From positions 1-56,094 of the forward strand of contig CACWXP010000022.1 in NCBI GenBank assembly GCA_902764875.1: a DNA stretch of 56,094 bases, given 5' to 3'. Below are positions 1 through 56,094 of this stretch, in pieces. The DNA is from an uncultured Eubacteriales bacterium. Its GTDB lineage: Bacteria; Bacillota; Clostridia; Christensenellales; Aristaeellaceae. Under the pieces are notes generated by a model that was not told the origin of the DNA, searched no databases, and saw nothing but the letters and a program-made list of their open reading frames with translations. The translations under genes and the position numbers were made by a program. Each line of letters begins with the position of its first letter. Within the stretch, counting starts at the first letter, position 1.

Positions 1-438
1 CCTCGAAGCCCTATACTTTACCTGTGCCATCTCAACCTGAATCTTTCCTTCGCCCGTGGTCGCACGTCCTGCGAATATATCAAGAATCAGCATGGTTCTA
101 TCCACAACTTTGGTTTCAAGTATATCCGCGAGATTTCTATGCTGCGAAGGCGTGAGTTCATCGTCGCAGATAACCCCGTCAGCCTCGAGAAACTCAACCA
201 TCTCCTTCAGCTCGAGCGCTTTGCCCTTACCGATATACGTGGTTCTGTCCGGTTTCTCCATATTCTGAATCATATATGCGAGGGTCTCACCGCCCGCGGT
301 ATCCAGGAGCTCGGCGAGTTCGTTTATCGATGCCTCAGCCTTTTCCTCTTCACCACAAGAAACGGCAAAGAGAATATACTTCTCCCTGCCATCTCCCGAA
401 TCTACGTTATATAGTTTTGTTTCTCTTTCGTAACTCAC
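1..438 (-). CDS. hflX: GTPase HflX, N-terminal part (runs off left edge)
   Basis: Reading leftward from a GTG at 438 gives 146 codons open to the window edge. The translation carries the HflX N-terminal domain signature: a TYIGKGKALEL block, then DDELTPSQHRNL, then VVDRTMLILDIFAGRA and EGKIQVEMAQ. HflX is a ribosome-associated GTPase that splits or rescues stalled ribosomes; the G domain lies beyond the edge. The GTG overlaps the TGA of the upstream gene (GTGA, 435-438), so the two are translationally coupled. An upstream ATG in this frame is not available. The family call is strong because several consecutive motifs match. Whether the overlap with a surface-protein gene is native is doubtful (see findings). 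Confidence 0.9.
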   Translation of the reverse strand, partial: MSYERETKLYNVDSGDGREKYILFAVSCGEEEKAEASINELAELLDTAGGETLAYMIQNMEKPDRTTYIGKGKALELKEMVEFLEADGVICDDELTPSQHRNLADILETKVVDRTMLILDIFAGRATTGEGKIQVEMAQVKYRASR

Positions 439-2588
439 TTTTTCAGTTTCTCGTCAGTCTTCTTCTGGAATTCTTCACAATCCACGATAAAACGTTCGTG
501 CGTTCCTTCTCCAATCTTTCCAACCTCGTCATATACATTCGCATTAAACAAAAGTCTTCTTCCGTCGACTTCGACGAGTTCGGTTTCACAAACCACTCTC
601 ATACCAACAGGGGTAGCGGCAAGATGCTTTATATTGAGTTCTGTACCCACGGTACCCTGACCAACTTCCAGTTCAGCCGCAACGCTGGCCTGCGCAGTAT
701 CTTCTATCAGCAAAATCATCGCGGGCGTAGCATATACATCTATAGATCCGCTTCCGAGTTTCTTCGCTGTATTATCCTTTGTTACTATGTCAATTACTTC
801 AGCAGTATAGACCTTAGTATCATATTGATATCCATCACTGTCTACCCAATTTGCATTCTTGATTTTAGCTGTTTCTACTGTTCCCTGAGCACTGGAATAT
901 GTATATTCTACTCCGTCAATAGTTGCTTTAGCATCATCAGGTATAACTTCCTTCAGCTCATATGTGTATATATGGGTGCCTTCCTGCGTATACTTGTGTT
1001 CGCCAAGATTAAATTCCACAACTCCCGAAGTTGAAACAGTGTTTGTTATTTCAGTACCCGTTGTACCTTTAATGGGAGTAAGAACAAACGAGAATTTACC
1101 TTCCGGTATCGAATTACCTGCAGGTAGAACGACCTTTTTTGCTTTAATGTCAGATACTGTATTGACCTGTACTTTATCGTAAACAAAATGCCACTCGTCA
1201 TCGCTTGTAAAAGTATCACACACAACCCATCCACCGCAAGTAGCTGTCGCTTCTACATTTCTACCAGGCGCTAGGAAAACACCGGCAGTACGTGCCACCG
1301 TTATGTTTCCTCCACCAATGCAATTGAATATAATGTCTTCAACAACGTCTCCATCAGCGGTTGTCATATTTGCTAGGTTGTCGCTGTAATAGGTTTTTTC
1401 CCCTTTACTGCTTTGGTTAATAAGTTCATACTTATCAATATGGTAATCCTCATTACCGGAAAGATTGAATACGAGTTTTTGACCGTCTTTCTTCTTAATT
1501 ACTAATCCCTGTGTTACTGCGATTGCACCTTTTAAGCCAAGACTATTGACATCGAAATAGTATGTCTTATCGTCGGGTAACCCTGTTAAATCAATCGTAA
1601 TTTTATTTCCTGAGCCGCTAATCACCTCACTGGCGGAATCTGCGCTCGGGAATGAATTGTATGTCGCATAACTATTCGAAAGAACTGTTGCATGATTTGT
1701 AAGAAAAACACTTATTTTTTGGGGAACATTATCATCTGTGGTATGGGTAATCATGGCACTGTTTGCGTGCTCATTATTCTCGTCAAAATATATCTGATGA
1801 CCATAAAATACAGCGTCGGGAGATGATAAATATACATGATATCCCTTTACTTGCAAATGCCTTCCCGTTACACTTCCTACCATCCAGAACTGCGCGTTTG
1901 AGCCTTTTGATTTTGAATCATTGGATCCGTTTTGTCCTCCATTAGGATTATATATTTCGCCGGCTGCAACGCTGGTTTCAGAGTCTCCTCCGATTTTATT
2001 CCATTTATTTGTAACTATGCCATAATACAGCATATTATCCATGATGCTGTCGATGCTCACAGGATCATATGCAATCACTGAAGCATTATTTCCAGACCCA
2101 CCATTAGACTTCTTTGACAGCGTGATCAAAAATTTTTTACAAGCTTCCGTGTTCGTATCAGCTGCTATCAGTGTAATATCATATTTGTTATCCAGCGTTC
2201 CCTGCGAAGTTGCTCCGATGGAGCCCCAGGAAACAACAATATGATCCGTATCCGTTGTATCCAGAATTATATCATTATTGCTTGCACCGTTTTCGTAATA
2301 CTTCACCATAGCCCAGTCAACGGAAGTTAGGTTAGTTCCTTCTAAATGATCAATATTTTCATTCGATAGATTGGTAAGCTCCTGTTTCCAGGTCTGACCA
2401 TTGTTGTTTCCGACGACAAAGTAAGCTTTCCCGTTGTTTTCATTCAAAATAATCTGTTGTATATCACCTTTGTTAAAGGTGTAAAGGAACCCTGAAGGTT
2501 CTGCAGATGCCGTCGTTATAGGCATAAGAGAAAAGATCTGCATCATGACTATTAACAGGGCCAACATACGTCTTTTGATGCTCTTCAT
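435..2588 (-). CDS. secreted surface protein with pilin-type domain fused to a FlK-like thioesterase domain
   Basis: 717 residues from the ATG at 2588, which has GGAGG upstream; the ATG at 2606 overlaps that ribosome site and is unlikely. Residues 1-30 form a signal peptide ending in ASA-E. A long beta-rich region follows, then at about 485-600 a Spy0128/FctA-like pilin domain (KKVVLPAGNSIPEGKFSF, later YQYDTKVYTAEV). Instead of finishing that domain and a sortase signal, the frame runs into a fluoroacetyl-CoA-thioesterase-like domain (NTAKKLGSGSIDVYATPAM, GTELNIKHLAATPVGM, GKIGEGTHERFIV). Family knowledge: this hot-dog domain is normally a free-standing cytoplasmic protein. The thioesterase end overlaps hflX. 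Codons are more AT-rich than in most of the window. The fusion may be real, or an assembly or deletion junction near 790-805. Confidence 0.72.
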   Translation of the reverse strand: MKSIKRRMLALLIVMMQIFSLMPITTASAEPSGFLYTFNKGDIQQIILNENNGKAYFVVGNNNGQTWKQELTNLSNENIDHLEGTNLTSVDWAMVKYYENGASNNDIILDTTDTDHIVVSWGSIGATSQGTLDNKYDITLIAADTNTEACKKFLITLSKKSNGGSGNNASVIAYDPVSIDSIMDNMLYYGIVTNKWNKIGGDSETSVAAGEIYNPNGGQNGSNDSKSKGSNAQFWMVGSVTGRHLQVKGYHVYLSSPDAVFYGHQIYFDENNEHANSAMITHTTDDNVPQKISVFLTNHATVLSNSYATYNSFPSADSASEVISGSGNKITIDLTGLPDDKTYYFDVNSLGLKGAIAVTQGLVIKKKDGQKLVFNLSGNEDYHIDKYELINQSSKGEKTYYSDNLANMTTADGDVVEDIIFNCIGGGNITVARTAGVFLAPGRNVEATATCGGWVVCDTFTSDDEWHFVYDKVQVNTVSDIKAKKVVLPAGNSIPEGKFSFVLTPIKGTTGTEITNTVSTSGVVEFNLGEHKYTQEGTHIYTYELKEVIPDDAKATIDGVEYTYSSAQGTVETAKIKNANWVDSDGYQYDTKVYTAEVIDIVTKDNTAKKLGSGSIDVYATPAMILLIEDTAQASVAAELEVGQGTVGTELNIKHLAATPVGMRVVCETELVEVDGRRLLFNANVYDEVGKIGEGTHERFIVDCEEFQKKTDEKLKK

Positions 2589-2654
2589 GTGAATCCGTGC
2601 CTCCATCTCAGTACTACTTCTTTATCTATAGCCAACAAATACTACAGCTTTATA

Positions 2655-5093
2655 TTATCTTACGGTCACAATTGCTTTCCAGGAACGAATCCACATTTCA
2701 ATGCTGAATGTATAACTGTTGACATCTTTATCTGCCCCTTCAATCTTCGTCCAGCTTTCTCCACCGTCTTCGGAGTAATACCATTCATATATGCAAGTTT
2801 CGTTTTCATTAATGTTGTCAACTCGAACCATCTGTGAAATATTATCACCTTTGGATTCAACTACAGCGTAAGCTTTATGTCTGAAATTAGTGTTACCGGT
2901 CTCATCGATCATTACAACCGTCAGATCACTGTCTTTTGCATACCAGACTTCTTCGATAGCTTCTTCCGCACATGTGGTATCCTCCGTGCTGATGAACTGA
3001 TTAGATACTGTTTCATTTTCTTCGATTGCATTATCCACAGTTTCCGTTGATTCGGCACCTATAGCAATTTCATCGACGATTTCTTCTTCTTTCATCGCCT
3101 CTGATGCAGCCGGTTCGTTATATACTTGGCCCCAAGTCCGATCTTCGTTCAGGAGGACCCAAACTTCGGCACCGATATCCAGATGTCCGGTAATTTCTGC
3201 TTCTCTACTGGTGTCCGCGTAAAGATCTGCACCTCCTTCGGCGGTAACAACAACCTTGGTATAGCCCAACTTGTTCATCTTGACTGTTTCTTCGTCGTCT
3301 TCTTCGGTCTCTTCCTCAGCTTGTTCAGTTTCCTCAGTCTCTTCGGTTTCCTCTTCCTCGGTCACCGCTACTTCAGCGTCCTCCAGCGAGATAAACTGAG
3401 CGGCAGCTTCTTCGTCTTCGCTGTACAGTTGGCCCCAGGTCGATTCTTCGTTCAGGAGAACCCAGGCTTCGGTTTCGGGATCCAGGTGACCGGTCACTTC
3501 GGATTCATTGCTGGCTTCGGCGTAGAGGTTCGCGCCTTCTTCAGCGATGACGACAATCTTGGTGTAGCCCAGCTCGGCCATCTTGGTTGCTTCGTCGACT
3601 TCTTCGGTCGCCTCGGTTCCTTCTTCGGTCTGTTCGGTTTCTTCTGTTCCCTCTTCTTCGGTTTCTTCTTCGGGGAGCTCTTCTTCGGTTTCTTCGGTCT
3701 CTTCGGTTTCTTCTTCCTTAATGAAGGAGAACTCGTCGGAGTAGTTGTCGTATTCCATCCTGAAGCGGTAGACGTTGTTGATGGTCTCTTCGGTCAGCTC
3801 GACTTCAAGTTCCTTACCGTAGGTGATCGTCTTCCAGACCTCTTCGCCGTCTTCATTCCGGACTTTGGTCTGCCAGCCGATCATGTCGCCCAGGTCGATA
3901 TCGGATTCAGCCTTCAGGATCACGGTGCTGCCGATTTCGAAGGTTTCGGCGTCCGTGGTGATCCAGCCCTTGATCACCGGGTATTCAATTTCGGGTGTTT
4001 CTTCATCTGTATTAGTTTCGCCGTCGATGTCTCCGTTTCCTTCTGTTTCGTTTTCGTTATTGTTCAGATTTTCGTCGCCGGCTTCGGTTCCCTCGGGAAT
4101 CTCGTTATTGCCTTCCTGTTTGTTCTCGTCGTTCTTTCCTTCGTTGTTTTCTTCTTCGTTCTCTTCGGTGGCTTCTGTTTTGGTCGCTTCTGCGTAAGCG
4201 TCTTTAACGGTCAGTGTATAGGAAACAGGATTGGAAGAGGTAAGGATAATGTGGTATTCGCCTTCGGCCGCGATCATCATTCCGTAGGTGGAGTTGTTTT
4301 CGCTGCCTTCGGTCTTTTCGAACTGTACGGCCTTGTCGTTGATCACTACCGTAACATCATCGGAGGAGGTTTCCAGGTCCAAAACGATGACCCGATTGCT
4401 GTCCCAGTGGATGATGTACTCGCCGATGGTTTCAGCATCCAGCGTGCCGGTGACGGTGTCGTTCAGATTCAGGGCAGTCGCTTCCGGGAACTTCATCTCG
4501 GTTGTGACGACCAGACCCATCTCCTCAACGGTCACATCGTCCACGCTGCCGTTGTCGCCGTCTTCAAAGGTGAACAGATCAGCAACGGGGTAAGTGCCCT
4601 CGTCGTCGGTGATGGTTTCATCATCATTGTAATAGGAAGAAACAGGTTCGGCATCCTGCTTTTCGGCTCCTTCGTCCGCTTTCCCTTCAGCTTCATCATT
4701 GGCCTTCTGGGCGGCATCCTGTTCGGCAGCCTTCCCTGCAGCTTCTTCTTCAGCTTTGCGGGCGGCCTCCTCAGCAGCAGCCTGTTCGGCGGCAAGCCGG
4801 GCGGCTTCTTCAGCAGCAGTCTGTTCAGCGGCGAGCCGGGCGGCTTCCTCGGCAGCAGCCTGTTCAGCGGCGAGCCGGGCCGCTTCTTCGGCGGCAGCCT
4901 GTTCAGCGGCGAGCCGGGCCGCTTCTTCGGCGGCAGCCTGTTCAGAAGTTTCATTATTATTTAAGGAAACATCTTCCGCGTTTGTGATGTCGATCGGTTC
5001 ATTGCTTTCCTCTGCAAAGGCCAGCGCGGCTACGGATACAAGCAGCGCAATGGCGGTCAGCAAGCTGAGGACCTTCTTGAGCCAATTCTTCAT
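2655..5093 (-). CDS. large acidic secreted repeat protein with SH3-like repeats
   Basis: 812 residues. Signal peptide at 1-27 (hydrophobic, ending AFA-EES). Residues 53-117 are an Ala/Glu helical segment made of 13-residue repeats. Then come a linker rich in Glu, Asn and Thr, a beta domain at about 160-310, and long Glu-Thr tracts. Two SH3-like repeats follow; each starts GYTK(I/V)VV, contains NLYAEAS or DLYADTS, and ends TWGQ(L/V)Y. The C-terminal ~80 residues resemble an Ig-like domain (YEWYYSEDGGESWTKIEG). No LPXTG or membrane anchor is seen, so it is probably released or bound to the wall non-covalently. It lies 66 bp upstream of the next surface-protein gene on the same strand. No specific function is recognised. 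Confidence 0.8.
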   Translation of the reverse strand: MKNWLKKVLSLLTAIALLVSVAALAFAEESNEPIDITNAEDVSLNNNETSEQAAAEEAARLAAEQAAAEEAARLAAEQAAAEEAARLAAEQTAAEEAARLAAEQAAAEEAARKAEEEAAGKAAEQDAAQKANDEAEGKADEGAEKQDAEPVSSYYNDDETITDDEGTYPVADLFTFEDGDNGSVDDVTVEEMGLVVTTEMKFPEATALNLNDTVTGTLDAETIGEYIIHWDSNRVIVLDLETSSDDVTVVINDKAVQFEKTEGSENNSTYGMMIAAEGEYHIILTSSNPVSYTLTVKDAYAEATKTEATEENEEENNEGKNDENKQEGNNEIPEGTEAGDENLNNNENETEGNGDIDGETNTDEETPEIEYPVIKGWITTDAETFEIGSTVILKAESDIDLGDMIGWQTKVRNEDGEEVWKTITYGKELEVELTEETINNVYRFRMEYDNYSDEFSFIKEEETEETEETEEELPEEETEEEGTEETEQTEEGTEATEEVDEATKMAELGYTKIVVIAEEGANLYAEASNESEVTGHLDPETEAWVLLNEESTWGQLYSEDEEAAAQFISLEDAEVAVTEEEETEETEETEQAEEETEEDDEETVKMNKLGYTKVVVTAEGGADLYADTSREAEITGHLDIGAEVWVLLNEDRTWGQVYNEPAASEAMKEEEIVDEIAIGAESTETVDNAIEENETVSNQFISTEDTTCAEEAIEEVWYAKDSDLTVVMIDETGNTNFRHKAYAVVESKGDNISQMVRVDNINENETCIYEWYYSEDGGESWTKIEGADKDVNSYTFSIEMWIRSWKAIVTVR
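4743..4937 (-). repeat. in-frame 39-bp tandem repeat coding for Ala/Glu helix
   Basis: Five consecutive 13-codon units inside the secreted protein, consensus AAAEEAARLAAEQ; the last unit diverges to AAAEEAARKAEEE. The middle units are nearly identical at DNA level (gcggcgagccgggc recurs), which suggests recent expansion or slippage. The translated segment would be a long alpha-helix, acting as a stalk or spacer. Confidence 0.85.
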
Positions 5094-6042
5094 GTTCCTT
5101 ACCTCTCTTCTTCGTCCCGGGGGTACTCTCTTCCGGATCCGTCTGCCCTTTTCTCGCCTGCCGTTACATAAAAGTTACATTTGGCGAGATTCGTGCGTTT
5201 CAATTTACCTCAAAATGGGTACACGAATCCACGAAAGATCATACCATAAAAAAAACGGGTTTGCAAGGGGTTCAGCCAAAATAACGAAAATTTCTTTTTC
5301 ATCAACAAAAAACGACCTCAAACCCTTTATTTTCAATGATTTGAGGATAATTTTGCGAGGTGATACGCCATCATTTGGTAAAACGACTTGTGTAACTGTT
5401 TAATGACTGATTCGGTGTTTTTGTATTCTTTAGTACGTACATATCATTCTGTTTTTGGCTCAGATTTAGTGATATTTGGCATCGAATTTTGCCAGATTTT
5501 ACGTCTTTTTGTCACCAGACCAGCGTTTGTTTTTGGTTAAAAATGGCTCTGACGGTTGATTTTTCTTAATTGGTATCGGTTCCGATATTTCCTTGTTTCC
5601 CCTGGTGTCAGTGTCGTGATTTCAGGTTATTTGTACAAACAAATATCTTTTCAATAATTTCATAATTTTTCATTTTATCGTAACATCTTCGCATAGACAC
5701 CGGTACCGTTTCCAATCCTTTATTTTCCTTGCTTCTTTGGTTTTCCGGCTTTTTCTGTATTTTTTTCGCTCCCTCTTGACAACTGCCCGATCTGTCCGTT
5801 TTTCTCCCCGATCATCCATTCGGATATCCATTTGTTCTGATGCGGCTGATCCTTCCGGATTTCGAGCCAGCCGGAGGTTGTTTGTTAGCTTCCAAAAGTA
5901 CAAATTAGCAGACTTTCCGTCTGCTAACTGCGCTCTTTTTTGTCTTCTTATTTCTCTGGACCAAAGTCTTTTTGTTAGATTTATTGAGAATTCTTTCATT
6001 TATTATCGAATATCGTTGATCATATGCTGTTTTCGAAAATCG
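5094..6042. other. gene-poor AT-rich intergenic region
   Basis: About 950 bp with no convincing gene. The part next to 5093 holds the ribosome site and likely promoter of the minus-strand secreted protein (TTGAAA at about 5198-5203 on the minus strand, then TGTAAC). Short palindromes occur: an 8-bp inverted pair GATTCGTG (5188-5195) / CACGAATC (5222-5229), TATCGGTTCCGATA at 5574-5587, and the hairpin at 5905-5927. A 109-codon Lys/Arg-rich frame at 5670-5999 lacks a ribosome site and is not called. Confidence 0.6.
5905..5927 (-). terminator. perfect 9-bp hairpin, possible terminator of the coiled-coil gene
   Basis: TTAGCAGAC (5905-5913) and GTCTGCTAA (5919-5927) pair with a 5-nt loop. Read on the minus strand it lies 115 nt past the stop at 6043 and is followed by TTTGTACTTTT. 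On the plus strand it is followed by CTGCGCTCTTTTTT, so it could act both ways. The U-tract is imperfect, hence modest confidence. Confidence 0.4.
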
Positions 6043-7230
6043 TTATTCTCTATCGTCGCCGTTCGCTCCCTCATTAACCGAATCCTTCATATACAGCCTT
6101 TCCCATTTATAAGATGTCCTGATGTACTGATACGCGCTGATAATAAGCGCCATTTCGCTGTATGTGGTGCCCGGAAAGTGTTCCAGATCATCCATCCGGG
6201 GTTCTTCCGCAAGATGCAGGAAATCCGCGGCATCGGTTTCCGCCACGCTTTGCCTGATTTCATCCAGTATCTCGTTGACGGTCCGGATCTGTTGGAGGCT
6301 CATCAGACCATAGGGTTTTCTTTTGGCCAGTTCATCAATGGTCCGTGTATGTGATCTCAGAATGCTGTGCAGCAGATCCATCCGTTGTCTTTGCCGGTCT
6401 GTTACCCGAAGCAAACGCTCTTTCTTAATGGAATCCAGACCATTTCTGATCTCCTCCATCTGTTTCATCTGTTCTTTTATTTCCGCTTCCTTTTGCTGAA
6501 GCCTCTGCCGTTCTTCCTCAACCTGCTGCATCTTTTTGTCCAGAATCTTTTCCTTTTCCAGGAGCCTTGCTTCCATCTCTTCCAATCGATTTTCCTCCCT
6601 GGCATCAGCTTTGGTCGTTTTCTTCCCGCCGGTCTTTTTTACGGTTGCTTCGGTTTTTATTTTTTCTTTGGTCGATGCAGGCGCGGTTTCTTTCTGCACT
6701 TCCGGTGCGGCATGGTCTTCGTTTTCCGGATGTTCCGCTGTCTGTTCTTTTCCTGCGGGTGTTTCCAGTTCCGCGTCCGTTTCCGCCGCCGTGTTTTCCT
6801 CCGGTTCGGTGGATTCCTCCGTTTCAGCGTTCTCCGTTGCTGGCTCGTCTTCCTGACCGATCAGGTTTCCGTCTTCATCAAAGAATTCATCATATTCCGG
6901 TCTCGCAATCATCCACCCCGGCTGAACAGAGGGAATGCTCAGCCCGATCATTGCTGCCTGGTTTTCGCTGTCTGCCGGTTCATTCGGATTGTTCAGCTTC
7001 CAGATATAATTTACCCCGCGAAGATCTTCCCTGTTCAATATATTGGGTTCCAAATAGACGCGGCCTTCAATCTGCGGAATCCGGACAATTTTCAGTCCCC
7101 GCCACCGGATCACCTTTTGACCGGCCTCAACCTCTGCTTTGAACCGGTTCCATCCAAGAAAGCTCATGCTTCCCGGCACAAAATCGCTCAGATGCGATCG
7201 CAGATTTTCAGCATACCGGTCTTTCCTCAT
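6043..7230 (-). CDS. coiled-coil protein of unknown function
   Basis: 395 residues with no signal peptide, so probably cytoplasmic. Residues 1-115 are a compact domain (MRKDRYAENLRSHLSDFVPG, GLKIVRIPQIEGRVYLEPN). Residues 120-205 are an acidic, Pro- and Thr-rich linker turning Lys-rich near its end. Residues 210-275 form a strongly charged coiled coil (EEMEARLLEKEKILDKKMQQ and onward). The C-terminal ~115 residues are helical with an aromatic tail (YQYIRTSYKWERLYMKDS). I do not recognise the family. It stands alone, with a hairpin downstream (5905-5927) and the terminator of the next gene upstream (7402-7428). Confidence 0.7.
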   Translation of the reverse strand: MRKDRYAENLRSHLSDFVPGSMSFLGWNRFKAEVEAGQKVIRWRGLKIVRIPQIEGRVYLEPNILNREDLRGVNYIWKLNNPNEPADSENQAAMIGLSIPSVQPGWMIARPEYDEFFDEDGNLIGQEDEPATENAETEESTEPEENTAAETDAELETPAGKEQTAEHPENEDHAAPEVQKETAPASTKEKIKTEATVKKTGGKKTTKADAREENRLEEMEARLLEKEKILDKKMQQVEEERQRLQQKEAEIKEQMKQMEEIRNGLDSIKKERLLRVTDRQRQRMDLLHSILRSHTRTIDELAKRKPYGLMSLQQIRTVNEILDEIRQSVAETDAADFLHLAEEPRMDDLEHFPGTTYSEMALIISAYQYIRTSYKWERLYMKDSVNEGANGDDRE

Positions 7231-7401
7231 TCACTGTCACTCCATCCCGTTTTTTATCAATATGCACTGTTTCCTCCAAGTTGTCAAGCTGCTCCAAATC
7301 CGGTACTGAATTCCCCGCCTGCCAATGGATGGGTTATGTAAATTTGTTGAACTGTGAAAGCTGTGAAAAACTCGACCAAACTGTAGTGAGTTGTAGAAAG
7401 A

Positions 7402-7428
7402 GCGCCGGGCACATTCCGTGCCCGGCGC
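7402..7428 (-). terminator. rho-independent terminator of the solute-binding protein gene
   Basis: GCGCCGGGCAC (7402-7412) pairs perfectly with GTGCCCGGCGC (7418-7428) around a 5-nt loop, 26 nt after the stop at 7455. On the minus strand it is followed by TCTTTCT. Confidence 0.8.
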
Positions 7429-7454
7429 TTTGCTGTTGTTTACTGACTTACGAC

Positions 7455-9863
7455 TCAGTCTCCGAAGGACATCTCGCCTTCGTCCAGTTCCTCTTCGCCT
7501 TCTTCGGCTTCTTCCTCGACCTCGGGAAGTCCGAAGTAGGCCGGAATGATGGCCTGGGACCAGGTCACGTTGTTGGTAATGTTGTAGTTCTGCAGGTAGT
7601 TGCTGTAGAAGTCGTAGTAAATGTTGGAATAGATCGGGATCGTGGGCAGCACGGTGTTGTACCGTTCCTGGAAGGTCATCCACTTCTCGACGTATTCGTA
7701 GTACGAGCCGGGCTCGGTCTTCCGCATGGAAACAGCATCGTCGAACAGGGCCTTGTCGTCGGAATAGGTGTTGTTCCAGACCTTGTGGCCGACGGTATCG
7801 TCCGTGGAATAGGTGATGGACGGGTCCACGATGACGTGGAAGTTCGTGGCCAGATAGATCATGTCCGTGGTGCGTTCCTTCTCGCGGTAGTAGTACCGGA
7901 GCAGTTCTTCCATGGGTTCCGGAACGAACTCAAGCTTGATGCCGACCGCGTTCAGGTTGTCCAGGAACATGCCTTCTTCCTGCATGAACTCGATCATATG
8001 ATTACCCTTGGGATACATCATCTTCAGTTCCAGCGGCACAATTTCATCGCCCAGTTTCTTGCAGCGCACGTCGTCCACGCCGGCCTTATAGGCGTTGCCT
8101 TCTTTGTTCAGCACCCAGCCGCACTTGTCCAGCAGGCGGTTGGCTTCGTCCAGATCCACCGTGTAGTGCACCAGCAGCGTGTTGCCTTCATCGTCCTGCC
8201 AGCGCTGACGGAGCATATCCCATGCAGCAATGCATGCTTCATATTCCGCGTCAGTTTCATAGTACATGAACTTCATCTTTTTCTTGCGCTTGTTTTCTTC
8301 CTCTTCGGCCTCGGTAATCTTGGTGCCGAGGGCGTCGATAGAGGGCAGGAAGTTCACGGGATAATTGATCCGGCCGGTCACCAGCTGGTATTCCCACTGT
8401 TCAAGGCCGAAGTAGCCGTCCATGACCAGGCCGTTGCCGCCGCAGTATTTCTGGGTCAGTCCTTCGCGGTCCATGCAGTAGGCGATCGCCTGACGGACTT
8501 CCATGTCGTTGACTGTGGGCCATTCATACGTGAAGGTCAGGAAGGAAAGGCCGATGCGGGGATAGTTCTGGGCCTGGCATCCTTCTTCGCCGCGCAGGGC
8601 AAAGCCCTTCTGGATCGTTTCGTCATAGGTGATCTTGTTGATCAGATGAAGTTCTTCTTCCGCCAGCTGTTCGATGCAGGTGTCATTATCCGCCACCGTG
8701 AAGGCAATCTTTTCGATCGTGGGCTTCACCAGGTAGATCGGTTCGTCGCCCACGCCGTCGCCGTCCGTATCCCGGAGGATGTCGTTGCCGAACTCATCCG
8801 TGTCGGTCACCACTTTGCCGTGATCCATGGCCTTCTGCCACACGTCGCTGATCACGGGTTCACCGTCTTCGCCGGGCAGATTGTTTTCCATCCAGGCGCC
8901 CTTGAAGTAGGGGTTGATTTCATAGTGTCCGGTCACGCCGTCCCAGCTCTTGATCACATAGGGGCCGGAAACGACAGCCGGGAATGTGTTGTAGCCTGTT
9001 GCAGGATCCAGGATCGTCTTCTTCAGCAGTTCCGCCGTGTAGATCGGCTTGTCGCCGCCGTCCGCGTTCACGATCTTGATGCCCAGGGGATCGCCGGTTT
9101 CCGGATCCACATAGCCGCTCACAACCTTGCATCCGGGAGCGATCACGTCGATCGGATACGGAACGGTCATCAGAAGACCCAACTCGAAGAAGTAAGGCAG
9201 GAAGTCCGCATCCAGGAAGAAGCGGATCTGATGATCGCTCAGTACGGTAACGCCGGACAGATAATCCACGTCGCCTTCGGGGCCGGTCGCCAGTTCTTCG
9301 CCGGCAATGATCTTCCGGCGGGTGTTGATGTAGTCCTTGTAGCCCATCAGGTGCTCGGCGCGGTAAATCTTGCCGCCGATCTGTTCAATTTCCGGGCTCA
9401 TCATAAGCAGCAGGGAGAAAGCATAGTCCCAGGCCGTGATCGGGTTGCCGTTGGAATAGAACAGGTTGTCGGCAATCGTCAGTGTGTAGATCTTGTTGCC
9501 GAGATCATCCGTAAAAACTTCGGCCTGACGCACAACGCTGGGATCCAGCACATAGGTGCCCTGGTTCTGGTCCCAGTTGATCAGGTTGTATCCGTGAATC
9601 AGCGCGCGCACGTCGATATCCGCCGTGTTGTTGCCGAACATTTCGGTGAAGAAATCGCCGTTGGTGATGGTCGGGTGTCCGACGATCAGTTCATCCGGAA
9701 ACTCGATTTCGATTTCCGGTTCCTCTGTGGCTTCCGCGGCTTCAAGGCCCTCGGCAGCTTCCGGGACGGGCGTTTCCGTGGGTTCTTCCGCCACTGCCGG
9801 CATCCAGGTCAGCAGCAGTACGGCGGTCAGCACCATGCACAGGATTCTTTGCAGCTTGTTCAC
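7455..9863 (-). CDS. extracellular solute-binding protein, family 5 (oligopeptide ABC type)
   Basis: 802 residues, longer than the usual 500-600 for OppA/DppA-type binding proteins. Signal peptide 1-25 ends AVA-EEP with no lipobox cysteine. A short Glu/Pro linker follows. The SBP_bac_5 fold is recognised from FTDDLGNKIYTLTIADNLFYSNGNP-like strands, the DYAFSLLLMM helix region, MEVRQAIAYCMDREGL and the late TVLPTIPIYSNIYYDFYS segment. Inserts include DTDGDGVGDE, resembling a calcium-binding loop, and a charged stretch KITEAEEEENKRKKK. The C-terminal 25 residues are almost all Glu/Asp. It should deliver peptides or similar solutes to an ABC importer, but no permease or ATPase gene is adjacent. 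Without a lipobox its attachment is unclear. Start ATG at 9863. Confidence 0.88.
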   Translation of the reverse strand: MNKLQRILCMVLTAVLLLTWMPAVAEEPTETPVPEAAEGLEAAEATEEPEIEIEFPDELIVGHPTITNGDFFTEMFGNNTADIDVRALIHGYNLINWDQNQGTYVLDPSVVRQAEVFTDDLGNKIYTLTIADNLFYSNGNPITAWDYAFSLLLMMSPEIEQIGGKIYRAEHLMGYKDYINTRRKIIAGEELATGPEGDVDYLSGVTVLSDHQIRFFLDADFLPYFFELGLLMTVPYPIDVIAPGCKVVSGYVDPETGDPLGIKIVNADGGDKPIYTAELLKKTILDPATGYNTFPAVVSGPYVIKSWDGVTGHYEINPYFKGAWMENNLPGEDGEPVISDVWQKAMDHGKVVTDTDEFGNDILRDTDGDGVGDEPIYLVKPTIEKIAFTVADNDTCIEQLAEEELHLINKITYDETIQKGFALRGEEGCQAQNYPRIGLSFLTFTYEWPTVNDMEVRQAIAYCMDREGLTQKYCGGNGLVMDGYFGLEQWEYQLVTGRINYPVNFLPSIDALGTKITEAEEEENKRKKKMKFMYYETDAEYEACIAAWDMLRQRWQDDEGNTLLVHYTVDLDEANRLLDKCGWVLNKEGNAYKAGVDDVRCKKLGDEIVPLELKMMYPKGNHMIEFMQEEGMFLDNLNAVGIKLEFVPEPMEELLRYYYREKERTTDMIYLATNFHVIVDPSITYSTDDTVGHKVWNNTYSDDKALFDDAVSMRKTEPGSYYEYVEKWMTFQERYNTVLPTIPIYSNIYYDFYSNYLQNYNITNNVTWSQAIIPAYFGLPEVEEEAEEGEEELDEGEMSFGD

Positions 9864-9955
9864 GTTGATCAGACCCTTTCCTCATTTAATGTCTTAAAGT
9901 GAACTGTACGGACCCTCCCAGCAGGGAGAGGTCCCGCACAGCAGGAATCCGGAGA

Positions 9956-11872
9956 TTAGTCGAAGCAGTCACCCACGTGGTTGATCAGAATCTCGCCGCC
10001 CAGTGCGGTTTCGTATTCTTCAAAGATGAACCACATATCGCCTGGAACCTTGGCCTGCGGCATCCACTCAGGAATCTTCGGAACATTCGTCGCGTGGTTG
10101 TAGAAGACGACGCTGTTGCCGCTCACCTCGGTGCCGGCCAGCACATAGCCGACGGACTCTTCTTCCTTCCAGGAGTAGGTCACGTCCTCGCCGTTCAGCT
10201 TCGTGGGCAGGTTGTCCACCGTCAGGGACCAGTCGTTGGCCGCGGTCAGCATATAGATCTTGCCGGTGGGCAGCAGGGTAACAGCTATGTTCTTCGGCCG
10301 CAAATTCCGCTCGTTGTCGTTGTCATCCCAGATTTTGTAAACCGAAGCCGTCGTGGTTTCCGGATTGTAGTCGTTGGTCACGAAGTATCCGTTCACGCTG
10401 CCGTTGTACCAGGCCACGGGGTTTTCATTGATGGTGTATTTGATTTCCTTGCGGCCTTTGTCGTATCGGGGCATATTTGCAAACACGTACTGCCAGCCTT
10501 CATCCGCGGTCAGCGCATGGGAAGCAACCGTCGTGCCGTTAGCCTGCAGGTTCACGGTGATGGAGCCCGGGCGGTTGCCGTCTCTGTTGCCGTTGTCATT
10601 CCAGATCTTGGTCACCGGAATATTGATGCTTTCGTCGTCAAAGCCGGGTTTGTATTCGTTGTACAGCTTGGCGATCGCTTCCTTGTTTCCTTCCACAAGG
10701 GTAGCGACGCCGGTCGTGCTGTCGCTCTGCAGATTATATTTCCTGACCAGGCCTTCCGCGTTCGTTTCAAACACGACATACGTCCCGGGAAGCAGATCAC
10801 CGATTTTAAGCTGGCCGTTCTCGTCAAACTGACCGTAGGTAAAGGTTTTGTCATAGTCCGGCCCGAGAACCCGGAAAGTCAGGTTTTTGTAGTTGTCTTC
10901 GGGGTTATAGCCTTCTTCCGCTGTATAGGTTTCTTCCTTCTTCCAGATAAACCCGAAGCTCAGCGCCTTTTCTTCCCCATCCTTCACATATACGCCGTCC
11001 GCGACGTTGCTGCCGTCTGGATCAATCACATAGCCCGGAATGAGGCCCGAAGCGTTCTGATCCTCCACCACATAGGCGCCGGCCAGCACTTCGCCGAAGT
11101 CGTAGGATCCGCCGGCCACGTCGTTGTAGAACAGTTCCTTTGAGAAACCGTAAGGCCCGGAAACCGTCAGATGCAGACCGCTGATGTCTGCTCCGGCCGG
11201 CGGATTCAGACTTGTCGTCAGCTTAAGAGAGCCTTTTTCCAGGGTGTAAACAACTTTATTGCCCGATACACTGACCGTATATCCCGGAACTTCATCCGCA
11301 GAAATGCTGTAGACGATCTCTTCCGCTCTTTGGCTTTCTTTTCTGAACGTGTAGAGATTGCTCCACTTGATACCGGTTGTGGCTGTATTCAGATTGACCG
11401 GTACAGAGGCTCTGCAGGGCTTCCCGTCTGCCAGGAGTGTGATTCCGGGGGCGACGGCAGGCCGGGTTCCGTATGCGTTCTCCTCGTCTGCCCATTCGGC
11501 TGTAGCTTCGAAGTACGTCTCGGTTCCCTTCCCGTCAGAGGTGGCCTTTGAAAGCCTGTATGTCACAACCTTCACGCCGTCAGAGCCGCTCTCTGATGTT
11601 ACGTAGCCGGGAACAGTTGGAATGCTCCAGTCCGTACCGGATACCGCGGTAATGGTTCCGGTCCAGTTGTTGTCTTTATCTAGCGTAACGGATGCTCCGC
11701 CATACGAGATATCGACGCTATCCGGACGAAGAGCGTCGTAGTTGTTGTCGTCCTCCCACAGGACGGTGACCAGCTTGATGTCTTCCTCCGCGAAAGCGGG
11801 CAGCGTAAGGCATCCGCATGCCAGCGCCAGGATGCACAGGATGGAAAGGATTCGCAGCAGCCTCTGTTTCAT
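9956..11872 (-). CDS. secreted Cna-B-domain protein
   Basis: 638 residues. The signal peptide (1-28) ends PAFA-EED; an ALAC stretch at 16-19 makes a lipoprotein reading possible but weak. Repeated beta-sandwich modules follow. Two near the C-terminus are clear Cna-B domains beginning VTKIWNDNGNRDGNRPGSITVNL and ASVYKIWDDNDNERNLRPKNIAV, each with the Lys that normally forms an intramolecular isopeptide bond. The N-terminal module (VTVLWEDDNNYDALRPDSVDI) is a third, diverged copy. Middle segments resemble collagen-adhesin stalk domains (GSYDFGEVLAGAYVV). No LPXTG or membrane tail is present; the chain ends EILINHVGDCFD. Probably a cell-surface or secreted stalk protein. Confidence 0.82.
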   Translation of the reverse strand: MKQRLLRILSILCILALACGCLTLPAFAEEDIKLVTVLWEDDNNYDALRPDSVDISYGGASVTLDKDNNWTGTITAVSGTDWSIPTVPGYVTSESGSDGVKVVTYRLSKATSDGKGTETYFEATAEWADEENAYGTRPAVAPGITLLADGKPCRASVPVNLNTATTGIKWSNLYTFRKESQRAEEIVYSISADEVPGYTVSVSGNKVVYTLEKGSLKLTTSLNPPAGADISGLHLTVSGPYGFSKELFYNDVAGGSYDFGEVLAGAYVVEDQNASGLIPGYVIDPDGSNVADGVYVKDGEEKALSFGFIWKKEETYTAEEGYNPEDNYKNLTFRVLGPDYDKTFTYGQFDENGQLKIGDLLPGTYVVFETNAEGLVRKYNLQSDSTTGVATLVEGNKEAIAKLYNEYKPGFDDESINIPVTKIWNDNGNRDGNRPGSITVNLQANGTTVASHALTADEGWQYVFANMPRYDKGRKEIKYTINENPVAWYNGSVNGYFVTNDYNPETTTASVYKIWDDNDNERNLRPKNIAVTLLPTGKIYMLTAANDWSLTVDNLPTKLNGEDVTYSWKEEESVGYVLAGTEVSGNSVVFYNHATNVPKIPEWMPQAKVPGDMWFIFEEYETALGGEILINHVGDCFD

Positions 11873-11975
11873 GTGTTCTTCTCCCCTCTGGTACGGTTAC
11901 ATGCCGGAAAGATTTCTCTCCGTTTTTCGATACGCAAACACAGTCTGCCCTTTTGGGCATACTCCTACGGAATTC

Positions 11976-12004
11976 ATTATAGATGGGTTTCTGCCAAAAA
12001 GCAA
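11976..12004 (-). promoter_or_regulatory. sigma-A-type promoter of the Cna-B gene
   Basis: On the minus strand TTGCTT (12004-11999), 17 nt, TATAAT (11981-11976). The ~95-nt leader contains a TGCCC/GGGCA hairpin near 11946-11959 and a CGG-rich stem before the ribosome site. Confidence 0.65.
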
Positions 12005-12073
12005 GCAAAAATCGGCCCGATTTGGCCGATTTGGTTACATTGTTCCCAAAAAGCACCCTAAAACAAATACTTG

Positions 12074-13105
12074 TCAGATATTTCCAATTTGTTCTTTTTC
12101 TGTTGATTCATTACCGGTATCGTTTTCCTCAATCCAGTGCCGGGTTTCCGGTTCCCAGGTCCGGGCGGAAATAATGTACCGGGGCCGGCGCTTCGTCTCC
12201 AGGTACGTCTTCCCGATGTACTGTCCAAGGACGCCCAGGCTGATCAGCTGAATCCCGCCCAGCAGGCAGATGATGCACACCGTGGAAGTCCAGCCGGCCA
12301 CCGTGTTGCCCAGACAGGCCTGCACAATGGCCCAGATCATCAGAATCACGCCCAGGATGGAAAACCCGATGCCGAAGGTGGTAATCAGCGTAATGGGCTT
12401 TACGGAAAGGCTGGTAATCCCGTTGAAAGCCAGCGCCAGCATCTTCCGCAGGGGGTAATGGCTCTCCCCCGCCAGGCGCACGTTTCTTTCATAATAGACC
12501 GTGTCCGACGGAAAGCCCACCAGCGGCACCATGCCCCGCAGGAAGATGTTCACTTCCTCAAAGTCCGCGAAATGCTGCAGCACTTTGGCGGAAATCAGCC
12601 GGTAATCCGCATGGTTGTAAACCACTTCCGCCCCCATCATGTTCATCAGCCGGTAGAACATCTGCGCCGTGGTCCGCTTGAACCAGGTGTCCGTCTTCCG
12701 CTGGCTCCGCACGCCGTAAACGACTTCCGCCCCGGCCAGATATTTGTCCACCATCTCGTCCATGGCGTTCAGGTCGTCCTGCCCGTCGCAGTCGATGGAG
12801 ATCGTAATGTCGCAGCGGTCCTTGGCTTCCATCAGCCCGGCCAGCACCGCGTTCTGGTGCCCCCGGTTCCGGCTCTGGCAGATCCCGATGCATTCCTCGT
12901 GCTCTTCCGCCGTTTTGCGGATGATCTCCCAGGTCTTGTCCGTCGAGCCGTCGTTCACAAAAAGAATCCTGCTCCGCCGGCTGATCCTCCCGTCCTCTTC
13001 CAGCTGCCGTAGCTTCCTGATGAACAAAGGAGCCGTCAAAGGCAGCACCTGCTCCTCATTATAGCAGGGAATCACAATCCAAAGTACCGGTCGTGCTCTC
13101 ATCAT
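12074..13105 (-). CDS. membrane glycosyltransferase family 2 (polyprenyl-phosphate sugar transferase, GtrB/CsbB-like)
   Basis: 343 residues from the ATG at 13105, which has GAAAGG 7 nt upstream; the extra 25 codons of the longer frame cross a palindromic repeat and are not coding. The GT-A domain shows VLWIVIPCYNEEQVLP, FVNDGSTDKTWE, and SIDCDGQDDLNAMDEM (metal-binding DxD region), plus NRGHQNAVLAG. Two C-terminal membrane helices follow (PITLITTFGIGFSILGVILMI and VCIICLLGGIQLISLGVLGQY). Family members transfer a sugar from a nucleotide donor to undecaprenyl phosphate for later wall or teichoic-acid decoration. The acceptor cannot be read from sequence. No flippase or other partner gene is adjacent. 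Confidence 0.9.
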   Translation of the reverse strand: MMRARPVLWIVIPCYNEEQVLPLTAPLFIRKLRQLEEDGRISRRSRILFVNDGSTDKTWEIIRKTAEEHEECIGICQSRNRGHQNAVLAGLMEAKDRCDITISIDCDGQDDLNAMDEMVDKYLAGAEVVYGVRSQRKTDTWFKRTTAQMFYRLMNMMGAEVVYNHADYRLISAKVLQHFADFEEVNIFLRGMVPLVGFPSDTVYYERNVRLAGESHYPLRKMLALAFNGITSLSVKPITLITTFGIGFSILGVILMIWAIVQACLGNTVAGWTSTVCIICLLGGIQLISLGVLGQYIGKTYLETKRRPRYIISARTWEPETRHWIEENDTGNESTEKEQIGNI

Positions 13106-13123
13106 CAAAAAACCTTTCTCCAC

Positions 13124-13178
13124 GGGGGACAGACCCCGTTGGTGCCGGGTCCCATTGGGGACAGTCCCCAATGGCGCC
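13124..13178. repeat. pair of REP-like palindromes
   Basis: Two related units in tandem: one with CGGGG/CCCCG arms around GACAGA, the other CCATTGGGGA (13152-13161) and TCCCCAATGG (13165-13174) with a 3-nt loop, each followed by TGGYGCC. The GGGGACAG-CCCC core resembles repeats linked to IS200-like (REP-associated) transposases in Firmicutes; that link is inference. It sits in the leader of the glycosyltransferase gene. Confidence 0.6.
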
Positions 13179-13182
13179 AAGC

Positions 13183-13248
13183 CCTAAACCTTAAACATTC
13201 AAATCAAGCTAACCACTATACACTATACACTAATCACTCCCCACTTAT
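13183..13248. repeat. heptameric short tandem repeats
   Basis: Seven-base periodicity: CCTAAAC, CTTAAAC, ATTCAAA, then CACTATA, CACTATA, CACTAAT, CACTCCC, CACTTAT (13214-13248). It fills the gap between divergent genes. Related arrays lie at 31624, 33153 and 40486. Confidence 0.75.
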
Positions 13249-13334
13249 CAAGCGCCCGCCTTGCGTTCTCCTGCCTTCGGGTGTATAATTCTGCCCGTTG
13301 AAATCCATCTGTAAGGTATATGAAGGGGAAGAGT

Positions 13335-14708
13335 ATGTTTCCGTTCAGAAAGTACAGGGATCCGAGAAAAGCCCGCCGGTCCGTCAGCATCAGCCGGATC
13401 ATGGCTTTGACGTTCCTCGGAATCATCGCCCTGGGAACGCTGCTGCTTTCCCTGCCGGCCGCCTCCAAAAGCGGTAAGTCCGCCGGGGTTCTGACCGCCC
13501 TCTTCACGGCCACCTCCGCCACCTGTGTGACGGGCCTGGTCATGGGCGACACCTGGACCCTCTGGACCGACCTGGGCCAGGCCGTCATTCTCGTCATGAT
13601 CCAGATCGGCGGTCTGGGCTTCATGTCCGCCGCCTCTATAGCCTTTTTCACACTGAAAAAGAAAATCGGCCTCCGTTCCCAGATGGTCATGGCGGAAGCC
13701 ATCGGCGCCAGCAGCATGGTCGACATTCCGGATCACCAGCGCCGCCTCATGCTCCGCGCCTTCGCGGTGGAGGGTATCGGGGCCGTCCTGCTCACGATCC
13801 GGTTTGCTTTCGATGTGCCTTTCCTCACGGCGCTGAAGCTGGGCGTGTTCCATTCCATATCCGCCTTCTGCAACGCCGGGTTTGATATCCTCGGTTTCCG
13901 CAATCCGGGCGCAAGCCTCATGGATTACCATACCGATCCCGCGGTCTGCCTGATTCTGACCGCTCTGGTGGTGCTGGGCGGCCTCGGTTTCCTGGTCTGG
14001 GATGAAGTCCTTCGGGAGCGCAATCCCCATAAATGGAGCGTCTACACCAAGCTGGTCCTGATCACGACGGCGGTTCTGCTCCTTCTGGGCATGATCCTGA
14101 CCTGCGTCCTCGAATGGGATAATCCGCTGACCCTGGGGCCCCTCTCCTGGCCCCGGAAGCTGATCGCGGCCCTCTTCCAGTCCATGACCCTGCGCACCGC
14201 CGGCTTTGCCGGGTTGGATCAGGGCATGCTGACGCCGGCCGCCAAGGGTGTATCGATTTTCCTGATGCTCATCGGCGGATCCTCCGGCTCCACGGCCGGC
14301 GGTCTGAAAACCGTCACCTTCGTGGTGCTGATCATGTTCCTGTGGAACCGCCTGCGCGGAAAATACACCGTCAGCGTCTTCCACCGCACCATCGCCGATA
14401 GCCATGTGCTCAACGCCATCACGATCTTCATGGTCATGGTCGGTCTGGGCTTCTTTGGCGGAACCTTTATCTGCGCCACCAGCCCGGTTCCCTTCTCCGA
14501 CGGGTTGTTTGAAGCGGTTTCGGCCCTCGCCACCGTCGGGCTGACCACCGGCATCACGCCGACGCTCCGGCCGGCGGCAAAAATCATGATTATCATCTTT
14601 ATGTACTTCGGCCGGGTCGGCGTGCTGACAATCAGCTTCGGCTTCCTGAAGAAAAAACCCGCCGGCGAAAAATACAGGTATGCGAACACGGATCTGCTGA
14701 TCGGCTGA
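13335..14708 (+). CDS. ktrB: potassium uptake protein, TrkH/KtrB family
   Basis: 457 residues from the ATG at 13335, preceded by AAGGGG at 6 nt; an ATG at 13320 is possible but has a weaker site. About ten hydrophobic segments form the membrane-pore-membrane repeats of the superfamily. Selectivity-filter-like loops are visible: TATSATCVTGL, SAFCNAGFD, FQSMTLRTAGFAG and SALATVGLTTGI. It is the ion-conducting subunit of a Ktr system, with the regulatory ring encoded by the next gene 85 bp downstream. The pair is divergent from the glycosyltransferase gene. Confidence 0.93.
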   Translation: MFPFRKYRDPRKARRSVSISRIMALTFLGIIALGTLLLSLPAASKSGKSAGVLTALFTATSATCVTGLVMGDTWTLWTDLGQAVILVMIQIGGLGFMSAASIAFFTLKKKIGLRSQMVMAEAIGASSMVDIPDHQRRLMLRAFAVEGIGAVLLTIRFAFDVPFLTALKLGVFHSISAFCNAGFDILGFRNPGASLMDYHTDPAVCLILTALVVLGGLGFLVWDEVLRERNPHKWSVYTKLVLITTAVLLLLGMILTCVLEWDNPLTLGPLSWPRKLIAALFQSMTLRTAGFAGLDQGMLTPAAKGVSIFLMLIGGSSGSTAGGLKTVTFVVLIMFLWNRLRGKYTVSVFHRTIADSHVLNAITIFMVMVGLGFFGGTFICATSPVPFSDGLFEAVSALATVGLTTGITPTLRPAAKIMIIIFMYFGRVGVLTISFGFLKKKPAGEKYRYANTDLLIG

Positions 14709-14793
14709 AACAGGAGGCAGCATACGCCGCCCGCAATCCGGCAGCAATTCAGAATTGGCGAACAGCTCGCCAAAACGAGGAGGAGCAAACGCA

Positions 14794-15456
14794 ATGAAGA
14801 GTTATGTTGTGATCGGTCTGGGGCGTTTCGGAACGGAAATGGCCCTGAAACTCTACGACTGCGGCGAGGATGTGCTGGCCATCGACACCGATGAGAATAT
14901 CATCGACAAGCTGTCCGACCGGGTCACCAGGGCCGTGGCGGCCGACGCCCGGGATCTGGACGTGCTGAAAAAGCTCGGCGTCGAGGATTTCGACCGGGCC
15001 GTCGTCGCCGTGGGCAGTGATCTGGCGGCTTCCGCCCTGATCACCATGAACCTGAAAACCCTCGGCGTACCTTACATTCTTTGCAAGGCGCACGACGATA
15101 CCTACCGGGAAATCCTCGAAAAGCTGGGCGCCGACCGGGTCATCATTCCGGAGCGTGAAATTGCGGACCGGCTGGCCATGGGGCTCACCACATCCGGCGT
15201 CATGGAGTATATCGAGCTGTCCAAGGAATACGGCATCGTGGAAATGAACCCGCCCGCGGCCTGGGTCGGCAAAACCATCCGCAGCCTGGAAGTGCGCACC
15301 CGCTACGGCGCCAACATCATCGCCGTCCGCAGCGATGAAAAGCTGCGCATTCCCCCGGAAATCGACACGCCCCTCACCGCCGACTGCGTCTTGGTCATCC
15401 TCGGCAGCTACAAGGCCATGGAAAAACTCGAAAAGCTTGAAAACGTTGAACCATAA
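14794..15456 (+). CDS. ktrA: Trk/Ktr potassium uptake regulatory subunit KtrA
   Basis: 220 residues from the ATG at 14794, which follows GAGGAGGAG; an in-frame ATG 39 bp earlier lacks a site. Residues 1-125 are an RCK/TrkA-N Rossmann domain with VVIGLGRFG (GxGxxG) and an acidic residue at the end of strand 2 (LAIDTDE), as expected for NAD or ATP/ADP binding. Residues 135-215 are a TrkA-C domain. The octameric ring gates KtrB. Cotranscribed with ktrB; a hairpin lies 18 nt past the stop. Confidence 0.94.
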   Translation: MKSYVVIGLGRFGTEMALKLYDCGEDVLAIDTDENIIDKLSDRVTRAVAADARDLDVLKKLGVEDFDRAVVAVGSDLAASALITMNLKTLGVPYILCKAHDDTYREILEKLGADRVIIPEREIADRLAMGLTTSGVMEYIELSKEYGIVEMNPPAAWVGKTIRSLEVRTRYGANIIAVRSDEKLRIPPEIDTPLTADCVLVILGSYKAMEKLEKLENVEP

Positions 15457-15473
15457 TAAAACTTCGTTCCCCG

Positions 15474-15500
15474 CAACTTGTGCATATTTTGCACAAGTTG
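15474..15500 (+). terminator. hairpin after ktrA
   Basis: CAACTTGTGCA (15474-15484) and TGCACAAGTTG (15490-15500) pair perfectly around TATTT, followed by AATTTTGGG. The short T-tract makes it a moderate terminator. Confidence 0.65.
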
Positions 15501-15518
15501 AATTTTGGGATTATAAAA

Positions 15519-15546
15519 ACCGGAGAGCTCGTCTGAACTCTCCGGT
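15519..15546. terminator. bidirectional terminator between ktrA and the efp operon
   Basis: ACCGGAGAG (15519-15527) pairs with CTCTCCGGT (15538-15546). Minus-strand readout is followed by TTTTTAT, ending the operon that stops at 15569; plus readout by GCTTTTGCTTT. Confidence 0.8.
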
Positions 15547-15568
15547 GCTTTTGCTTTCCGTGTGAAGA

Positions 15569-16024
15569 TTAATCGTCCTCGGTCGTGTCCGCGGATGCTT
15601 CGTCCTCTCCTTGATCCTCTTCGTCCGGCATTTCCGGGAAGAGGTCCTGCTTGCAGGTGGGGCATAAAGTGGGCTCGTTAAAGTCAACCTTATCCGGGTC
15701 CAGCTTGCACACATTGCCGCAGTGCGGGCATTCATACTCAATATAGGAAGGGATGCTCTCGTCCGCAGCACCGGTCCCGGGAGCCACAAACTCGTCGTTA
15801 TCGTCCAGCATCTCGGCTTCCAGATCGGCCAGATCCTCGTCGATGGCGTCAACGTATTCTCTCAGTTCCCGGTGGTCTTCGGCCAGCGCTTCAAAAGAAT
15901 CGCCCACTTCGCCCAGTACGTCGAGAATTTCGATAATCAGGCGGTGGGAATCCTTGTCGGGATTCAGCTTCATGCCTTCCGCCAGGCCCTGCAGATAACT
16001 GATTCTGTCTGTCAGCTTGCTCAT
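15569..16024 (-). CDS. CD1247-type zinc-ribbon protein
   Basis: 151 residues from the second ATG (16024), nine bases from GGGAGG; the ATG at 16030 is only three bases away. Residues 1-70 match the CD1247 N-terminal domain (SKLTDRISYLQGLAEGMKL), an acidic helical hairpin. Then comes a zinc ribbon with CPHC and, later, CPTC, and an Asp/Glu tail. Function is unknown in the family; the ribbon suggests nucleic-acid or protein binding. It is the last gene of the minus-strand run thrC / peptidase / efp, 18 bp after efp, ended by the terminator at 15519-15546. Confidence 0.85.
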   Translation of the reverse strand: MSKLTDRISYLQGLAEGMKLNPDKDSHRLIIEILDVLGEVGDSFEALAEDHRELREYVDAIDEDLADLEAEMLDDNDEFVAPGTGAADESIPSYIEYECPHCGNVCKLDPDKVDFNEPTLCPTCKQDLFPEMPDEEDQGEDEASADTTEDD

Positions 16025-16042
16025 GATCATCTTCCTCCCGGA

Positions 16043-16600
16043 TCAGGCGCGCTTCAGATACTCCCCGGTCCGGGTGTCGATCTGAATCTTGTCGCCGGTG
16101 TTGATGAACAGCGGCACCTGCAGGCTGAAGCCGGTTTCCAGCGTGGCGGGTTTGTAGGTGTTGGACGCGGTGTCGCCGGCGAAGCCGGGTTCGGTGTCCG
16201 TCACTTCTAGCACCACGAAGTTCGGGGCTTCCACGCTGAAGGCGCTTCCCTTGAAGAAGCGGACCGTCACGTTGGTGCCTTCCTTCACGAAGGGGATGGC
16301 GTCTTCCACCTGGTCCTTGCTCAGGGGCAGCTGTTCATAGGTTTCGGTGTCCATGAAGTAGTACAGGTCGCCGTCGTTGTACACGTACTGCATTTCCTTG
16401 GTCTCGATGATGGCCTTGGGCATTTTGTCGGTGGGGTTGAAGCTGCGCTCAACCACCGCGCCGGTCATCACGTTTTTGATCTTGGTGCGGACAAAAGCCG
16501 CGCCCTTGCCGGGTTTCACGTGCTGGAAATCAACGATGTTCCACACGCCGCCGTCCCATTCGATGGTAATGCCCTTTTTGAAATCGCCCGCTGTAATCAT
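16043..16600 (-). CDS. efp: elongation factor P
   Basis: 185 residues, the standard length. Three OB-like domains. [15 protein letters not shown] carries the tip lysine (Lys32 here) that enters the peptidyl-transferase centre; the C-terminal signature is [20 protein letters not shown] relieves ribosome stalling at polyproline. No EpmA/EpmB-type modification genes are in the window. Located directly after an M24 peptidase gene (48 bp), a common arrangement. Confidence 0.97.
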
Positions 16601-16648
16601 TGGTTCTCTCCTCCATTTATTTAAACTATTTCTTAACCCCCTGAATCC

Positions 16649-17722
16649 TTACAGGATGATCAGCTGCTTGTCCGCGTCCGTCAGGATCTCGCAGCCGTTT
16701 TCCTTCACCAGGCACGTGTCTTCAATCCGAACGCCGCCCACGCCGGGCACGTATACGCCGGGTTCCACCGTGATCACGATGCCCGCCTGCAATGTGTCGT
16801 GGCAGGTTGTGCTCAGCCGGGGTTCCTCGTGGATGTCGATGCCAACGGCATGCCCCAGCCCGTGGCCGAAGCGTCCCTTGTATCCCCGCGCGTCGATGTA
16901 GTCCCGGGCCAGCTTGTCAATGTCGAAGCAGTTCTTCCCGGCCGCCAGCGCGTCTTCGCACATGGTCTGCGCCCGCAGCACCGTGTCGTACATCCGCCGC
17001 ATCTCTTCCGAAGGATTCCCCAGGGATACCGTCCGCGTCATGTCCGCGCAGTAGTTCCCGACCTTCGCGCCGAAGTCCATCGTGATCATCTCACCGCTGC
17101 GAATCGGCCGGTTTCCGGGAATCGCGTGGGGCAGGCTGCCGTGTTCGCCGGCCGCGATAATGGTGTCGAAGGCGACCGTGTCGGCTCCCAGCTTCAGCAT
17201 CGTGAAGTCCAGTTCGATCTGCAGTTCCTTCTCCGTCATGCCCTCCCGGATCTTCGGAAGGATCGCGCGGAAGGCGTCCGCCGTGATCTGGCAGGCCTTG
17301 CGGATCTTCATCACTTCTGCCGGCGTCTTGATCTGGCGGATCTTCTGAACCGCCAGGTCCAGCGATGTGCAGGAGATTTCCTCTCCCAGCGCGGCCTTCA
17401 GCTTTTCAAAGTCGTCCACGGAGAGATAATTCGTCTCCGTCTTAATGCAGGTAATGCCGTCCTGCTTTGCCAGTTCCGCAATCACCTTTTCGGCTTTCCG
17501 GTCCTTGTCGGTCATTTCGACCTGAAAACCCGGCGCCTGCTTTTCCGCCTGTTCGGTATAGCGGAAGTCTGTCACGATCACCTTGCGGTTCCGTGAAAGG
17601 AACACCAGGCCTTCCCCGCTGTATCCGTCCGTCAGGTAAAACATGTTGGACGGATCCGCGACGACCGCCGCCGTGTTCTGTCCGATGCGGAGCACCTCCG
17701 CAAGCCGTTCCGAAGCTGTCAT
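16649..17722 (-). CDS. M24 family metallopeptidase (Xaa-Pro aminopeptidase-like)
   Basis: 357 residues. Residues 1-125 are a creatinase-like N-domain (FYLTDGYSGEGLVFLSRN). The pita-bread catalytic domain has the metal ligands in ITMDFGAKVGNYCADMTRTV (two Asp), HGLGHAVGIDIHEEP (His) and ITVEPGVYVPGVGGVRIEDT (two Glu). The His at HAIPGNR helps define the Xaa-Pro subtype. It removes N-terminal residues next to proline or cleaves Xaa-Pro dipeptides in the cytoplasm. Pairing with efp, which serves polyproline translation, is frequent in Firmicutes. Confidence 0.93.
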   Translation of the reverse strand: MTASERLAEVLRIGQNTAAVVADPSNMFYLTDGYSGEGLVFLSRNRKVIVTDFRYTEQAEKQAPGFQVEMTDKDRKAEKVIAELAKQDGITCIKTETNYLSVDDFEKLKAALGEEISCTSLDLAVQKIRQIKTPAEVMKIRKACQITADAFRAILPKIREGMTEKELQIELDFTMLKLGADTVAFDTIIAAGEHGSLPHAIPGNRPIRSGEMITMDFGAKVGNYCADMTRTVSLGNPSEEMRRMYDTVLRAQTMCEDALAAGKNCFDIDKLARDYIDARGYKGRFGHGLGHAVGIDIHEEPRLSTTCHDTLQAGIVITVEPGVYVPGVGGVRIEDTCLVKENGCEILTDADKQLIIL

Positions 17723-17776
17723 CGTTCTCTCAATACCTCCCGGGGGCTAAACCCCTGTTGGTTATTGTATCATACA

Positions 17777-19264
17777 TTATGCCATCACGTCCAGTACTGC
17801 CTGACCCATTCTGTCCTTAAAACATTCCGCCGTATGCCGGATCGGCAGATCCCGAAGCTTCAGCACCTGCTCCGGCATGGGCACGCCGGTCAGCTCCTGA
17901 ATCTTTTCGCTGGCGATGAAGGGATCTCCCCCCGCGTTGTCGCCGGTCAGCGCGTTCAGAACGTCCGCCGCGAACTTGTAGGGGCTGGCCGTGGCAACGA
18001 TCACGCTGGGCGTGTCGTCCCCGGTCATCTTCCGGTACTGCCGCAGCACATGCCCGGCCACCGCCGTGTGCGGATCCATCAGGTAATGGTCCTGCTCCCA
18101 CCGGGCTTTGATCTCGCCCAGGGTGTCCTTGTTGTCCGCGCAGTCGCCCCAGAACGTATCCAGCAGCCAGTCACGCCGCTGTTCGCCCACGGAATAGCTG
18201 CCGCTTTCCTTCAGCAGGTTCATCCATGTGCGAATCAGCCCGCCGTCCCGGTCCGCCGCTTCATACAGCAGCCGCTCCAGGTTCGAGGAAACCAGGATGT
18301 CCATGCTCGGGCTGATCGTTTTGAAGAACGTGCGGTGCGTGGAATAGATACCGGTGTTGAAGAAGTCCGTCAGCACGTTGTTCCGGTTGCTGGCGCAGAT
18401 CAGTTTGTTCACCGGCAGGCCCATGCACCTCGCATAGTATCCGGCCAGGATGTTGCCAAAGTTTCCCGTGGGCACGCAGAAGTTCACCGGATCCCCTGCC
18501 GCAATGGCATGGTTCTTCAGCAGCTCCGCATAGGCGGAGAAGTAGTAAACCACCTGCGGCACCAGCCGGCCCAGGTTGATGCTGTTGGCCGAGGAAAGCA
18601 CCCGGCCCTTTTCAGCCATCTGGTTGCGGAATTCTTCAGACGTGAACAGTTCCTTCACCCCGGTCTGGGCGTCGTCAAAATTGCCCTTCACCGCAATCAC
18701 GTGGGTGTTGCTGCCCCCTGTTGTCACCATCTGCAGCCGCTGCACATCGCTGACCCCGTCCAGGGGATAGAACACCGTGCAGCTGGTTCCCGGCACGTCC
18801 CGGAACCCTTCCAGCGCAGCCTTGCCCGTGTCGCCGCTGGTGGCCACCAGAATGCAGATTTCCCGGTTTTCGCCGTTCTTCTCGGCGGAAAGCCGGAGCA
18901 GGTGCGGCAGCAGCTGCAGCGCCATGTCCTTGAAGGCCAGCGTGGGGCCGTGGAAAAGCTCCAGGGACCAGGTCGCCCCGTCCATCTGTTTCATCGGTGC
19001 GATTTCCGGCGCGGTAAAGCGTTCCGGGCTGTAGGCCGCGTGCACCGCGTCCTCAATCTCCCTCACGCTGAAGTCCTCCAGGAAGCGCTTCAGCACAGCG
19101 ACCGCGCGCTGTTCATAGTTCATCTCGGTCAGGGAGGTCAGCCGCTCGGGGCGGACATTGTGGAACATCGCCGGCACATACAGGCCGCCGTCCGGCGCGA
19201 TGCCCCGCAGAATGGCCTGGCTGGCCGTCACAACACTTTCGCCGCGTGTAGAGAAAAATGGCAT
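17777..19264 (-). CDS. thrC: threonine synthase
   Basis: 495 residues, the long ThrC type. N-terminal STRGESVVTASQAILRGIAPDGGLYVP matches the family, and the PLP lysine lies in HGPTLAFKDMALQLLPHLL. ATSGDTGKAALEGF binds the cofactor phosphate, and CVPTGNFGNILAGYYA is the second conserved loop. It converts O-phosphohomoserine to threonine. GGAGA lies 8 nt before the ATG. A perfect terminator hairpin (19282-19305) sits only 17 nt upstream, so its own promoter must lie inside or before it, or the hairpin regulates readthrough. Peptidase and efp follow downstream. Confidence 0.96.
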   Translation of the reverse strand: MPFFSTRGESVVTASQAILRGIAPDGGLYVPAMFHNVRPERLTSLTEMNYEQRAVAVLKRFLEDFSVREIEDAVHAAYSPERFTAPEIAPMKQMDGATWSLELFHGPTLAFKDMALQLLPHLLRLSAEKNGENREICILVATSGDTGKAALEGFRDVPGTSCTVFYPLDGVSDVQRLQMVTTGGSNTHVIAVKGNFDDAQTGVKELFTSEEFRNQMAEKGRVLSSANSINLGRLVPQVVYYFSAYAELLKNHAIAAGDPVNFCVPTGNFGNILAGYYARCMGLPVNKLICASNRNNVLTDFFNTGIYSTHRTFFKTISPSMDILVSSNLERLLYEAADRDGGLIRTWMNLLKESGSYSVGEQRRDWLLDTFWGDCADNKDTLGEIKARWEQDHYLMDPHTAVAGHVLRQYRKMTGDDTPSVIVATASPYKFAADVLNALTGDNAGGDPFIASEKIQELTGVPMPEQVLKLRDLPIRHTAECFKDRMGQAVLDVMA

Positions 19265-19281
19265 ATGCTTGTCTCCTTCAA

Positions 19282-19305
19282 AAAAGAGGCGATGCCGCCT
19301 CTTTT
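19282..19305 (-). terminator. terminator between the P-loop gene and thrC
   Basis: AAAAGAGGCG (19282-19291) pairs with CGCCTCTTTT (19296-19305), loop ATGC; minus readout ends in TTTTTTG. It lies 24 nt past the P-loop gene stop and just before the thrC ribosome site, so it could be an attenuator of thrC. Confidence 0.8.
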
Positions 19306-19329
19306 GGTGTAATCAGTTTTCCCCGAAAC

Positions 19330-19740
19330 TCAGATCAGATACTTTTTCAGATACTCCGGCAGTTCCTCCGGGTCGGCGCTCAGGCTCAGCACGAAGTTCA
19401 CTTCGTGTTTTGCTCCCAGCTCGTCCAGGGTCTTCACCACGTTTTCCGTATCTTCCGGCTTCTCGTGGCACAGATCCAGGAACGCGTCGATGAACACCGT
19501 TCCGATGTCGAAGTTGGAAGAAAGCATGCCGCACAGGAAACCGATAAACATATCGGCATTGTGAATATGATAATCTTCGGCGTTGATGAAACGGACCTTG
19601 TGATCCACGTCGAACATGTAACGGTTATTGTCATCCAGGAAAATGACGTCGTGTTCCGCATCCCTTGCGGTCGTATTGGTCAGGTCAATCAGCCGCTTCG
19701 TTTTTCCGGAGCCCTTTTTGCCTGCAATTACCTGTATCAT
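19330..19740 (-). CDS. small P-loop ATP-binding protein
   Basis: 136 residues from the ATG at 19740 (GGAGG 8 nt upstream); the longer frame starting at 19836 crosses the promoter. The N-terminus is a Walker A loop, MIQVIAGKKGSGKTKRLI. A later hydrophobic strand FDIGTVFIDAFLDLC resembles Walker B, and NFVLSLSAD is a sensor-like strand. Often annotated as PilT-like ATPase, but it lacks the rest of PilT and is too short; the real function is unknown. It has its own promoter (19777-19805) and terminator, so it is monocistronic. Confidence 0.8.
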   Translation of the reverse strand: MIQVIAGKKGSGKTKRLIDLTNTTARDAEHDVIFLDDNNRYMFDVDHKVRFINAEDYHIHNADMFIGFLCGMLSSNFDIGTVFIDAFLDLCHEKPEDTENVVKTLDELGAKHEVNFVLSLSADPEELPEYLKKYLI

Positions 19741-19776
19741 GGAAACCGCCTCCTTTGTGGATTTTTCGCTGCTCCT

Positions 19777-19805
19777 ATTATACGCTATAATGAAAATTAA
19801 AGCAA
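19777..19805 (-). promoter_or_regulatory. promoter of the P-loop gene
   Basis: Minus strand: TTGCTT (19805-19800), 17 nt, TATAAT (19782-19777). Same -35 as the Cna-B promoter. Confidence 0.7.
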
Positions 19806-19810
19806 CCACC

Positions 19811-19848
19811 CAAAAAGAACAGGGGCGGAGCCCCATGCGTCCGCCCCT
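19811..19848 (-). terminator. terminator of the SPFH gene
   Basis: AGGGGCGGA (19821-19829) pairs with TCCGCCCCT (19840-19848); the minus readout continues GTTCTTTTTGG. It starts 20 nt after the stop at 19868. The gap between carries CCTGAAA CCTTAAA, a possible trace of the heptamer repeats. Confidence 0.8.
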
Positions 19849-19867
19849 GAAACCTTAAACCTCCTCG

Positions 19868-20758
19868 TCACTCACCCGCTGCGCCGTTCGCTGCGGAGCC
19901 GCCCATCTGCAGCACCGGAATCGTGGAAGTGCCTTCCCCGGCCATGAATGTGGGCAGTTTGCCGTCCCAGTTCTTGATCTCGTTGAACTTAATCAGGTTT
20001 TCCGTCAGGGATTCGGCGATCTTCTTGTTCGCCTCAGCCTCCGCCTCGCTGCGCACCTTGGTGGCATAGGCGTCCGCGTCCGCGTTGATTTTGGCCACGT
20101 TGGCCGCCGCTTCCGCATTGATCCGCTGACGTTCCGCCTGCTGCTGGGTTTCCATGGTCATCTGCGCCTGTTCGATTTCCGCCTGCAGTTTCCGTTGTGC
20201 GGCCACCTGTTTGGCTTCAACCGCGTCGGTAAAGGCGTCCGTGAAGTCCAGGTTTTCAATGCTCAGGCTGATCACGTTGATGCCGTAGTCCTTCAGTTCC
20301 TCAAACAGACCGTCCCGGATATCCTGGCTCAGCTTCTCCCGGTTCGCCACCAGGTTCTCCGCGCTGTATTTGCTGAATACGCCCTTGGTAATCTCCAGCA
20401 TCCGGGGATACACCAGCTTGTTGAAATAGTCCGTACCAACTTCCTTGAACAGGTTCATGGCCGTGCTCTTATTGATGGCATAGTTGATGCTGCCCGTGAT
20501 GTCCACCTGCTGAATGTCGCTGGAGAACGCTTCCGTGGTAAAGCTGGTCTTCTGCTCCCGGTTATCCATGGCAATGATCTGCTGGAAGGGGCTCTTGAAG
20601 TGCAGTCCCGCCTCCAGGGTCACGTCCTCCACCTTGCCGAAGGTGGTCACTATGCCCGTATAGCCGGTTTCCACCGTGGCCGTGCAGGTCACAAACGCAA
20701 TCAGTGCGACGACGATCACGATACCTGCAATGATCGCGCCTTTTTTCAGATTCCTCAT
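19868..20758 (-). CDS. SPFH/band 7 (prohibitin-like) membrane protein
   Basis: 296 residues. One N-terminal membrane anchor (AIIAGIVIVVALIAFVTCTA), then an SPFH domain (GYTGIVTTFGKVEDVTLEAGLHFKSPFQQI) to about 185. A long Ala/Glu/Gln coiled coil (about 185-250) follows, then a short flexible tail. SPFH proteins oligomerise in membranes and hold or regulate partners such as FtsH-type proteases; the N-in anchor places the domain on one membrane face. Prohibitin subtype rather than flotillin because of the tail. No partner is encoded beside it. Confidence 0.9.
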   Translation of the reverse strand: MRNLKKGAIIAGIVIVVALIAFVTCTATVETGYTGIVTTFGKVEDVTLEAGLHFKSPFQQIIAMDNREQKTSFTTEAFSSDIQQVDITGSINYAINKSTAMNLFKEVGTDYFNKLVYPRMLEITKGVFSKYSAENLVANREKLSQDIRDGLFEELKDYGINVISLSIENLDFTDAFTDAVEAKQVAAQRKLQAEIEQAQMTMETQQQAERQRINAEAAANVAKINADADAYATKVRSEAEAEANKKIAESLTENLIKFNEIKNWDGKLPTFMAGEGTSTIPVLQMGGSAANGAAGE

Positions 20759-20896
20759 CGTTCTCTCCTCCTCCTTGCCCGTCTCGGGCCTCCGTCCGGT
20801 TGTATGATTTTTACCGGATCACGCTGCGATTATATCAGCCGCCTCCATTCCCTGTAAACGGTAAAAAGGGAAAAATATGCACTGCTATCTTTCCGT

Positions 20897-20932
20897 CAAA
20901 AAAGACCGGGACTTTTCCTGTGCCTCGGTCTT
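20897..20932 (-). terminator. terminator of degV (first copy)
   Basis: AAGACCG (20902-20908) and CGGTCTT (20926-20932) with extra inner pairing; minus readout ends in TTTTTTGACGG. It begins 20 nt past the stop at 20953. Confidence 0.75.
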
Positions 20933-20952
20933 GAAAATCAGTCTTTTGGTGC

Positions 20953-21816
20953 TCAGCGCTCGCTGCCCCTGAAGAACAGCGCCAGCGTCCCCGGGCCCGC
21001 GTGGGCGCCGATCACGGAGCCGATCAGGGTAATCAGTTCAACCTCCCGGCCGTATTCTTCCCGGATGATCTTTGCCAGCAGCTGCGCGTCTTCCGGGCAG
21101 TCGCCGTGGGAAATGAAGATCGGTGTATCCTCCAGAATGGTTTCGCCCAGTTTTTCCGCCATTTTGCGGATGGACTTCTTGCGGCCGTGCGTCTGAATCA
21201 TCTTGATCAGATGGCCTTCGTTGTCCACATGCAGCACCGGCTTCACGTTCAGCGCCGTGCCCAGCAGCGCTGTCGCCGCGCTGATCCGGCCGCCCCGCTT
21301 CAGGTATTTCAGGTCTTCCACCGTGAACCAGTGGCAGAGATGCAGTTTATCCGCTTCCATGGCGTCGGCGTTCTCGTCCAGGCTCATGCCCTTGTCCCGG
21401 TTCTTCACCGCCAGGTAAACAAACAGTCCCTGACCGGCGGAAGCGCACAGGGAATCCACCACGCGGATTCTCCGGTCCGGATACTGTTCCGAAAGCTGCG
21501 CCGCAACCTTTTTCGCGTTTTCGCAGGTCACGCTCAGGCCGCTGGAAAAGGCCAGATACAGGATGTCCTTTCCCGCTTCAAGGAAGGAAGTAAAAGTATT
21601 TTGAAAGGTGTCCTCATTAATGCCGGAGGTCTTGGCCACCCGGCCTTCCCGCATTTCGTTATAGAACTCGTGCATGGGCTGGTCCTGATCCAGGTGTTCC
21701 TTCCCGTCGTCCGTAAACAGATACGGCAGACGGATCAGTTCCACATCCCATTCCTTCAGCTTTTCTGGCAGGATATCGCACGCGGAATCCGTAATCATTA
21801 CATAAGACGCTGCCAT
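20953..21816 (-). CDS. DegV family fatty-acid-binding protein
   Basis: 287 residues. DegV/FakB fold: N-terminal YVMITDSACDILPEKLKEWDV, lipid-phosphate loops at KTSGINEDTF and LAFSSGLSVTCENA, and YLKRGGRISAATALLG, then RKKSIRKMAE. FakB-type proteins hand an acyl chain to the kinase FakA, making acyl-phosphate from exogenous fatty acids. No fakA is in the window. A second, diverged DegV lies at 40502-41335, suggesting different acyl preferences. Own promoter at 21864-21893. Confidence 0.93.
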   Translation of the reverse strand: MAASYVMITDSACDILPEKLKEWDVELIRLPYLFTDDGKEHLDQDQPMHEFYNEMREGRVAKTSGINEDTFQNTFTSFLEAGKDILYLAFSSGLSVTCENAKKVAAQLSEQYPDRRIRVVDSLCASAGQGLFVYLAVKNRDKGMSLDENADAMEADKLHLCHWFTVEDLKYLKRGGRISAATALLGTALNVKPVLHVDNEGHLIKMIQTHGRKKSIRKMAEKLGETILEDTPIFISHGDCPEDAQLLAKIIREEYGREVELITLIGSVIGAHAGPGTLALFFRGSER

Positions 21817-21843
21817 TTGTGTTTCCTCCTCATGGCGTTGGTG

Positions 21844-21893
21844 TGTCCTCAGGACAACACTTCTTTATACCACGCATCCCCTTTTTCTGTCAA
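21844..21893 (-). promoter_or_regulatory. promoter of degV with a palindrome at the start site
   Basis: Minus strand TTGACA (21893-21888), 18 nt, TATAAA (21869-21864). A 13-bp palindrome TGTCCTCAGGACA at 21844-21856 covers the expected transcription start, the position of a repressor site; the regulator is unknown. Confidence 0.65.
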
Positions 21894-21920
21894 TGTACAA
21901 CAGAAAAACAATTCCCCCTC

Positions 21921-21950
21921 TTGACACGCGGTCCGCCCCGGGAGTAAGAT
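21921..21950 (+). promoter_or_regulatory. promoter of the paaK leader
   Basis: TTGACA at 21921-21926, 18 nt, TAAGAT at 21945-21950. Transcription would start near 21957, leaving a leader of about 190 nt before paaK that contains the small ORF and terminator described next. Confidence 0.7.
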
Positions 21951-21996
21951 GCACCCGTCCGTTAGCGACACTTTTGTTCAGGGAGATTTAATTGCG

Positions 21997-22044
21997 ATGA
22001 TGTACAGTGCGGCTTTCTTTTTTAGCAGCATTGCGATGGATTGA
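21997..22044 (+). CDS. putative leader peptide rich in phenylalanine
   Basis: A 15-codon ORF MMYSAAFFFSSIAMD-stop, with GGGAG 11 nt before the first ATG. Three consecutive Phe codons (TTC TTT TTT, 22015-22023) and one Tyr resemble leader peptides of Phe attenuators. The loop of a possible hairpin (22006-22014 with 22024-22032) holds the Phe codons. A second segment, GCGATGGATT (22033-22042), can pair with AATCCACCGC (22066-22075), which is the 5' arm of the terminator, giving mutually exclusive structures. That the peptide is translated is inference. Confidence 0.6.
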   Translation: MMYSAAFFFSSIAMD

Positions 22045-22065
22045 GAAGCGCATCGGGAGCGCGAG

Positions 22066-22107
22066 AATCCACCGCCTTTTGTGATTGAAAAGGCGGTGGA
22101 TTTTTTT
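22066..22107 (+). terminator. attenuator terminator upstream of paaK
   Basis: AATCCACCGCCTTTT (22066-22080) pairs perfectly with AAAAGGCGGTGGATT (22088-22102), followed by seven T. It is between the promoter and paaK, 46 nt before the paaK start, so it must be read through for expression. Confidence 0.85.
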
Positions 22108-22147
22108 AGCCTCCGCGTCATCCGCTCAGGAAAAGGAGGAACCATCT

Positions 22148-23455
22148 ATGCGCAGGTACTACCAGCCGGAAATCGAAACGGCCCCCCGCGAAAAGATTCT
22201 GGAGATCCAGAACGAGAAAATCGTCCGCCAGGTCCGCCACGTCTGGGACAACGTTCCCTACTACCGCGACCTGATGATGAAAAAGGGCGTCACGCCGGAG
22301 GATATCCGCGGCGTGGAGGACATTAAAAAGCTGCCTTTCCTCAGCAAGGCCGACCTGCGGGACGCCTATCCCTACGGTCTCTTGGGAACGGACCTGAAAA
22401 ACTGCGTCCGCATCCAGTCCACCTCCGGCACCACCGGCAAGCGCGTTGTCGCCTTCTACACCCAGCATGACATCGACCTCTGGGAAGACTGCACCGCCCG
22501 GGCCATCGTCGCCGCCGGCGGTTCTGAAGAGGACGTGCTCCAGGTGGCTTACGGCTACGGCCTGTTCACCGGCGGCGCCGGCATCCACGGCGGCTCCCAC
22601 AAGGTGGGCTGCCTCACGCTGCCCATGTCCTCCGGCAATACAGAACGTCAGATCCAGTTCATGATGGATCTCGGCACGACCATTCTCTGCTGTACGCCGT
22701 CTTACGCCGCCTACATCGGCGAATCCCTGGCGGAGCAGGGATACAAGCCCGAGGACAACAAACTGAAGGCAGGCATCTTCGGTGCCGAACCCTGGACCGA
22801 GGAAATGCGCCGGGATATCGAGCAGAAGCTCGGCATCAAAGCCTACGATATCTACGGTCTCACCGAGACCTCCGGCCCCGGGGTGGCCTATGAGTGCGAA
22901 GAACAGCACGGCATGCACATCAACGAGGATCATTTCTATGCGGAAATTATCGATCCGGATACAGGAGAAGTGCTGCCCGACGGCGAAAAAGGAGAATTGG
23001 TATTCACTGCTCTTGACAAGGAAGCCTTCCCTCTCCTGCGCTACCGCACCCGCGATATCTGCGTTCTGAACCGCACGCCCTGCTCCTGCGGGCGCACCCA
23101 TGTGCGCATGAGCAAACCCATGGGCCGCAGCGACGATATGCTGATCATCCGCGGTGTCAACGTCTTCCCGAGCCAGATCGAAACTGTCCTCCTCAACGAG
23201 GGCTACACCCCGAACTACCAGATCGTGCTCGACCGCGCGCGCAACACCGACACCTTCGACGTCTACGTGGAAGTCAGCGCCGACCAGTTCTCCGACCTCA
23301 TGTCCCAGATCCAGAAGATGGAAAAGAGTCTCGAAGCCGCCCTGCGCACCATGCTCGGCATCAGCCCGAAGGTACACCTGGTGGCCCCCAAGACCATCAC
23401 CCGCAGCGAAGGCAAGGCCGTCCGCGTCGTCGACAAGCGGAAGCTGCATGACTAA
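22148..23455 (+). CDS. paaK: phenylacetate-CoA ligase
   Basis: 435 residues from the ATG at 22148 (GGAGG 8 nt upstream). Adenylate-forming signature RIQSTSGTTGKRVVAFYT; further motifs YDIYGLTETSGPGVAYEC and TRDICVLNRTPCSCGRTHVRM; C-terminal domain MGRSDDMLIIRGVNVFPSQIE. It activates phenylacetate or another aryl acid to its CoA ester via the acyl-AMP. In anaerobic clostridia, PaaK-like ligases paired with an ACT-domain protein belong to aromatic amino-acid degradation or salvage through arylacetates; no indolepyruvate oxidoreductase is nearby. The ACT gene follows after 18 bp. The upstream leader suggests control by charged tRNA-Phe. Confidence 0.94.
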   Translation: MRRYYQPEIETAPREKILEIQNEKIVRQVRHVWDNVPYYRDLMMKKGVTPEDIRGVEDIKKLPFLSKADLRDAYPYGLLGTDLKNCVRIQSTSGTTGKRVVAFYTQHDIDLWEDCTARAIVAAGGSEEDVLQVAYGYGLFTGGAGIHGGSHKVGCLTLPMSSGNTERQIQFMMDLGTTILCCTPSYAAYIGESLAEQGYKPEDNKLKAGIFGAEPWTEEMRRDIEQKLGIKAYDIYGLTETSGPGVAYECEEQHGMHINEDHFYAEIIDPDTGEVLPDGEKGELVFTALDKEAFPLLRYRTRDICVLNRTPCSCGRTHVRMSKPMGRSDDMLIIRGVNVFPSQIETVLLNEGYTPNYQIVLDRARNTDTFDVYVEVSADQFSDLMSQIQKMEKSLEAALRTMLGISPKVHLVAPKTITRSEGKAVRVVDKRKLHD

Positions 23456-23473
23456 AAAAGGAGGCGAACAGCA

Positions 23474-23899
23474 ATGGCGATTACACAGATTTCCCTTTTT
23501 CTCATGAACCAGCCCGGACAGCTGGTGGACGCCGTCGGCGCCATTTCCGGTGCAGGCTCCAATATCCGCGCCATGAGCATTTCCGAAGCCAACGACTTTG
23601 GCATTCTCCGGGCCATTGTCACCGATACGGACAAGGTCTGTGAAGCCCTGAAGGAAAAATACCTGATCACCCGCACGCCGGTCGTCGCCGCCCGCATGGA
23701 CGACCGCCACGGCGCCCTTCATCCGATCCTGGTCGCGCTCAATGAGAGCAATATCAATATTGAGTACATGTATGCCTTTACGGGCACCGGCCCGGAGGAA
23801 GCCTACGTGGTGCTTCGCGTCAACGACGCGGAAACCGCCGAAGCCGTGCTCCATGCCGCCGGTATCGGCACGCTTTCCGACGAATCCCTGAAAATCTGA
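23474..23899 (+). CDS. double ACT-domain protein
   Basis: 141 residues made of two ACT domains: ISLFLMNQPGQLVDAVGAIS and, from about residue 73, HPILVALNESNINIEYMYAF. ACT domains bind amino acids, here probably aromatic ones given the neighbour. Standalone tandem-ACT proteins commonly follow paaK and may sense the pathway substrate. The gene has its own GGAGG site, and two terminators follow. Confidence 0.9.
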   Translation: MAITQISLFLMNQPGQLVDAVGAISGAGSNIRAMSISEANDFGILRAIVTDTDKVCEALKEKYLITRTPVVAARMDDRHGALHPILVALNESNINIEYMYAFTGTGPEEAYVVLRVNDAETAEAVLHAAGIGTLSDESLKI

Positions 23900-23916
23900 T
23901 CCCGTTTCTTCCCCGG

Positions 23917-23994
23917 CCGGCGGCGCATTGCCGCCGGTCTTTTTCTTTCCCCCTTTACTTTCCCGGCCGGCGGCGCCGGCCGCCGGTCTTTTTC
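23917..23994 (+). terminator. two tandem terminators after the ACT gene
   Basis: First: CCGGCGGC (23917-23924) with GCCGCCGG (23930-23937), then TCTTTTTC. Second: CCGGCGGC (23967-23974) with GCCGCCGG (23979-23986), then TCTTTTTCTTTT. The two share the CCCGGCCGGCGGCGC and GTCTTTTTCTTT segments, so one appears to be a duplicate of the other. Confidence 0.85.
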
Positions 23995-24109
23995 TTTTCA
24001 CCCGTTAATTTGAAGAGAAATGTTGTCATACTGCCTCAAATAGTGTAACATAAGTGTATATGTCATCAGATTTTATAGCCCCCGGACAACCATCACAGGG
24101 AGGAACATC

Positions 24110-26476
24110 ATGGCGGACTGGATTATCATCGTTGACGACGATATCATCAATCTGAAAAGCGCGGGCCAGATCCTGAGCAAAAACCACATGCGGGTCACGG
24201 CTTTCCGCTCGGGATCCGCCCTGCTGGATTATCTCGCCAGCAATGATTTCCCGGATCTGATTCTCCTGGATATCCACATGCCGGGGATGAGCGGCTTCGA
24301 AACCCTGAAGAAAATCCGGGAACTGGAAAACGGCCGGGAGGAAACGCCCGTCATTTTCCTGACCGCCGAGGAGGACCAGGAAACCGAAATCGCCGGTCTC
24401 CAGCTGGGCGCCATGGATTTTATCCGCAAGCCTTTCATCCCGGATGTGCTGACAGGCCGGGTCCAGCGGGTCCTCCGAACTCAGGAAAAGCTGCACTGGT
24501 TCGAGCATGCGGCCATGATCGACCGCATGACGGGCTTTCTGAACAAGGAAGCCTCCGAAAAGAAAATCCGGGAGCTTTGCGAGGAAGCCGCCGGTTTCCT
24601 CTGCATCCTGGATCTGGATACCTTCAAGCCCGTCAACGACCTCTACGGTCATGACATGGGCGACCAGGTGCTGATGCTCTTCTCCGCCCTTCTCCAGAAG
24701 GAAATGCGCTACGACGATGTCTGCGGCCGGATCGGCGGCGATGAGTTTGTGCTCTTCATCCGGAACATGAAAACCGCCGACGAACTGAACCGGTTTACAA
24801 GCCGGATCAATGAGGCCTATGCCCTCAGCGCGGAAAAGCTGATCGGCCCCCAGGTGCCCATGGGCGTGTCCGTGGGCGCCGTGCCCGTGCCGGATTTCGG
24901 CCGGACCTATGAAGATCTCTTCCACATGGCCGACGAGGCGCTCTACGATGTCAAACAGAACGGCCGCCACGGCTGCTGCGTCTACGGAAGCGGCATCATC
25001 AGCTCCAAAGCCCCGACGGACGAGCTGGATCTGGAATCCATCACCATGATCCTCGAGGAGCGCAGCGTTCCCTCCAGCGCCATGTGGATGGGCAAGGAAG
25101 CCTTCATCAGCATCTACCGGTATATGACCCGCTACATGGAACGCTATCACGGCGTGGCTTACAGAACCCTCTTCACCCTCCGCCCGAAGGATGAAAACTG
25201 CTCTCCCAAGGACCGGACCGCGCTGATGGCAGAGTTCCGCAAGATGATGCAGAATTCCCTGCGCAACAGCGATATCATGGTGGAGGTCAGCGACCGCCAG
25301 ATTTTCATGCTCCTCCCCGAAACCAAGGATTACAATATCGGCCTGGTGGTCGGCCGCCTGCTGGATAAATGGAACAAGTCGGAGTTCAGCAAAAAAGCCG
25401 ATGTGGTCTATGAAACGGGCCAGGTGCATCTCCGTGGAAGCGCCCGGGAGGAAGAAGTCCCCCAGGCCGACCGCGTGGTTGTCGTGGACGACGATCCGAT
25501 CAACCTCCGTTTTGCGGAACAGATCCTGCTCAGGGAAAACATGGAAGTGGTCTCCCTCCGTTCCGGTGAGGAATTGCTGGAATATCTGAAAAAGAACAAT
25601 CCGGATCTGATTCTGCTGGATATCATGATGCCCGGGCTCAACGGCTTCGATACCATCCGCCGCATGCGGACCGACTCTCTCTCCGCCCGGGATATCCCGG
25701 TCATTTTCCTCACATCCGACGATTCCCGGGAAACGGAAACCAAGGGTCTCCAGCTGGGCGCCATGGATTTCATCCGCAAGCCCTTCCTGCCGGATTTGCT
25801 GGTGCTCCGGGTCCGCCATGCCATTGAGCTCACCCGTCTGCAGACCAACCTGTCCCTGGAGGTCAGCCGCAAAACCCATGAAAACAATATGCTCTTCTTC
25901 CAGATCGTCCGTTCCCTCACGGAGGCCATCGACGCCAAGGACAAGTATACCAACGGTCATTCCGGCCGCGTGGCGGAATACGCGGAAATGATCGCGAAGC
26001 GCTGCGGATATACCGATGAACATCTGAACAGTCTGTATATAATGGGTCTCGTCCACGACGTGGGCAAAATCGGCATTCCGGATGCCGTCATCAACAAGCC
26101 CGGAAAACTCACGGATGAAGAATATGAAATGATCAAAACCCATTCCGTCCTGGGTGCGAAGATTCTGGGTACCATTCAGGGCATGCCTTCCCTGCATACC
26201 GGCGCCCGCTGGCATCACGAGCGGTACGACGGAACAGGATATCCCGACGGCCTCGCGGGCGAAAAGATTCCCGAGGAAGCGCGGATCATCGCCGTGGCCG
26301 ACGCCTATGACGCCATGACCAGCCGCCGCAGCTACCGGGATGCCCTGCCCAGGGAAAAGGTCCGGGAGGAAATCGAAAAAGGCAGCGGAACCCAGTTCGA
26401 TCCCCGGTTTGCCTCTGTGATGCTGGAACTGATGGACGAGGATAAGGATTACAACCTGCGGGAGAACATACATTAA
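24110..26476 (+). CDS. response regulator with GGDEF and HD-GYP domains (c-di-GMP synthesis and hydrolysis)
   Basis: 788 residues. REC1 (1-125) has IIIVDDD, phospho-Asp in LILLDIHMPG and Lys in FIRKPFIPD. The GGDEF domain (about 135-300) has the intact motif RIGGDEF near 208 and an upstream RYDD inhibitory-site motif. A degenerate GGDEF-like segment follows (about 310-430, SDRQIF in place of the motif). REC2 (about 453-575) repeats IIMMPG-type phosphorylation and FIRKPFLPD. HD-GYP (about 590-775) has LVHDVGKIGIP and HHERYDGTGYPDGLAGEKIP, the full phosphodiesterase set. One protein could make and degrade c-di-GMP under two phospho-inputs. No kinase is adjacent. The stop overlaps the bioY stop on the other strand. 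Confidence 0.95.
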   Translation: MADWIIIVDDDIINLKSAGQILSKNHMRVTAFRSGSALLDYLASNDFPDLILLDIHMPGMSGFETLKKIRELENGREETPVIFLTAEEDQETEIAGLQLGAMDFIRKPFIPDVLTGRVQRVLRTQEKLHWFEHAAMIDRMTGFLNKEASEKKIRELCEEAAGFLCILDLDTFKPVNDLYGHDMGDQVLMLFSALLQKEMRYDDVCGRIGGDEFVLFIRNMKTADELNRFTSRINEAYALSAEKLIGPQVPMGVSVGAVPVPDFGRTYEDLFHMADEALYDVKQNGRHGCCVYGSGIISSKAPTDELDLESITMILEERSVPSSAMWMGKEAFISIYRYMTRYMERYHGVAYRTLFTLRPKDENCSPKDRTALMAEFRKMMQNSLRNSDIMVEVSDRQIFMLLPETKDYNIGLVVGRLLDKWNKSEFSKKADVVYETGQVHLRGSAREEEVPQADRVVVVDDDPINLRFAEQILLRENMEVVSLRSGEELLEYLKKNNPDLILLDIMMPGLNGFDTIRRMRTDSLSARDIPVIFLTSDDSRETETKGLQLGAMDFIRKPFLPDLLVLRVRHAIELTRLQTNLSLEVSRKTHENNMLFFQIVRSLTEAIDAKDKYTNGHSGRVAEYAEMIAKRCGYTDEHLNSLYIMGLVHDVGKIGIPDAVINKPGKLTDEEYEMIKTHSVLGAKILGTIQGMPSLHTGARWHHERYDGTGYPDGLAGEKIPEEARIIAVADAYDAMTSRRSYRDALPREKVREEIEKGSGTQFDPRFASVMLELMDEDKDYNLRENIH

Positions 26477-27033
26477 CGGCTGACCAAAGCCTTCCGAACC
26501 CGGATCGCGATCTGGTCCGCCAGCAGCAGTTTCACCCCGTCCGGAATCAGATACGGCAGCACGCAGATGCTGATCGCCTGCAGGAAGCCCGTCGGGCTTC
26601 CTGCGTTTCCTTTCACGATGCAGAACCACACGGTCCCGAACAGATAGCACACCGCAAGTCCGACAGCCAGTGTGACGTTCTCCTTCCACCGGGCGTTGCG
26701 CAGCGGCTTAGCCACCCAGTACAGAATTCCCGTCAGCAGAAACCCGGCGATGTATCCGCCGGTGGGTCCGGCCAGCACGCCAACCCCCGCGCCGAAGCCG
26801 GAAAACACCGGCACCCCGACGGCCCCAAGCAGGATATACAGGGCAATGGCAAAAGTTCCCCGCCGTCCCTCCAGCAGCCGCATCGTCACAAACACCCCGA
26901 AGGTCTGCAGCGTGAAAGGAATCGTAAAGGGAACCGTGATCCAGGCGCATACGGCCATCAGCGCGGTCATCATTCCGATCTGCGCCATGTCCTTCGCCGA
27001 AAGTTTTGCTGTCTTCCCTGCTGTCTTCTCCAT
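26473..27033 (-). CDS. bioY: biotin transporter BioY
   Basis: 186 residues with six hydrophobic segments. Signature MAVCAWITVPFTIPFTLQTFGVFV at 26-49, GRRGTFAIALYILLGAVGVPVFSGF, and GPTGGYIAGFLL. BioY is the substrate-binding S-component of an ECF importer and can bind biotin alone. No ECF ATPase genes are nearby, so it probably shares a general ECF module. Convergent with the c-di-GMP gene; the four bases TTAA (26473-26476) serve both stop codons, and no terminator separates them. Confidence 0.94.
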   Translation of the reverse strand: MEKTAGKTAKLSAKDMAQIGMMTALMAVCAWITVPFTIPFTLQTFGVFVTMRLLEGRRGTFAIALYILLGAVGVPVFSGFGAGVGVLAGPTGGYIAGFLLTGILYWVAKPLRNARWKENVTLAVGLAVCYLFGTVWFCIVKGNAGSPTGFLQAISICVLPYLIPDGVKLLLADQIAIRVRKALVSR

Positions 27034-27184
27034 GTTGCCGACCTCTCCCGTGGATTCGCTTTTTGCCGCCCCATATCATACCACGCAGGTCTGGGTCCTT
27101 TTGTATTTTTTCTGTATTTCCTTTTTTCATCCCGTAAAAGCCCAGCATTTGGCCCATTTGGTCATCTATCGGCCTTGTAATCCA

Positions 27185-27240
27185 TTGTTTCGGAGGTTGC
27201 CTTGTGCTAAAATACGCGTGCGTGAAGAGATTCACGCACG
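27185..27240 (+). promoter_or_regulatory. promoter and 5'-terminal hairpin of the small-protein gene
   Basis: TTGTTT (27185-27190), 17 nt, TAAAAT (27208-27213). The predicted start near 27219 coincides with a perfect 10-bp hairpin, CGTGCGTGAA (27217-27226) / TTCACGCACG (27231-27240), a layout that protects mRNAs from 5' decay. Confidence 0.65.
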
Positions 27241-27280
27241 ATTTGAGCACTGCGCTGCGCGCGGGAAAAGGAGAGGTAAC

Positions 27281-27508
27281 ATGAAGAAGGTAATTTGCAA
27301 AGTCGAATACGATACCGAAGCTTCCGAACTGATCCAGAAAAAGGTTTTCGGCGTGTTTGGCGATCCCAAGGGCTATGAAGAGTCCCTGTACAAGACTGCT
27401 GACGGAAAGTTCTTCCTGTATGGCTTCGGCGGCCCCGAATCTCCCTACACCGAAGAGACCATCAAGCGCCTGGCTGCCAACAAGGTCAAGGAGTGGCAGA
27501 ACGCTTAA
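27281..27508 (+). CDS. small conserved-looking protein of unknown function
   Basis: 75 residues from the ATG at 27281 with AAGGAGAGG upstream; the longer open frame from 26672 is antisense to bioY. Sequence features: KVEYDTEASELI, then ESLYKTADGKFFLYGFGGPESPY, and a basic helical tail. The YDT...LY-K-DG-FFLYG-GGP pattern resembles small proteins often found on clostridial mobile elements, where it usually ends with KYA rather than PY; this resemblance is from memory and the function is unknown. Monocistronic, with a strong site, a leader hairpin and two terminators, so it is likely well expressed. Confidence 0.75.
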   Translation: MKKVICKVEYDTEASELIQKKVFGVFGDPKGYEESLYKTADGKFFLYGFGGPESPYTEETIKRLAANKVKEWQNA

Positions 27509-27532
27509 TCGCAAAAGAAGCGGTCTTCGAAA

Positions 27533-27568
27533 AAGCGCCTTCCCGCATTGGGATCGGCGCTTCTTTAT
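27533..27568 (+). terminator. terminator of the small-protein gene
   Basis: AAGCGCC (27533-27539) pairs with GGCGCTT (27556-27562), followed by CTTTAT, 24 nt past the stop at 27508. Confidence 0.65.
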
Positions 27569-27595
27569 ATCCTCCGGGCAAACACGCCCCACGTG

Positions 27596-27625
27596 AAAAG
27601 GCAGTGCATGCCGCACTGCCTTTTT
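27596..27625. terminator. bidirectional terminator between the small gene and gdhA
   Basis: AAAAGGCAGTGC (27596-27607) pairs perfectly with GCACTGCCTTTT (27613-27624). It has T-runs in both directions and lies 63 nt past the gdhA stop. Confidence 0.85.
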
Positions 27626-27687
27626 GTATGTAATGGATTGCTCCATCTGCAATTGAAGTTACCGGAGCATTGCTGTCTTTGTTCAGA

Positions 27688-29119
<1,432 letters not shown>

Positions 29120-29121
29120 CC

Positions 29122-29151
29122 ATTCTATGCCCGGAGAGCGCCTGTTGTCAA
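29122..29151 (-). promoter_or_regulatory. gdhA: gdhA promoter
   Basis: Minus strand TTGACA (29151-29146), 18 nt, TAGAAT (29127-29122). The start falls near 29115-29117, at the outer stem of the leader. Confidence 0.75.
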
Positions 29152-29184
29152 TGCGCTCTCTGTATGAATCATGTTTTTTGTGAA

Positions 29185-29835
29185 TCAGCTGCCCGGAATC
29201 ATCCTGCGGATCAGCGCCGGAAGCTCCTCCAGCGATCCGATCACGCCCTCCGGCGCGATCGCTTTCCCGAAGCCGTAGGCCGCGTGGATAAAGGGAATCC
29301 CGGCCGTCTGCGCCGCTTCCTGGTCCTTTGCCGTGTCCCCGATGTAAACCGCTTTGCCGTAGCCGTTCCGTTCCATCACCAGGCGGATGTTCTTTCCCTT
29401 CGCCAGGCCGGTCCGCTCCCATTCCTCATAATCAAGGAAAAGGTCTCCCACGCCGGAGGAATGCAGAAATGCGTCCACATATCCCCGCTGGCAGTTGCTC
29501 ACGATGGCCAGTTCAAATCCCATCCCCCGCAGTTCCTCCAGCGTTTCCCGAAGCCGCGGATACAGCATCCCCGGATGGTCGTACAGGTAGTCCACCTCGT
29601 GCCGGCAGCATTCGTCAAAAATCTGCTCCCGGGTATCCGGTTTCATCATGGGCTGCAGCACTTCGCTGATTTCCTTCATCGTCAGGCCCATCACCCCGTG
29701 AACATCCTCCGCCGTCAGGTCCGGCAGCGACGGATCCCATTTCTGGAACACCTCATTCCAGGATTCGGCCACCGCCTGCGCCGAGTCCCAAAGCGTCCCG
29801 TCCAGATCAAACATCAGTAAAGTTCCCTGCTTCAT
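29185..29835 (-). CDS. HAD-superfamily phosphatase (phosphoglycolate phosphatase-like)
   Basis: 216 residues. Motif I LMFDLDGTLWDSAQAV, motif II LAIVSNCQRGYV, motif III/IV region YIGDTAKDQEAAQ. The helical cap between residues 15 and 85 is type C1. It is a cytoplasmic phosphatase of the Gph/PgmB group; the substrate cannot be told. It lies 28 bp after the DUF4037 gene and probably shares its transcript. Confidence 0.9.
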   Translation of the reverse strand: MKQGTLLMFDLDGTLWDSAQAVAESWNEVFQKWDPSLPDLTAEDVHGVMGLTMKEISEVLQPMMKPDTREQIFDECCRHEVDYLYDHPGMLYPRLRETLEELRGMGFELAIVSNCQRGYVDAFLHSSGVGDLFLDYEEWERTGLAKGKNIRLVMERNGYGKAVYIGDTAKDQEAAQTAGIPFIHAAYGFGKAIAPEGVIGSLEELPALIRRMIPGS

Positions 29836-29863
29836 GTCCCTATGCTTCCTCTCGGCAGTTTCT

Positions 29864-30805
29864 TCATACGCAAGCCATCACATGCAGGTTCCGGATTTCC
29901 GCGTCCCGAATCCCGTCGTTCACCGAATACGCGTGCTTCTCCAGATCTCCGCAGATCGCTTCCGTGATTCCCTGCTCCTGCAGCTTTTCGATCACGTCCG
30001 ATGCGATCCCTTCCATGCAGAAATACTTGTCCTCCGCCAGCGCTTCGTCGTTGCCGGTGGAGATCAGCCACTCCAGCGATCGGGCCAGATCCTCCCCGCC
30101 CCGCAGTTCCCGCAGAGCCCGGAAGCTCCACTTGTAGTAGGGCTTTACCCGCTTCTCCAGCAGGAACGCCGTACTCATGGCGTGGTCCGCAAACGTCCCC
30201 GCCGCCAGCTGCGCCGCGCCGGTTTCCCCGTGCCGCAGGCACCGCCGGTAGTTGTACTGCCCGCTCTGGGCCATCATCAGCAGATGTCCTGCCAGCCGTT
30301 TCCGCCGGATGTCCTCCGGCATGTTGCGCAGAATGTCCCGGTCCTGGGTCATTTCTCCGGCGTCGTCCCGGAAGAGCTTTCCGTTCACCGCCTCCGCCAG
30401 CGCCCAGTCCGGCAGCCGCAGCCAGTCCGTGGCCGTCATCTCCGCCGGCAGGCACCCCAGCTTCTCCCTGAAAAAATCCTCCCGCCGGAAAACGCCGTGC
30501 CGCTGTCCGCCCGCCGGGCCCATTTTCGCGCGGCTGTATCCTTCAAACGCAGCCGGCAGTTTGGCATACGCCCGTTCCAGCTGAAAGGCGCTCCGCCGGT
30601 CCATCGCGTCTTCTCCCGGCAGAAACAGACAGAACCCCGGTTCGAAATCATGATCCTCGGAAACATCGTCGTCATAGCCGTAGCATTCCGATCCGCTTCC
30701 CGTGAGCCCGACGGCAATCATGCCTTCCCATTCCGGAAACTGCTCCCGGATCATGCTTTCCCCGTAGGTTCTGTAATATTTCTCCGCCAGTTCAAGTCCC
30801 TTCAC
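29864..30805 (-). CDS. DUF4037 nucleotidyltransferase-like protein
   Basis: 313 residues. The N-terminal GLTGSGSECYGYDDDVSEDHDFEPG matches the nucleotidyltransferase fold (GS...D.SD.D pattern) of the DUF4037 family. The C-terminal two-thirds is helical (RRKRLAGHLLMMAQSGQYNY). Possible role: transfer of nucleotides to a small molecule or protein, unproven. It overlaps the preceding TPR gene by 14 bp, a pairing I recall as recurrent for this family, so the two likely work together. Confidence 0.85.
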   Translation of the reverse strand: MKGLELAEKYYRTYGESMIREQFPEWEGMIAVGLTGSGSECYGYDDDVSEDHDFEPGFCLFLPGEDAMDRRSAFQLERAYAKLPAAFEGYSRAKMGPAGGQRHGVFRREDFFREKLGCLPAEMTATDWLRLPDWALAEAVNGKLFRDDAGEMTQDRDILRNMPEDIRRKRLAGHLLMMAQSGQYNYRRCLRHGETGAAQLAAGTFADHAMSTAFLLEKRVKPYYKWSFRALRELRGGEDLARSLEWLISTGNDEALAEDKYFCMEGIASDVIEKLQEQGITEAICGDLEKHAYSVNDGIRDAEIRNLHVMACV

Positions 30806-31616
30806 GGATTTCCTTCACCCGCTTTCCAAGTTCGGCTTCTTCGGCAAAGTACCCGTAATGCCCGAAAACCGGCGCGCATTTTTCGCACACAAAGGCGTAA
30901 TATCCGTTTCGCGGAATCCCCGGCGTGTCCAGAAGCGCTTCCGCCCGGTCCAGATACTCCCCGGTGTACTCCGCGGCGTCCTCCGCTCCCAGTTCCGCCT
31001 CCAGCGCGTCCGCCATGTTCAGCCAGGTAATCGCCTGTTCCAGTTCCCCGTTTTCCTGCTTACCCATGACGTCCAGAGCCTTCCGGAACAGTTCCCCGGC
31101 TTCCCCGTATCGTCCGCAGGAGGTCAGCGCCAGCGCCATGTTGTTGTACAGGCCGCCCAGCCGCCCGTTCCCCTCCGGCAGGTTCCGTTCGTAGGTCTCC
31201 CGGGCTTTTTCGAAAAAGTCAATCCCGCCCACCGGGTCGCCGAAGGCTTCATGCACCGTTCCGGCGTTCACCCAGGTGGTTCCCGCGGTAACGGTGTCCT
31301 CCATCCCGAGTGCCCCGATCAGCCGCACCGCCGCTTCCGCATGGGAAAGCGCCTCGTCCTTTTTCCCCTGTTTGCGGTAGAAACCCATCAGCTCGTTGTG
31401 CAGCATCAGCGCGCCCCGCAGATCCCGGTTCATTTCGGCTTCCGAAAGCCAGTACAGCAGGTGGCGTTCCGCCCCCTGCCAGTCTGATGCGTCTTCGTAT
31501 TCCCAAAGCTTCCGCTGAATCCGGTCCACAGGCACCGGCATAACGGTTTCAATTTCCCCCGGCTTCCCGCAAAGAGGACATGCCGGGTCAATGTAATCTT
31601 CTTTTTCCAGTCTCAT
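30792..31616 (-). CDS. tetratricopeptide-repeat protein
   Basis: 274 residues. N-terminal CPLCG, with a second Cys pair near the C-terminus (CEKC), may form a zinc knot. Between 45 and 215 there are about four TPR-like helix pairs (ALMLHNELMGFYRKQGKKDEALSHAEAAV; LGGLYNNMALALTSCGRYGEAGELFRKAL). No signal peptide. It probably acts as a scaffold for the DUF4037 protein whose gene overlaps its end. The gene starts just beyond the heptamer array at 31624-31693. Confidence 0.85.
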   Translation of the reverse strand: MRLEKEDYIDPACPLCGKPGEIETVMPVPVDRIQRKLWEYEDASDWQGAERHLLYWLSEAEMNRDLRGALMLHNELMGFYRKQGKKDEALSHAEAAVRLIGALGMEDTVTAGTTWVNAGTVHEAFGDPVGGIDFFEKARETYERNLPEGNGRLGGLYNNMALALTSCGRYGEAGELFRKALDVMGKQENGELEQAITWLNMADALEAELGAEDAAEYTGEYLDRAEALLDTPGIPRNGYYAFVCEKCAPVFGHYGYFAEEAELGKRVKEIREGT

Positions 31617-31623
31617 ATCAAAT

Positions 31624-31693
31624 TCCTACATCCTGCATCCTGAACCCTGCAAGCGCATCCCTGAATCCTAAATCCTATATCCTAACCCCTACT
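31624..31693. repeat. heptameric short tandem repeats reaching into a stop codon
   Basis: Mostly 7-bp units on the plus strand: TCCTACA, TCCTGCA, TCCTGAA, CCCTGCA, a 6- and an 8-bp unit, TCCTAAA, TCCTATA, TCCTAAC, CCCTACT. The last unit contains the stop codon (31689-31691) of the ABC ATPase gene. Confidence 0.8.
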
Positions 31694-32435
31694 CCCGCGC
31701 CTCGCGGATCGCCCGGATAAACTCCCGGCTCCGTTCCTGTTTCGGGGCGGCAAAGAATTCTTTCGACGGGCCGCTCTCAATCACCTTCCCGCCGTCCATG
31801 AAAAGCACCTTGCTGCTGACGTTCCGCGCAAAGTCCATTTCGTGCGTCACCACCAGCATCGTCATGCCCTCTTCCGCCAGCTCCCGCATCACCGACAACA
31901 CCTCCCCGATCAGTTCCGGGTCCAGCGCGCTGGTGGGTTCGTCGAAATAGATGATCTCCGGCTGCATGGCCAGCGCCCGTGCAATGGCCACCCGCTGCTG
32001 CTGGCCGCCGGACAGCTGGTTCGGATAATGCTTCAGCCGGTCCGCCATGCCCACTTTTTCGAGAGCCTGCAGAGCCCTTGCCTCCGCCTCGTCCTTTTTC
32101 ATACCAAGCCCGGAGGTCAGCCCCAGCGTCACGTTCTGCATCGCCGTCTTGTTCAGAAAAAGATTGTAGTTCTGAAACACGAAGGCCGTCTTTTTCCGAA
32201 CCCGGGCGATCTCCGCTTTCTTCGCGGTGTGCATATCAAACTTTTCCTCGTCGAACACCATCGTTCCGCTGTCCGCCCGCTCCAGAAAGTTCAGGCAGCG
32301 CAGGAACGTGGTCTTGCCGGATCCGCTGGGACCCAGGATCGCCGTCACGTCGCCTTTTTCCACGTCCAGGTCGATCCCGTCCAGCACCGTATGCCCGTCA
32401 AAGGTCTTTTTCACATCCCGTATTTCCAGCATCAT
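31689..32435 (-). CDS. polar amino-acid ABC transporter, ATP-binding protein
   Basis: 248 residues. Walker A GPSGSGKTT, Q-loop FVFQNYNLF, signature LSGGQQQR, Walker B IIYFDEPTSALDP, H-loop VTHE. The overall sequence is of the GlnQ/HisP/TcyC class. ATG overlaps the permease stop (ATGA, 32432-32435). It powers the permease and binding protein encoded upstream. Confidence 0.96.
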   Translation of the reverse strand: MMLEIRDVKKTFDGHTVLDGIDLDVEKGDVTAILGPSGSGKTTFLRCLNFLERADSGTMVFDEEKFDMHTAKKAEIARVRKKTAFVFQNYNLFLNKTAMQNVTLGLTSGLGMKKDEAEARALQALEKVGMADRLKHYPNQLSGGQQQRVAIARALAMQPEIIYFDEPTSALDPELIGEVLSVMRELAEEGMTMLVVTHEMDFARNVSSKVLFMDGGKVIESGPSKEFFAAPKQERSREFIRAIREARE

Positions 32436-33109
32436 GCCTTTGTCCCTCCGTAACTGCCCAGCCGCTTCTCGCCCCGATGCTGCAGGAACGTCAGGATCGT
32501 GCAGAACATCAGGTAGATCAGCGCCGCTTCCAGATACAGCGCCAGCGGTTCATACACCCGGCCGTTGATCACCTGGGCCTGCCGGAACAGTTCCATCACC
32601 GTGATCGTCGCCGCCATGGAGGTTTCCTTCAGCATCGCGATCATGGAGTTCGAAAGGGCCGGGAAAGCGGTGCGCATCGCCTGGGGCAGCACCACGTGCC
32701 ATATGATTTTGGGCCACGTCATGCCGACGCACAGTCCGGCTTCCAGCTGTCCCTTGCTCACGCCTTCCAGCGTCCCCCGGATGGTCTCTGCCATATAGGC
32801 CGCCTCGTTCAGGCCCAGCACGACCACCGCTGCGGGAAAAGCGTCGATAATGATCCCGACCTTGGGCAGGCCGTAGAAAACGATATACAGCTGCACCAGC
32901 AGCGGCGTGCCGCGGGTGATCCAGATATAGAACCGGCAGATCTGACGGAGCACCTTCACCCGGGCATACTGAATCAAGGCCACGCCCAGTGCCACCACCA
33001 GGGCCAGCGCGAAGCTCAGCACGGTCAGCGGAATGGTCACCTTCACCGCGTATTCCATCATTTTCGGAAAGGAGTCCGTCAGAATTCCCCAGAGTCGTTC
33101 ATCCATCAA
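32432..33109 (-). CDS. polar amino-acid ABC transporter, permease
   Basis: 225 residues with about five membrane helices and the His/Glu/Gln/Arg-opine permease signature (FYIWITRGTPLLVQLYIVFYGLP; EAAYMAETIRGTLEGVSKGQLEAG; LPQAMRTAFPALSNSMIAMLKETS), including the EAA loop that docks the ATPase. It works as a homodimer. A 79-bp spacer filled with heptamer repeats separates it from the binding-protein gene. Confidence 0.95.
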   Translation of the reverse strand: MMDERLWGILTDSFPKMMEYAVKVTIPLTVLSFALALVVALGVALIQYARVKVLRQICRFYIWITRGTPLLVQLYIVFYGLPKVGIIIDAFPAAVVVLGLNEAAYMAETIRGTLEGVSKGQLEAGLCVGMTWPKIIWHVVLPQAMRTAFPALSNSMIAMLKETSMAATITVMELFRQAQVINGRVYEPLALYLEAALIYLMFCTILTFLQHRGEKRLGSYGGTKA

Positions 33110-33152
33110 TCTTCACCTGATTTTTTCGTTCTCACGAATAACCACGATCGTC

Positions 33153-33194
33153 ATCACTATCCACTATCCACTAATCACTATCCACTAATTACTC
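33153..33194. repeat. heptameric short tandem repeats reaching into a stop codon
   Basis: Plus-strand units ATCACTA, TCCACTA, TCCACTA, ATCACTA, TCCACTA, ATTACTC. The last contains the stop (33189-33191) of the binding-protein gene. Exactly 7-bp phased. Confidence 0.85.
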
Positions 33195-33974
33195 CGCAAC
33201 CGTCAGATCCGTGCCGAAATACTTGATGCTCAGTTCCGCCAGCTTTCCGTTGTCCCGCGCCTCCTGCAGCACCCGGTCGATTTCCGCCTTCAGGGCTTCG
33301 GATTCCGCGCCCTTCTTCATCGGGATCGCCACCGGTTCGCCGGGCACCGTCACCGCGATTTTGATCTTCGCTTCCGGATGCTCCGTCAGATAACTGTCCA
33401 CCGAGTCCTTGTCGTTCAGCGTAGCATCCACCCGACCCTGCTGCAGCATTTCCATGGTCTCGCCCAGCGTGTCCACATAGACGACGTCGGCGCCGGCCGC
33501 TTCCGCCCGCATGGCATAGGTGGAGCTGGGAGAATTCGCGGTTTTCTTTCCCTTCAGATCATCCAGGGATTGGATGTCCTCGTTGTCGTCCCGAACCACC
33601 AGTACCATCTGCGTATACACATAGAAGCTGCTGAACTCATAGGACTTCGCGCGTTCCTCGGTAAATTCGACGCCGTTGCAGGCGATGTCGAACCGTCCGG
33701 CGTCCACGCCGGCCAGAATCGCGCTCCAGTCCGTTTCCACGTATTCCGGTGTCACGCCCAGGCCTTCGGCCACCAGCGCGCCGACTTCCACGTCAAAGCC
33801 GGTCAGCGCGCCGGTTTCGTCGTGATAGTTCCAGGGCTGCCATACGCCCTCCATGGCGATGGTCAGGGTACCTTTTTCCTTAATTTTCGCCAGGGTGTCC
33901 TCCCCGTCCGCCATAGCCATTCCGGCGGTCAGGAGCATCACCAGTGCCAGTGCCAAAGCAAGCAGTTTCTTCAT
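33189..33974 (-). CDS. polar amino-acid ABC transporter, substrate-binding protein
   Basis: 261 residues. Signal peptide MKKLLALALALVMLLTAG ending MAMA-DGED with no lipobox cysteine, unusual for a Gram-positive binding protein. Family 3 fold: GTLTIAMEGVWQPWNYHDETG, LTGFDVEVGALVAEGLG, FDIACNGVEFTEERAKSYEFS, and DATLNDKDSVDSYL. Cystine/polar-amino-acid subfamily is plausible; the exact ligand cannot be read. First gene of the operon; the gap to ohrR upstream (60 bp) holds its ribosome site GGAGG. Confidence 0.95.
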   Translation of the reverse strand: MKKLLALALALVMLLTAGMAMADGEDTLAKIKEKGTLTIAMEGVWQPWNYHDETGALTGFDVEVGALVAEGLGVTPEYVETDWSAILAGVDAGRFDIACNGVEFTEERAKSYEFSSFYVYTQMVLVVRDDNEDIQSLDDLKGKKTANSPSSTYAMRAEAAGADVVYVDTLGETMEMLQQGRVDATLNDKDSVDSYLTEHPEAKIKIAVTVPGEPVAIPMKKGAESEALKAEIDRVLQEARDNGKLAELSIKYFGTDLTVAE

Positions 33975-34034
33975 ATTCGTTTTCCTCCTTTTTCATCAGC
34001 GAACATCCACATTGCAACGGTGAACCTCCGCTTT

Positions 34035-34514
34035 TCAGCAGTGAGCGTCCGCGTCGTCGCTCATAAGATTCAGCAGTTGATACAGCAGTTCATACAGTCT
34101 CTTCGCGTCCTCCGGATCCATGGACACGCATCCGCCCATTTTTTCGGGAATGTCCTTCAGTTTTTCCCGCATGGCCCAGCCTGCGTCCGTCAGTGAAACA
34201 TACACGACCCGTTCATCCACCTTGCAGCGGCAGCGGATCAGCCATCCGCTTTCCTCCATCTTCTTCAGCAGCGGCGTCAGCGTTCCGCAGTCCAGATACA
34301 GCCGTTTCCCCAGGCAGCCCACCTTTGCTTTCCCGTCCTCCTTCTCCCACAGGGCCAGGAAAACAATGTATTGGGTATAGGTCAGTCCGTAGGGTTTCAG
34401 CAGCGGATTGTATTCGCTGATCACTTTCCGTGCCGCCGCGTACAGCGGAAAACACAGCTGGTTGTCCAGATGCAGCTGGGGATATTTGCCGGGCTCCCGG
34501 TTCACTTCACTCAT
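34035..34514 (-). CDS. ohrR: MarR-family regulator, OhrR-like
   Basis: 159 residues, winged helix. NQLCFPLYAAARKV places Cys21 where OhrR carries its peroxide-sensing cysteine. DNA-binding part: VGCLGKRLYLDCGTLTPLLKKMEESGW and RCKVDERVVYVSLTD wing. OhrR represses organic-peroxide defence genes until oxidised. No ohr gene is adjacent; instead it ends a run with thioredoxin and a flavin reductase (18 bp gap), suggesting redox control of that operon. Confidence 0.88.
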   Translation of the reverse strand: MSEVNREPGKYPQLHLDNQLCFPLYAAARKVISEYNPLLKPYGLTYTQYIVFLALWEKEDGKAKVGCLGKRLYLDCGTLTPLLKKMEESGWLIRCRCKVDERVVYVSLTDAGWAMREKLKDIPEKMGGCVSMDPEDAKRLYELLYQLLNLMSDDADAHC

Positions 34515-34531
34515 ATCATAAGTCCTCTAAA

Positions 34532-34846
34532 TCAAAGATTTCCTTCAATCCAGCTCTTCATCTGCGGCCCGGGTTTGAAGCCCAGGGACTGATCCACAAC
34601 CTTGCCGTTCTTCATAATCAGCACGGTTGGCACGGAATTGATGTAGAATCCCGCCGCCAGCGCGCTGTCGTCGTCCACGTCCACGTTGTAGAAGTTGGCC
34701 TTTCCCGCCAGTTCCTCGCTGATTTCCTCCAGCACCGGTGCGAGCATCCGGCACGGTCCGCACCAGGTCGCGGAAAAGTCAATCACCGCCACCGCGTCGT
34801 TCACAACCTTGCTCTTGAATTCCTGTTCGTTAATCTTGGTAATCAT
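34532..34846 (-). CDS. trxA: thioredoxin
   Basis: 104 residues, classical fold and length. Active site FSATWCGPCRM (Cys29, Cys32), cis-Pro in INSVPTVLIMKNG, C-terminal helix MKSWIEGNL. A Phe-Ser-Ala replaces the common F-W-A before the active site. It reduces protein disulfides. It lies 15 bp after the reductase gene that presumably re-reduces it. Confidence 0.96.
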   Translation of the reverse strand: MITKINEQEFKSKVVNDAVAVIDFSATWCGPCRMLAPVLEEISEELAGKANFYNVDVDDDSALAAGFYINSVPTVLIMKNGKVVDQSLGFKPGPQMKSWIEGNL

Positions 34847-34861
34847 GTAATGGTCCTCCTT

Positions 34862-35719
34862 TTATTTTTTCGTGTCGATATATGCCGCCGCGCTGATCGC
34901 GGCCACGTTTCCTTCCCCCGCCGCCTTGATGTACTGATACGGCGTGCCGGTCAGGTCGCCGCAGGCAAACACCCCCGGCAGGCTGGTTTCCATTTTCCGG
35001 TTCACCCGCACGTGGGGGCCATCCGCTTCCAGTCCGGGCACCAGCGTATCCGGCGCCACAGCTTCCCGCAAAACGAACACCCCGTCCGCCGCGTAGGTTC
35101 CCTTTTCCGTCTGCACAATCCGCCGGCCGTCTTCCTGTGCGATCCCGGTCGCCTTTTCCCGGATCACCCGCACTTTCTCCGGCAGGGAAGTTTCTTCCTT
35201 ATACATCGGGAAGTAACTCACCTCGCTGCAAACCTCGCTCAGAAACGCGGCCTCCGCTTCCTCCCGCGGGCTGTAGCCGATCACCGCAGCGGTTTTCCCC
35301 CGGTACAGCGGCGCGTCGCAGGTGGCGCAATAGCTCACGCCCCGGCCCAGAAGTTCCTTTTCCCCGGGCAGCGGGTTCGCCTGCACCACGCCGGTGGCGA
35401 GAATCACCGCCCGTGCTTCCGCCATTTCCTCCCCGATTTGCAGGGCGAAGTAATCGCCCATGGCATAAACCGCGCCGACCCGCTTCTCCGTGATCGCGAT
35501 GCCCGCCCGGTCCAGATGATCCCGGAAGGCTGCTGCCAGGTCGGATCCTTTCACCATCGGAATGCCCGGATAGTTCCGGATCTCGTGGGCTTTGGCTACC
35601 TTCTCGCTCATCTCCCGGCTGCCCAGCAACAGCACGGATTTATTACGGTTCGTTGCCGTCAGTGCGGCGGAGACGCCGGCCGGTCCTGTGCCGATGATGG
35701 CGATGTCCACCCGTTCCAT
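34862..35719 (-). CDS. flavin thioredoxin reductase lacking NADPH-binding motifs (FFTR-like)
   Basis: 285 residues from the ATG at 35719 (AGGAG nine bases upstream); the longer frame lacks a site. FAD-binding IIGTGPAGVSAAL at 8-20 and late CGDLTGTPYQYIKAAGEG. Redox pair CATC at 131-134, as in bacterial thioredoxin reductases. The usual NADPH motif GGGDSA is replaced by GYSPRE (148-153) and the HRRxxxR segment is absent (YFPMYKEET). Clostridial ferredoxin-dependent flavin thioredoxin reductases have exactly this loss. So ferredoxin, not NADPH, is the likelier donor for the thioredoxin encoded next. Promoter at 35780-35807. Confidence 0.85.
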   Translation of the reverse strand: MERVDIAIIGTGPAGVSAALTATNRNKSVLLLGSREMSEKVAKAHEIRNYPGIPMVKGSDLAAAFRDHLDRAGIAITEKRVGAVYAMGDYFALQIGEEMAEARAVILATGVVQANPLPGEKELLGRGVSYCATCDAPLYRGKTAAVIGYSPREEAEAAFLSEVCSEVSYFPMYKEETSLPEKVRVIREKATGIAQEDGRRIVQTEKGTYAADGVFVLREAVAPDTLVPGLEADGPHVRVNRKMETSLPGVFACGDLTGTPYQYIKAAGEGNVAAISAAAYIDTKK

Positions 35720-35779
35720 GTGTTCCGTCTCCTTTCTCTCTGCGGTTTTCTTTGACCGCAATATCTTTTCGCAAATTAT

Positions 35780-35807
35780 ATTTTACTCAATATATTTTTT
35801 CTGTCAA
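35780..35807 (-). promoter_or_regulatory. promoter of the reductase-thioredoxin-ohrR operon
   Basis: Minus strand TTGACA (35807-35802), 16 nt, TAAAAT (35785-35780). The -35 abuts the terminator hairpin of the tetR gene. Confidence 0.6.
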
Positions 35808-35844
35808 GAGGGCCGCCGGAAGAAAATCGCTTCCGGCGGCCCTC
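35808..35844 (-). terminator. hairpin terminating the tetR gene
   Basis: GAGGGCCGCCGGAAG (35808-35822) pairs perfectly with CTTCCGGCGGCCCTC (35830-35844), 18 nt after the stop at 35863. No T-run follows; TTGACA of the next promoter comes directly. Confidence 0.6.
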
Positions 35845-35862
35845 AGGAAAATCTTTCGGTGT

Positions 35863-36450
35863 TCAATTGTTCTGCAGGTCCAGACCGCCCCGGCGGATCA
35901 TATGATCCGTCAGCTCCGCCATCTGCGCCGGGGATTCCGGGCAGCCCCGGTTCACCCAGGCCCGGATCAACCCCGCCGTTCCGAACATCAGGAAATTGTA
36001 GTGGTAGTCAAAATCCCCGTCCCAGCTCTCCGCTTCCGCCGCCCGGAAAAACCGCAGGCATTTTTCCCGCATCACGCCGTTCAGCCGGTGCAGGAAGCTC
36101 ATGTCGCCGTTGGGGCTCAGCAGCACCCGGCACATCTCCTGGTTTTCCTCAATAAACTGGAACAGCTTCAGCAGGATCGGTTTCGTCTGCCGGTCCACCG
36201 ATTCGTTCTCCTCCAGGTCGATGATCCGATCCAGGGCCTCAAACATGCTGTCCTCGATTTTCTCGAGCATGTCGTAAATATCTTTATAATAAAGATAGAA
36301 CGTTCCCCGGTTCATGTCCGCCAGTTCCGTCAGCTCCCGTACCGTAATCTCGCTGATCTGCTTTTCCTGCATCAGCTGCGTCAGCGCTGCCGTCAGCAGC
36401 TTTTTCGTCCGCCGCACCCGGCGGTCTTCCTTCTTTTCAGTTTCTGCCAT
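35863..36450 (-). CDS. TetR/AcrR-family regulator
   Basis: 195 residues from the ATG at 36450 (GAAGGA upstream); a TTG 30 bp earlier is less likely. Helix-turn-helix at about 14-60: RRTKKLLTAALTQLMQEKQ, ITVRELTELADMNRGTFYLYYKD. The C-terminal ligand/dimer domain is helical. Divergent from the MMPL exporter gene, it should repress that operon and itself. Candidate sites are the GTTGAC/GTCAAC palindrome at 36588-36602 and TTCAAC/GTTGAA at 36476-36492. Confidence 0.92.
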   Translation of the reverse strand: MAETEKKEDRRVRRTKKLLTAALTQLMQEKQISEITVRELTELADMNRGTFYLYYKDIYDMLEKIEDSMFEALDRIIDLEENESVDRQTKPILLKLFQFIEENQEMCRVLLSPNGDMSFLHRLNGVMREKCLRFFRAAEAESWDGDFDYHYNFLMFGTAGLIRAWVNRGCPESPAQMAELTDHMIRRGGLDLQNN

Positions 36451-36475
36451 AAAGGTTCCTTCTTTCTGAACACTT

Positions 36476-36492
36476 TTCAACGTTCTGTTGAA
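36476..36492. promoter_or_regulatory. possible second TetR operator
   Basis: TTCAAC (36476-36481) and GTTGAA (36487-36492), spacing 5 nt, 25 bp before the tetR start; the half-site resembles the one at 36588-36602. Confidence 0.4.
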
Positions 36493-36551
36493 TAACCCGT
36501 GTTTCGCATCCGTTCCGTTGATTACTGTACGATGGATATCAAAACTGTTGC

Positions 36552-36602
36552 TTGATATCTGTCACAAAGGTGATTATAATTCACACCGTTGACAAAGTCA
36601 AC
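36552..36602 (+). promoter_or_regulatory. promoter and operator of the MMPL operon
   Basis: TTGATA (36552-36557), 17 nt, TATAAT (36575-36580). Immediately downstream, covering the start site, is the perfect palindrome GTTGAC-AAA-GTCAAC (36588-36602), a natural repressor position. Confidence 0.7.
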
Positions 36603-36633
36603 ACAATGTTGATTAATGATTGGAGGAACCGTT

Positions 36634-38706
36634 GTGAAAGGATTCACTCGCTGGCTGGTGAAGCATCGGGCGCTGGTCATCATCGTCTGCCTGCTCCTGC
36701 TGATCCCGTCCTGGCTTGGGATGACTGCCACCCGAACCAAGTACGACCTGTTGTATTATCTGCCCCAGGATCTGGAGACCGTCAGGGGCCAGAATATTCT
36801 CCTGGAGGATTTCGGCAAAGGCGCTTTCTCACTGCTCGTCACGGAGGGCATGACCGTCCGGGAGCAGGAGAATCTGGAAGCCGCCGTCCGTGAAATTCCC
36901 CATGTGGACGCCGTCATCGGCTACGCTTCTGCAACCAAGGGCCTCATTCCCGTAGAGATCATTCCGGAAAACATCCGGCAGATGTTCAGCCGCGGAGACT
37001 GCATGCTGTCCGCCGTGTTCTTCGATGAGGGCTCTTCCTCCGAAGAAACGATGGAGGCCATTCAGCAGATCCGCAAAGTTGCCGGCGAAAAATGCTTCGT
37101 ATCCGGCCTGTCGGCGGTCGTCACCGATACCAAGCAGCTGGTGGAGGATCAGGAAGCGATCTATGTCGGCATCGCCGTGGCCCTGTGCGCGGTGGTCCTG
37201 ATGATCACCATGGACAGCTTCCTCCTCCCCCTGATCTTTCTGGCGTGCATCGGCGTGTCCGTTCTCTGGAACATGGGCACCAACTATTTCATGGGCGAGA
37301 TCAGCTATATCACCAAGGCCGTGGCCGCCGTGCTCCAGCTGGGCGTCACCCTGGATTACAGCATCTTCCTCTGGCACAGCTACAAGGAACAGAAATCGCT
37401 CACGCAGGATAAGGATGAAGCAATGGTCGCCGCCATTCATCAGACCTTCACCTCCATCCTCGGTTCCAGCCTCACCACCATCGCCGGCTTCGTGTCCATC
37501 TGCTTCATGAGCTTCACCCTCGGCAAGGACCTGGGCATCGTCATGAGCAAAGGCGTGGTGCTGGGCCTGCTGAACACGGTGGTGCTCCTGCCCTGCGTCA
37601 TCCGGGTGCTGGATACCGCCATCGAAAAGACCAGCCACAAACCCATCCTGCCGAACGTGGGCGGCATCGGACACTTTGTGGTGAAGCACTATAAAGCCCT
37701 CTGTGTCATCCTGGCGCTGATGATCTTCCCCGCCTTCTACGGCTACGGCAATGTAAAGGTTTATTATGACATGAGCAAGGTCATGCCACAGGATCTGCAG
37801 TCTGTCATCGCCAATAAGAAGCTCGAGGAAACCTTCGATATGTCCACGACCCACCTGCTCCTGGTGGACAGCGATGTCTCCCAGAAGGACGTCCGCAAAA
37901 TGACGGACGAAATGAAGCAGGTGGACGGCGTCACCGAAGTTTTCGGCCTCGACAGCTTTCTGGGCGCCGATATCCCGGAATCCATTCTGCCGCCCGAGGC
38001 CCTGTCCCTGGTCAAAAGCGACCGCTACCAGCTGATGCTGATCAATTCCTCTTATGTCATCTCCTCCGACGAGGTCAACCGCCAGATCGACACCCTGAAC
38101 GGGATTCTCAAGAAGTATGACAAAGGCGGTATGCTGATCGGCGAGGCTCCCTGCACAAAGGATCTGATCGCCTGCACGGATCACGACTTCACCGTTGTCA
38201 GCCTGATCTCCATCATCGCGATTTTTGTGATCATTCTCCTGGTCCAGAAGTCCATCTCCCTGCCGGTGCTGCTGGTGGCCGTCATCGAGCTGGCCATCGC
38301 CGCCAACCTCTGCATTCCCTATTTCACCGGAACGGAGCTGCCCTTCGTGGGCCCGATTCTGATCTCGACGATCCAGCTGGGCGCCACCGTGGACTACGCC
38401 ATCCTGATGACCACCCGCTACAAGCAGAACCGGATATCCGGTCTGGGCAAAAAGGAAGCCGTGGAAAAAGCTGTTTCCTCCGCCGCCCAGAGCATTCTGG
38501 TCAGCGGTCTGGGTTTCTTCGCCGCCACCTACGGCGTCGGCCTGTATTCCAATGTGGATATCATCTCCAGCATGTGCCGGCTGATCGCCCGCGGCGCCCT
38601 GCTCAGCGTGGCGGTGGTGCTGCTGCTCCTGCCTGCCGTGCTGCTGCTCCTGGATAAACTCATTGTGCATACCACCCTGGATCTGCGCAAATGCGCCGAT
38701 CAGTAA
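36634..38706 (+). CDS. MMPL/RND-type membrane exporter
   Basis: 690 residues from the GTG at 36634, seven bases after GGAGG; an ATG at 36616 overlaps that site. Two repeats each have one leading helix, an extracytoplasmic loop (about 40-180 and 375-500) and a cluster of five helices. Asp-containing helix segments such as LQLGVTLDYSIFLWHSYKEQ and IQLGATVDYAILMTTRYKQNR mark the proton-relay Asp-Tyr of the family. It exports lipids, siderophores or drugs; the cargo is unknown. The gene after it, 34 bp on, encodes a secreted LxxG-repeat protein, a usual partner. Confidence 0.93.
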   Translation: MKGFTRWLVKHRALVIIVCLLLLIPSWLGMTATRTKYDLLYYLPQDLETVRGQNILLEDFGKGAFSLLVTEGMTVREQENLEAAVREIPHVDAVIGYASATKGLIPVEIIPENIRQMFSRGDCMLSAVFFDEGSSSEETMEAIQQIRKVAGEKCFVSGLSAVVTDTKQLVEDQEAIYVGIAVALCAVVLMITMDSFLLPLIFLACIGVSVLWNMGTNYFMGEISYITKAVAAVLQLGVTLDYSIFLWHSYKEQKSLTQDKDEAMVAAIHQTFTSILGSSLTTIAGFVSICFMSFTLGKDLGIVMSKGVVLGLLNTVVLLPCVIRVLDTAIEKTSHKPILPNVGGIGHFVVKHYKALCVILALMIFPAFYGYGNVKVYYDMSKVMPQDLQSVIANKKLEETFDMSTTHLLLVDSDVSQKDVRKMTDEMKQVDGVTEVFGLDSFLGADIPESILPPEALSLVKSDRYQLMLINSSYVISSDEVNRQIDTLNGILKKYDKGGMLIGEAPCTKDLIACTDHDFTVVSLISIIAIFVIILLVQKSISLPVLLVAVIELAIAANLCIPYFTGTELPFVGPILISTIQLGATVDYAILMTTRYKQNRISGLGKKEAVEKAVSSAAQSILVSGLGFFAATYGVGLYSNVDIISSMCRLIARGALLSVAVVLLLLPAVLLLLDKLIVHTTLDLRKCADQ

Positions 38707-38740
38707 AGCATTCAATCAATCCGGAAAGGAAGGATTCTCC

Positions 38741-40297
38741 ATGTTGAAAAAAGTCGTTTCCCTTCTTTGCGCCCTGGCCCTGCTGCTGACCTGCTCCGCT
38801 GCCCTGGCGGAAAGCACCAAGCATGAGCGCGTCTATATCGTTGCCTCCCCCGACGGCGCCGTGAAAAGCCTCACGGACAACGTCCGTCTGGAAAACGCCG
38901 ACAACGCGGATGAAATCACGGATCGCACCCTGCTCACGGCTATTGAAAACGTCAGCGGCGACGAGACCTTCACCCTCGACGGGGAAACCCTCGTCTGGAA
39001 GGCAAACGGCCGGGATATCACCTATCAGGGAACCTCGGACAAAACGCCCGCCCTGCTTCCCGTGATGACTCTCACCCTGGACGGCGCGGAAATCTCTGCC
39101 AAAGATCTGAAGGAGAAAGCCGGCGACGCAACCCTGACCGTCACGTATCAGGCCGCGGAAGCGGTTCCCGCCCTGGCTGTCACCGCGATGCTCCTGCCGG
39201 AAAAGGGCGTTTCGGATCTGAAGCTGGAAAACGCCGCGGTACTGACGGTCATGGGCCGTCAGGTGCTGGTGGGCTGGGCCGTCCCCGGCATGGACGCTTC
39301 CCTGAACCTCCCCGCCTCTTTCTCCGCCTCCTTCCGTGCCGATCACGCGGACCTGGGCTGGGCCATGACCCTCGCCACCTCCGATCCCATTGATGCGGCC
39401 TGCAAAGAGCTCGACACCCGAATCGGTGCGGATCTGACCGCCGAAATCAATGAGATTACGACCCTGCTCACCGCCCTGAAGGAGGGCAAAGATCTTCCCG
39501 AAACCACCGGGAAAACCAAGGACATCATTTCCAAGATCAAACAGCTGAACGCCGGCCTCACTACGCTGGATTCCGGCGCCGCCACCCTGGCCGAAAGCGC
39601 CAAATCCCTGTCCGACGGCGCCGCTTCCGTCAACACCGGCGCGGCCCAATTGAAGGAAGGCGCCGCCTCCCTGGACGCCGGTCTCGCCGCCCTGACGGAG
39701 AACAGCGAAGCTCTGAACGCCGGCGCATCCCAGCTCTTTGACAGCATTCTCGCTGCCGCCAATGATCAGCTTGCATCCGCCGGTCTCGACGCCCTGGGCG
39801 TAACCCTGCCCCCGCTGACCAAAGACAACTACGCGGAAGTGCTGGACGGCCTTATCGCGAAGATCCCCGCCGCCCTGAAGCCCGCCGCGGATCAGCTCGC
39901 CGCCCTGAAGACCCAGCTGGATCAGGTGAACACCTTTGTCTCCGGCCTGCAGACCTACACCGGCGGTGTGGACACGGCCGCAGCCGGCGCGAAAACCCTT
40001 TCCGAAGGCGCGGCAACCCTGGCAACCGGCGCGTCTCAGCTTTCCGGCGGCGCCATGGCCCTGTATATCGGTGCCGGCGCCCTGCAAACCACCGGAACCC
40101 AGACCCTGAAGGACAGCATTCTCGGTGCCGAAAAGGAAGCAGCGGAAAAGCTGCTGCCCCTCCTGCAGGATCAGGTGGCAAACGTCCTTCGTGTCTATGA
40201 CGAAACCCGTGCGAATGTCCGGAATACCGGTTACGATCTCCGTCCGGAAGCCATGAAGACCGTCACCGTCTGCATCATCCGCACGGATCTGCAGTAA
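38741..40297 (+). CDS. secreted protein with xxxLxxG heptad repeats
   Basis: 518 residues from the ATG at 38741 (GGAAGG upstream). Signal peptide ends AALA-EST. Residues 30-240 are a beta-rich region; from about 245 on comes a helical stalk with heptads such as LAESAKSLSDGAASVNTGA and LSEGAATLATGASQLSGGA, the TIGR03057-type repeat also seen in YhgE/Pip and MMPL accessory proteins. It ends without a membrane anchor. Likely an extracytoplasmic partner of the exporter upstream. A terminator follows. Confidence 0.85.
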   Translation: MLKKVVSLLCALALLLTCSAALAESTKHERVYIVASPDGAVKSLTDNVRLENADNADEITDRTLLTAIENVSGDETFTLDGETLVWKANGRDITYQGTSDKTPALLPVMTLTLDGAEISAKDLKEKAGDATLTVTYQAAEAVPALAVTAMLLPEKGVSDLKLENAAVLTVMGRQVLVGWAVPGMDASLNLPASFSASFRADHADLGWAMTLATSDPIDAACKELDTRIGADLTAEINEITTLLTALKEGKDLPETTGKTKDIISKIKQLNAGLTTLDSGAATLAESAKSLSDGAASVNTGAAQLKEGAASLDAGLAALTENSEALNAGASQLFDSILAAANDQLASAGLDALGVTLPPLTKDNYAEVLDGLIAKIPAALKPAADQLAALKTQLDQVNTFVSGLQTYTGGVDTAAAGAKTLSEGAATLATGASQLSGGAMALYIGAGALQTTGTQTLKDSILGAEKEAAEKLLPLLQDQVANVLRVYDETRANVRNTGYDLRPEAMKTVTVCIIRTDLQ

Positions 40298-40326
40298 AGT
40301 TTCTTCCCGCCGGAAGGCGGAACCCC

Positions 40327-40357
40327 AGGCCGTCGATGAAAAGACGGCCTTTTTTTG
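40327..40357 (+). terminator. terminator of the MMPL operon
   Basis: AGGCCGTC (40327-40334) pairs with GACGGCCT (40343-40350), followed by seven T. Confidence 0.88.
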
Positions 40358-40388
40358 TTCTCCTGCCCAGAAAACGGAAAAGAATCCG

Positions 40389-40418
40389 TTGCCACAGCCG
40401 TCGGTTTTATGGTATAAT
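40389..40418 (+). promoter_or_regulatory. orphan promoter directed at the degV 3' end
   Basis: TTGCCA (40389-40394), 18 nt, TATAAT (40413-40418) with extended TGG before it. No plus-strand gene follows; transcription would run antisense into the minus-strand degV gene at 40502. Confidence 0.55.
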
Positions 40419-40485
40419 ATCAAAGTTTGACAATGAATTAAACATCTTCTCCCGGAATTCTGACATTTTACCTGCTCTTCGGATA

Positions 40486-40513
40486 TATCCCAATCCAAAG
40501 CCTAAAATCCGAT
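40486..40513. repeat. short heptamer repeat overlapping the degV stop
   Basis: TATCCCA, ATCCAAA, GCCTAAA, ATCCGAT in 7-bp phase; the third unit contains the stop codon (40502-40504). Shorter and less regular than the other arrays. Confidence 0.5.
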
Positions 40514-41335
40514 AATCAGTCCCCGCCGCTCCGCATAAAAACTGTCAAGCCCGCGGGTTTCCATCAGCGTCACCTTCACGCCCCGGAAGGCTTCTTCAAT
40601 CTGCTCCTTCAGTGCCTGGGCGCATTTGAGGTTCTGGCAGTGGCTGATCAAGATTTCCTTCCCGTTGGTGCCGATCTTCTTCATTTCGTCCACCAGGAAC
40701 CGAATCATGCTCTTGTCGCCCCGGGCTTTTCCGCGAATGGCGATCTCGCCCTCGTCGCTGCCGATACCGATGCCCCAGAAGCCCAGATGCCCGGCGATAA
40801 AGCCGATCAAGCGGCTGACCCGCCCTGCTTTGATCAGATTCCGGTAGGAAGCCAGGGCGAACACCGTGTGAATCCCATCCGCTTCCCGGTTCAGGCCTTT
40901 TTCGATCTCGTCAAAAGCCTTCCCTTCCAGGATCATCTCCCGGGCCTTCAGCACCAGCATGGCGACTTCCGGTCCCGTGGCCTTGCTGTCGATCACGGCG
41001 ATCTGTTTCCCGGGATCCTCTTCCTGCAGCATCTGCTTCGCCGTGCAGGCGCTGTTATAGCTGCCGGACAATGTGCTGGAAATGGTAAAGGCCAGCACCG
41101 GCCCCTCCGGCGCGAACTTTTCCCGCCAGTCCTCCGGCGAGGGGCATGAGGTCTGCGCCAGTTCATCGTGGTTTTCGTTGGCTGTCAGCATTTCCTCCAC
41201 GGGCATGCCTTCGTCGTCAATATATTCCTTGTCCCCAATCCGGATGGTAAAGGGAATCGTTGCAAAATCAAAAACGCCTTCGCCCCCTTCAAGGGTGTGC
41301 AGGTCACAGCTGGTATCTGATACGATGTGCCACAT
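40502..41335 (-). CDS. DegV family fatty-acid-binding protein (second copy)
   Basis: 277 residues, diverged from the copy at 20953. HIVSDTSCDLHTLEGGEGVF, then TSCPSPEDWREKF, LAFTISSTLSGSYNSA (acyl-headgroup loop), ALASYRNLIKAGRVSRLIG. FakB-like role in exogenous fatty-acid use. It stands alone on the minus strand, 123 bp after the pyrophosphatase gene, with AGGAGGTGATC directly before the ATG. Confidence 0.93.
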   Translation of the reverse strand: MWHIVSDTSCDLHTLEGGEGVFDFATIPFTIRIGDKEYIDDEGMPVEEMLTANENHDELAQTSCPSPEDWREKFAPEGPVLAFTISSTLSGSYNSACTAKQMLQEEDPGKQIAVIDSKATGPEVAMLVLKAREMILEGKAFDEIEKGLNREADGIHTVFALASYRNLIKAGRVSRLIGFIAGHLGFWGIGIGSDEGEIAIRGKARGDKSMIRFLVDEMKKIGTNGKEILISHCQNLKCAQALKEQIEEAFRGVKVTLMETRGLDSFYAERRGLIIGF

Positions 41336-41458
41336 CGTACGATCACCTCCTTCAGCTTCCGGGCCATTTTACTCGCTTTCCCCGTGAATTGCAAATCAGT
41401 CGATGTTTTTATCCTGTGTCCGCCGGGATTCCCGGCGCTCCCGGTTCCCGGAAAAGCC

Positions 41459-43072
41459 TTATCCCCAGAGCACCGTCAGTGCCGGAACCATCTGTTTTTT
41501 CCGGGATACCAGTCCCGGAATGAACGCGTGATGATCCCGCACGTCCTGCAGTTCCAGCGCCTGCCGCACGGATTCCGTGTCGCCCAGGAACAGCAGCTCC
41601 GTTCCCTCCCGCAGCACGTCGGTGATCATCAGGGCCACGATATCCGCCTTCCGTTCCTTCCGGATCCGGTCCATCTCCGCCAGCAGCTCTTCCCTTCTGG
41701 AAAGCAGCGTCCCGGCGTCCATGGTCGTAATCTGGCTGATAATCACGTAGTGGTCTCCCAGGTTGAATTCCTTCAGATCCGCCCCGATCAGCGCCGCCGC
41801 GGATTTGTCCGAGGAGTTGGCGGAGAATACCTCCTGCCCCAGCTCTTCCAGATTCAGCCCCGCGATTTTCGCCAGCCGCTCCGCCATCCGGCGGTCCCTG
41901 GCCGTGGTGGTGGGCGACTTAAACATCACTGTATCGCTGATAATCGCCGCCGCCATCAGCCCGGCCAGCTTTTCCCCGGGCATCAGCCCGTTTTCCTGGA
42001 ACATGGTGGCGATAATCGTGTTCGTGGAGCCCACCGGCTCGTTGCGCACGTACACCGGATAGCCCGTCTGAATGTCCGCCAGGCGGTGGTGGTCGATCAC
42101 GGCCACAATCTCCGCCTGATCCAGCCCGGCCACGGACTGTCCCGCTTCGTTGTGATCCACCAGCACAATCCGTTTCCGCCGGGGCTGCAGCAGGTGATAC
42201 CGGCTGATGGTTCCGGCCACTTTCTCCTGCCGGTCCAGAATCGGATAGCTGCGGTACCGGTTCTTCAGCATTGCTTCCTTCACGTCGTCAATATAGTCTT
42301 CCAGATGGAAGGTAATCAGGTCGTCCTTCCGGGCCAGCCGGGATACCGGCGTGGCCAGATATAGCCACCGTGCCGCCCGCCAGGCGTCCAGCGGCGTGGA
42401 AATCACGCAGGTTTCCGAGTTGATGCCCCGGTATTTCTCTCCCAGGTCGCTTTGGCACAGAATCACGCACCGCGCCTTCCGCTCCAGCGCCAGATCCACA
42501 ATCTCCGGCTGGTTCCCGCAGAGGATAATGCTGTTCTCGCCGATTGCCTTTTCCAGGTTCACGCCCCCCGGCAGCGCGATGATCACCTCGCCGGAGATAC
42601 TGTCGAAGAAATCGTCCGCCCGGTTCATCACGTGACCTTCCAGGGCGGAAAGCACGTTCAGAATCGGCGCCTCCTGCAGCACCGGTGTCTGAATGGTCTG
42701 CATGTCGACCTGGGCAATCGCGCCGGAGGCAATCAGCCCGTAAAGGCTGTCGTCCTCGTTGGTAATCGGCAGCATGGTCAGGTGCGGGTCTTCCATCATC
42801 AGGTTCCAGGCATAGCTCACCGGAACGCCCGGTGCAACCCTTGGCGGTGTGTCGTATTCCACGTCCCGCACCTGCGTGCGCACCGAGGTAATCTTCACCG
42901 GTGGTTCAAACCCGAACCGGTTCAGCAAAAACTTGGTTTCATCGTTCAGATGCCCCAGTCGCACCGGGATATAATCGTTCTCCCCCAGCATATGCTGCAG
43001 CGAAGCATAGGCGATCGCCGCCACGATGGAATCCGTGTCCGGATTCCGGTGTCCGCAGACATACGTCATCAT
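41459..43072 (-). CDS. manganese-dependent inorganic pyrophosphatase with CBS and DRTGG domains
   Basis: 537 residues from the ATG at 43072, whose ATGA overlaps the galE stop; a second ATG at 43069 is equally possible. Family II PPase: GHRNPDTDS near the N-terminus, VDHNEAGQS, and the DHH signature [10 protein letters not shown]. Between them (about 70-300) are a CBS pair and a DRTGG domain ([18 protein letters not shown]), known to bind adenine nucleotides and Ap4A and to regulate activity. The C-terminal DHHA2 domain ends with [14 protein letters not shown]. It hydrolyses pyrophosphate, pulling biosynthetic reactions such as UDP-sugar formation, fitting the galE neighbour. Confidence 0.94.
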
Positions 43073-44100
43073 TTTCCCTGTTCCCCCGTGCGGTATCCGT
43101 CCGGATTCATGCGCTGCCACCGCCAGGTGTCTTCGCACATCTCGTCGATGCCGTACTGCGCTTCCCAGCCAAGCTCGTCCTTTGCCTTGCCCGGGTCGCA
43201 GTAGCATTCCGCAATATCCCCCGCCCGCCGCGGTTTGATCGCGTAGGGAATCTTTTTCCCGCAGGCTTTTTCAAAAGCCGCCACCACCTGCAGCACGCTG
43301 TATCCGTGCCCCGTGCCCAGGTTGTAAATCCGCACGGCGTTCTCCTCGCCGATCTTTTTCAGCGCCGCCACATGTCCCCTGGCCAGATCCACCACGTGGA
43401 TATAGTCCCGTACGCCTGTGCCGTCCGGCGTGTCGTAGTCGTTGCCGAAAACACCCAGCTCCGCCAGCTTGCCCACCGCCACCTGAGCCACATACGGCAC
43501 CAGATTGTTCGGAATGCCCTTGGGATCCTCGCCGATTTTTCCGCTCGGATGCGCGCCGATGGGGTTGAAGTACCGAAGCAGAATCACGCTCCACTCAGGA
43601 TCGGAAGTCCGAATATCGGTCAGAATCTGCTCCAGCATCCATTTGGTCCATCCGTAGGGATTGGTACACACGCCCTTGGGGCATGCCTCGGTGATTGGCA
43701 CAAACGCCGGATCGCCATACACCGTGGCCGAAGAGCTGAAAATGATTTTCTTCACCCCGTGCCCACGCATTACGTCCGTCAGCGTCAGCGTCCCGTACAG
43801 GTTGTTCGTATAGTACTCGATGGGTTTTTCCACCGATTCGCCCACGGCTTTGTATCCCGCAAAATGGATCACCGCGTCGAAATCATGCGCGTCAAAAATC
43901 TTCTCCAGGGCTGCCCGGTCTACCAGATCTGTCTGATAGAATACCGGCGTTTTCCCCGTGATCTCCCCGATCCGTTCCACGGCTTTCGGGCTGGAATTGT
44001 AAAGATTGTCTACAATCACGACATCGTGCCCGTTCTCCAGCAGCTCCACGCAGGTATGGCTCCCGATGTATCCCGCGCCCCCGGTAACAAGAATCTTCAT
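43069..44100 (-). CDS. galE: UDP-glucose 4-epimerase
   Basis: 343 residues from the ATG at 44100 (GAAGGAGGAAC upstream); the longer frame covers the promoter. [20 protein letters not shown] binds NAD; catalytic [10 protein letters not shown] (YxxxK) with Ser in [12 protein letters not shown]; substrate residues in [15 protein letters not shown]. It interconverts UDP-glucose and UDP-galactose for surface polysaccharide. Promoter at 44181-44209; cotranscribed with the pyrophosphatase. Confidence 0.96.
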
Positions 44101-44180
44101 ATTCCACTGTTCCTCCTTCTGGTTCTCCCGTCCGTTCCCGGACATGGTGACGGTTCTTCTGTCCGCTTTCACTCCGTTAC

Positions 44181-44209
44181 AGTTTACCATAAACCGCCCG
44201 CCGGAACAA
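44181..44209 (-). promoter_or_regulatory. galE: galE promoter
   Basis: Minus strand TTGTTC (44209-44204), 17 nt ending TGG, TAAACT (44186-44181). The extended -10 compensates for a weak -35. Confidence 0.55.
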
Positions 44210-44301
44210 CTTTCCGTCCCGACCATTTTATCCTCAATTTTATCCATTTCCTCCCTCTGTTCGGAAAATGTTTCAATATATACTTTTCCTCAAACATTTG
44301 A

Positions 44302-44351
44302 TATAATAGATTGATTATGTTCGCAGCTCTCCCCGTCGGGAAGGTGCGAAC
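44302..44351 (+). promoter_or_regulatory. -10 element and leader hairpin of the trimodular gene
   Basis: TATAAT at 44302-44307 in an AT-rich context without a clear -35. The leader then folds GTTCGCA (44319-44325) with TGCGAAC (44345-44351), with inner CCCC/GGGG pairing, before GGAAGGAG at the start. Confidence 0.5.
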
Positions 44352-44379
44352 GGCATCCACCTACCGGAAGGAGATCCTC

Positions 44380-47300
44380 ATGAGCAATTCGACGATCTTG
44401 CAAGTCAGCGCCCGTCTGGACTCGGACAAGCAGTGGTCCACACTCTTCGACATTCTGCGCGACTACGGCGAGGCATTAACCGCCGTCTGGCTGAAAGGCG
44501 AAAAGGAGCTCTCCCTTTCCTTTGCCGAAATGACCCGCCGGGCCGACGATTATGCCGCCTGGCTCACGGAGAATACGCCGGAAGGCGGCTGGATCGCCAT
44601 TTCCGTCGATACCTGCCCCAACTGGCCCACCCTGTTCTGGGGCGTCATCCGCTCCGGGCACAATGCCCTCCTGCTCGACGCTTCCGCCACCGACACCATG
44701 ACCCAGAGTCTCCTGGAGGAAGCGGGTTGCAAGGTCATCATCTCCCGCAAGCCCCGCGGCCTCTCCGGCGATATTAAGCAGATCGACTACAAGGCCGTGG
44801 CCGACGCGCCGCGCACCATCGGGTTCAATCCCGTCTGGGGCGACTATGTCGCCATGTGCACCAGCGGCACCACCGGCCGCAGCCGTATCTTTGCCTATTC
44901 CGGCGCCGCCGTCTGCGAGCAGGCCCTGGCCGCCGTCCAGATCCACAGCGAAAACAAGCGCATCATCCGGGACGACAACCGCGGCCGCAAGGCCCTGGCC
45001 TTCCTGCCCTTCCACCATGTGCTGGGCTTCATGGCCAACGTGATCCTGGTGCCCTTCTGCGGCGCCACCAACGTCTACCTTCCGGACCGGACGCCCAATT
45101 CCATTATGAACGTCTGCCGCCATTTCCCGCCCAATCTGCTGATTGTGGTGCCGCTGGTGGGCAATAATCTGGTCAAATCCCTGAATAAATCCGTGAAGAA
45201 GGAAAAACCCTACAGGCGCTGGCTGTACAGGGCTTCCACCGGCGTTTCCCTCAGTGTCCAGTCCGTGGCCCCGTCCTTCGGCCTCCGCCTGGCGCAGCAG
45301 CGCCTCTTCGCGGCCATTGATGCCAAATTGCTGGGCAACGAAGTGGACGTGGTCATCCTGGGCGGAAGTCACACCCCCGCCGAAACCCTCCGTTCCCTGA
45401 ACGCCCTGGGCTATTATACCGTCAACGGTTTCGGCATGACCGAAACCGCCATCAACGGCTTTGAAACCTCCCTCAGCCTGCGCAAGCGGCTGAACGGTTC
45501 CGTCGGTTCCTCCCTGGGCGCCGCCCAGTACCGGGTGAACGCCGACGAAGGCGTCAAAACCGGCGAACTGCAAATCCGCGGCGCCGGCATCCATTCCGGC
45601 CGCGTAGTGCAGGGAGAGGTGCTTCCGCCCGACACGCTGGAAGACGGCTGGTTCCCCACCGGCGACGTCGCCAAGATGGACGATACCGGCCGGGTCTTCA
45701 TCAAGGGCCGCCTGAAGGATGTCATCATCAACGAATCCGGTGAAAACGTCTATCCTGACGATCTGGAGGATTCCTTCTCCGCCCTGCCCGGTGTTGAACA
45801 GATGTGCATCGTCGGTTTCCGCCGCAGGCGGAAGGACCGGAACGAGGACGTAGTCCTTGTCCTGAACGTCGGCGAAAACTATACCGATACCAGCTACCTG
45901 AATGGTCTGGCCGCCCGCATCGCGGCCATCAACACCCGTCTGCCCCTCAACGCGCATATCGACCGCGCGCTGGTCACGCCCATGTCCCTTCCCCTCGTCA
46001 GCGGCATCAAGGTCAAGCGCATCGAGCTGAAGCGCCTCTGGGAGGAAAAGGAACTCATCTATCGCGAACTGGACCTGAAGGCCCAGAACGCCGGTGCCGA
46101 GATTTCCGCCATCGAAAAAGAGCATGCCAAGTCCGCCGTGCAGGATGAAATCCGCAAAAAGGTCCGGGCCATGTATGCCGAGGCCCTGGACATCCCGGAA
46201 AAGGAGATTTCCGATAAGGCTAATTTCATTGAAGATCTCCAGGGCGACAGCCTCCAGGTCCTTTCCATCGCGCTGAAAGCCGAGGAGGAATGGGGCATCA
46301 CCATTCCCGCCGAGGAATACGGCCGCTGCGCCACCGTTGAAAGCATGTCCCGGGTGGTGGAAGAACTCCTGAACGGAACCTCCGACGCCGGCAAGCCGAA
46401 GGAGCGCGTCCCTGTCCGGCCGATCACCCGTTTCGAGGATTCCCCCGAATACCTGCATTTCCTTGAGCGCCAGAAGGCTCTGGTGGGCAATGGCGACAAC
46501 CCTTATTTCGTCGCCCATGAATCTCCCCTGCTGGACACGGGCATCGTCGACGGCAAAGAGATTCTCGAGTTCGGAAGCTACAACTACGTCGGCATGTCCG
46601 GCCGCAAGGAAGTCAAGGACGCCGCCAAGGCCGCCATCGATAAATACGGCACCAGTGCCTCCGGCAGCCGCCTGCTGGCCGGCGAAAAGATGATCCATAA
46701 GGAACTGGAAGCAGAGCTGGCCGATTGGAAGCACACCGAGGACGCCATCGTCTGCGTCGGCGGCCATTCCACCAACGTCACCTTCGTCGGCAACTTCTGC
46801 GGAAAGAACGACCTGATTCTTTACGACGCCCTGGCCCACAACTCCATCGAGCAGGGCTGCAAGCTGTCCGACGCGACGTCCCGTCCCTTCCCCCACAGCG
46901 ACGTGGCCGCCCTCGAAACCATCCTGAAGAGCCAGCGGGCCTACTTTGAAAAGGTACTGATCGTCATCGAAGGCGCTTACAGCATGGACGGCGATATCGC
47001 CCCCGTGCCGGATTTCGTTCGGGTCAAGAAGGAATACGGCTGCTTCCTCATGGTGGACGAGGCCCACAGTGCCTGCGTCATCGGTGAGCACGGCGGCGGC
47101 GTGGACGAGTATTTCGGCCTGAACGGCGACGATATCGATATCAAGTACGGCACCCTGTCCAAGGGTCTGGGCACCTGCGGCGGCTATCTGGCCGGCAAAA
47201 AGTGCCTGATCGATTACCTGCGCTATAACATGCCCGGTTTCGTTTTCTCTGTGGGCATTTCCCCGGCGCTGGCCGCCGGTTCCCTGGCCGCCATCCGAAC

Positions 47301-47649
47301 CCTTCGCTCCCATCCGGAAATCATGGAGCATCTGCGCACGGCGATCCGCTCTTTCACCGAGAGCGCCAAACGCCGCCACCTGGATATCTGCCTGGCCGGC
47401 GAAACCGCCGTCCTTCCCGTTCTCGTCGGCAAGGACGAGGATGCCTGGCTGCTCTCCAACGAGCTGAAAAAGCGGGGCGTCAGCGTCCCGCCGGCCATGT
47501 ATCCCGCCGTACCCAAGGGCAAGGCCCGCCTCCGCTTCTGCGTGATCAGCGAGCACAAGCCCGAACAGATCGAAAAAGCCCTGGATATTCTCGAAGCCAC
47601 CGCCAAGGAATTCGATATCGAACTCCCCAGAAGAAATTACGATTCGTAA
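44380..47649 (+). CDS. trimodular adenylation / acyl-carrier / alpha-oxoamine synthase enzyme
   Basis: 1089 residues from the ATG at 44380 (AAGGAG upstream). Residues ~5-560: class I adenylate-forming domain, with CTSGTTGRSRIFAY at ~158, NGFGMTETAING, GRLKDVIINESGENVYPDDLED and a SGIKVKR hinge lysine near 542. Residues ~590-680: acyl-carrier domain with DLQGDSLQ, phosphopantetheine Ser624. Residues ~710-1085: fold-type I PLP alpha-oxoamine synthase (BioF/KBL/SPT group), with FGSYNYVGMSG, the GTSASGSRLLAG loop, MVDEAHSACVIG and TLSKGLG with PLP Lys928. Family logic: the first domain loads an acyl group on the carrier, and the last condenses it with an amino acid, losing CO2, to give an aminoketone. 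Substrates are unknown. A 45-codon membrane peptide follows. No phosphopantetheinyl transferase is nearby. Confidence 0.88.
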   Translation: MSNSTILQVSARLDSDKQWSTLFDILRDYGEALTAVWLKGEKELSLSFAEMTRRADDYAAWLTENTPEGGWIAISVDTCPNWPTLFWGVIRSGHNALLLDASATDTMTQSLLEEAGCKVIISRKPRGLSGDIKQIDYKAVADAPRTIGFNPVWGDYVAMCTSGTTGRSRIFAYSGAAVCEQALAAVQIHSENKRIIRDDNRGRKALAFLPFHHVLGFMANVILVPFCGATNVYLPDRTPNSIMNVCRHFPPNLLIVVPLVGNNLVKSLNKSVKKEKPYRRWLYRASTGVSLSVQSVAPSFGLRLAQQRLFAAIDAKLLGNEVDVVILGGSHTPAETLRSLNALGYYTVNGFGMTETAINGFETSLSLRKRLNGSVGSSLGAAQYRVNADEGVKTGELQIRGAGIHSGRVVQGEVLPPDTLEDGWFPTGDVAKMDDTGRVFIKGRLKDVIINESGENVYPDDLEDSFSALPGVEQMCIVGFRRRRKDRNEDVVLVLNVGENYTDTSYLNGLAARIAAINTRLPLNAHIDRALVTPMSLPLVSGIKVKRIELKRLWEEKELIYRELDLKAQNAGAEISAIEKEHAKSAVQDEIRKKVRAMYAEALDIPEKEISDKANFIEDLQGDSLQVLSIALKAEEEWGITIPAEEYGRCATVESMSRVVEELLNGTSDAGKPKERVPVRPITRFEDSPEYLHFLERQKALVGNGDNPYFVAHESPLLDTGIVDGKEILEFGSYNYVGMSGRKEVKDAAKAAIDKYGTSASGSRLLAGEKMIHKELEAELADWKHTEDAIVCVGGHSTNVTFVGNFCGKNDLILYDALAHNSIEQGCKLSDATSRPFPHSDVAALETILKSQRAYFEKVLIVIEGAYSMDGDIAPVPDFVRVKKEYGCFLMVDEAHSACVIGEHGGGVDEYFGLNGDDIDIKYGTLSKGLGTCGGYLAGKKCLIDYLRYNMPGFVFSVGISPALAAGSLAAIRTLRSHPEIMEHLRTAIRSFTESAKRRHLDICLAGETAVLPVLVGKDEDAWLLSNELKKRGVSVPPAMYPAVPKGKARLRFCVISEHKPEQIEKALDILEATAKEFDIELPRRNYDS

Positions 47650-47722
47650 TAGCTTCTTCTTTCCCCCGGCCGGAGCGTGAAACTCCTGGCCTCGAACTTT
47701 CATTTCAAAGGAGGCCTTCTTT

Positions 47723-47860
47723 ATGGAAACAGGCGTCGTCGTAGCAATCTCCGTGGTTCTCTTTATTGCAATCTTTGCCGTACTGGTCTGCGTCTTCGGC
47801 AGTGTAGCCGGAACCGTCAGCGCCATCAAGCACACCAACGACGAGGATACCGACGCGTAA
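47723..47860 (+). CDS. 45-residue membrane peptide
   Basis: ATG at 47723 with AAAGGAGG upstream; the product has one hydrophobic helix (VVVAISVVLFIAIFAVLVCV), a Gly/Ser turn and a polar tail HTNDEDTDA. It lies 73 bp after the trimodular gene on the same strand, with an intervening hairpin (GGCC/GGCC) but no T-run, so cotranscription is likely. The strong ribosome site and clean helix argue for a real gene. Function unknown; it may assist or anchor the upstream pathway. Confidence 0.65.
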   Translation: METGVVVAISVVLFIAIFAVLVCVFGSVAGTVSAIKHTNDEDTDA

Positions 47861-47887
47861 AAAAGCACAAAAGGCGAAAAAAACTGC

Positions 47888-47917
47888 TTGACATGCGGGG
47901 CCGGCCTCTGCTATAAT
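47888..47917 (+). promoter_or_regulatory. promoter of the tRNA pair
   Basis: TTGACA (47888-47893), 18 nt, TATAAT (47912-47917): consensus in both boxes, start about 17 nt before the tRNA. Confidence 0.85.
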
Positions 47918-47940
47918 ACGCCTTGCGGTTAAGCCGCCGA

Positions 47941-48011
47941 TGGGGAATGGTGTAACGGCAGCACCTACGACTCTGACTCGTATTGTCTAGGTTCGAATCC
48001 TAGTTCCCCAG
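47941..48011 (+). tRNA. tRNA-Gln (CTG)
   Basis: Acceptor TGGGGAA / TTCCCCA, anticodon stem TACGA / TCGTA around CTCTGAC (anticodon CTG), T arm CTAGG-TTCGAAT-CCTAG, discriminator G. CCA is not encoded. Confidence 0.93.
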
Positions 48012-48021
48012 CGCTTTTTTT

Positions 48022-48094
48022 GGCTCCGTTGTCTAGAGGCCTAGGACGCGGCCCTCTCAAGGCTGAAACACGGGTTCGAATCCCGTCGGAGCTG
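48022..48094 (+). tRNA. tRNA-Glu (CTC)
   Basis: Acceptor GGCTCCG / CGGAGCT (one G-T pair), anticodon stem CGGCC / GGCTG around CTCTCAA (anticodon CTC), T arm CGGG-TTCGAAT-CCCG. CCA is not encoded. A CTTTTTTG run directly after probably ends transcription. Confidence 0.93.
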
Positions 48095-48181
48095 CTTTTT
48101 TGTATCCTCATCCTTGCAAGTGTGTGTTGCAGGATTTTTTTATTTCCCGAATCAAACGGCAAAAAAGACAGGAGGCAGTTT

Positions 48182-49102
48182 ATGATCCGGAAATTTTTGG
48201 CACTGATGCTTGCGGCGGTTCTGGTGCTCTTCGCGCTCCCCGCGGCCCTGGCAGACGGGCAGGTCCGCCCCCTCCCCATTGACCTGACCGGCGGCGCGCC
48301 TTTCAAGGCCAATTATAGAAGCAACCCGGATGGTTATGAGGATCCCTCCATTTCCGTGGAATACCATCATATGCAGAAGGGCCAGCGGCCGGACGGCCGG
48401 GACTTCTACTATTTCTACGCCATCGTCACCATCGCCGATGCGTCCCAGCTGCGCACCGCGGCGGCCGATCCCAACGACTTCGTTCGCGGCCGGCGGGCCC
48501 CGGCCCAGGATATGGCCCGGCGGATGAACGCGATCTTCGCGATCAACGGCGACTTCTGCAGCGGCGCCGGCGGCGACGAGGACAGCAAGTACTGTCTCCG
48601 CCAGGGAACGGTCTGGCGCGACACGGTCTGTGAAAAGCTGGACATGCTGCTGATCGACGAAGCCGGGGATTTCCATATTTATAAAGCGGGGGCCGAACTG
48701 GCCTCGCTGAACAAAACGGAAATTGACGGGAAGAAGATCATCAACGCCTTCCAGTTCGGCCCCGCCCTGGTCATCGACGGAACGCCCGTGGAAGACGAAT
48801 ATATCCTGGATCCTGCCCACGCCCCGGCCACTTCACAGCCGGAGCAGTACGCCGCCCGGGTCTGCATCGCCCAGATCGACGAGCTGACCTATCTGGTGGT
48901 GAATAACTGGTTTGGTCTCGACCTTGCCAGCTTCCGTGATCTGGTTATGAGTCTTGCTCCGGTAAAGACGGCCTATGTGCTCGACGGCGGCAACTCCGGC
49001 CAGATGATTTACCTGAAGGCCCATGTGAACGAGAACGAAAACAATATCCGCACGATCTGCGACATTATTTACTTCGCCAGTGCTTATTTCGACAACGAAT
49101 AA
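48182..49102 (+). CDS. secreted phosphodiester glycosidase (NAGPA domain)
   Basis: 306 residues from the ATG at 48182 (AGGAGG upstream; the longer frame crosses the tRNA-Glu gene). Signal peptide ends AALA-DGQ. NAGPA/DUF2233 features: FAINGDFCSGAGGDE, NAFQFGPALVIDG, RVCIAQIDELTYLVV, and the C-terminal active-site strand AYVLDGGNSGQMIY. Relatives cleave GlcNAc-1-phosphodiester bonds, for example in wall teichoic acid or exopolysaccharide. Its last 19 bp overlap the convergent membrane-protein gene. Confidence 0.9.
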   Translation: MIRKFLALMLAAVLVLFALPAALADGQVRPLPIDLTGGAPFKANYRSNPDGYEDPSISVEYHHMQKGQRPDGRDFYYFYAIVTIADASQLRTAAADPNDFVRGRRAPAQDMARRMNAIFAINGDFCSGAGGDEDSKYCLRQGTVWRDTVCEKLDMLLIDEAGDFHIYKAGAELASLNKTEIDGKKIINAFQFGPALVIDGTPVEDEYILDPAHAPATSQPEQYAARVCIAQIDELTYLVVNNWFGLDLASFRDLVMSLAPVKTAYVLDGGNSGQMIYLKAHVNENENNIRTICDIIYFASAYFDNE

Positions 49103-50031
49103 AGTGCCTTGTTCGCCCGGTTCTCCATGAAGGCAATCAGCCCCAGGGCCGCTGCCATCACCGGATAGACAATCCACAGGGAAACGCGGCTCCCGCCGAT
49201 CAGCCACTTACCGTCGATCAGGAACTCAGCTACGATGATCAGGCAGCACACGCCGAGGCCCGTCAGCGCGGGGACCCAGGAAGCAAACTTGTCTTTCCCC
49301 AGCCGGAAGGCATACCACACCAGCACGCCTTCCACAAACAGGAAGCACACCAGCTGTTCCAGATGAACAAACAGCCAGTTAATCGCGTCGGTCCGGAGAC
49401 TTTCCAGCAGCACCTGCGGAAGGCAGAGGTAGAAAAGTGTCCGGAGCATCCGGCGCGGTTCGTCTTTATGGATCAGGGACATCACGAAGGCCACGAGACT
49501 CATCAGTCCCTCCAGGAAGAACACCGCCAGCACGCATTCGGTATAATCCTCGCTCCAAACGATGCTGACCGCCAGTGGGAAAGGAATCACCTGATCCAGG
49601 AACAGCCCGGTGCCGGTCGGATACAGAAAATATTCCGCGAAGCGCGCGATGGCGGCCATCAGCGCGCCGGCCGGTGCGAAGGTATTCAGCACCCTGCGGG
49701 CGTCCGCGCCGCAGATTTTAGCCGAAAGGAACACTGCCAGTACGACCCCTGCCATCGCGCCGTAATAGGACATCTCCTCCGTCCGGAAGGAAAGCAGATA
49801 CTTCCCAATCCCCTGCTTGGTCACATAGGCCATGCGGAAAATAAAATAAAGAAGCTTCCCGCCGACAATCGCCAGCACCGGCCCGAGGATCAGGACGCAG
49901 AGGCTCAGCCCCAGCGCCTTTTCTTTTTTGATTCCCGGAGCCTTCCGCAGAAAAAAATAAAAGAGCGCGTAAACGACGAGCGTCGCCGCGCCCATGGTAA
50001 TCAGATAAGCGTTCATATTATAGGGATCCAT
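49084..50031 (-). CDS. Lgt-like membrane protein with degenerate signature
   Basis: 315 residues, about eight membrane helices. YYGAMAGVVLAVFLSAKICG and RRVLNTFAPAGALMAAIARFAEYFLYPTG align with the prolipoprotein diacylglyceryl transferase region around its GRxGNFxNxE signature, but here only the Arg and a Glu remain (ARFAEYF). It is therefore probably an Lgt paralogue with altered or lost transferase function. GGAGG lies 8 nt before the ATG. Convergent with, and overlapping, the phosphodiester glycosidase gene, which suggests a linked envelope role. Confidence in the family is moderate. Confidence 0.68.
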   Translation of the reverse strand: MDPYNMNAYLITMGAATLVVYALFYFFLRKAPGIKKEKALGLSLCVLILGPVLAIVGGKLLYFIFRMAYVTKQGIGKYLLSFRTEEMSYYGAMAGVVLAVFLSAKICGADARRVLNTFAPAGALMAAIARFAEYFLYPTGTGLFLDQVIPFPLAVSIVWSEDYTECVLAVFFLEGLMSLVAFVMSLIHKDEPRRMLRTLFYLCLPQVLLESLRTDAINWLFVHLEQLVCFLFVEGVLVWYAFRLGKDKFASWVPALTGLGVCCLIIVAEFLIDGKWLIGGSRVSLWIVYPVMAAALGLIAFMENRANKALYSLSK

Positions 50032-50455
50032 GAATGAAACCTCCGGCGCCGCGGCGTTTATCGTGGAATACCGGCCGCAGCGGAACTATTCTATCACACG
50101 GGTTCCCGGAATTCAATTCCGGCAAAGCTCTGGGATTCTTGTTCTCCTTTGACGGAGGCTTTTTCGGTATGGTATGATGAATGCCGTAAATCTGCTCAGG
50201 ATATACTGAGACACTGAAGAAGGCATTTTTTGAAAAAGAGCAAAACCTGAAGAGGTTACAAAAAGATGGCTAAACAAATGTCAGTTTTTTGATCAAGACC
50301 AACCCATATGTCTGTGATGCGGAAAAGGGCAATCAGCCGGCCACAGGCGATATATAACAGATCCTGCGCTGCCCGGTGAGTTTACAGCCGTTGCGATCAA
50401 ATGAGGAATCCTGTATACTTTGGATAAACTGAGATTAGCATGAGGAGGAAAAACA
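50032..50455. other. intergenic region before the accessory block
   Basis: About 420 bp. A promoter-like pair TTGACG (50149-50154) / TATGAT (50173-50178), spacing 18, has no obvious gene near it. AATGCC (50180-50185) and GGCATT (50222-50227) plus six T form a terminator-like hairpin overlapping its start. Short broken frames follow (MAKQMSVF-stop at 50267, and one ending GNQPATGDI-stop). The right part is the repeat at 50307-50416. Confidence 0.55.
50307..50416 (+). repeat. 110-bp repeat, copy A, carrying a promoter
   Basis: Matches the reverse complement of 53237-53345 at roughly three quarters of positions with one 1-nt gap; the best part is GGCGAT-TATAACAGATCC and GTTGCGATCAAATGA. It contains TTGCGA (50391-50396) and, at its end, TATACT (50414-50419) 17 nt on, driving the MIF gene 37 nt later. 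One frame ends PGEFTAVAIK-stop, so it may derive from a gene end. Confidence 0.7.
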
Positions 50456-50797
50456 ATGCCGTTTATTGATTCGAAGGTTACCGTTAAGATCAGCGATCAG
50501 CAAAAAGAAGAAATCAAAACTGAATTGGGCAAGCTGATCACCACCCTGAACAAAAGCGAAACTTATCTGATGGTCGGAATTGAGGATTCCTGCGATCTGT
50601 GGCTCGGTGGCAAAAAGCTGGATAAAGGTGCGTATGTAGCCGTCAGCCTGTACGGGAATGCGCCGAAGGAGTCGTATGACAAACTGACCGGCCAGATCTG
50701 TGCGCTGCTGAGCGATAAACTCGAAATCCCGGGAAGCGCGGTCTATGTGACATACCACCCGGTCAACGACTGGGGCTGGAACGGAAGAAACTTCTGA
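50456..50797 (+). CDS. MIF/tautomerase-superfamily protein
   Basis: 113 residues, the MIF trimer subunit length. The catalytic Pro follows the initiator Met (MPFIDSKVTV). C-terminal YVTYHPVNDWGWNGRNF resembles the MIF/D-dopachrome tautomerase ending. The ligand-loop Lys and the LMVGIEDSCDLWLGG strand fit. Expected keto-enol tautomerase activity; the cellular role is unclear. AGGAGG lies 8 nt before the ATG. First gene of the accessory block. Confidence 0.88.
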   Translation: MPFIDSKVTVKISDQQKEEIKTELGKLITTLNKSETYLMVGIEDSCDLWLGGKKLDKGAYVAVSLYGNAPKESYDKLTGQICALLSDKLEIPGSAVYVTYHPVNDWGWNGRNF

Positions 50798-50864
50798 CGG
50801 AAGAATTTTCGGCGGGATGTGATTGGTACCGTCATGCTGTTCAGGATAAGGAGGTTCATCTGCT

Positions 50865-51401
50865 GTGGAATTGTTTGATCTTTACACCGCAGACCGGGTG
50901 AAGACCGGCCGAACAATGGTACGGGGCGGACAGACGCCGGAAGGCTTCTATCGGCTGGTCGTTCACGTTTGCATTTTCAATCTGGAAGGAAAGATGCTGA
51001 TCCAGCAGCGGCAGCCGTTCAAAAAAGGCTGGTCCAATCTATGGGATGTCACCGTGGGCGGCAGCGCCATATCCGGCGACAGCAGCCGGTCAGCAGCGGA
51101 ACGGGAAACACTTGAGGAGCTTGGTCTTTCCATTGACCTGACCGACATCCGTCCGACAATGACCATTTATTGGGAGCACGGCTTTGATGACTATTATGCT
51201 CTGACGCAGGATGTGGATCTGGATGCATTGCATCTGCAGTACGAAGAAGTGCAGGCAGTACGCTGGGCTTCGCTGGAAGAAATCCTGCAGATGATCGATG
51301 ACGGCCGGTTTATCCCCTATGAAAAAAGCCAGATTGAGTTGCTTTTCTTCCGCAGAAATCATCGCAGTTCGCATACCAGAAGTGATCCGACAAACGATTG
51401 A
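50865..51401 (+). CDS. Nudix hydrolase (IDI-like)
   Basis: 178 residues from a GTG at 50865 after AAGGAGG. The Nudix box runs GGSAISGDSSRSAAERETLEELGL: the REXXEEXG part is intact but the first Glu of the motif is Asp. N-terminal MELFDLYTADRVKTGRTM and QQRQPFKKGWSNLWDVT place it with the IDI-like/YfcD Nudix group acting on small diphosphates. It is 15 bp ahead of the GNAT gene, so cotranscribed. Confidence 0.88.
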   Translation: MELFDLYTADRVKTGRTMVRGGQTPEGFYRLVVHVCIFNLEGKMLIQQRQPFKKGWSNLWDVTVGGSAISGDSSRSAAERETLEELGLSIDLTDIRPTMTIYWEHGFDDYYALTQDVDLDALHLQYEEVQAVRWASLEEILQMIDDGRFIPYEKSQIELLFFRRNHRSSHTRSDPTND

Positions 51402-51416
51402 GGGGGTGCCAAAGGC

Positions 51417-51869
51417 ATGCACATCGCCTACAGGAGACTGGTTGAGGACGATCTTGAGACGTTCATCAACATGCGGATTACTCAATTGCGAGAAGAAGGC
51501 GCGACAGAAAAACTGAATCTGATTCCGGCACTGATGGATTATTATCACAGACATATGGCTGACGGCACCTTTGTGTCCTGGCTGGCCGTGGACGGCGATA
51601 AGATCATCGGGACAAGCGGAATGTCCTTTGTGGAGAAACCGCCGTATTTCAGCTGCCCTTCCGGAAAAATCGGGTTGCTGTCCAGCATGTATACCGATCC
51701 GTGTTATCGCCGTCGGGGAATCGCAAAGGAACTGCTGCGCAGGGTTGTGGAAGAAGCCCGCAACTACGGCTGCGGATCTGTTCAGATCACAGCATCCGAC
51801 ATGGGCGTGTTGCTGTATACGGATTTTGGCTTCGTGAAGAACGGAAATTTCATGCAATATAAGCTGTAG
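51417..51869 (+). CDS. GNAT-family N-acetyltransferase
   Basis: 150 residues. Acetyl-CoA loop YRRRGIAKELLRRV at about 97-110, preceded by beta-4 IGLLSSMYTDP; the end YTDFGFVKNGNFMQYKL is typical of GNATs. Acceptor unknown. Third gene in the plus-strand cassette (MIF, Nudix, GNAT, HAD), all with short gaps. Confidence 0.9.
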   Translation: MHIAYRRLVEDDLETFINMRITQLREEGATEKLNLIPALMDYYHRHMADGTFVSWLAVDGDKIIGTSGMSFVEKPPYFSCPSGKIGLLSSMYTDPCYRRRGIAKELLRRVVEEARNYGCGSVQITASDMGVLLYTDFGFVKNGNFMQYKL

Positions 51870-51886
51870 GAAGAAGGAAAACCGAA

Positions 51887-52642
51887 ATGGACTTTCAGGC
51901 AATCATCGTGGATTTTGACAGGACGCTGTTACATACGGATAAAACCATATCCGATTATACTGTCAAAGTGCTTCTTGACCTGCAGAAATCCGGCGTACGT
52001 CTTTTTGCCGCCACAGCGCGGCCTGAGCGAACGATCACAGAGTATTGCGAGATCATTCCCTTTGACGCTGTTACAACTCTGAACGGCGCACGAACAATTA
52101 GCGGGGAAAATGTCTTTGAGAATCCGATGAACACGCACAGTGCGGAGGAAATTCTCCGGCAATTGGACAGCATTGCCGGGACGGTGATCTCTCTTGAAAC
52201 AGGAAACGGCCTGTACGCAAATACAGATATTCCGATCTGGAAGCCGACTGTCACTAATAATATCCTCGACCTGCCTGGAACAGAAAAGATCTATAAGATT
52301 CTGGCGAGCCATCCCGAAATGCCCGCGGAGCAAATCAACGTAAAGCTTCCGGAAGATGCATACATTTCTGTTGCCGATCAGAAACTGATACAGGTCATGA
52401 GCGTTTCAGCGAAAAAGTGGAACGGCATTCAGAAAATGCTGGAATCCTATGATATTACGCCGGATCAGGCTATTTATTTCGGCGACGACAATGATGATAT
52501 CGAACCGATCCGACGCTGCGGCTGCGGCGTTGCAGTGAGCAACGCTCTGGAATGCGTCAGGGACGTTGCGGATTATATTACAGAAAGCAATGACGAGGAT
52601 GGTGTGGCAAAATTCCTTACAGGTCTTGTTCAATCCATCTGA
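51887..52642 (+). CDS. HAD hydrolase, Cof/IIB type
   Basis: 251 residues. Motif I IIVDFDRTLLHTDKTIS (DxD with Arg in place of the usual Gly), motif II AATARPERTI, motif III Lys in AKKWNGIQKM, motif IV YFGDDNDDIEPIRRCGCGVAVSNA. The C2B cap lies between. These enzymes dephosphorylate sugar phosphates or flavin intermediates. Last gene of the plus-strand cassette. Confidence 0.92.
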   Translation: MDFQAIIVDFDRTLLHTDKTISDYTVKVLLDLQKSGVRLFAATARPERTITEYCEIIPFDAVTTLNGARTISGENVFENPMNTHSAEEILRQLDSIAGTVISLETGNGLYANTDIPIWKPTVTNNILDLPGTEKIYKILASHPEMPAEQINVKLPEDAYISVADQKLIQVMSVSAKKWNGIQKMLESYDITPDQAIYFGDDNDDIEPIRRCGCGVAVSNALECVRDVADYITESNDEDGVAKFLTGLVQSI

Positions 52643-52714
52643 ACAGGATCAATCGTGTGCTGCGGTATCATTTTTGCCGGGATTTGCGATCCGGACAAAA
52701 TAGTGACTTTCATC

Positions 52715-53179
52715 CTACCCGACAACCCGTCCGCCGTTATGAAGCATAACATGGAGCGAAGCTGGGTTATCCAGATTGACTCGCAGGTAGATTTCTTCCT
52801 CCGGGATGATATCTTTTGCGATCTGAATCGTGAGCTTTAAACCTGCGGTTCCGTAACCTTTCCCTCGCTCGTCTTTCCGGATGCTGTAGCCGATATGCCC
52901 TGCGCCATTCCGGAGCGTTTCTGTCAGGTGGTGCCGTATTCTGAATTCTCCGATCAGGCGGCCCTCATCCCACAGATAATAATATGTTTCCGGGACAAAC
53001 CAATCCGGCATATTGATCGGGTGCTCATAGGAAATCAGCGTCGGCAATACCTTTTCAGTATACTCGTCAAAGGAAACGCCGTGATATGGATTTGTCAATC
53101 CATTCTCATCCGCAGGCAGTTCTGTTGTGTATTGCCATTGTGCAGCTGCATCCTGCACATTGATTTTTCGTAGTTCCAT
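52715..53179 (-). CDS. GNAT-family N-acetyltransferase, C-terminus cut by in-frame TAG
   Basis: 154 residues. Acetyl-CoA loop RKDERGKGYGTAGLKL; NLDNPASLHVMLHNGGRVVG then TAG at 52717-52715. Beyond the stop the same frame continues DESHYFVRIANPGKNDTAAHD to a TGA at 52651-52649, and this tail is the usual end of the family (GEDE-HYFVRI). So one base change seems to have removed the last strand. The product may be inactive, or the stop may be recent, read through or a sequencing error. Expressed from repeat copy B (53237-53345). Confidence 0.8.
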   Translation of the reverse strand: MELRKINVQDAAAQWQYTTELPADENGLTNPYHGVSFDEYTEKVLPTLISYEHPINMPDWFVPETYYYLWDEGRLIGEFRIRHHLTETLRNGAGHIGYSIRKDERGKGYGTAGLKLTIQIAKDIIPEEEIYLRVNLDNPASLHVMLHNGGRVVG

Positions 53180-53236
53180 CTCTTCATATCCTCACAATCG
53201 TTTTCTGGTGATGAGCATCCCATATTCCTTTGGAAC

Positions 53237-53345
53237 ATACAGGAAGATCATTTGATCGCAACAGCTGCAAGCTCACCGGACAGCGTAGGATCTGTTATAC
53301 ATCGCCGACAGCCAGCAGATTATCTTTCCCCATCCTGCAGACATA
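53237..53345 (-). repeat. 110-bp repeat, copy B, upstream of the GNAT gene
   Basis: Inverted counterpart of 50307-50416, in the same orientation relative to the gene it precedes (GNAT start at 53179). It keeps TTGCGA and, 16 nt on, TATGTT as a weaker promoter. It starts one base past the DUF5680 stop. One frame ends SGELAAVAIK-stop, parallel to copy A. Confidence 0.7.
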
Positions 53346-53346
53346 T

Positions 53347-53787
53347 TTATGAAATCAACCCTCCGTGGAAGTAGCATTCATAGATCAGTTTTCCCTGATA
53401 TACAATCGTTTCCTTTCCTTGAAACCAGTCGAAGCTTCCGTCGACGTCACAATGGTAGGCATAGTCTCCGTTCACGTAGTCCTGCGGCCCGCGATAAGGC
53501 TTTTCTTCCGGCACGTGGAGCAGCGCCTCCTTCAGGAAATCGCCGCTGAAGTGCTCGCCGGTCACCCGTCCGACATAATTCATGCTCCAGTACGGAACAT
53601 CGGAAATCCAAAGTGCTTCCTCTCCGGCGAACTTCTCACCGCCCAGGAAGGTATCATAATACATAAAAGCCCCGTCTCTGTATACCAGATCATGGGACTT
53701 TACCCGGGAAGAGGTCGTCTCTGTCCCCTTACCGGCATAGGTGGCCTGCTTGGCTTTGATCAGGAATTCAATAATCTGTTGGTTCAT
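53347..53787 (-). CDS. DUF5680-type protein
   Basis: 146 residues from the ATG at 53787 (AGGAG ten bases upstream). FLIKAKQATYAGKGTETTSSR, LVYRDGAFMYYDTFLGGEKFAGEEALW, PVWSMNY-like PYWSMNYVGRV, and the end GKLIYECYFHGGLIS match the DUF5680 domain, often found alone or behind a helix-turn-helix. Function unknown; possibly toxin-like or small-molecule binding. It lies after the ATPase gene remnant. Confidence 0.8.
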   Translation of the reverse strand: MNQQIIEFLIKAKQATYAGKGTETTSSRVKSHDLVYRDGAFMYYDTFLGGEKFAGEEALWISDVPYWSMNYVGRVTGEHFSGDFLKEALLHVPEEKPYRGPQDYVNGDYAYHCDVDGSFDWFQGKETIVYQGKLIYECYFHGGLIS

Positions 53788-53818
53788 CTTTCTGCATCTC
53801 CTGTTACACTTTGATCCG

Positions 53819-53902
53819 TCAATCAAAGAGATCGTCCAGCGTAATAATGCGGGAAAACACACCGCTGTATTCATTGTAGGCCAGGCCATACGTGGTGATC
53901 AA
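53819..53902 (-). pseudogene. C-terminal remnant of an AAA-type ATPase gene
   Basis: Minus-strand frame ITTYGLAYNEYSGVFS then RIITLDDLFD-stop (TGA 53821-53819). TYGL--NEYSG followed by VITLDDLF is the characteristic end of a large family of AAA_14/DUF4143-like ATPases. Upstream the frame meets a TAA at once (53905-53903), so only ~27 codons survive. Evidence of deletion at the edge of the accessory block. Confidence 0.65.
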
Positions 53903-54275
53903 TTATGTTCGAATTATATTCCGTATCATATCGGATTGCAACACCTTTTTGCCTAATTCCGAGAATTTTGCATGCTTTAATTAAAATTTCTCGCTCCAAA
54001 TTTTTGAAGGTCCACGCATTTTTCCCCGAACCCCTTGGAATTCCTTGCTTCAGAGCCGCTTTAAGACATATAAAAAGCGAGGCACACAGACCGAAAATAA
54101 ACAGAATAGTTGTACGTATACATTCGAGTGCTCGAGTGTCCTGGCGTCCGGTCATCAACATCCGCAGAGCCATTTAGGTCAACCGTTTTCGCTCCACCCG
54201 TTGATTCATAAGGCTCCAAGCTCATTTTAGGGGAACCGGATTTTAGTGGAACTCCCGGCTCGCCGTTGCATAAAG

Positions 54276-54344
54276 GACGGCTTCGAAGGCCGTCAGGGTG
54301 ACAGCAGGGTGACAGGGTGACAGCCGTTTTTTGGGGTTGTCACC
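54276..54344 (+). repeat. hairpin and triple AGGGTGACA direct repeat
   Basis: GACGGC (54276-54281) / GCCGTC (54289-54294), then AGGGTGAC at 54295, 54306 and 54314. A hairpin GGTGACA (54316-54322) / TGTCACC (54338-54344) spans a CCGTTTTTTGG loop. Compact and repeat-like; origin unknown. Confidence 0.5.
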
Positions 54345-54414
54345 GCCAAGGACATTGCAATCTTTTTGAACAGCTAATCCAGGGAAAAGTTTACATTGCG
54401 TTCATATAACTGCG

Positions 54415-54443
54415 TTGAAACGCTACTGTTTATCCTGTATAAT
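54415..54443 (+). promoter_or_regulatory. promoter of the foldase gene
   Basis: TTGAAA (54415-54420), 17 nt, TATAAT (54438-54443); start near 54450, short leader, GGAGG before the ATG. Confidence 0.8.
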
Positions 54444-54496
54444 AACATGTATGGGGCATCCATTTTGCTCCCAAGATTTGAAATGGAGGATAATTA

Positions 54497-55981
54497 ATGA
54501 TGAAGAAACTGCTTGCGATTCTGCTGGCGCTGGCCATGCTGCTGTCCGTATCCGCGGTCTTCGCGGAAGGCGAAACCACCGCAACGGCCGAGCCCGCTGT
54601 GGAAGCAACCCCTGTCCCGGATACCTTGCTGGTCACCGTAAACGGCCAGGAAATCCGTGAAAACGATGAACAGCTGCAGAAATACCTGTCTAATCTGCTG
54701 GAACAGATCGATACCTCGAACGGAGATATGCTGCGCGTGGCCCAAATGTATGCCATGAGCTACCTGATGCAGGAGATCATGCTCCGCGAAAAGGCCAACG
54801 CCAGCGGCCCCATCGATGAAGAAGCCCTTACCAAAACCGCGAAGGAAGAGTGGGCCGGCATTGTGGATCAGTTCATGGAAGGCCTGTACGGAATTACCGC
54901 AGAATCCTCGGAAGAGGATAAAACCGCTGCCCGCGCCGATGCGCTGAGCTATCTGGAAACCAACTACGGCTATACTGAAGACTCTTATGTGCAGGAAGTT
55001 GTGAAGGGTCAGCCCTTGAACGACGCTTACACCGCTCTGCTGGAAGAAATAAAAGCCTCCCAGCCGGATCTGGCGGCCACGGATGAAGACATTCAGAAAC
55101 TCTACGAGGAGACAGTCGCCGAAGAAATGGAATCCGTCGGCAATGAAGCTTCCACCTATGAGTTCTATAAGAACTACTACGGCTATCAGTTCCATTACGT
55201 TCCGGAAGGCTACCGCGGAATTATCCATATTCTGCTGAAGGTGGACGAGGAACTGATCACCAAGTGGCAGGATCTGGCGGCCCGTTACGAAGAAAGCCTG
55301 ATTGGTCAGGATGAAACCGAAAGCACCGGCGACGCCGAAGTAACCGAAGCTCCCGCTGAAACTCAGGAACCTGTCACCGCGGAAATGGTCGAAGCCGCTC
55401 GTCAGGCGATTCTGGACAGCCAGAAGGCCACGCTCGACGAAATCAAGGCCAAGCTGGAAGGCGGCACTTCCTTTGAAGATCTGATCGCCGAATATGGCTC
55501 CGACCCCGGCATGAGCGATGAGAACAACCTGAAGAACGGCTATTCCGTGCATCCGGACAGCATTACTTACGATACCGATTTCACGCAGGCTGCCGCCGCG
55601 TTGGAAAAAGTCGGCGATATCAGTGATCCCGTCGTGTCCAAGTTGGGTATTCATATCCTGAAGTACCTCCGGGATGTTCCCGCCGGCGCGTTGGAAATGA
55701 GTGACGAAGAAAAAGAAACCCTCCGGGCGGAAATTGAGGACGAACGTCTCCAGCTCGCTTTCAGCGAATACTATGACGCCTGGGTCGCCGCGGCCGATGT
55801 TGTGTGGACCGCCGAAGGCGAATCCTGGAAATACGACCAGACCTTCATCAACGAGGTGCAGTACGGAACTTATGCGGAAGGCGAAGCCGTCGAATCCGGC
55901 GAAGAAGCTCCTGAAGCAGAACCCGCTGCCGAAACTGCGGCAGAACCCGCCACTGACACCGAAGCAACCCCCGCTCCCTGA
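54497..55981 (+). CDS. secreted peptidyl-prolyl isomerase/foldase (SurA/PrsA-like)
   Basis: 494 residues. Signal peptide MMKKLLAILLALAMLLSVSA ends VFA-EGE without a lipobox, whereas Gram-positive PrsA is normally a lipoprotein. Residues 45-215 are a SurA_N-like helical chaperone domain starting VTVNGQEIREND. A parvulin domain at about 235-395 begins GIIHILLKVDEE and is interrupted by a Thr/Glu-rich insert (QDETESTGDAEVTEAPAETQ). It resumes AILDSQKATLDEIKAKLEGGTSFEDL and SDPGMSDENNLKNGYSVHP, ending LGIHILKYLRD. The acidic Ala/Glu/Pro tail resembles that of the binding protein at 7455. It likely helps fold exported proteins. Confidence 0.9.
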   Translation: MMKKLLAILLALAMLLSVSAVFAEGETTATAEPAVEATPVPDTLLVTVNGQEIRENDEQLQKYLSNLLEQIDTSNGDMLRVAQMYAMSYLMQEIMLREKANASGPIDEEALTKTAKEEWAGIVDQFMEGLYGITAESSEEDKTAARADALSYLETNYGYTEDSYVQEVVKGQPLNDAYTALLEEIKASQPDLAATDEDIQKLYEETVAEEMESVGNEASTYEFYKNYYGYQFHYVPEGYRGIIHILLKVDEELITKWQDLAARYEESLIGQDETESTGDAEVTEAPAETQEPVTAEMVEAARQAILDSQKATLDEIKAKLEGGTSFEDLIAEYGSDPGMSDENNLKNGYSVHPDSITYDTDFTQAAAALEKVGDISDPVVSKLGIHILKYLRDVPAGALEMSDEEKETLRAEIEDERLQLAFSEYYDAWVAAADVVWTAEGESWKYDQTFINEVQYGTYAEGEAVESGEEAPEAEPAAETAAEPATDTEATPAP

Positions 55982-55996
55982 TTCATCGGAGTACGA

Positions 55997-56036
55997 GGGG
56001 CTGTCTCACTAAGAAAAAGTGAGGCAGTCCCTTTTC
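55997..56036 (+). terminator. terminator of the foldase gene
   Basis: GGGGCTGTCTCAC (55997-56009) pairs, with two G-T pairs, with GTGAGGCAGTCCC (56019-56031), followed by TTTTC. Confidence 0.8.
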
Positions 56037-56055
56037 TATATAATAAAAAACATAC

Positions 56056-56089
56056 CAAAAACACCCGAAACCTTTAAGGAATCGGGCGT
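56056..56089 (-). terminator. minus-strand terminator for a gene beyond the right edge
   Basis: ACACCCGA (56061-56068) pairs with TCGGGCGT (56082-56089), with inner CCTT/AAGG pairing; minus readout continues TTTTTGG. It implies a convergent gene to the right. Confidence 0.55.
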
Positions 56090-56094
56090 TTGCA

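Follow-up and report, generated by a model that had tools for sequence, protein, structure and literature searches.

A single protein that joins an adenylation domain, a carrier domain and an oxoamine synthase domain raises the question of what it makes and with which partner genes, and such a protein is encoded on contig CACWXP010000022.1 of an uncultured Eubacteriales bacterium. The window, i.e., the whole stretch of DNA that was analysed (56,094 nucleotides), contains the following features at this locus:

44366..44373, + strand: ribosome-binding site ggaaggag ahead of the synthase ATG (sequence)
44380..47649, + strand: fused adenylation-carrier-oxoamine synthase gene, 1089 aa (open reading frame, Pfam and alignment)
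44500..45600, + strand: AMP-binding (adenylation) domain, residues 41-407 (Pfam PF00501, 116.9 bits)
46009..46011, + strand: codon of K544, the adenylation lysine, in the motif GIKVKR (61/61 fused proteins)
46159..46356, + strand: carrier (PP-binding) domain, residues 594-659 (Pfam PF00550, 39.3 bits)
46249..46251, + strand: codon of S624, the phosphopantetheine attachment serine (61/61 fused proteins)
46558..47589, + strand: oxoamine synthase (PLP) domain, Aminotran_1_2, residues 727-1070 (Pfam PF00155, 151.4 bits; tree)
47161..47163, + strand: codon of K928, the PLP lysine (61/61 fused and 19/19 stand-alone proteins)
47723..47860, + strand: gene of a 45-aa membrane micropeptide, a real gene that probably lies outside the synthase system

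The AMP-binding, PP-binding and Aminotran_1_2 matches all exceed their curated Pfam cut-offs, and the synthase thus has the A-CP-PLP2 architecture. The C-terminal lobe of the adenylation domain follows the AMP-binding match and reaches to about residue 570, and the homology of the PLP domain with stand-alone forms starts at about residue 675-680. The window protein and 60 relatives, all fused and non-identical, were aligned (two are N-terminally cut), and E355, D429, K544, S624, D893, H896, K928, and R1052 are kept in all 61. Five residues, H820, D893, H896, K928, and R1052, are present in all 61 and across the reference rows, which places the protein among the alpha-oxoamine synthases. Other nucleotide loop columns vary among the fused proteins, with Gly at G166 in 40 of the 61, and no internal stops occur in the fused proteins taken for comparison. 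The initial annotation had described three domains with their catalytic residues and placed S624 and K928 correctly; the hinge lysine that it put near residue 542 is present but is K544, which we take to be the lysine of the A10 motif. An inactive adenylation or PLP domain was not seen, and the three intact domains agree with its proposal that one chain could take an acid through activation, thioester binding and condensation with an amino acid.

The kinship of the PLP domain was traced in a tree of 72 rows. One clade (100/99) of 43 rows holds 22 fused proteins, 19 stand-alone proteins and 2 ACP-AONS domains; the sister of this clade (100/99) consists of five oxoamine synthases from proteobacterial PKS/capsule loci and one KS-AT-ACP-AONS chain from Streptomyces. 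A PKS-type gene lies upstream of the oxoamine synthase in all five of the proteobacterial loci opened, and an SDR lies just downstream in two of them; in this PKS-partnered setting, the sister enzymes resemble SgaB, which is itself not among the rows of the tree. The references for Bacteroides-type SPT, KBL, BioF, and ALAS fall outside both groups, as do 19 other clostridial oxoamine synthases. The deeper joins are unsure because the ALAS, SPT, BioF, KBL, and Streptomyces (L138) branches are flagged as long. Since 18 of the 19 stand-alone forms nest inside the fused group, along with two fused rows, the topology suggests that the stand-alone synthases lost the A-ACP part.

The synthase was used to search 150 genomes of its own family, of which 115 match at 1e-30, many through ordinary oxoamine synthases only. 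Among the matches listed, a near full-length one-piece match occurs in 46 family genomes, and in two genomes (G094 and G134) the match comes in two pieces of one frame. A stand-alone oxoamine synthase with 62-68% identity occurs in 24 family genomes, with one further copy cut short; the entry S_L083, on a fragmentary contig, probably represents a fused gene that is broken up. An A-ACP orthologue elsewhere in the genome was not found in any of the 17 genomes with a stand-alone synthase that were searched (best 65.5 bits, against 402 bits in G461 and 994 in G132), and the neighbours of the stand-alone synthase include no recurring ORF family across 18 loci. Outside the family, full-length fusions with 35-46% identity were found in seven of 297 genomes of the order, in the families f161 and f171. 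The 398 genomes of the phylum sample gave no additional full-length fusion among the matches listed; they contain an ACP-AONS chain in G185 and G489 (55-57% identity) and an A-ACP chain in G461 (40%). The named relatives are MAGs of Clostridia/Clostridiales bacteria, many from rumen and gut samples. None of 552 matched plasmid records spans 80% of the whole-architecture query, and one of 27 spans 80% of the A-ACP part, at 21% identity; the best plasmid match is a Planktothrix PKS (H1).

The search for the architecture and its neighbours across Clostridia, which had been proposed at the outset, also revealed a recurrent candidate partner. Of the fused loci with at most 60% identity, 28 extend for 850 bases or more ahead of the synthase (three loci with shorter upstream stretches are not counted), and 21 of these 28 have a ketoreductase-type SDR as the directly preceding gene on the same strand; it is not adjacent in the other seven. 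The gap between the two genes is a few tens of bases, about 18 from the SDR stop to the synthase start in L129, and about 200 in one case. The SDR adjoins the synthase in none of the 26 loci at 75% identity or more, nor in the three at 67-69%. At 1e-10, this SDR is not found near the synthase in nine loci, including partial ones, of three other families (f161 and f171 among them), and the best SDRs elsewhere in the f161 and f171 genomes are only 28-36% identical. The genes upstream of the f161 and f171 synthases resemble, by eye, a PHP-type protein (L215-L217 and L222) or an iron alcohol dehydrogenase (L218 and L219). The genome of the window has a single clear SDR orthologue, on another contig (G000:C20:49103-49957; 279 bits, next best 70), and all six genomes of the same genus in the family sample have one as well. 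With a best synthase match of at most 1e-130 counted as positive and the SDR scored at 1e-45, the SDR is present in 66 of 77 synthase-positive genomes, leaving 11 without it, vs. 7 of 72 synthase-negative genomes (own genome excluded). By genus, 20 have both, 3 the synthase only, 2 the SDR only and 25 neither (p = 8e-9). The statement that no biotin, heme or tailoring genes stand beside the synthase is hence accurate at the window copy, where none turned up among the ten proteins scanned, but it does not extend to the more distant loci with the upstream SDR or to the orthologue elsewhere in the same genome.

The SDR keeps its catalytic Ser, Tyr, and Lys in 25 of 25 cases. For the SDR of the window's genome, the best NCBIfam model is the 3-ketodihydrosphingosine reductase KdsR with 223 bits, below the cut-off of 400, and KdsR is also the best model for the SDRs of L134 (215 bits) and L126 (229 bits; L014 has the identical protein). 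In L129, it comes second (193 bits) after an oxidoreductase subfamily (202 bits), and it is outside the best 25 models for two further SDRs encoded in the window's genome. No SDR scored reaches the cut-off, and SDRs of G185, G489, and G604 located away from the synthase score 252-280 bits on KdsR vs. 193-229 for the adjacent ones; the KdsR label is therefore weak, and we dropped the model as proof of function because of this lack of specificity. By itself the model is poor proof; the case for the SDR as a partner is made by linkage and co-occurrence. Extra lipid genes beside the SDR were considered and rejected: no ceramide-type N-acyltransferase or head-group gene linked to it was found in 23 SDR loci, where the recurrent neighbours, judged by eye, seem unrelated. 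A CDP-alcohol phosphatidyltransferase precedes the ACP-AONS gene of another family (L118).

On the SPT equivalogs NF047600, NF047599, and NF047603, the synthase scores 292.3, 270.2, and 234.1 bits, below their cut-offs of 640, 500, and 670, and it scores higher on bioF (338.3 bits). The AlphaFold2 model has a mean pLDDT of 79.8 and a pTM of 0.51, which makes its domain arrangement unreliable; one part of the predicted structure has oxoamine synthases (ThAOS, KBL, and SPT) as its neighbours, and the other part has MatB/FadD13. In both fold and sequence, the adenylation domain is nearest to MatB, MenE, and FadD13, with no curated equivalog cut-off reached.

On balance, we favour reading the protein as a self-loading long-chain-base synthase whose 3-keto base is then reduced by the SDR for a sphingolipid-like membrane lipid. 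The adenylation domain would turn a fatty acid into its acyl-adenylate, the acyl group would pass to the carrier as a thioester on S624, and the PLP domain would condense this group with an amino acid, of which serine is the likeliest, and release CO2 to give the 3-keto long-chain base. The SDR, in the window's genome the orthologue on the other contig, would reduce this base to an amino alcohol that may feed a sphingolipid-like membrane lipid. The synthase would thus be the single-chain counterpart of the trio of acyl-ACP synthetase, ACP and SPT. The domain chemistry is well supported, while the chain length, the amino acid and the end product are what we infer; a reduced sphingoid-type base is proposed on the basis of the Caulobacter and Pseudomonas systems, the presence of the three functions on one clostridial chain, and the SDR next door in much of the family. 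More tentatively, and with rather less confidence than we would need to call it probable, we suggest that Clostridia of the rumen and gut produce a sphingolipid-like membrane lipid via the single-chain synthase and the SDR, and that the loading module was later lost in some lineages, which now feed the synthase from another acyl source.

The same chemistry may serve a lipid built on another amino acid, i.e., alanine or glycine (1-deoxy bases) or cysteate (capnine and sulfonolipids), which we consider unlikely, though worth keeping in mind. No sequence feature fixes the amino acid, and the structural neighbours include the Alistipes cysteate acyl-ACP transferase (7u7h), which uses an ACP thioester (PMC10191378); the sequence match to the cysteate enzyme (28eh, 162 bits) is, however, weaker than that to a Sphingobacterium SPT (211 bits). 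All 49 rows of the carrier-type group have Tyr at position 734, vs. Asn in the SPT, KBL, BioF, and ALAS references, but Tyr also occupies this position in 7 of the 19 other clostridial rows. As for alanine and glycine, SgaB, which is PKS-partnered like the sister group, nearly excludes them as its substrates (PMC12134224).

A small secreted aminoketone, a pyrazine or a quorum-type signal seems distinctly improbable; the initial annotation had envisaged a simple aminoketone lipid or signal. The architecture is known among natural-product enzymes too, some of the listed chains being PKS/NRPS parts (PMC3870968), and most fused loci are without further recognisable biosynthetic neighbours. Nevertheless, the SDR partner and its genus-level co-occurrence point to the ketone being reduced, retention in 23 of 50 genera of one family is more lipid-like than expected of a niche metabolite, and CqsA-type models give only 161 bits, far below the BioF and SPT types.

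There is very little to recommend a plain metabolic enzyme of the BioF or KBL type to which a loading module was added: bioF is the top NCBIfam model (338.3 bits) and the closest solved sequence is the promiscuous ThAOS, but the curated cut-offs of bioF (426.45) and of KBL (glycine C-acetyltransferase; 292.2 bits against 460) are not reached, the tree separates the synthase from the BioF and KBL references and from the 19 other clostridial oxoamine synthases, and the scanned neighbours include no biotin or threonine genes.

The micropeptide ORF begins 73 nt 3' of the synthase in the same orientation. It is preceded by a ribosome site of its own, no terminator-like site lies in the gap, and the ORF adjoins the synthase in five loci (L039, L040, L041, L057, and L060) whose synthases are 88-89% identical. 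It is coding, as differences fall mostly at third codon positions in all pairs of six orthologues from a shotgun comparison, most clearly in the pairs without L039. The gene is present in 24 of 45 genomes of the genus, yet in the genus loci opened it follows the synthase in only 2 of 10 and lies elsewhere with varied neighbours in 8, and no fused locus below 88% identity has it after the synthase. We consider it hardly credible that the two genes form one system in which the peptide anchors or exports the product, and this earlier suggestion, largely refuted by an adjacency limited to the closest relatives, was rejected; the micropeptide is probably a conserved small membrane protein and an unrelated neighbour. 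The other neighbours in the window are, on the opposite strand, galE and the genes of a pyrophosphatase and a DegV protein and, downstream, tRNA-Gln, tRNA-Glu and a NAGPA-type protein.

With regard to novelty, A-CP-PLP2 proteins were tabulated in 2013 by Milano et al. with no product assigned, in a table that lists A-CP-PLP2, CP-PLP2, and CP-CP-PLP2 chains (PMC3870968 Table 2). The initial annotation had named the locus its best candidate for an undescribed system; the architecture is already in print. These carrier-PLP2 chains and the Streptomyces KS-AT-ACP-AONS chain also do not support the view that an oxoamine synthase works either by itself or with a carrier on another protein. In the open-access literature, which lacks most subscription journals, we found no sphingolipid-like pathway of this kind in Clostridia and no paper on this architecture beyond that tabulation. 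Gut sphingolipids are credited chiefly to Bacteroidota, and bacterial sphingolipids affect host immunity and metabolism (PMC9278070 and PMC10626005). If rumen and gut Clostridia do make such lipids, animals have more sphingolipid producers than are now counted, and the clostridial ones would escape searches with SPT models, whose cut-offs they do not reach. In addition, a three-in-one enzyme would offer a compact means of producing aminoketones, and the family shows how a loading module can join, and be lost from, an oxoamine synthase.

Several known systems share parts of this design. The oxoamine synthase L141 of a rhizobial capsule locus, which we take to be RkpG-type, has a PLP domain with 41% identity, a PKS-type gene upstream and an SDR downstream, but it is stand-alone and without an adenylation domain. 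PigH acts in a pyrrole pigment pathway, and the CP-CP-PLP2 chain B6VRS3 is presumably PigH-type. In B6VRS3, the carrier is fused ahead of the oxoamine synthase domain as in the clostridial synthase, but there is no adenylation domain (PMC3870968). Microscilla marina A1ZVW4 and Blastopirellula marina A3ZWL3 have the same domain order, an oxoamine-synthase type PLP domain and no product assigned; they belong to other phyla, the table names no partner gene for them, and they are likened to the clostridial synthase by domain order (PMC3870968). SgaB of Pseudomonas fluorescens MYb115 is a demonstrated serine palmitoyltransferase, PKS-fed and with a near-exclusive preference for serine, and the SDR SgaC is the proposed KDS reductase of its product (PMC12134224). 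SgaA/SgaB/SgaC thus resemble the clostridial system as a carrier-fed oxoamine synthase with an SDR, and look-alike PKS loci form the sister group of the clostridial synthases; however, SgaA is an iterative PKS that builds the chain and SgaB is a separate protein, whereas in the clostridial chain a free acid would be the substrate that the adenylation domain activates. The SPT of Caulobacter prefers an acyl-ACP, which an acyl-ACP synthetase makes by charging a dedicated ACP; AasR, AcpR, and SPT of Caulobacter and other Rhodobacteria are three proteins, with no fusion mentioned in the available part of the source, and are likened to the clostridial synthase by their three functions, which are the same (PMC9386255).

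The stand-alone oxoamine synthases (L069-L088, 62-68% identical) apparently descend from the fused adenylation-carrier-oxoamine synthase by loss of the loading module; no orthologue of this adenylation-carrier part (A-ACP) was found in the 17 searched genomes that carry them. In f161 and f171, two other families of the same order, a PHP-like gene rather than the ketoreductase-type SDR gene precedes the synthase or the A-ACP chain at L215-L217 and L222, and an iron alcohol dehydrogenase-like gene holds that position at L218 and L219, both as judged by eye.

Downstream of the synthase in the window lies one small gene, with relatives at loci L165-L174:

47723-47860 (+), 45-residue membrane micropeptide gene

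This gene is kept in 24 of the 45 genomes of the genus and its neighborhood varies among them; at L165, L166, and L169 it adjoins a gene that by eye resembles a MATE transporter. A perfect promoter (TTGACA-18-TATAAT, with TG ahead of the -10 element) at 47888-47917 is situated immediately 5' of tRNA-Gln and tRNA-Glu. An MMPL transporter, an xxxLxxG-repeat protein, and a DegV protein of the fatty-acid-binding type are encoded 3-8 kb upstream of the synthase (36616-41335).

At L118, from another family, the carrier-oxoamine synthase chain without an adenylation domain (ACP-AONS) follows a phosphatidyltransferase gene:

8490-9056, CDP-alcohol phosphatidyltransferase gene
9144-10718, ACP-AONS chain

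A gene that by eye resembles an ArsR-type regulator comes after this chain. The adjacent phosphatidyltransferase represents a possible head-group link.
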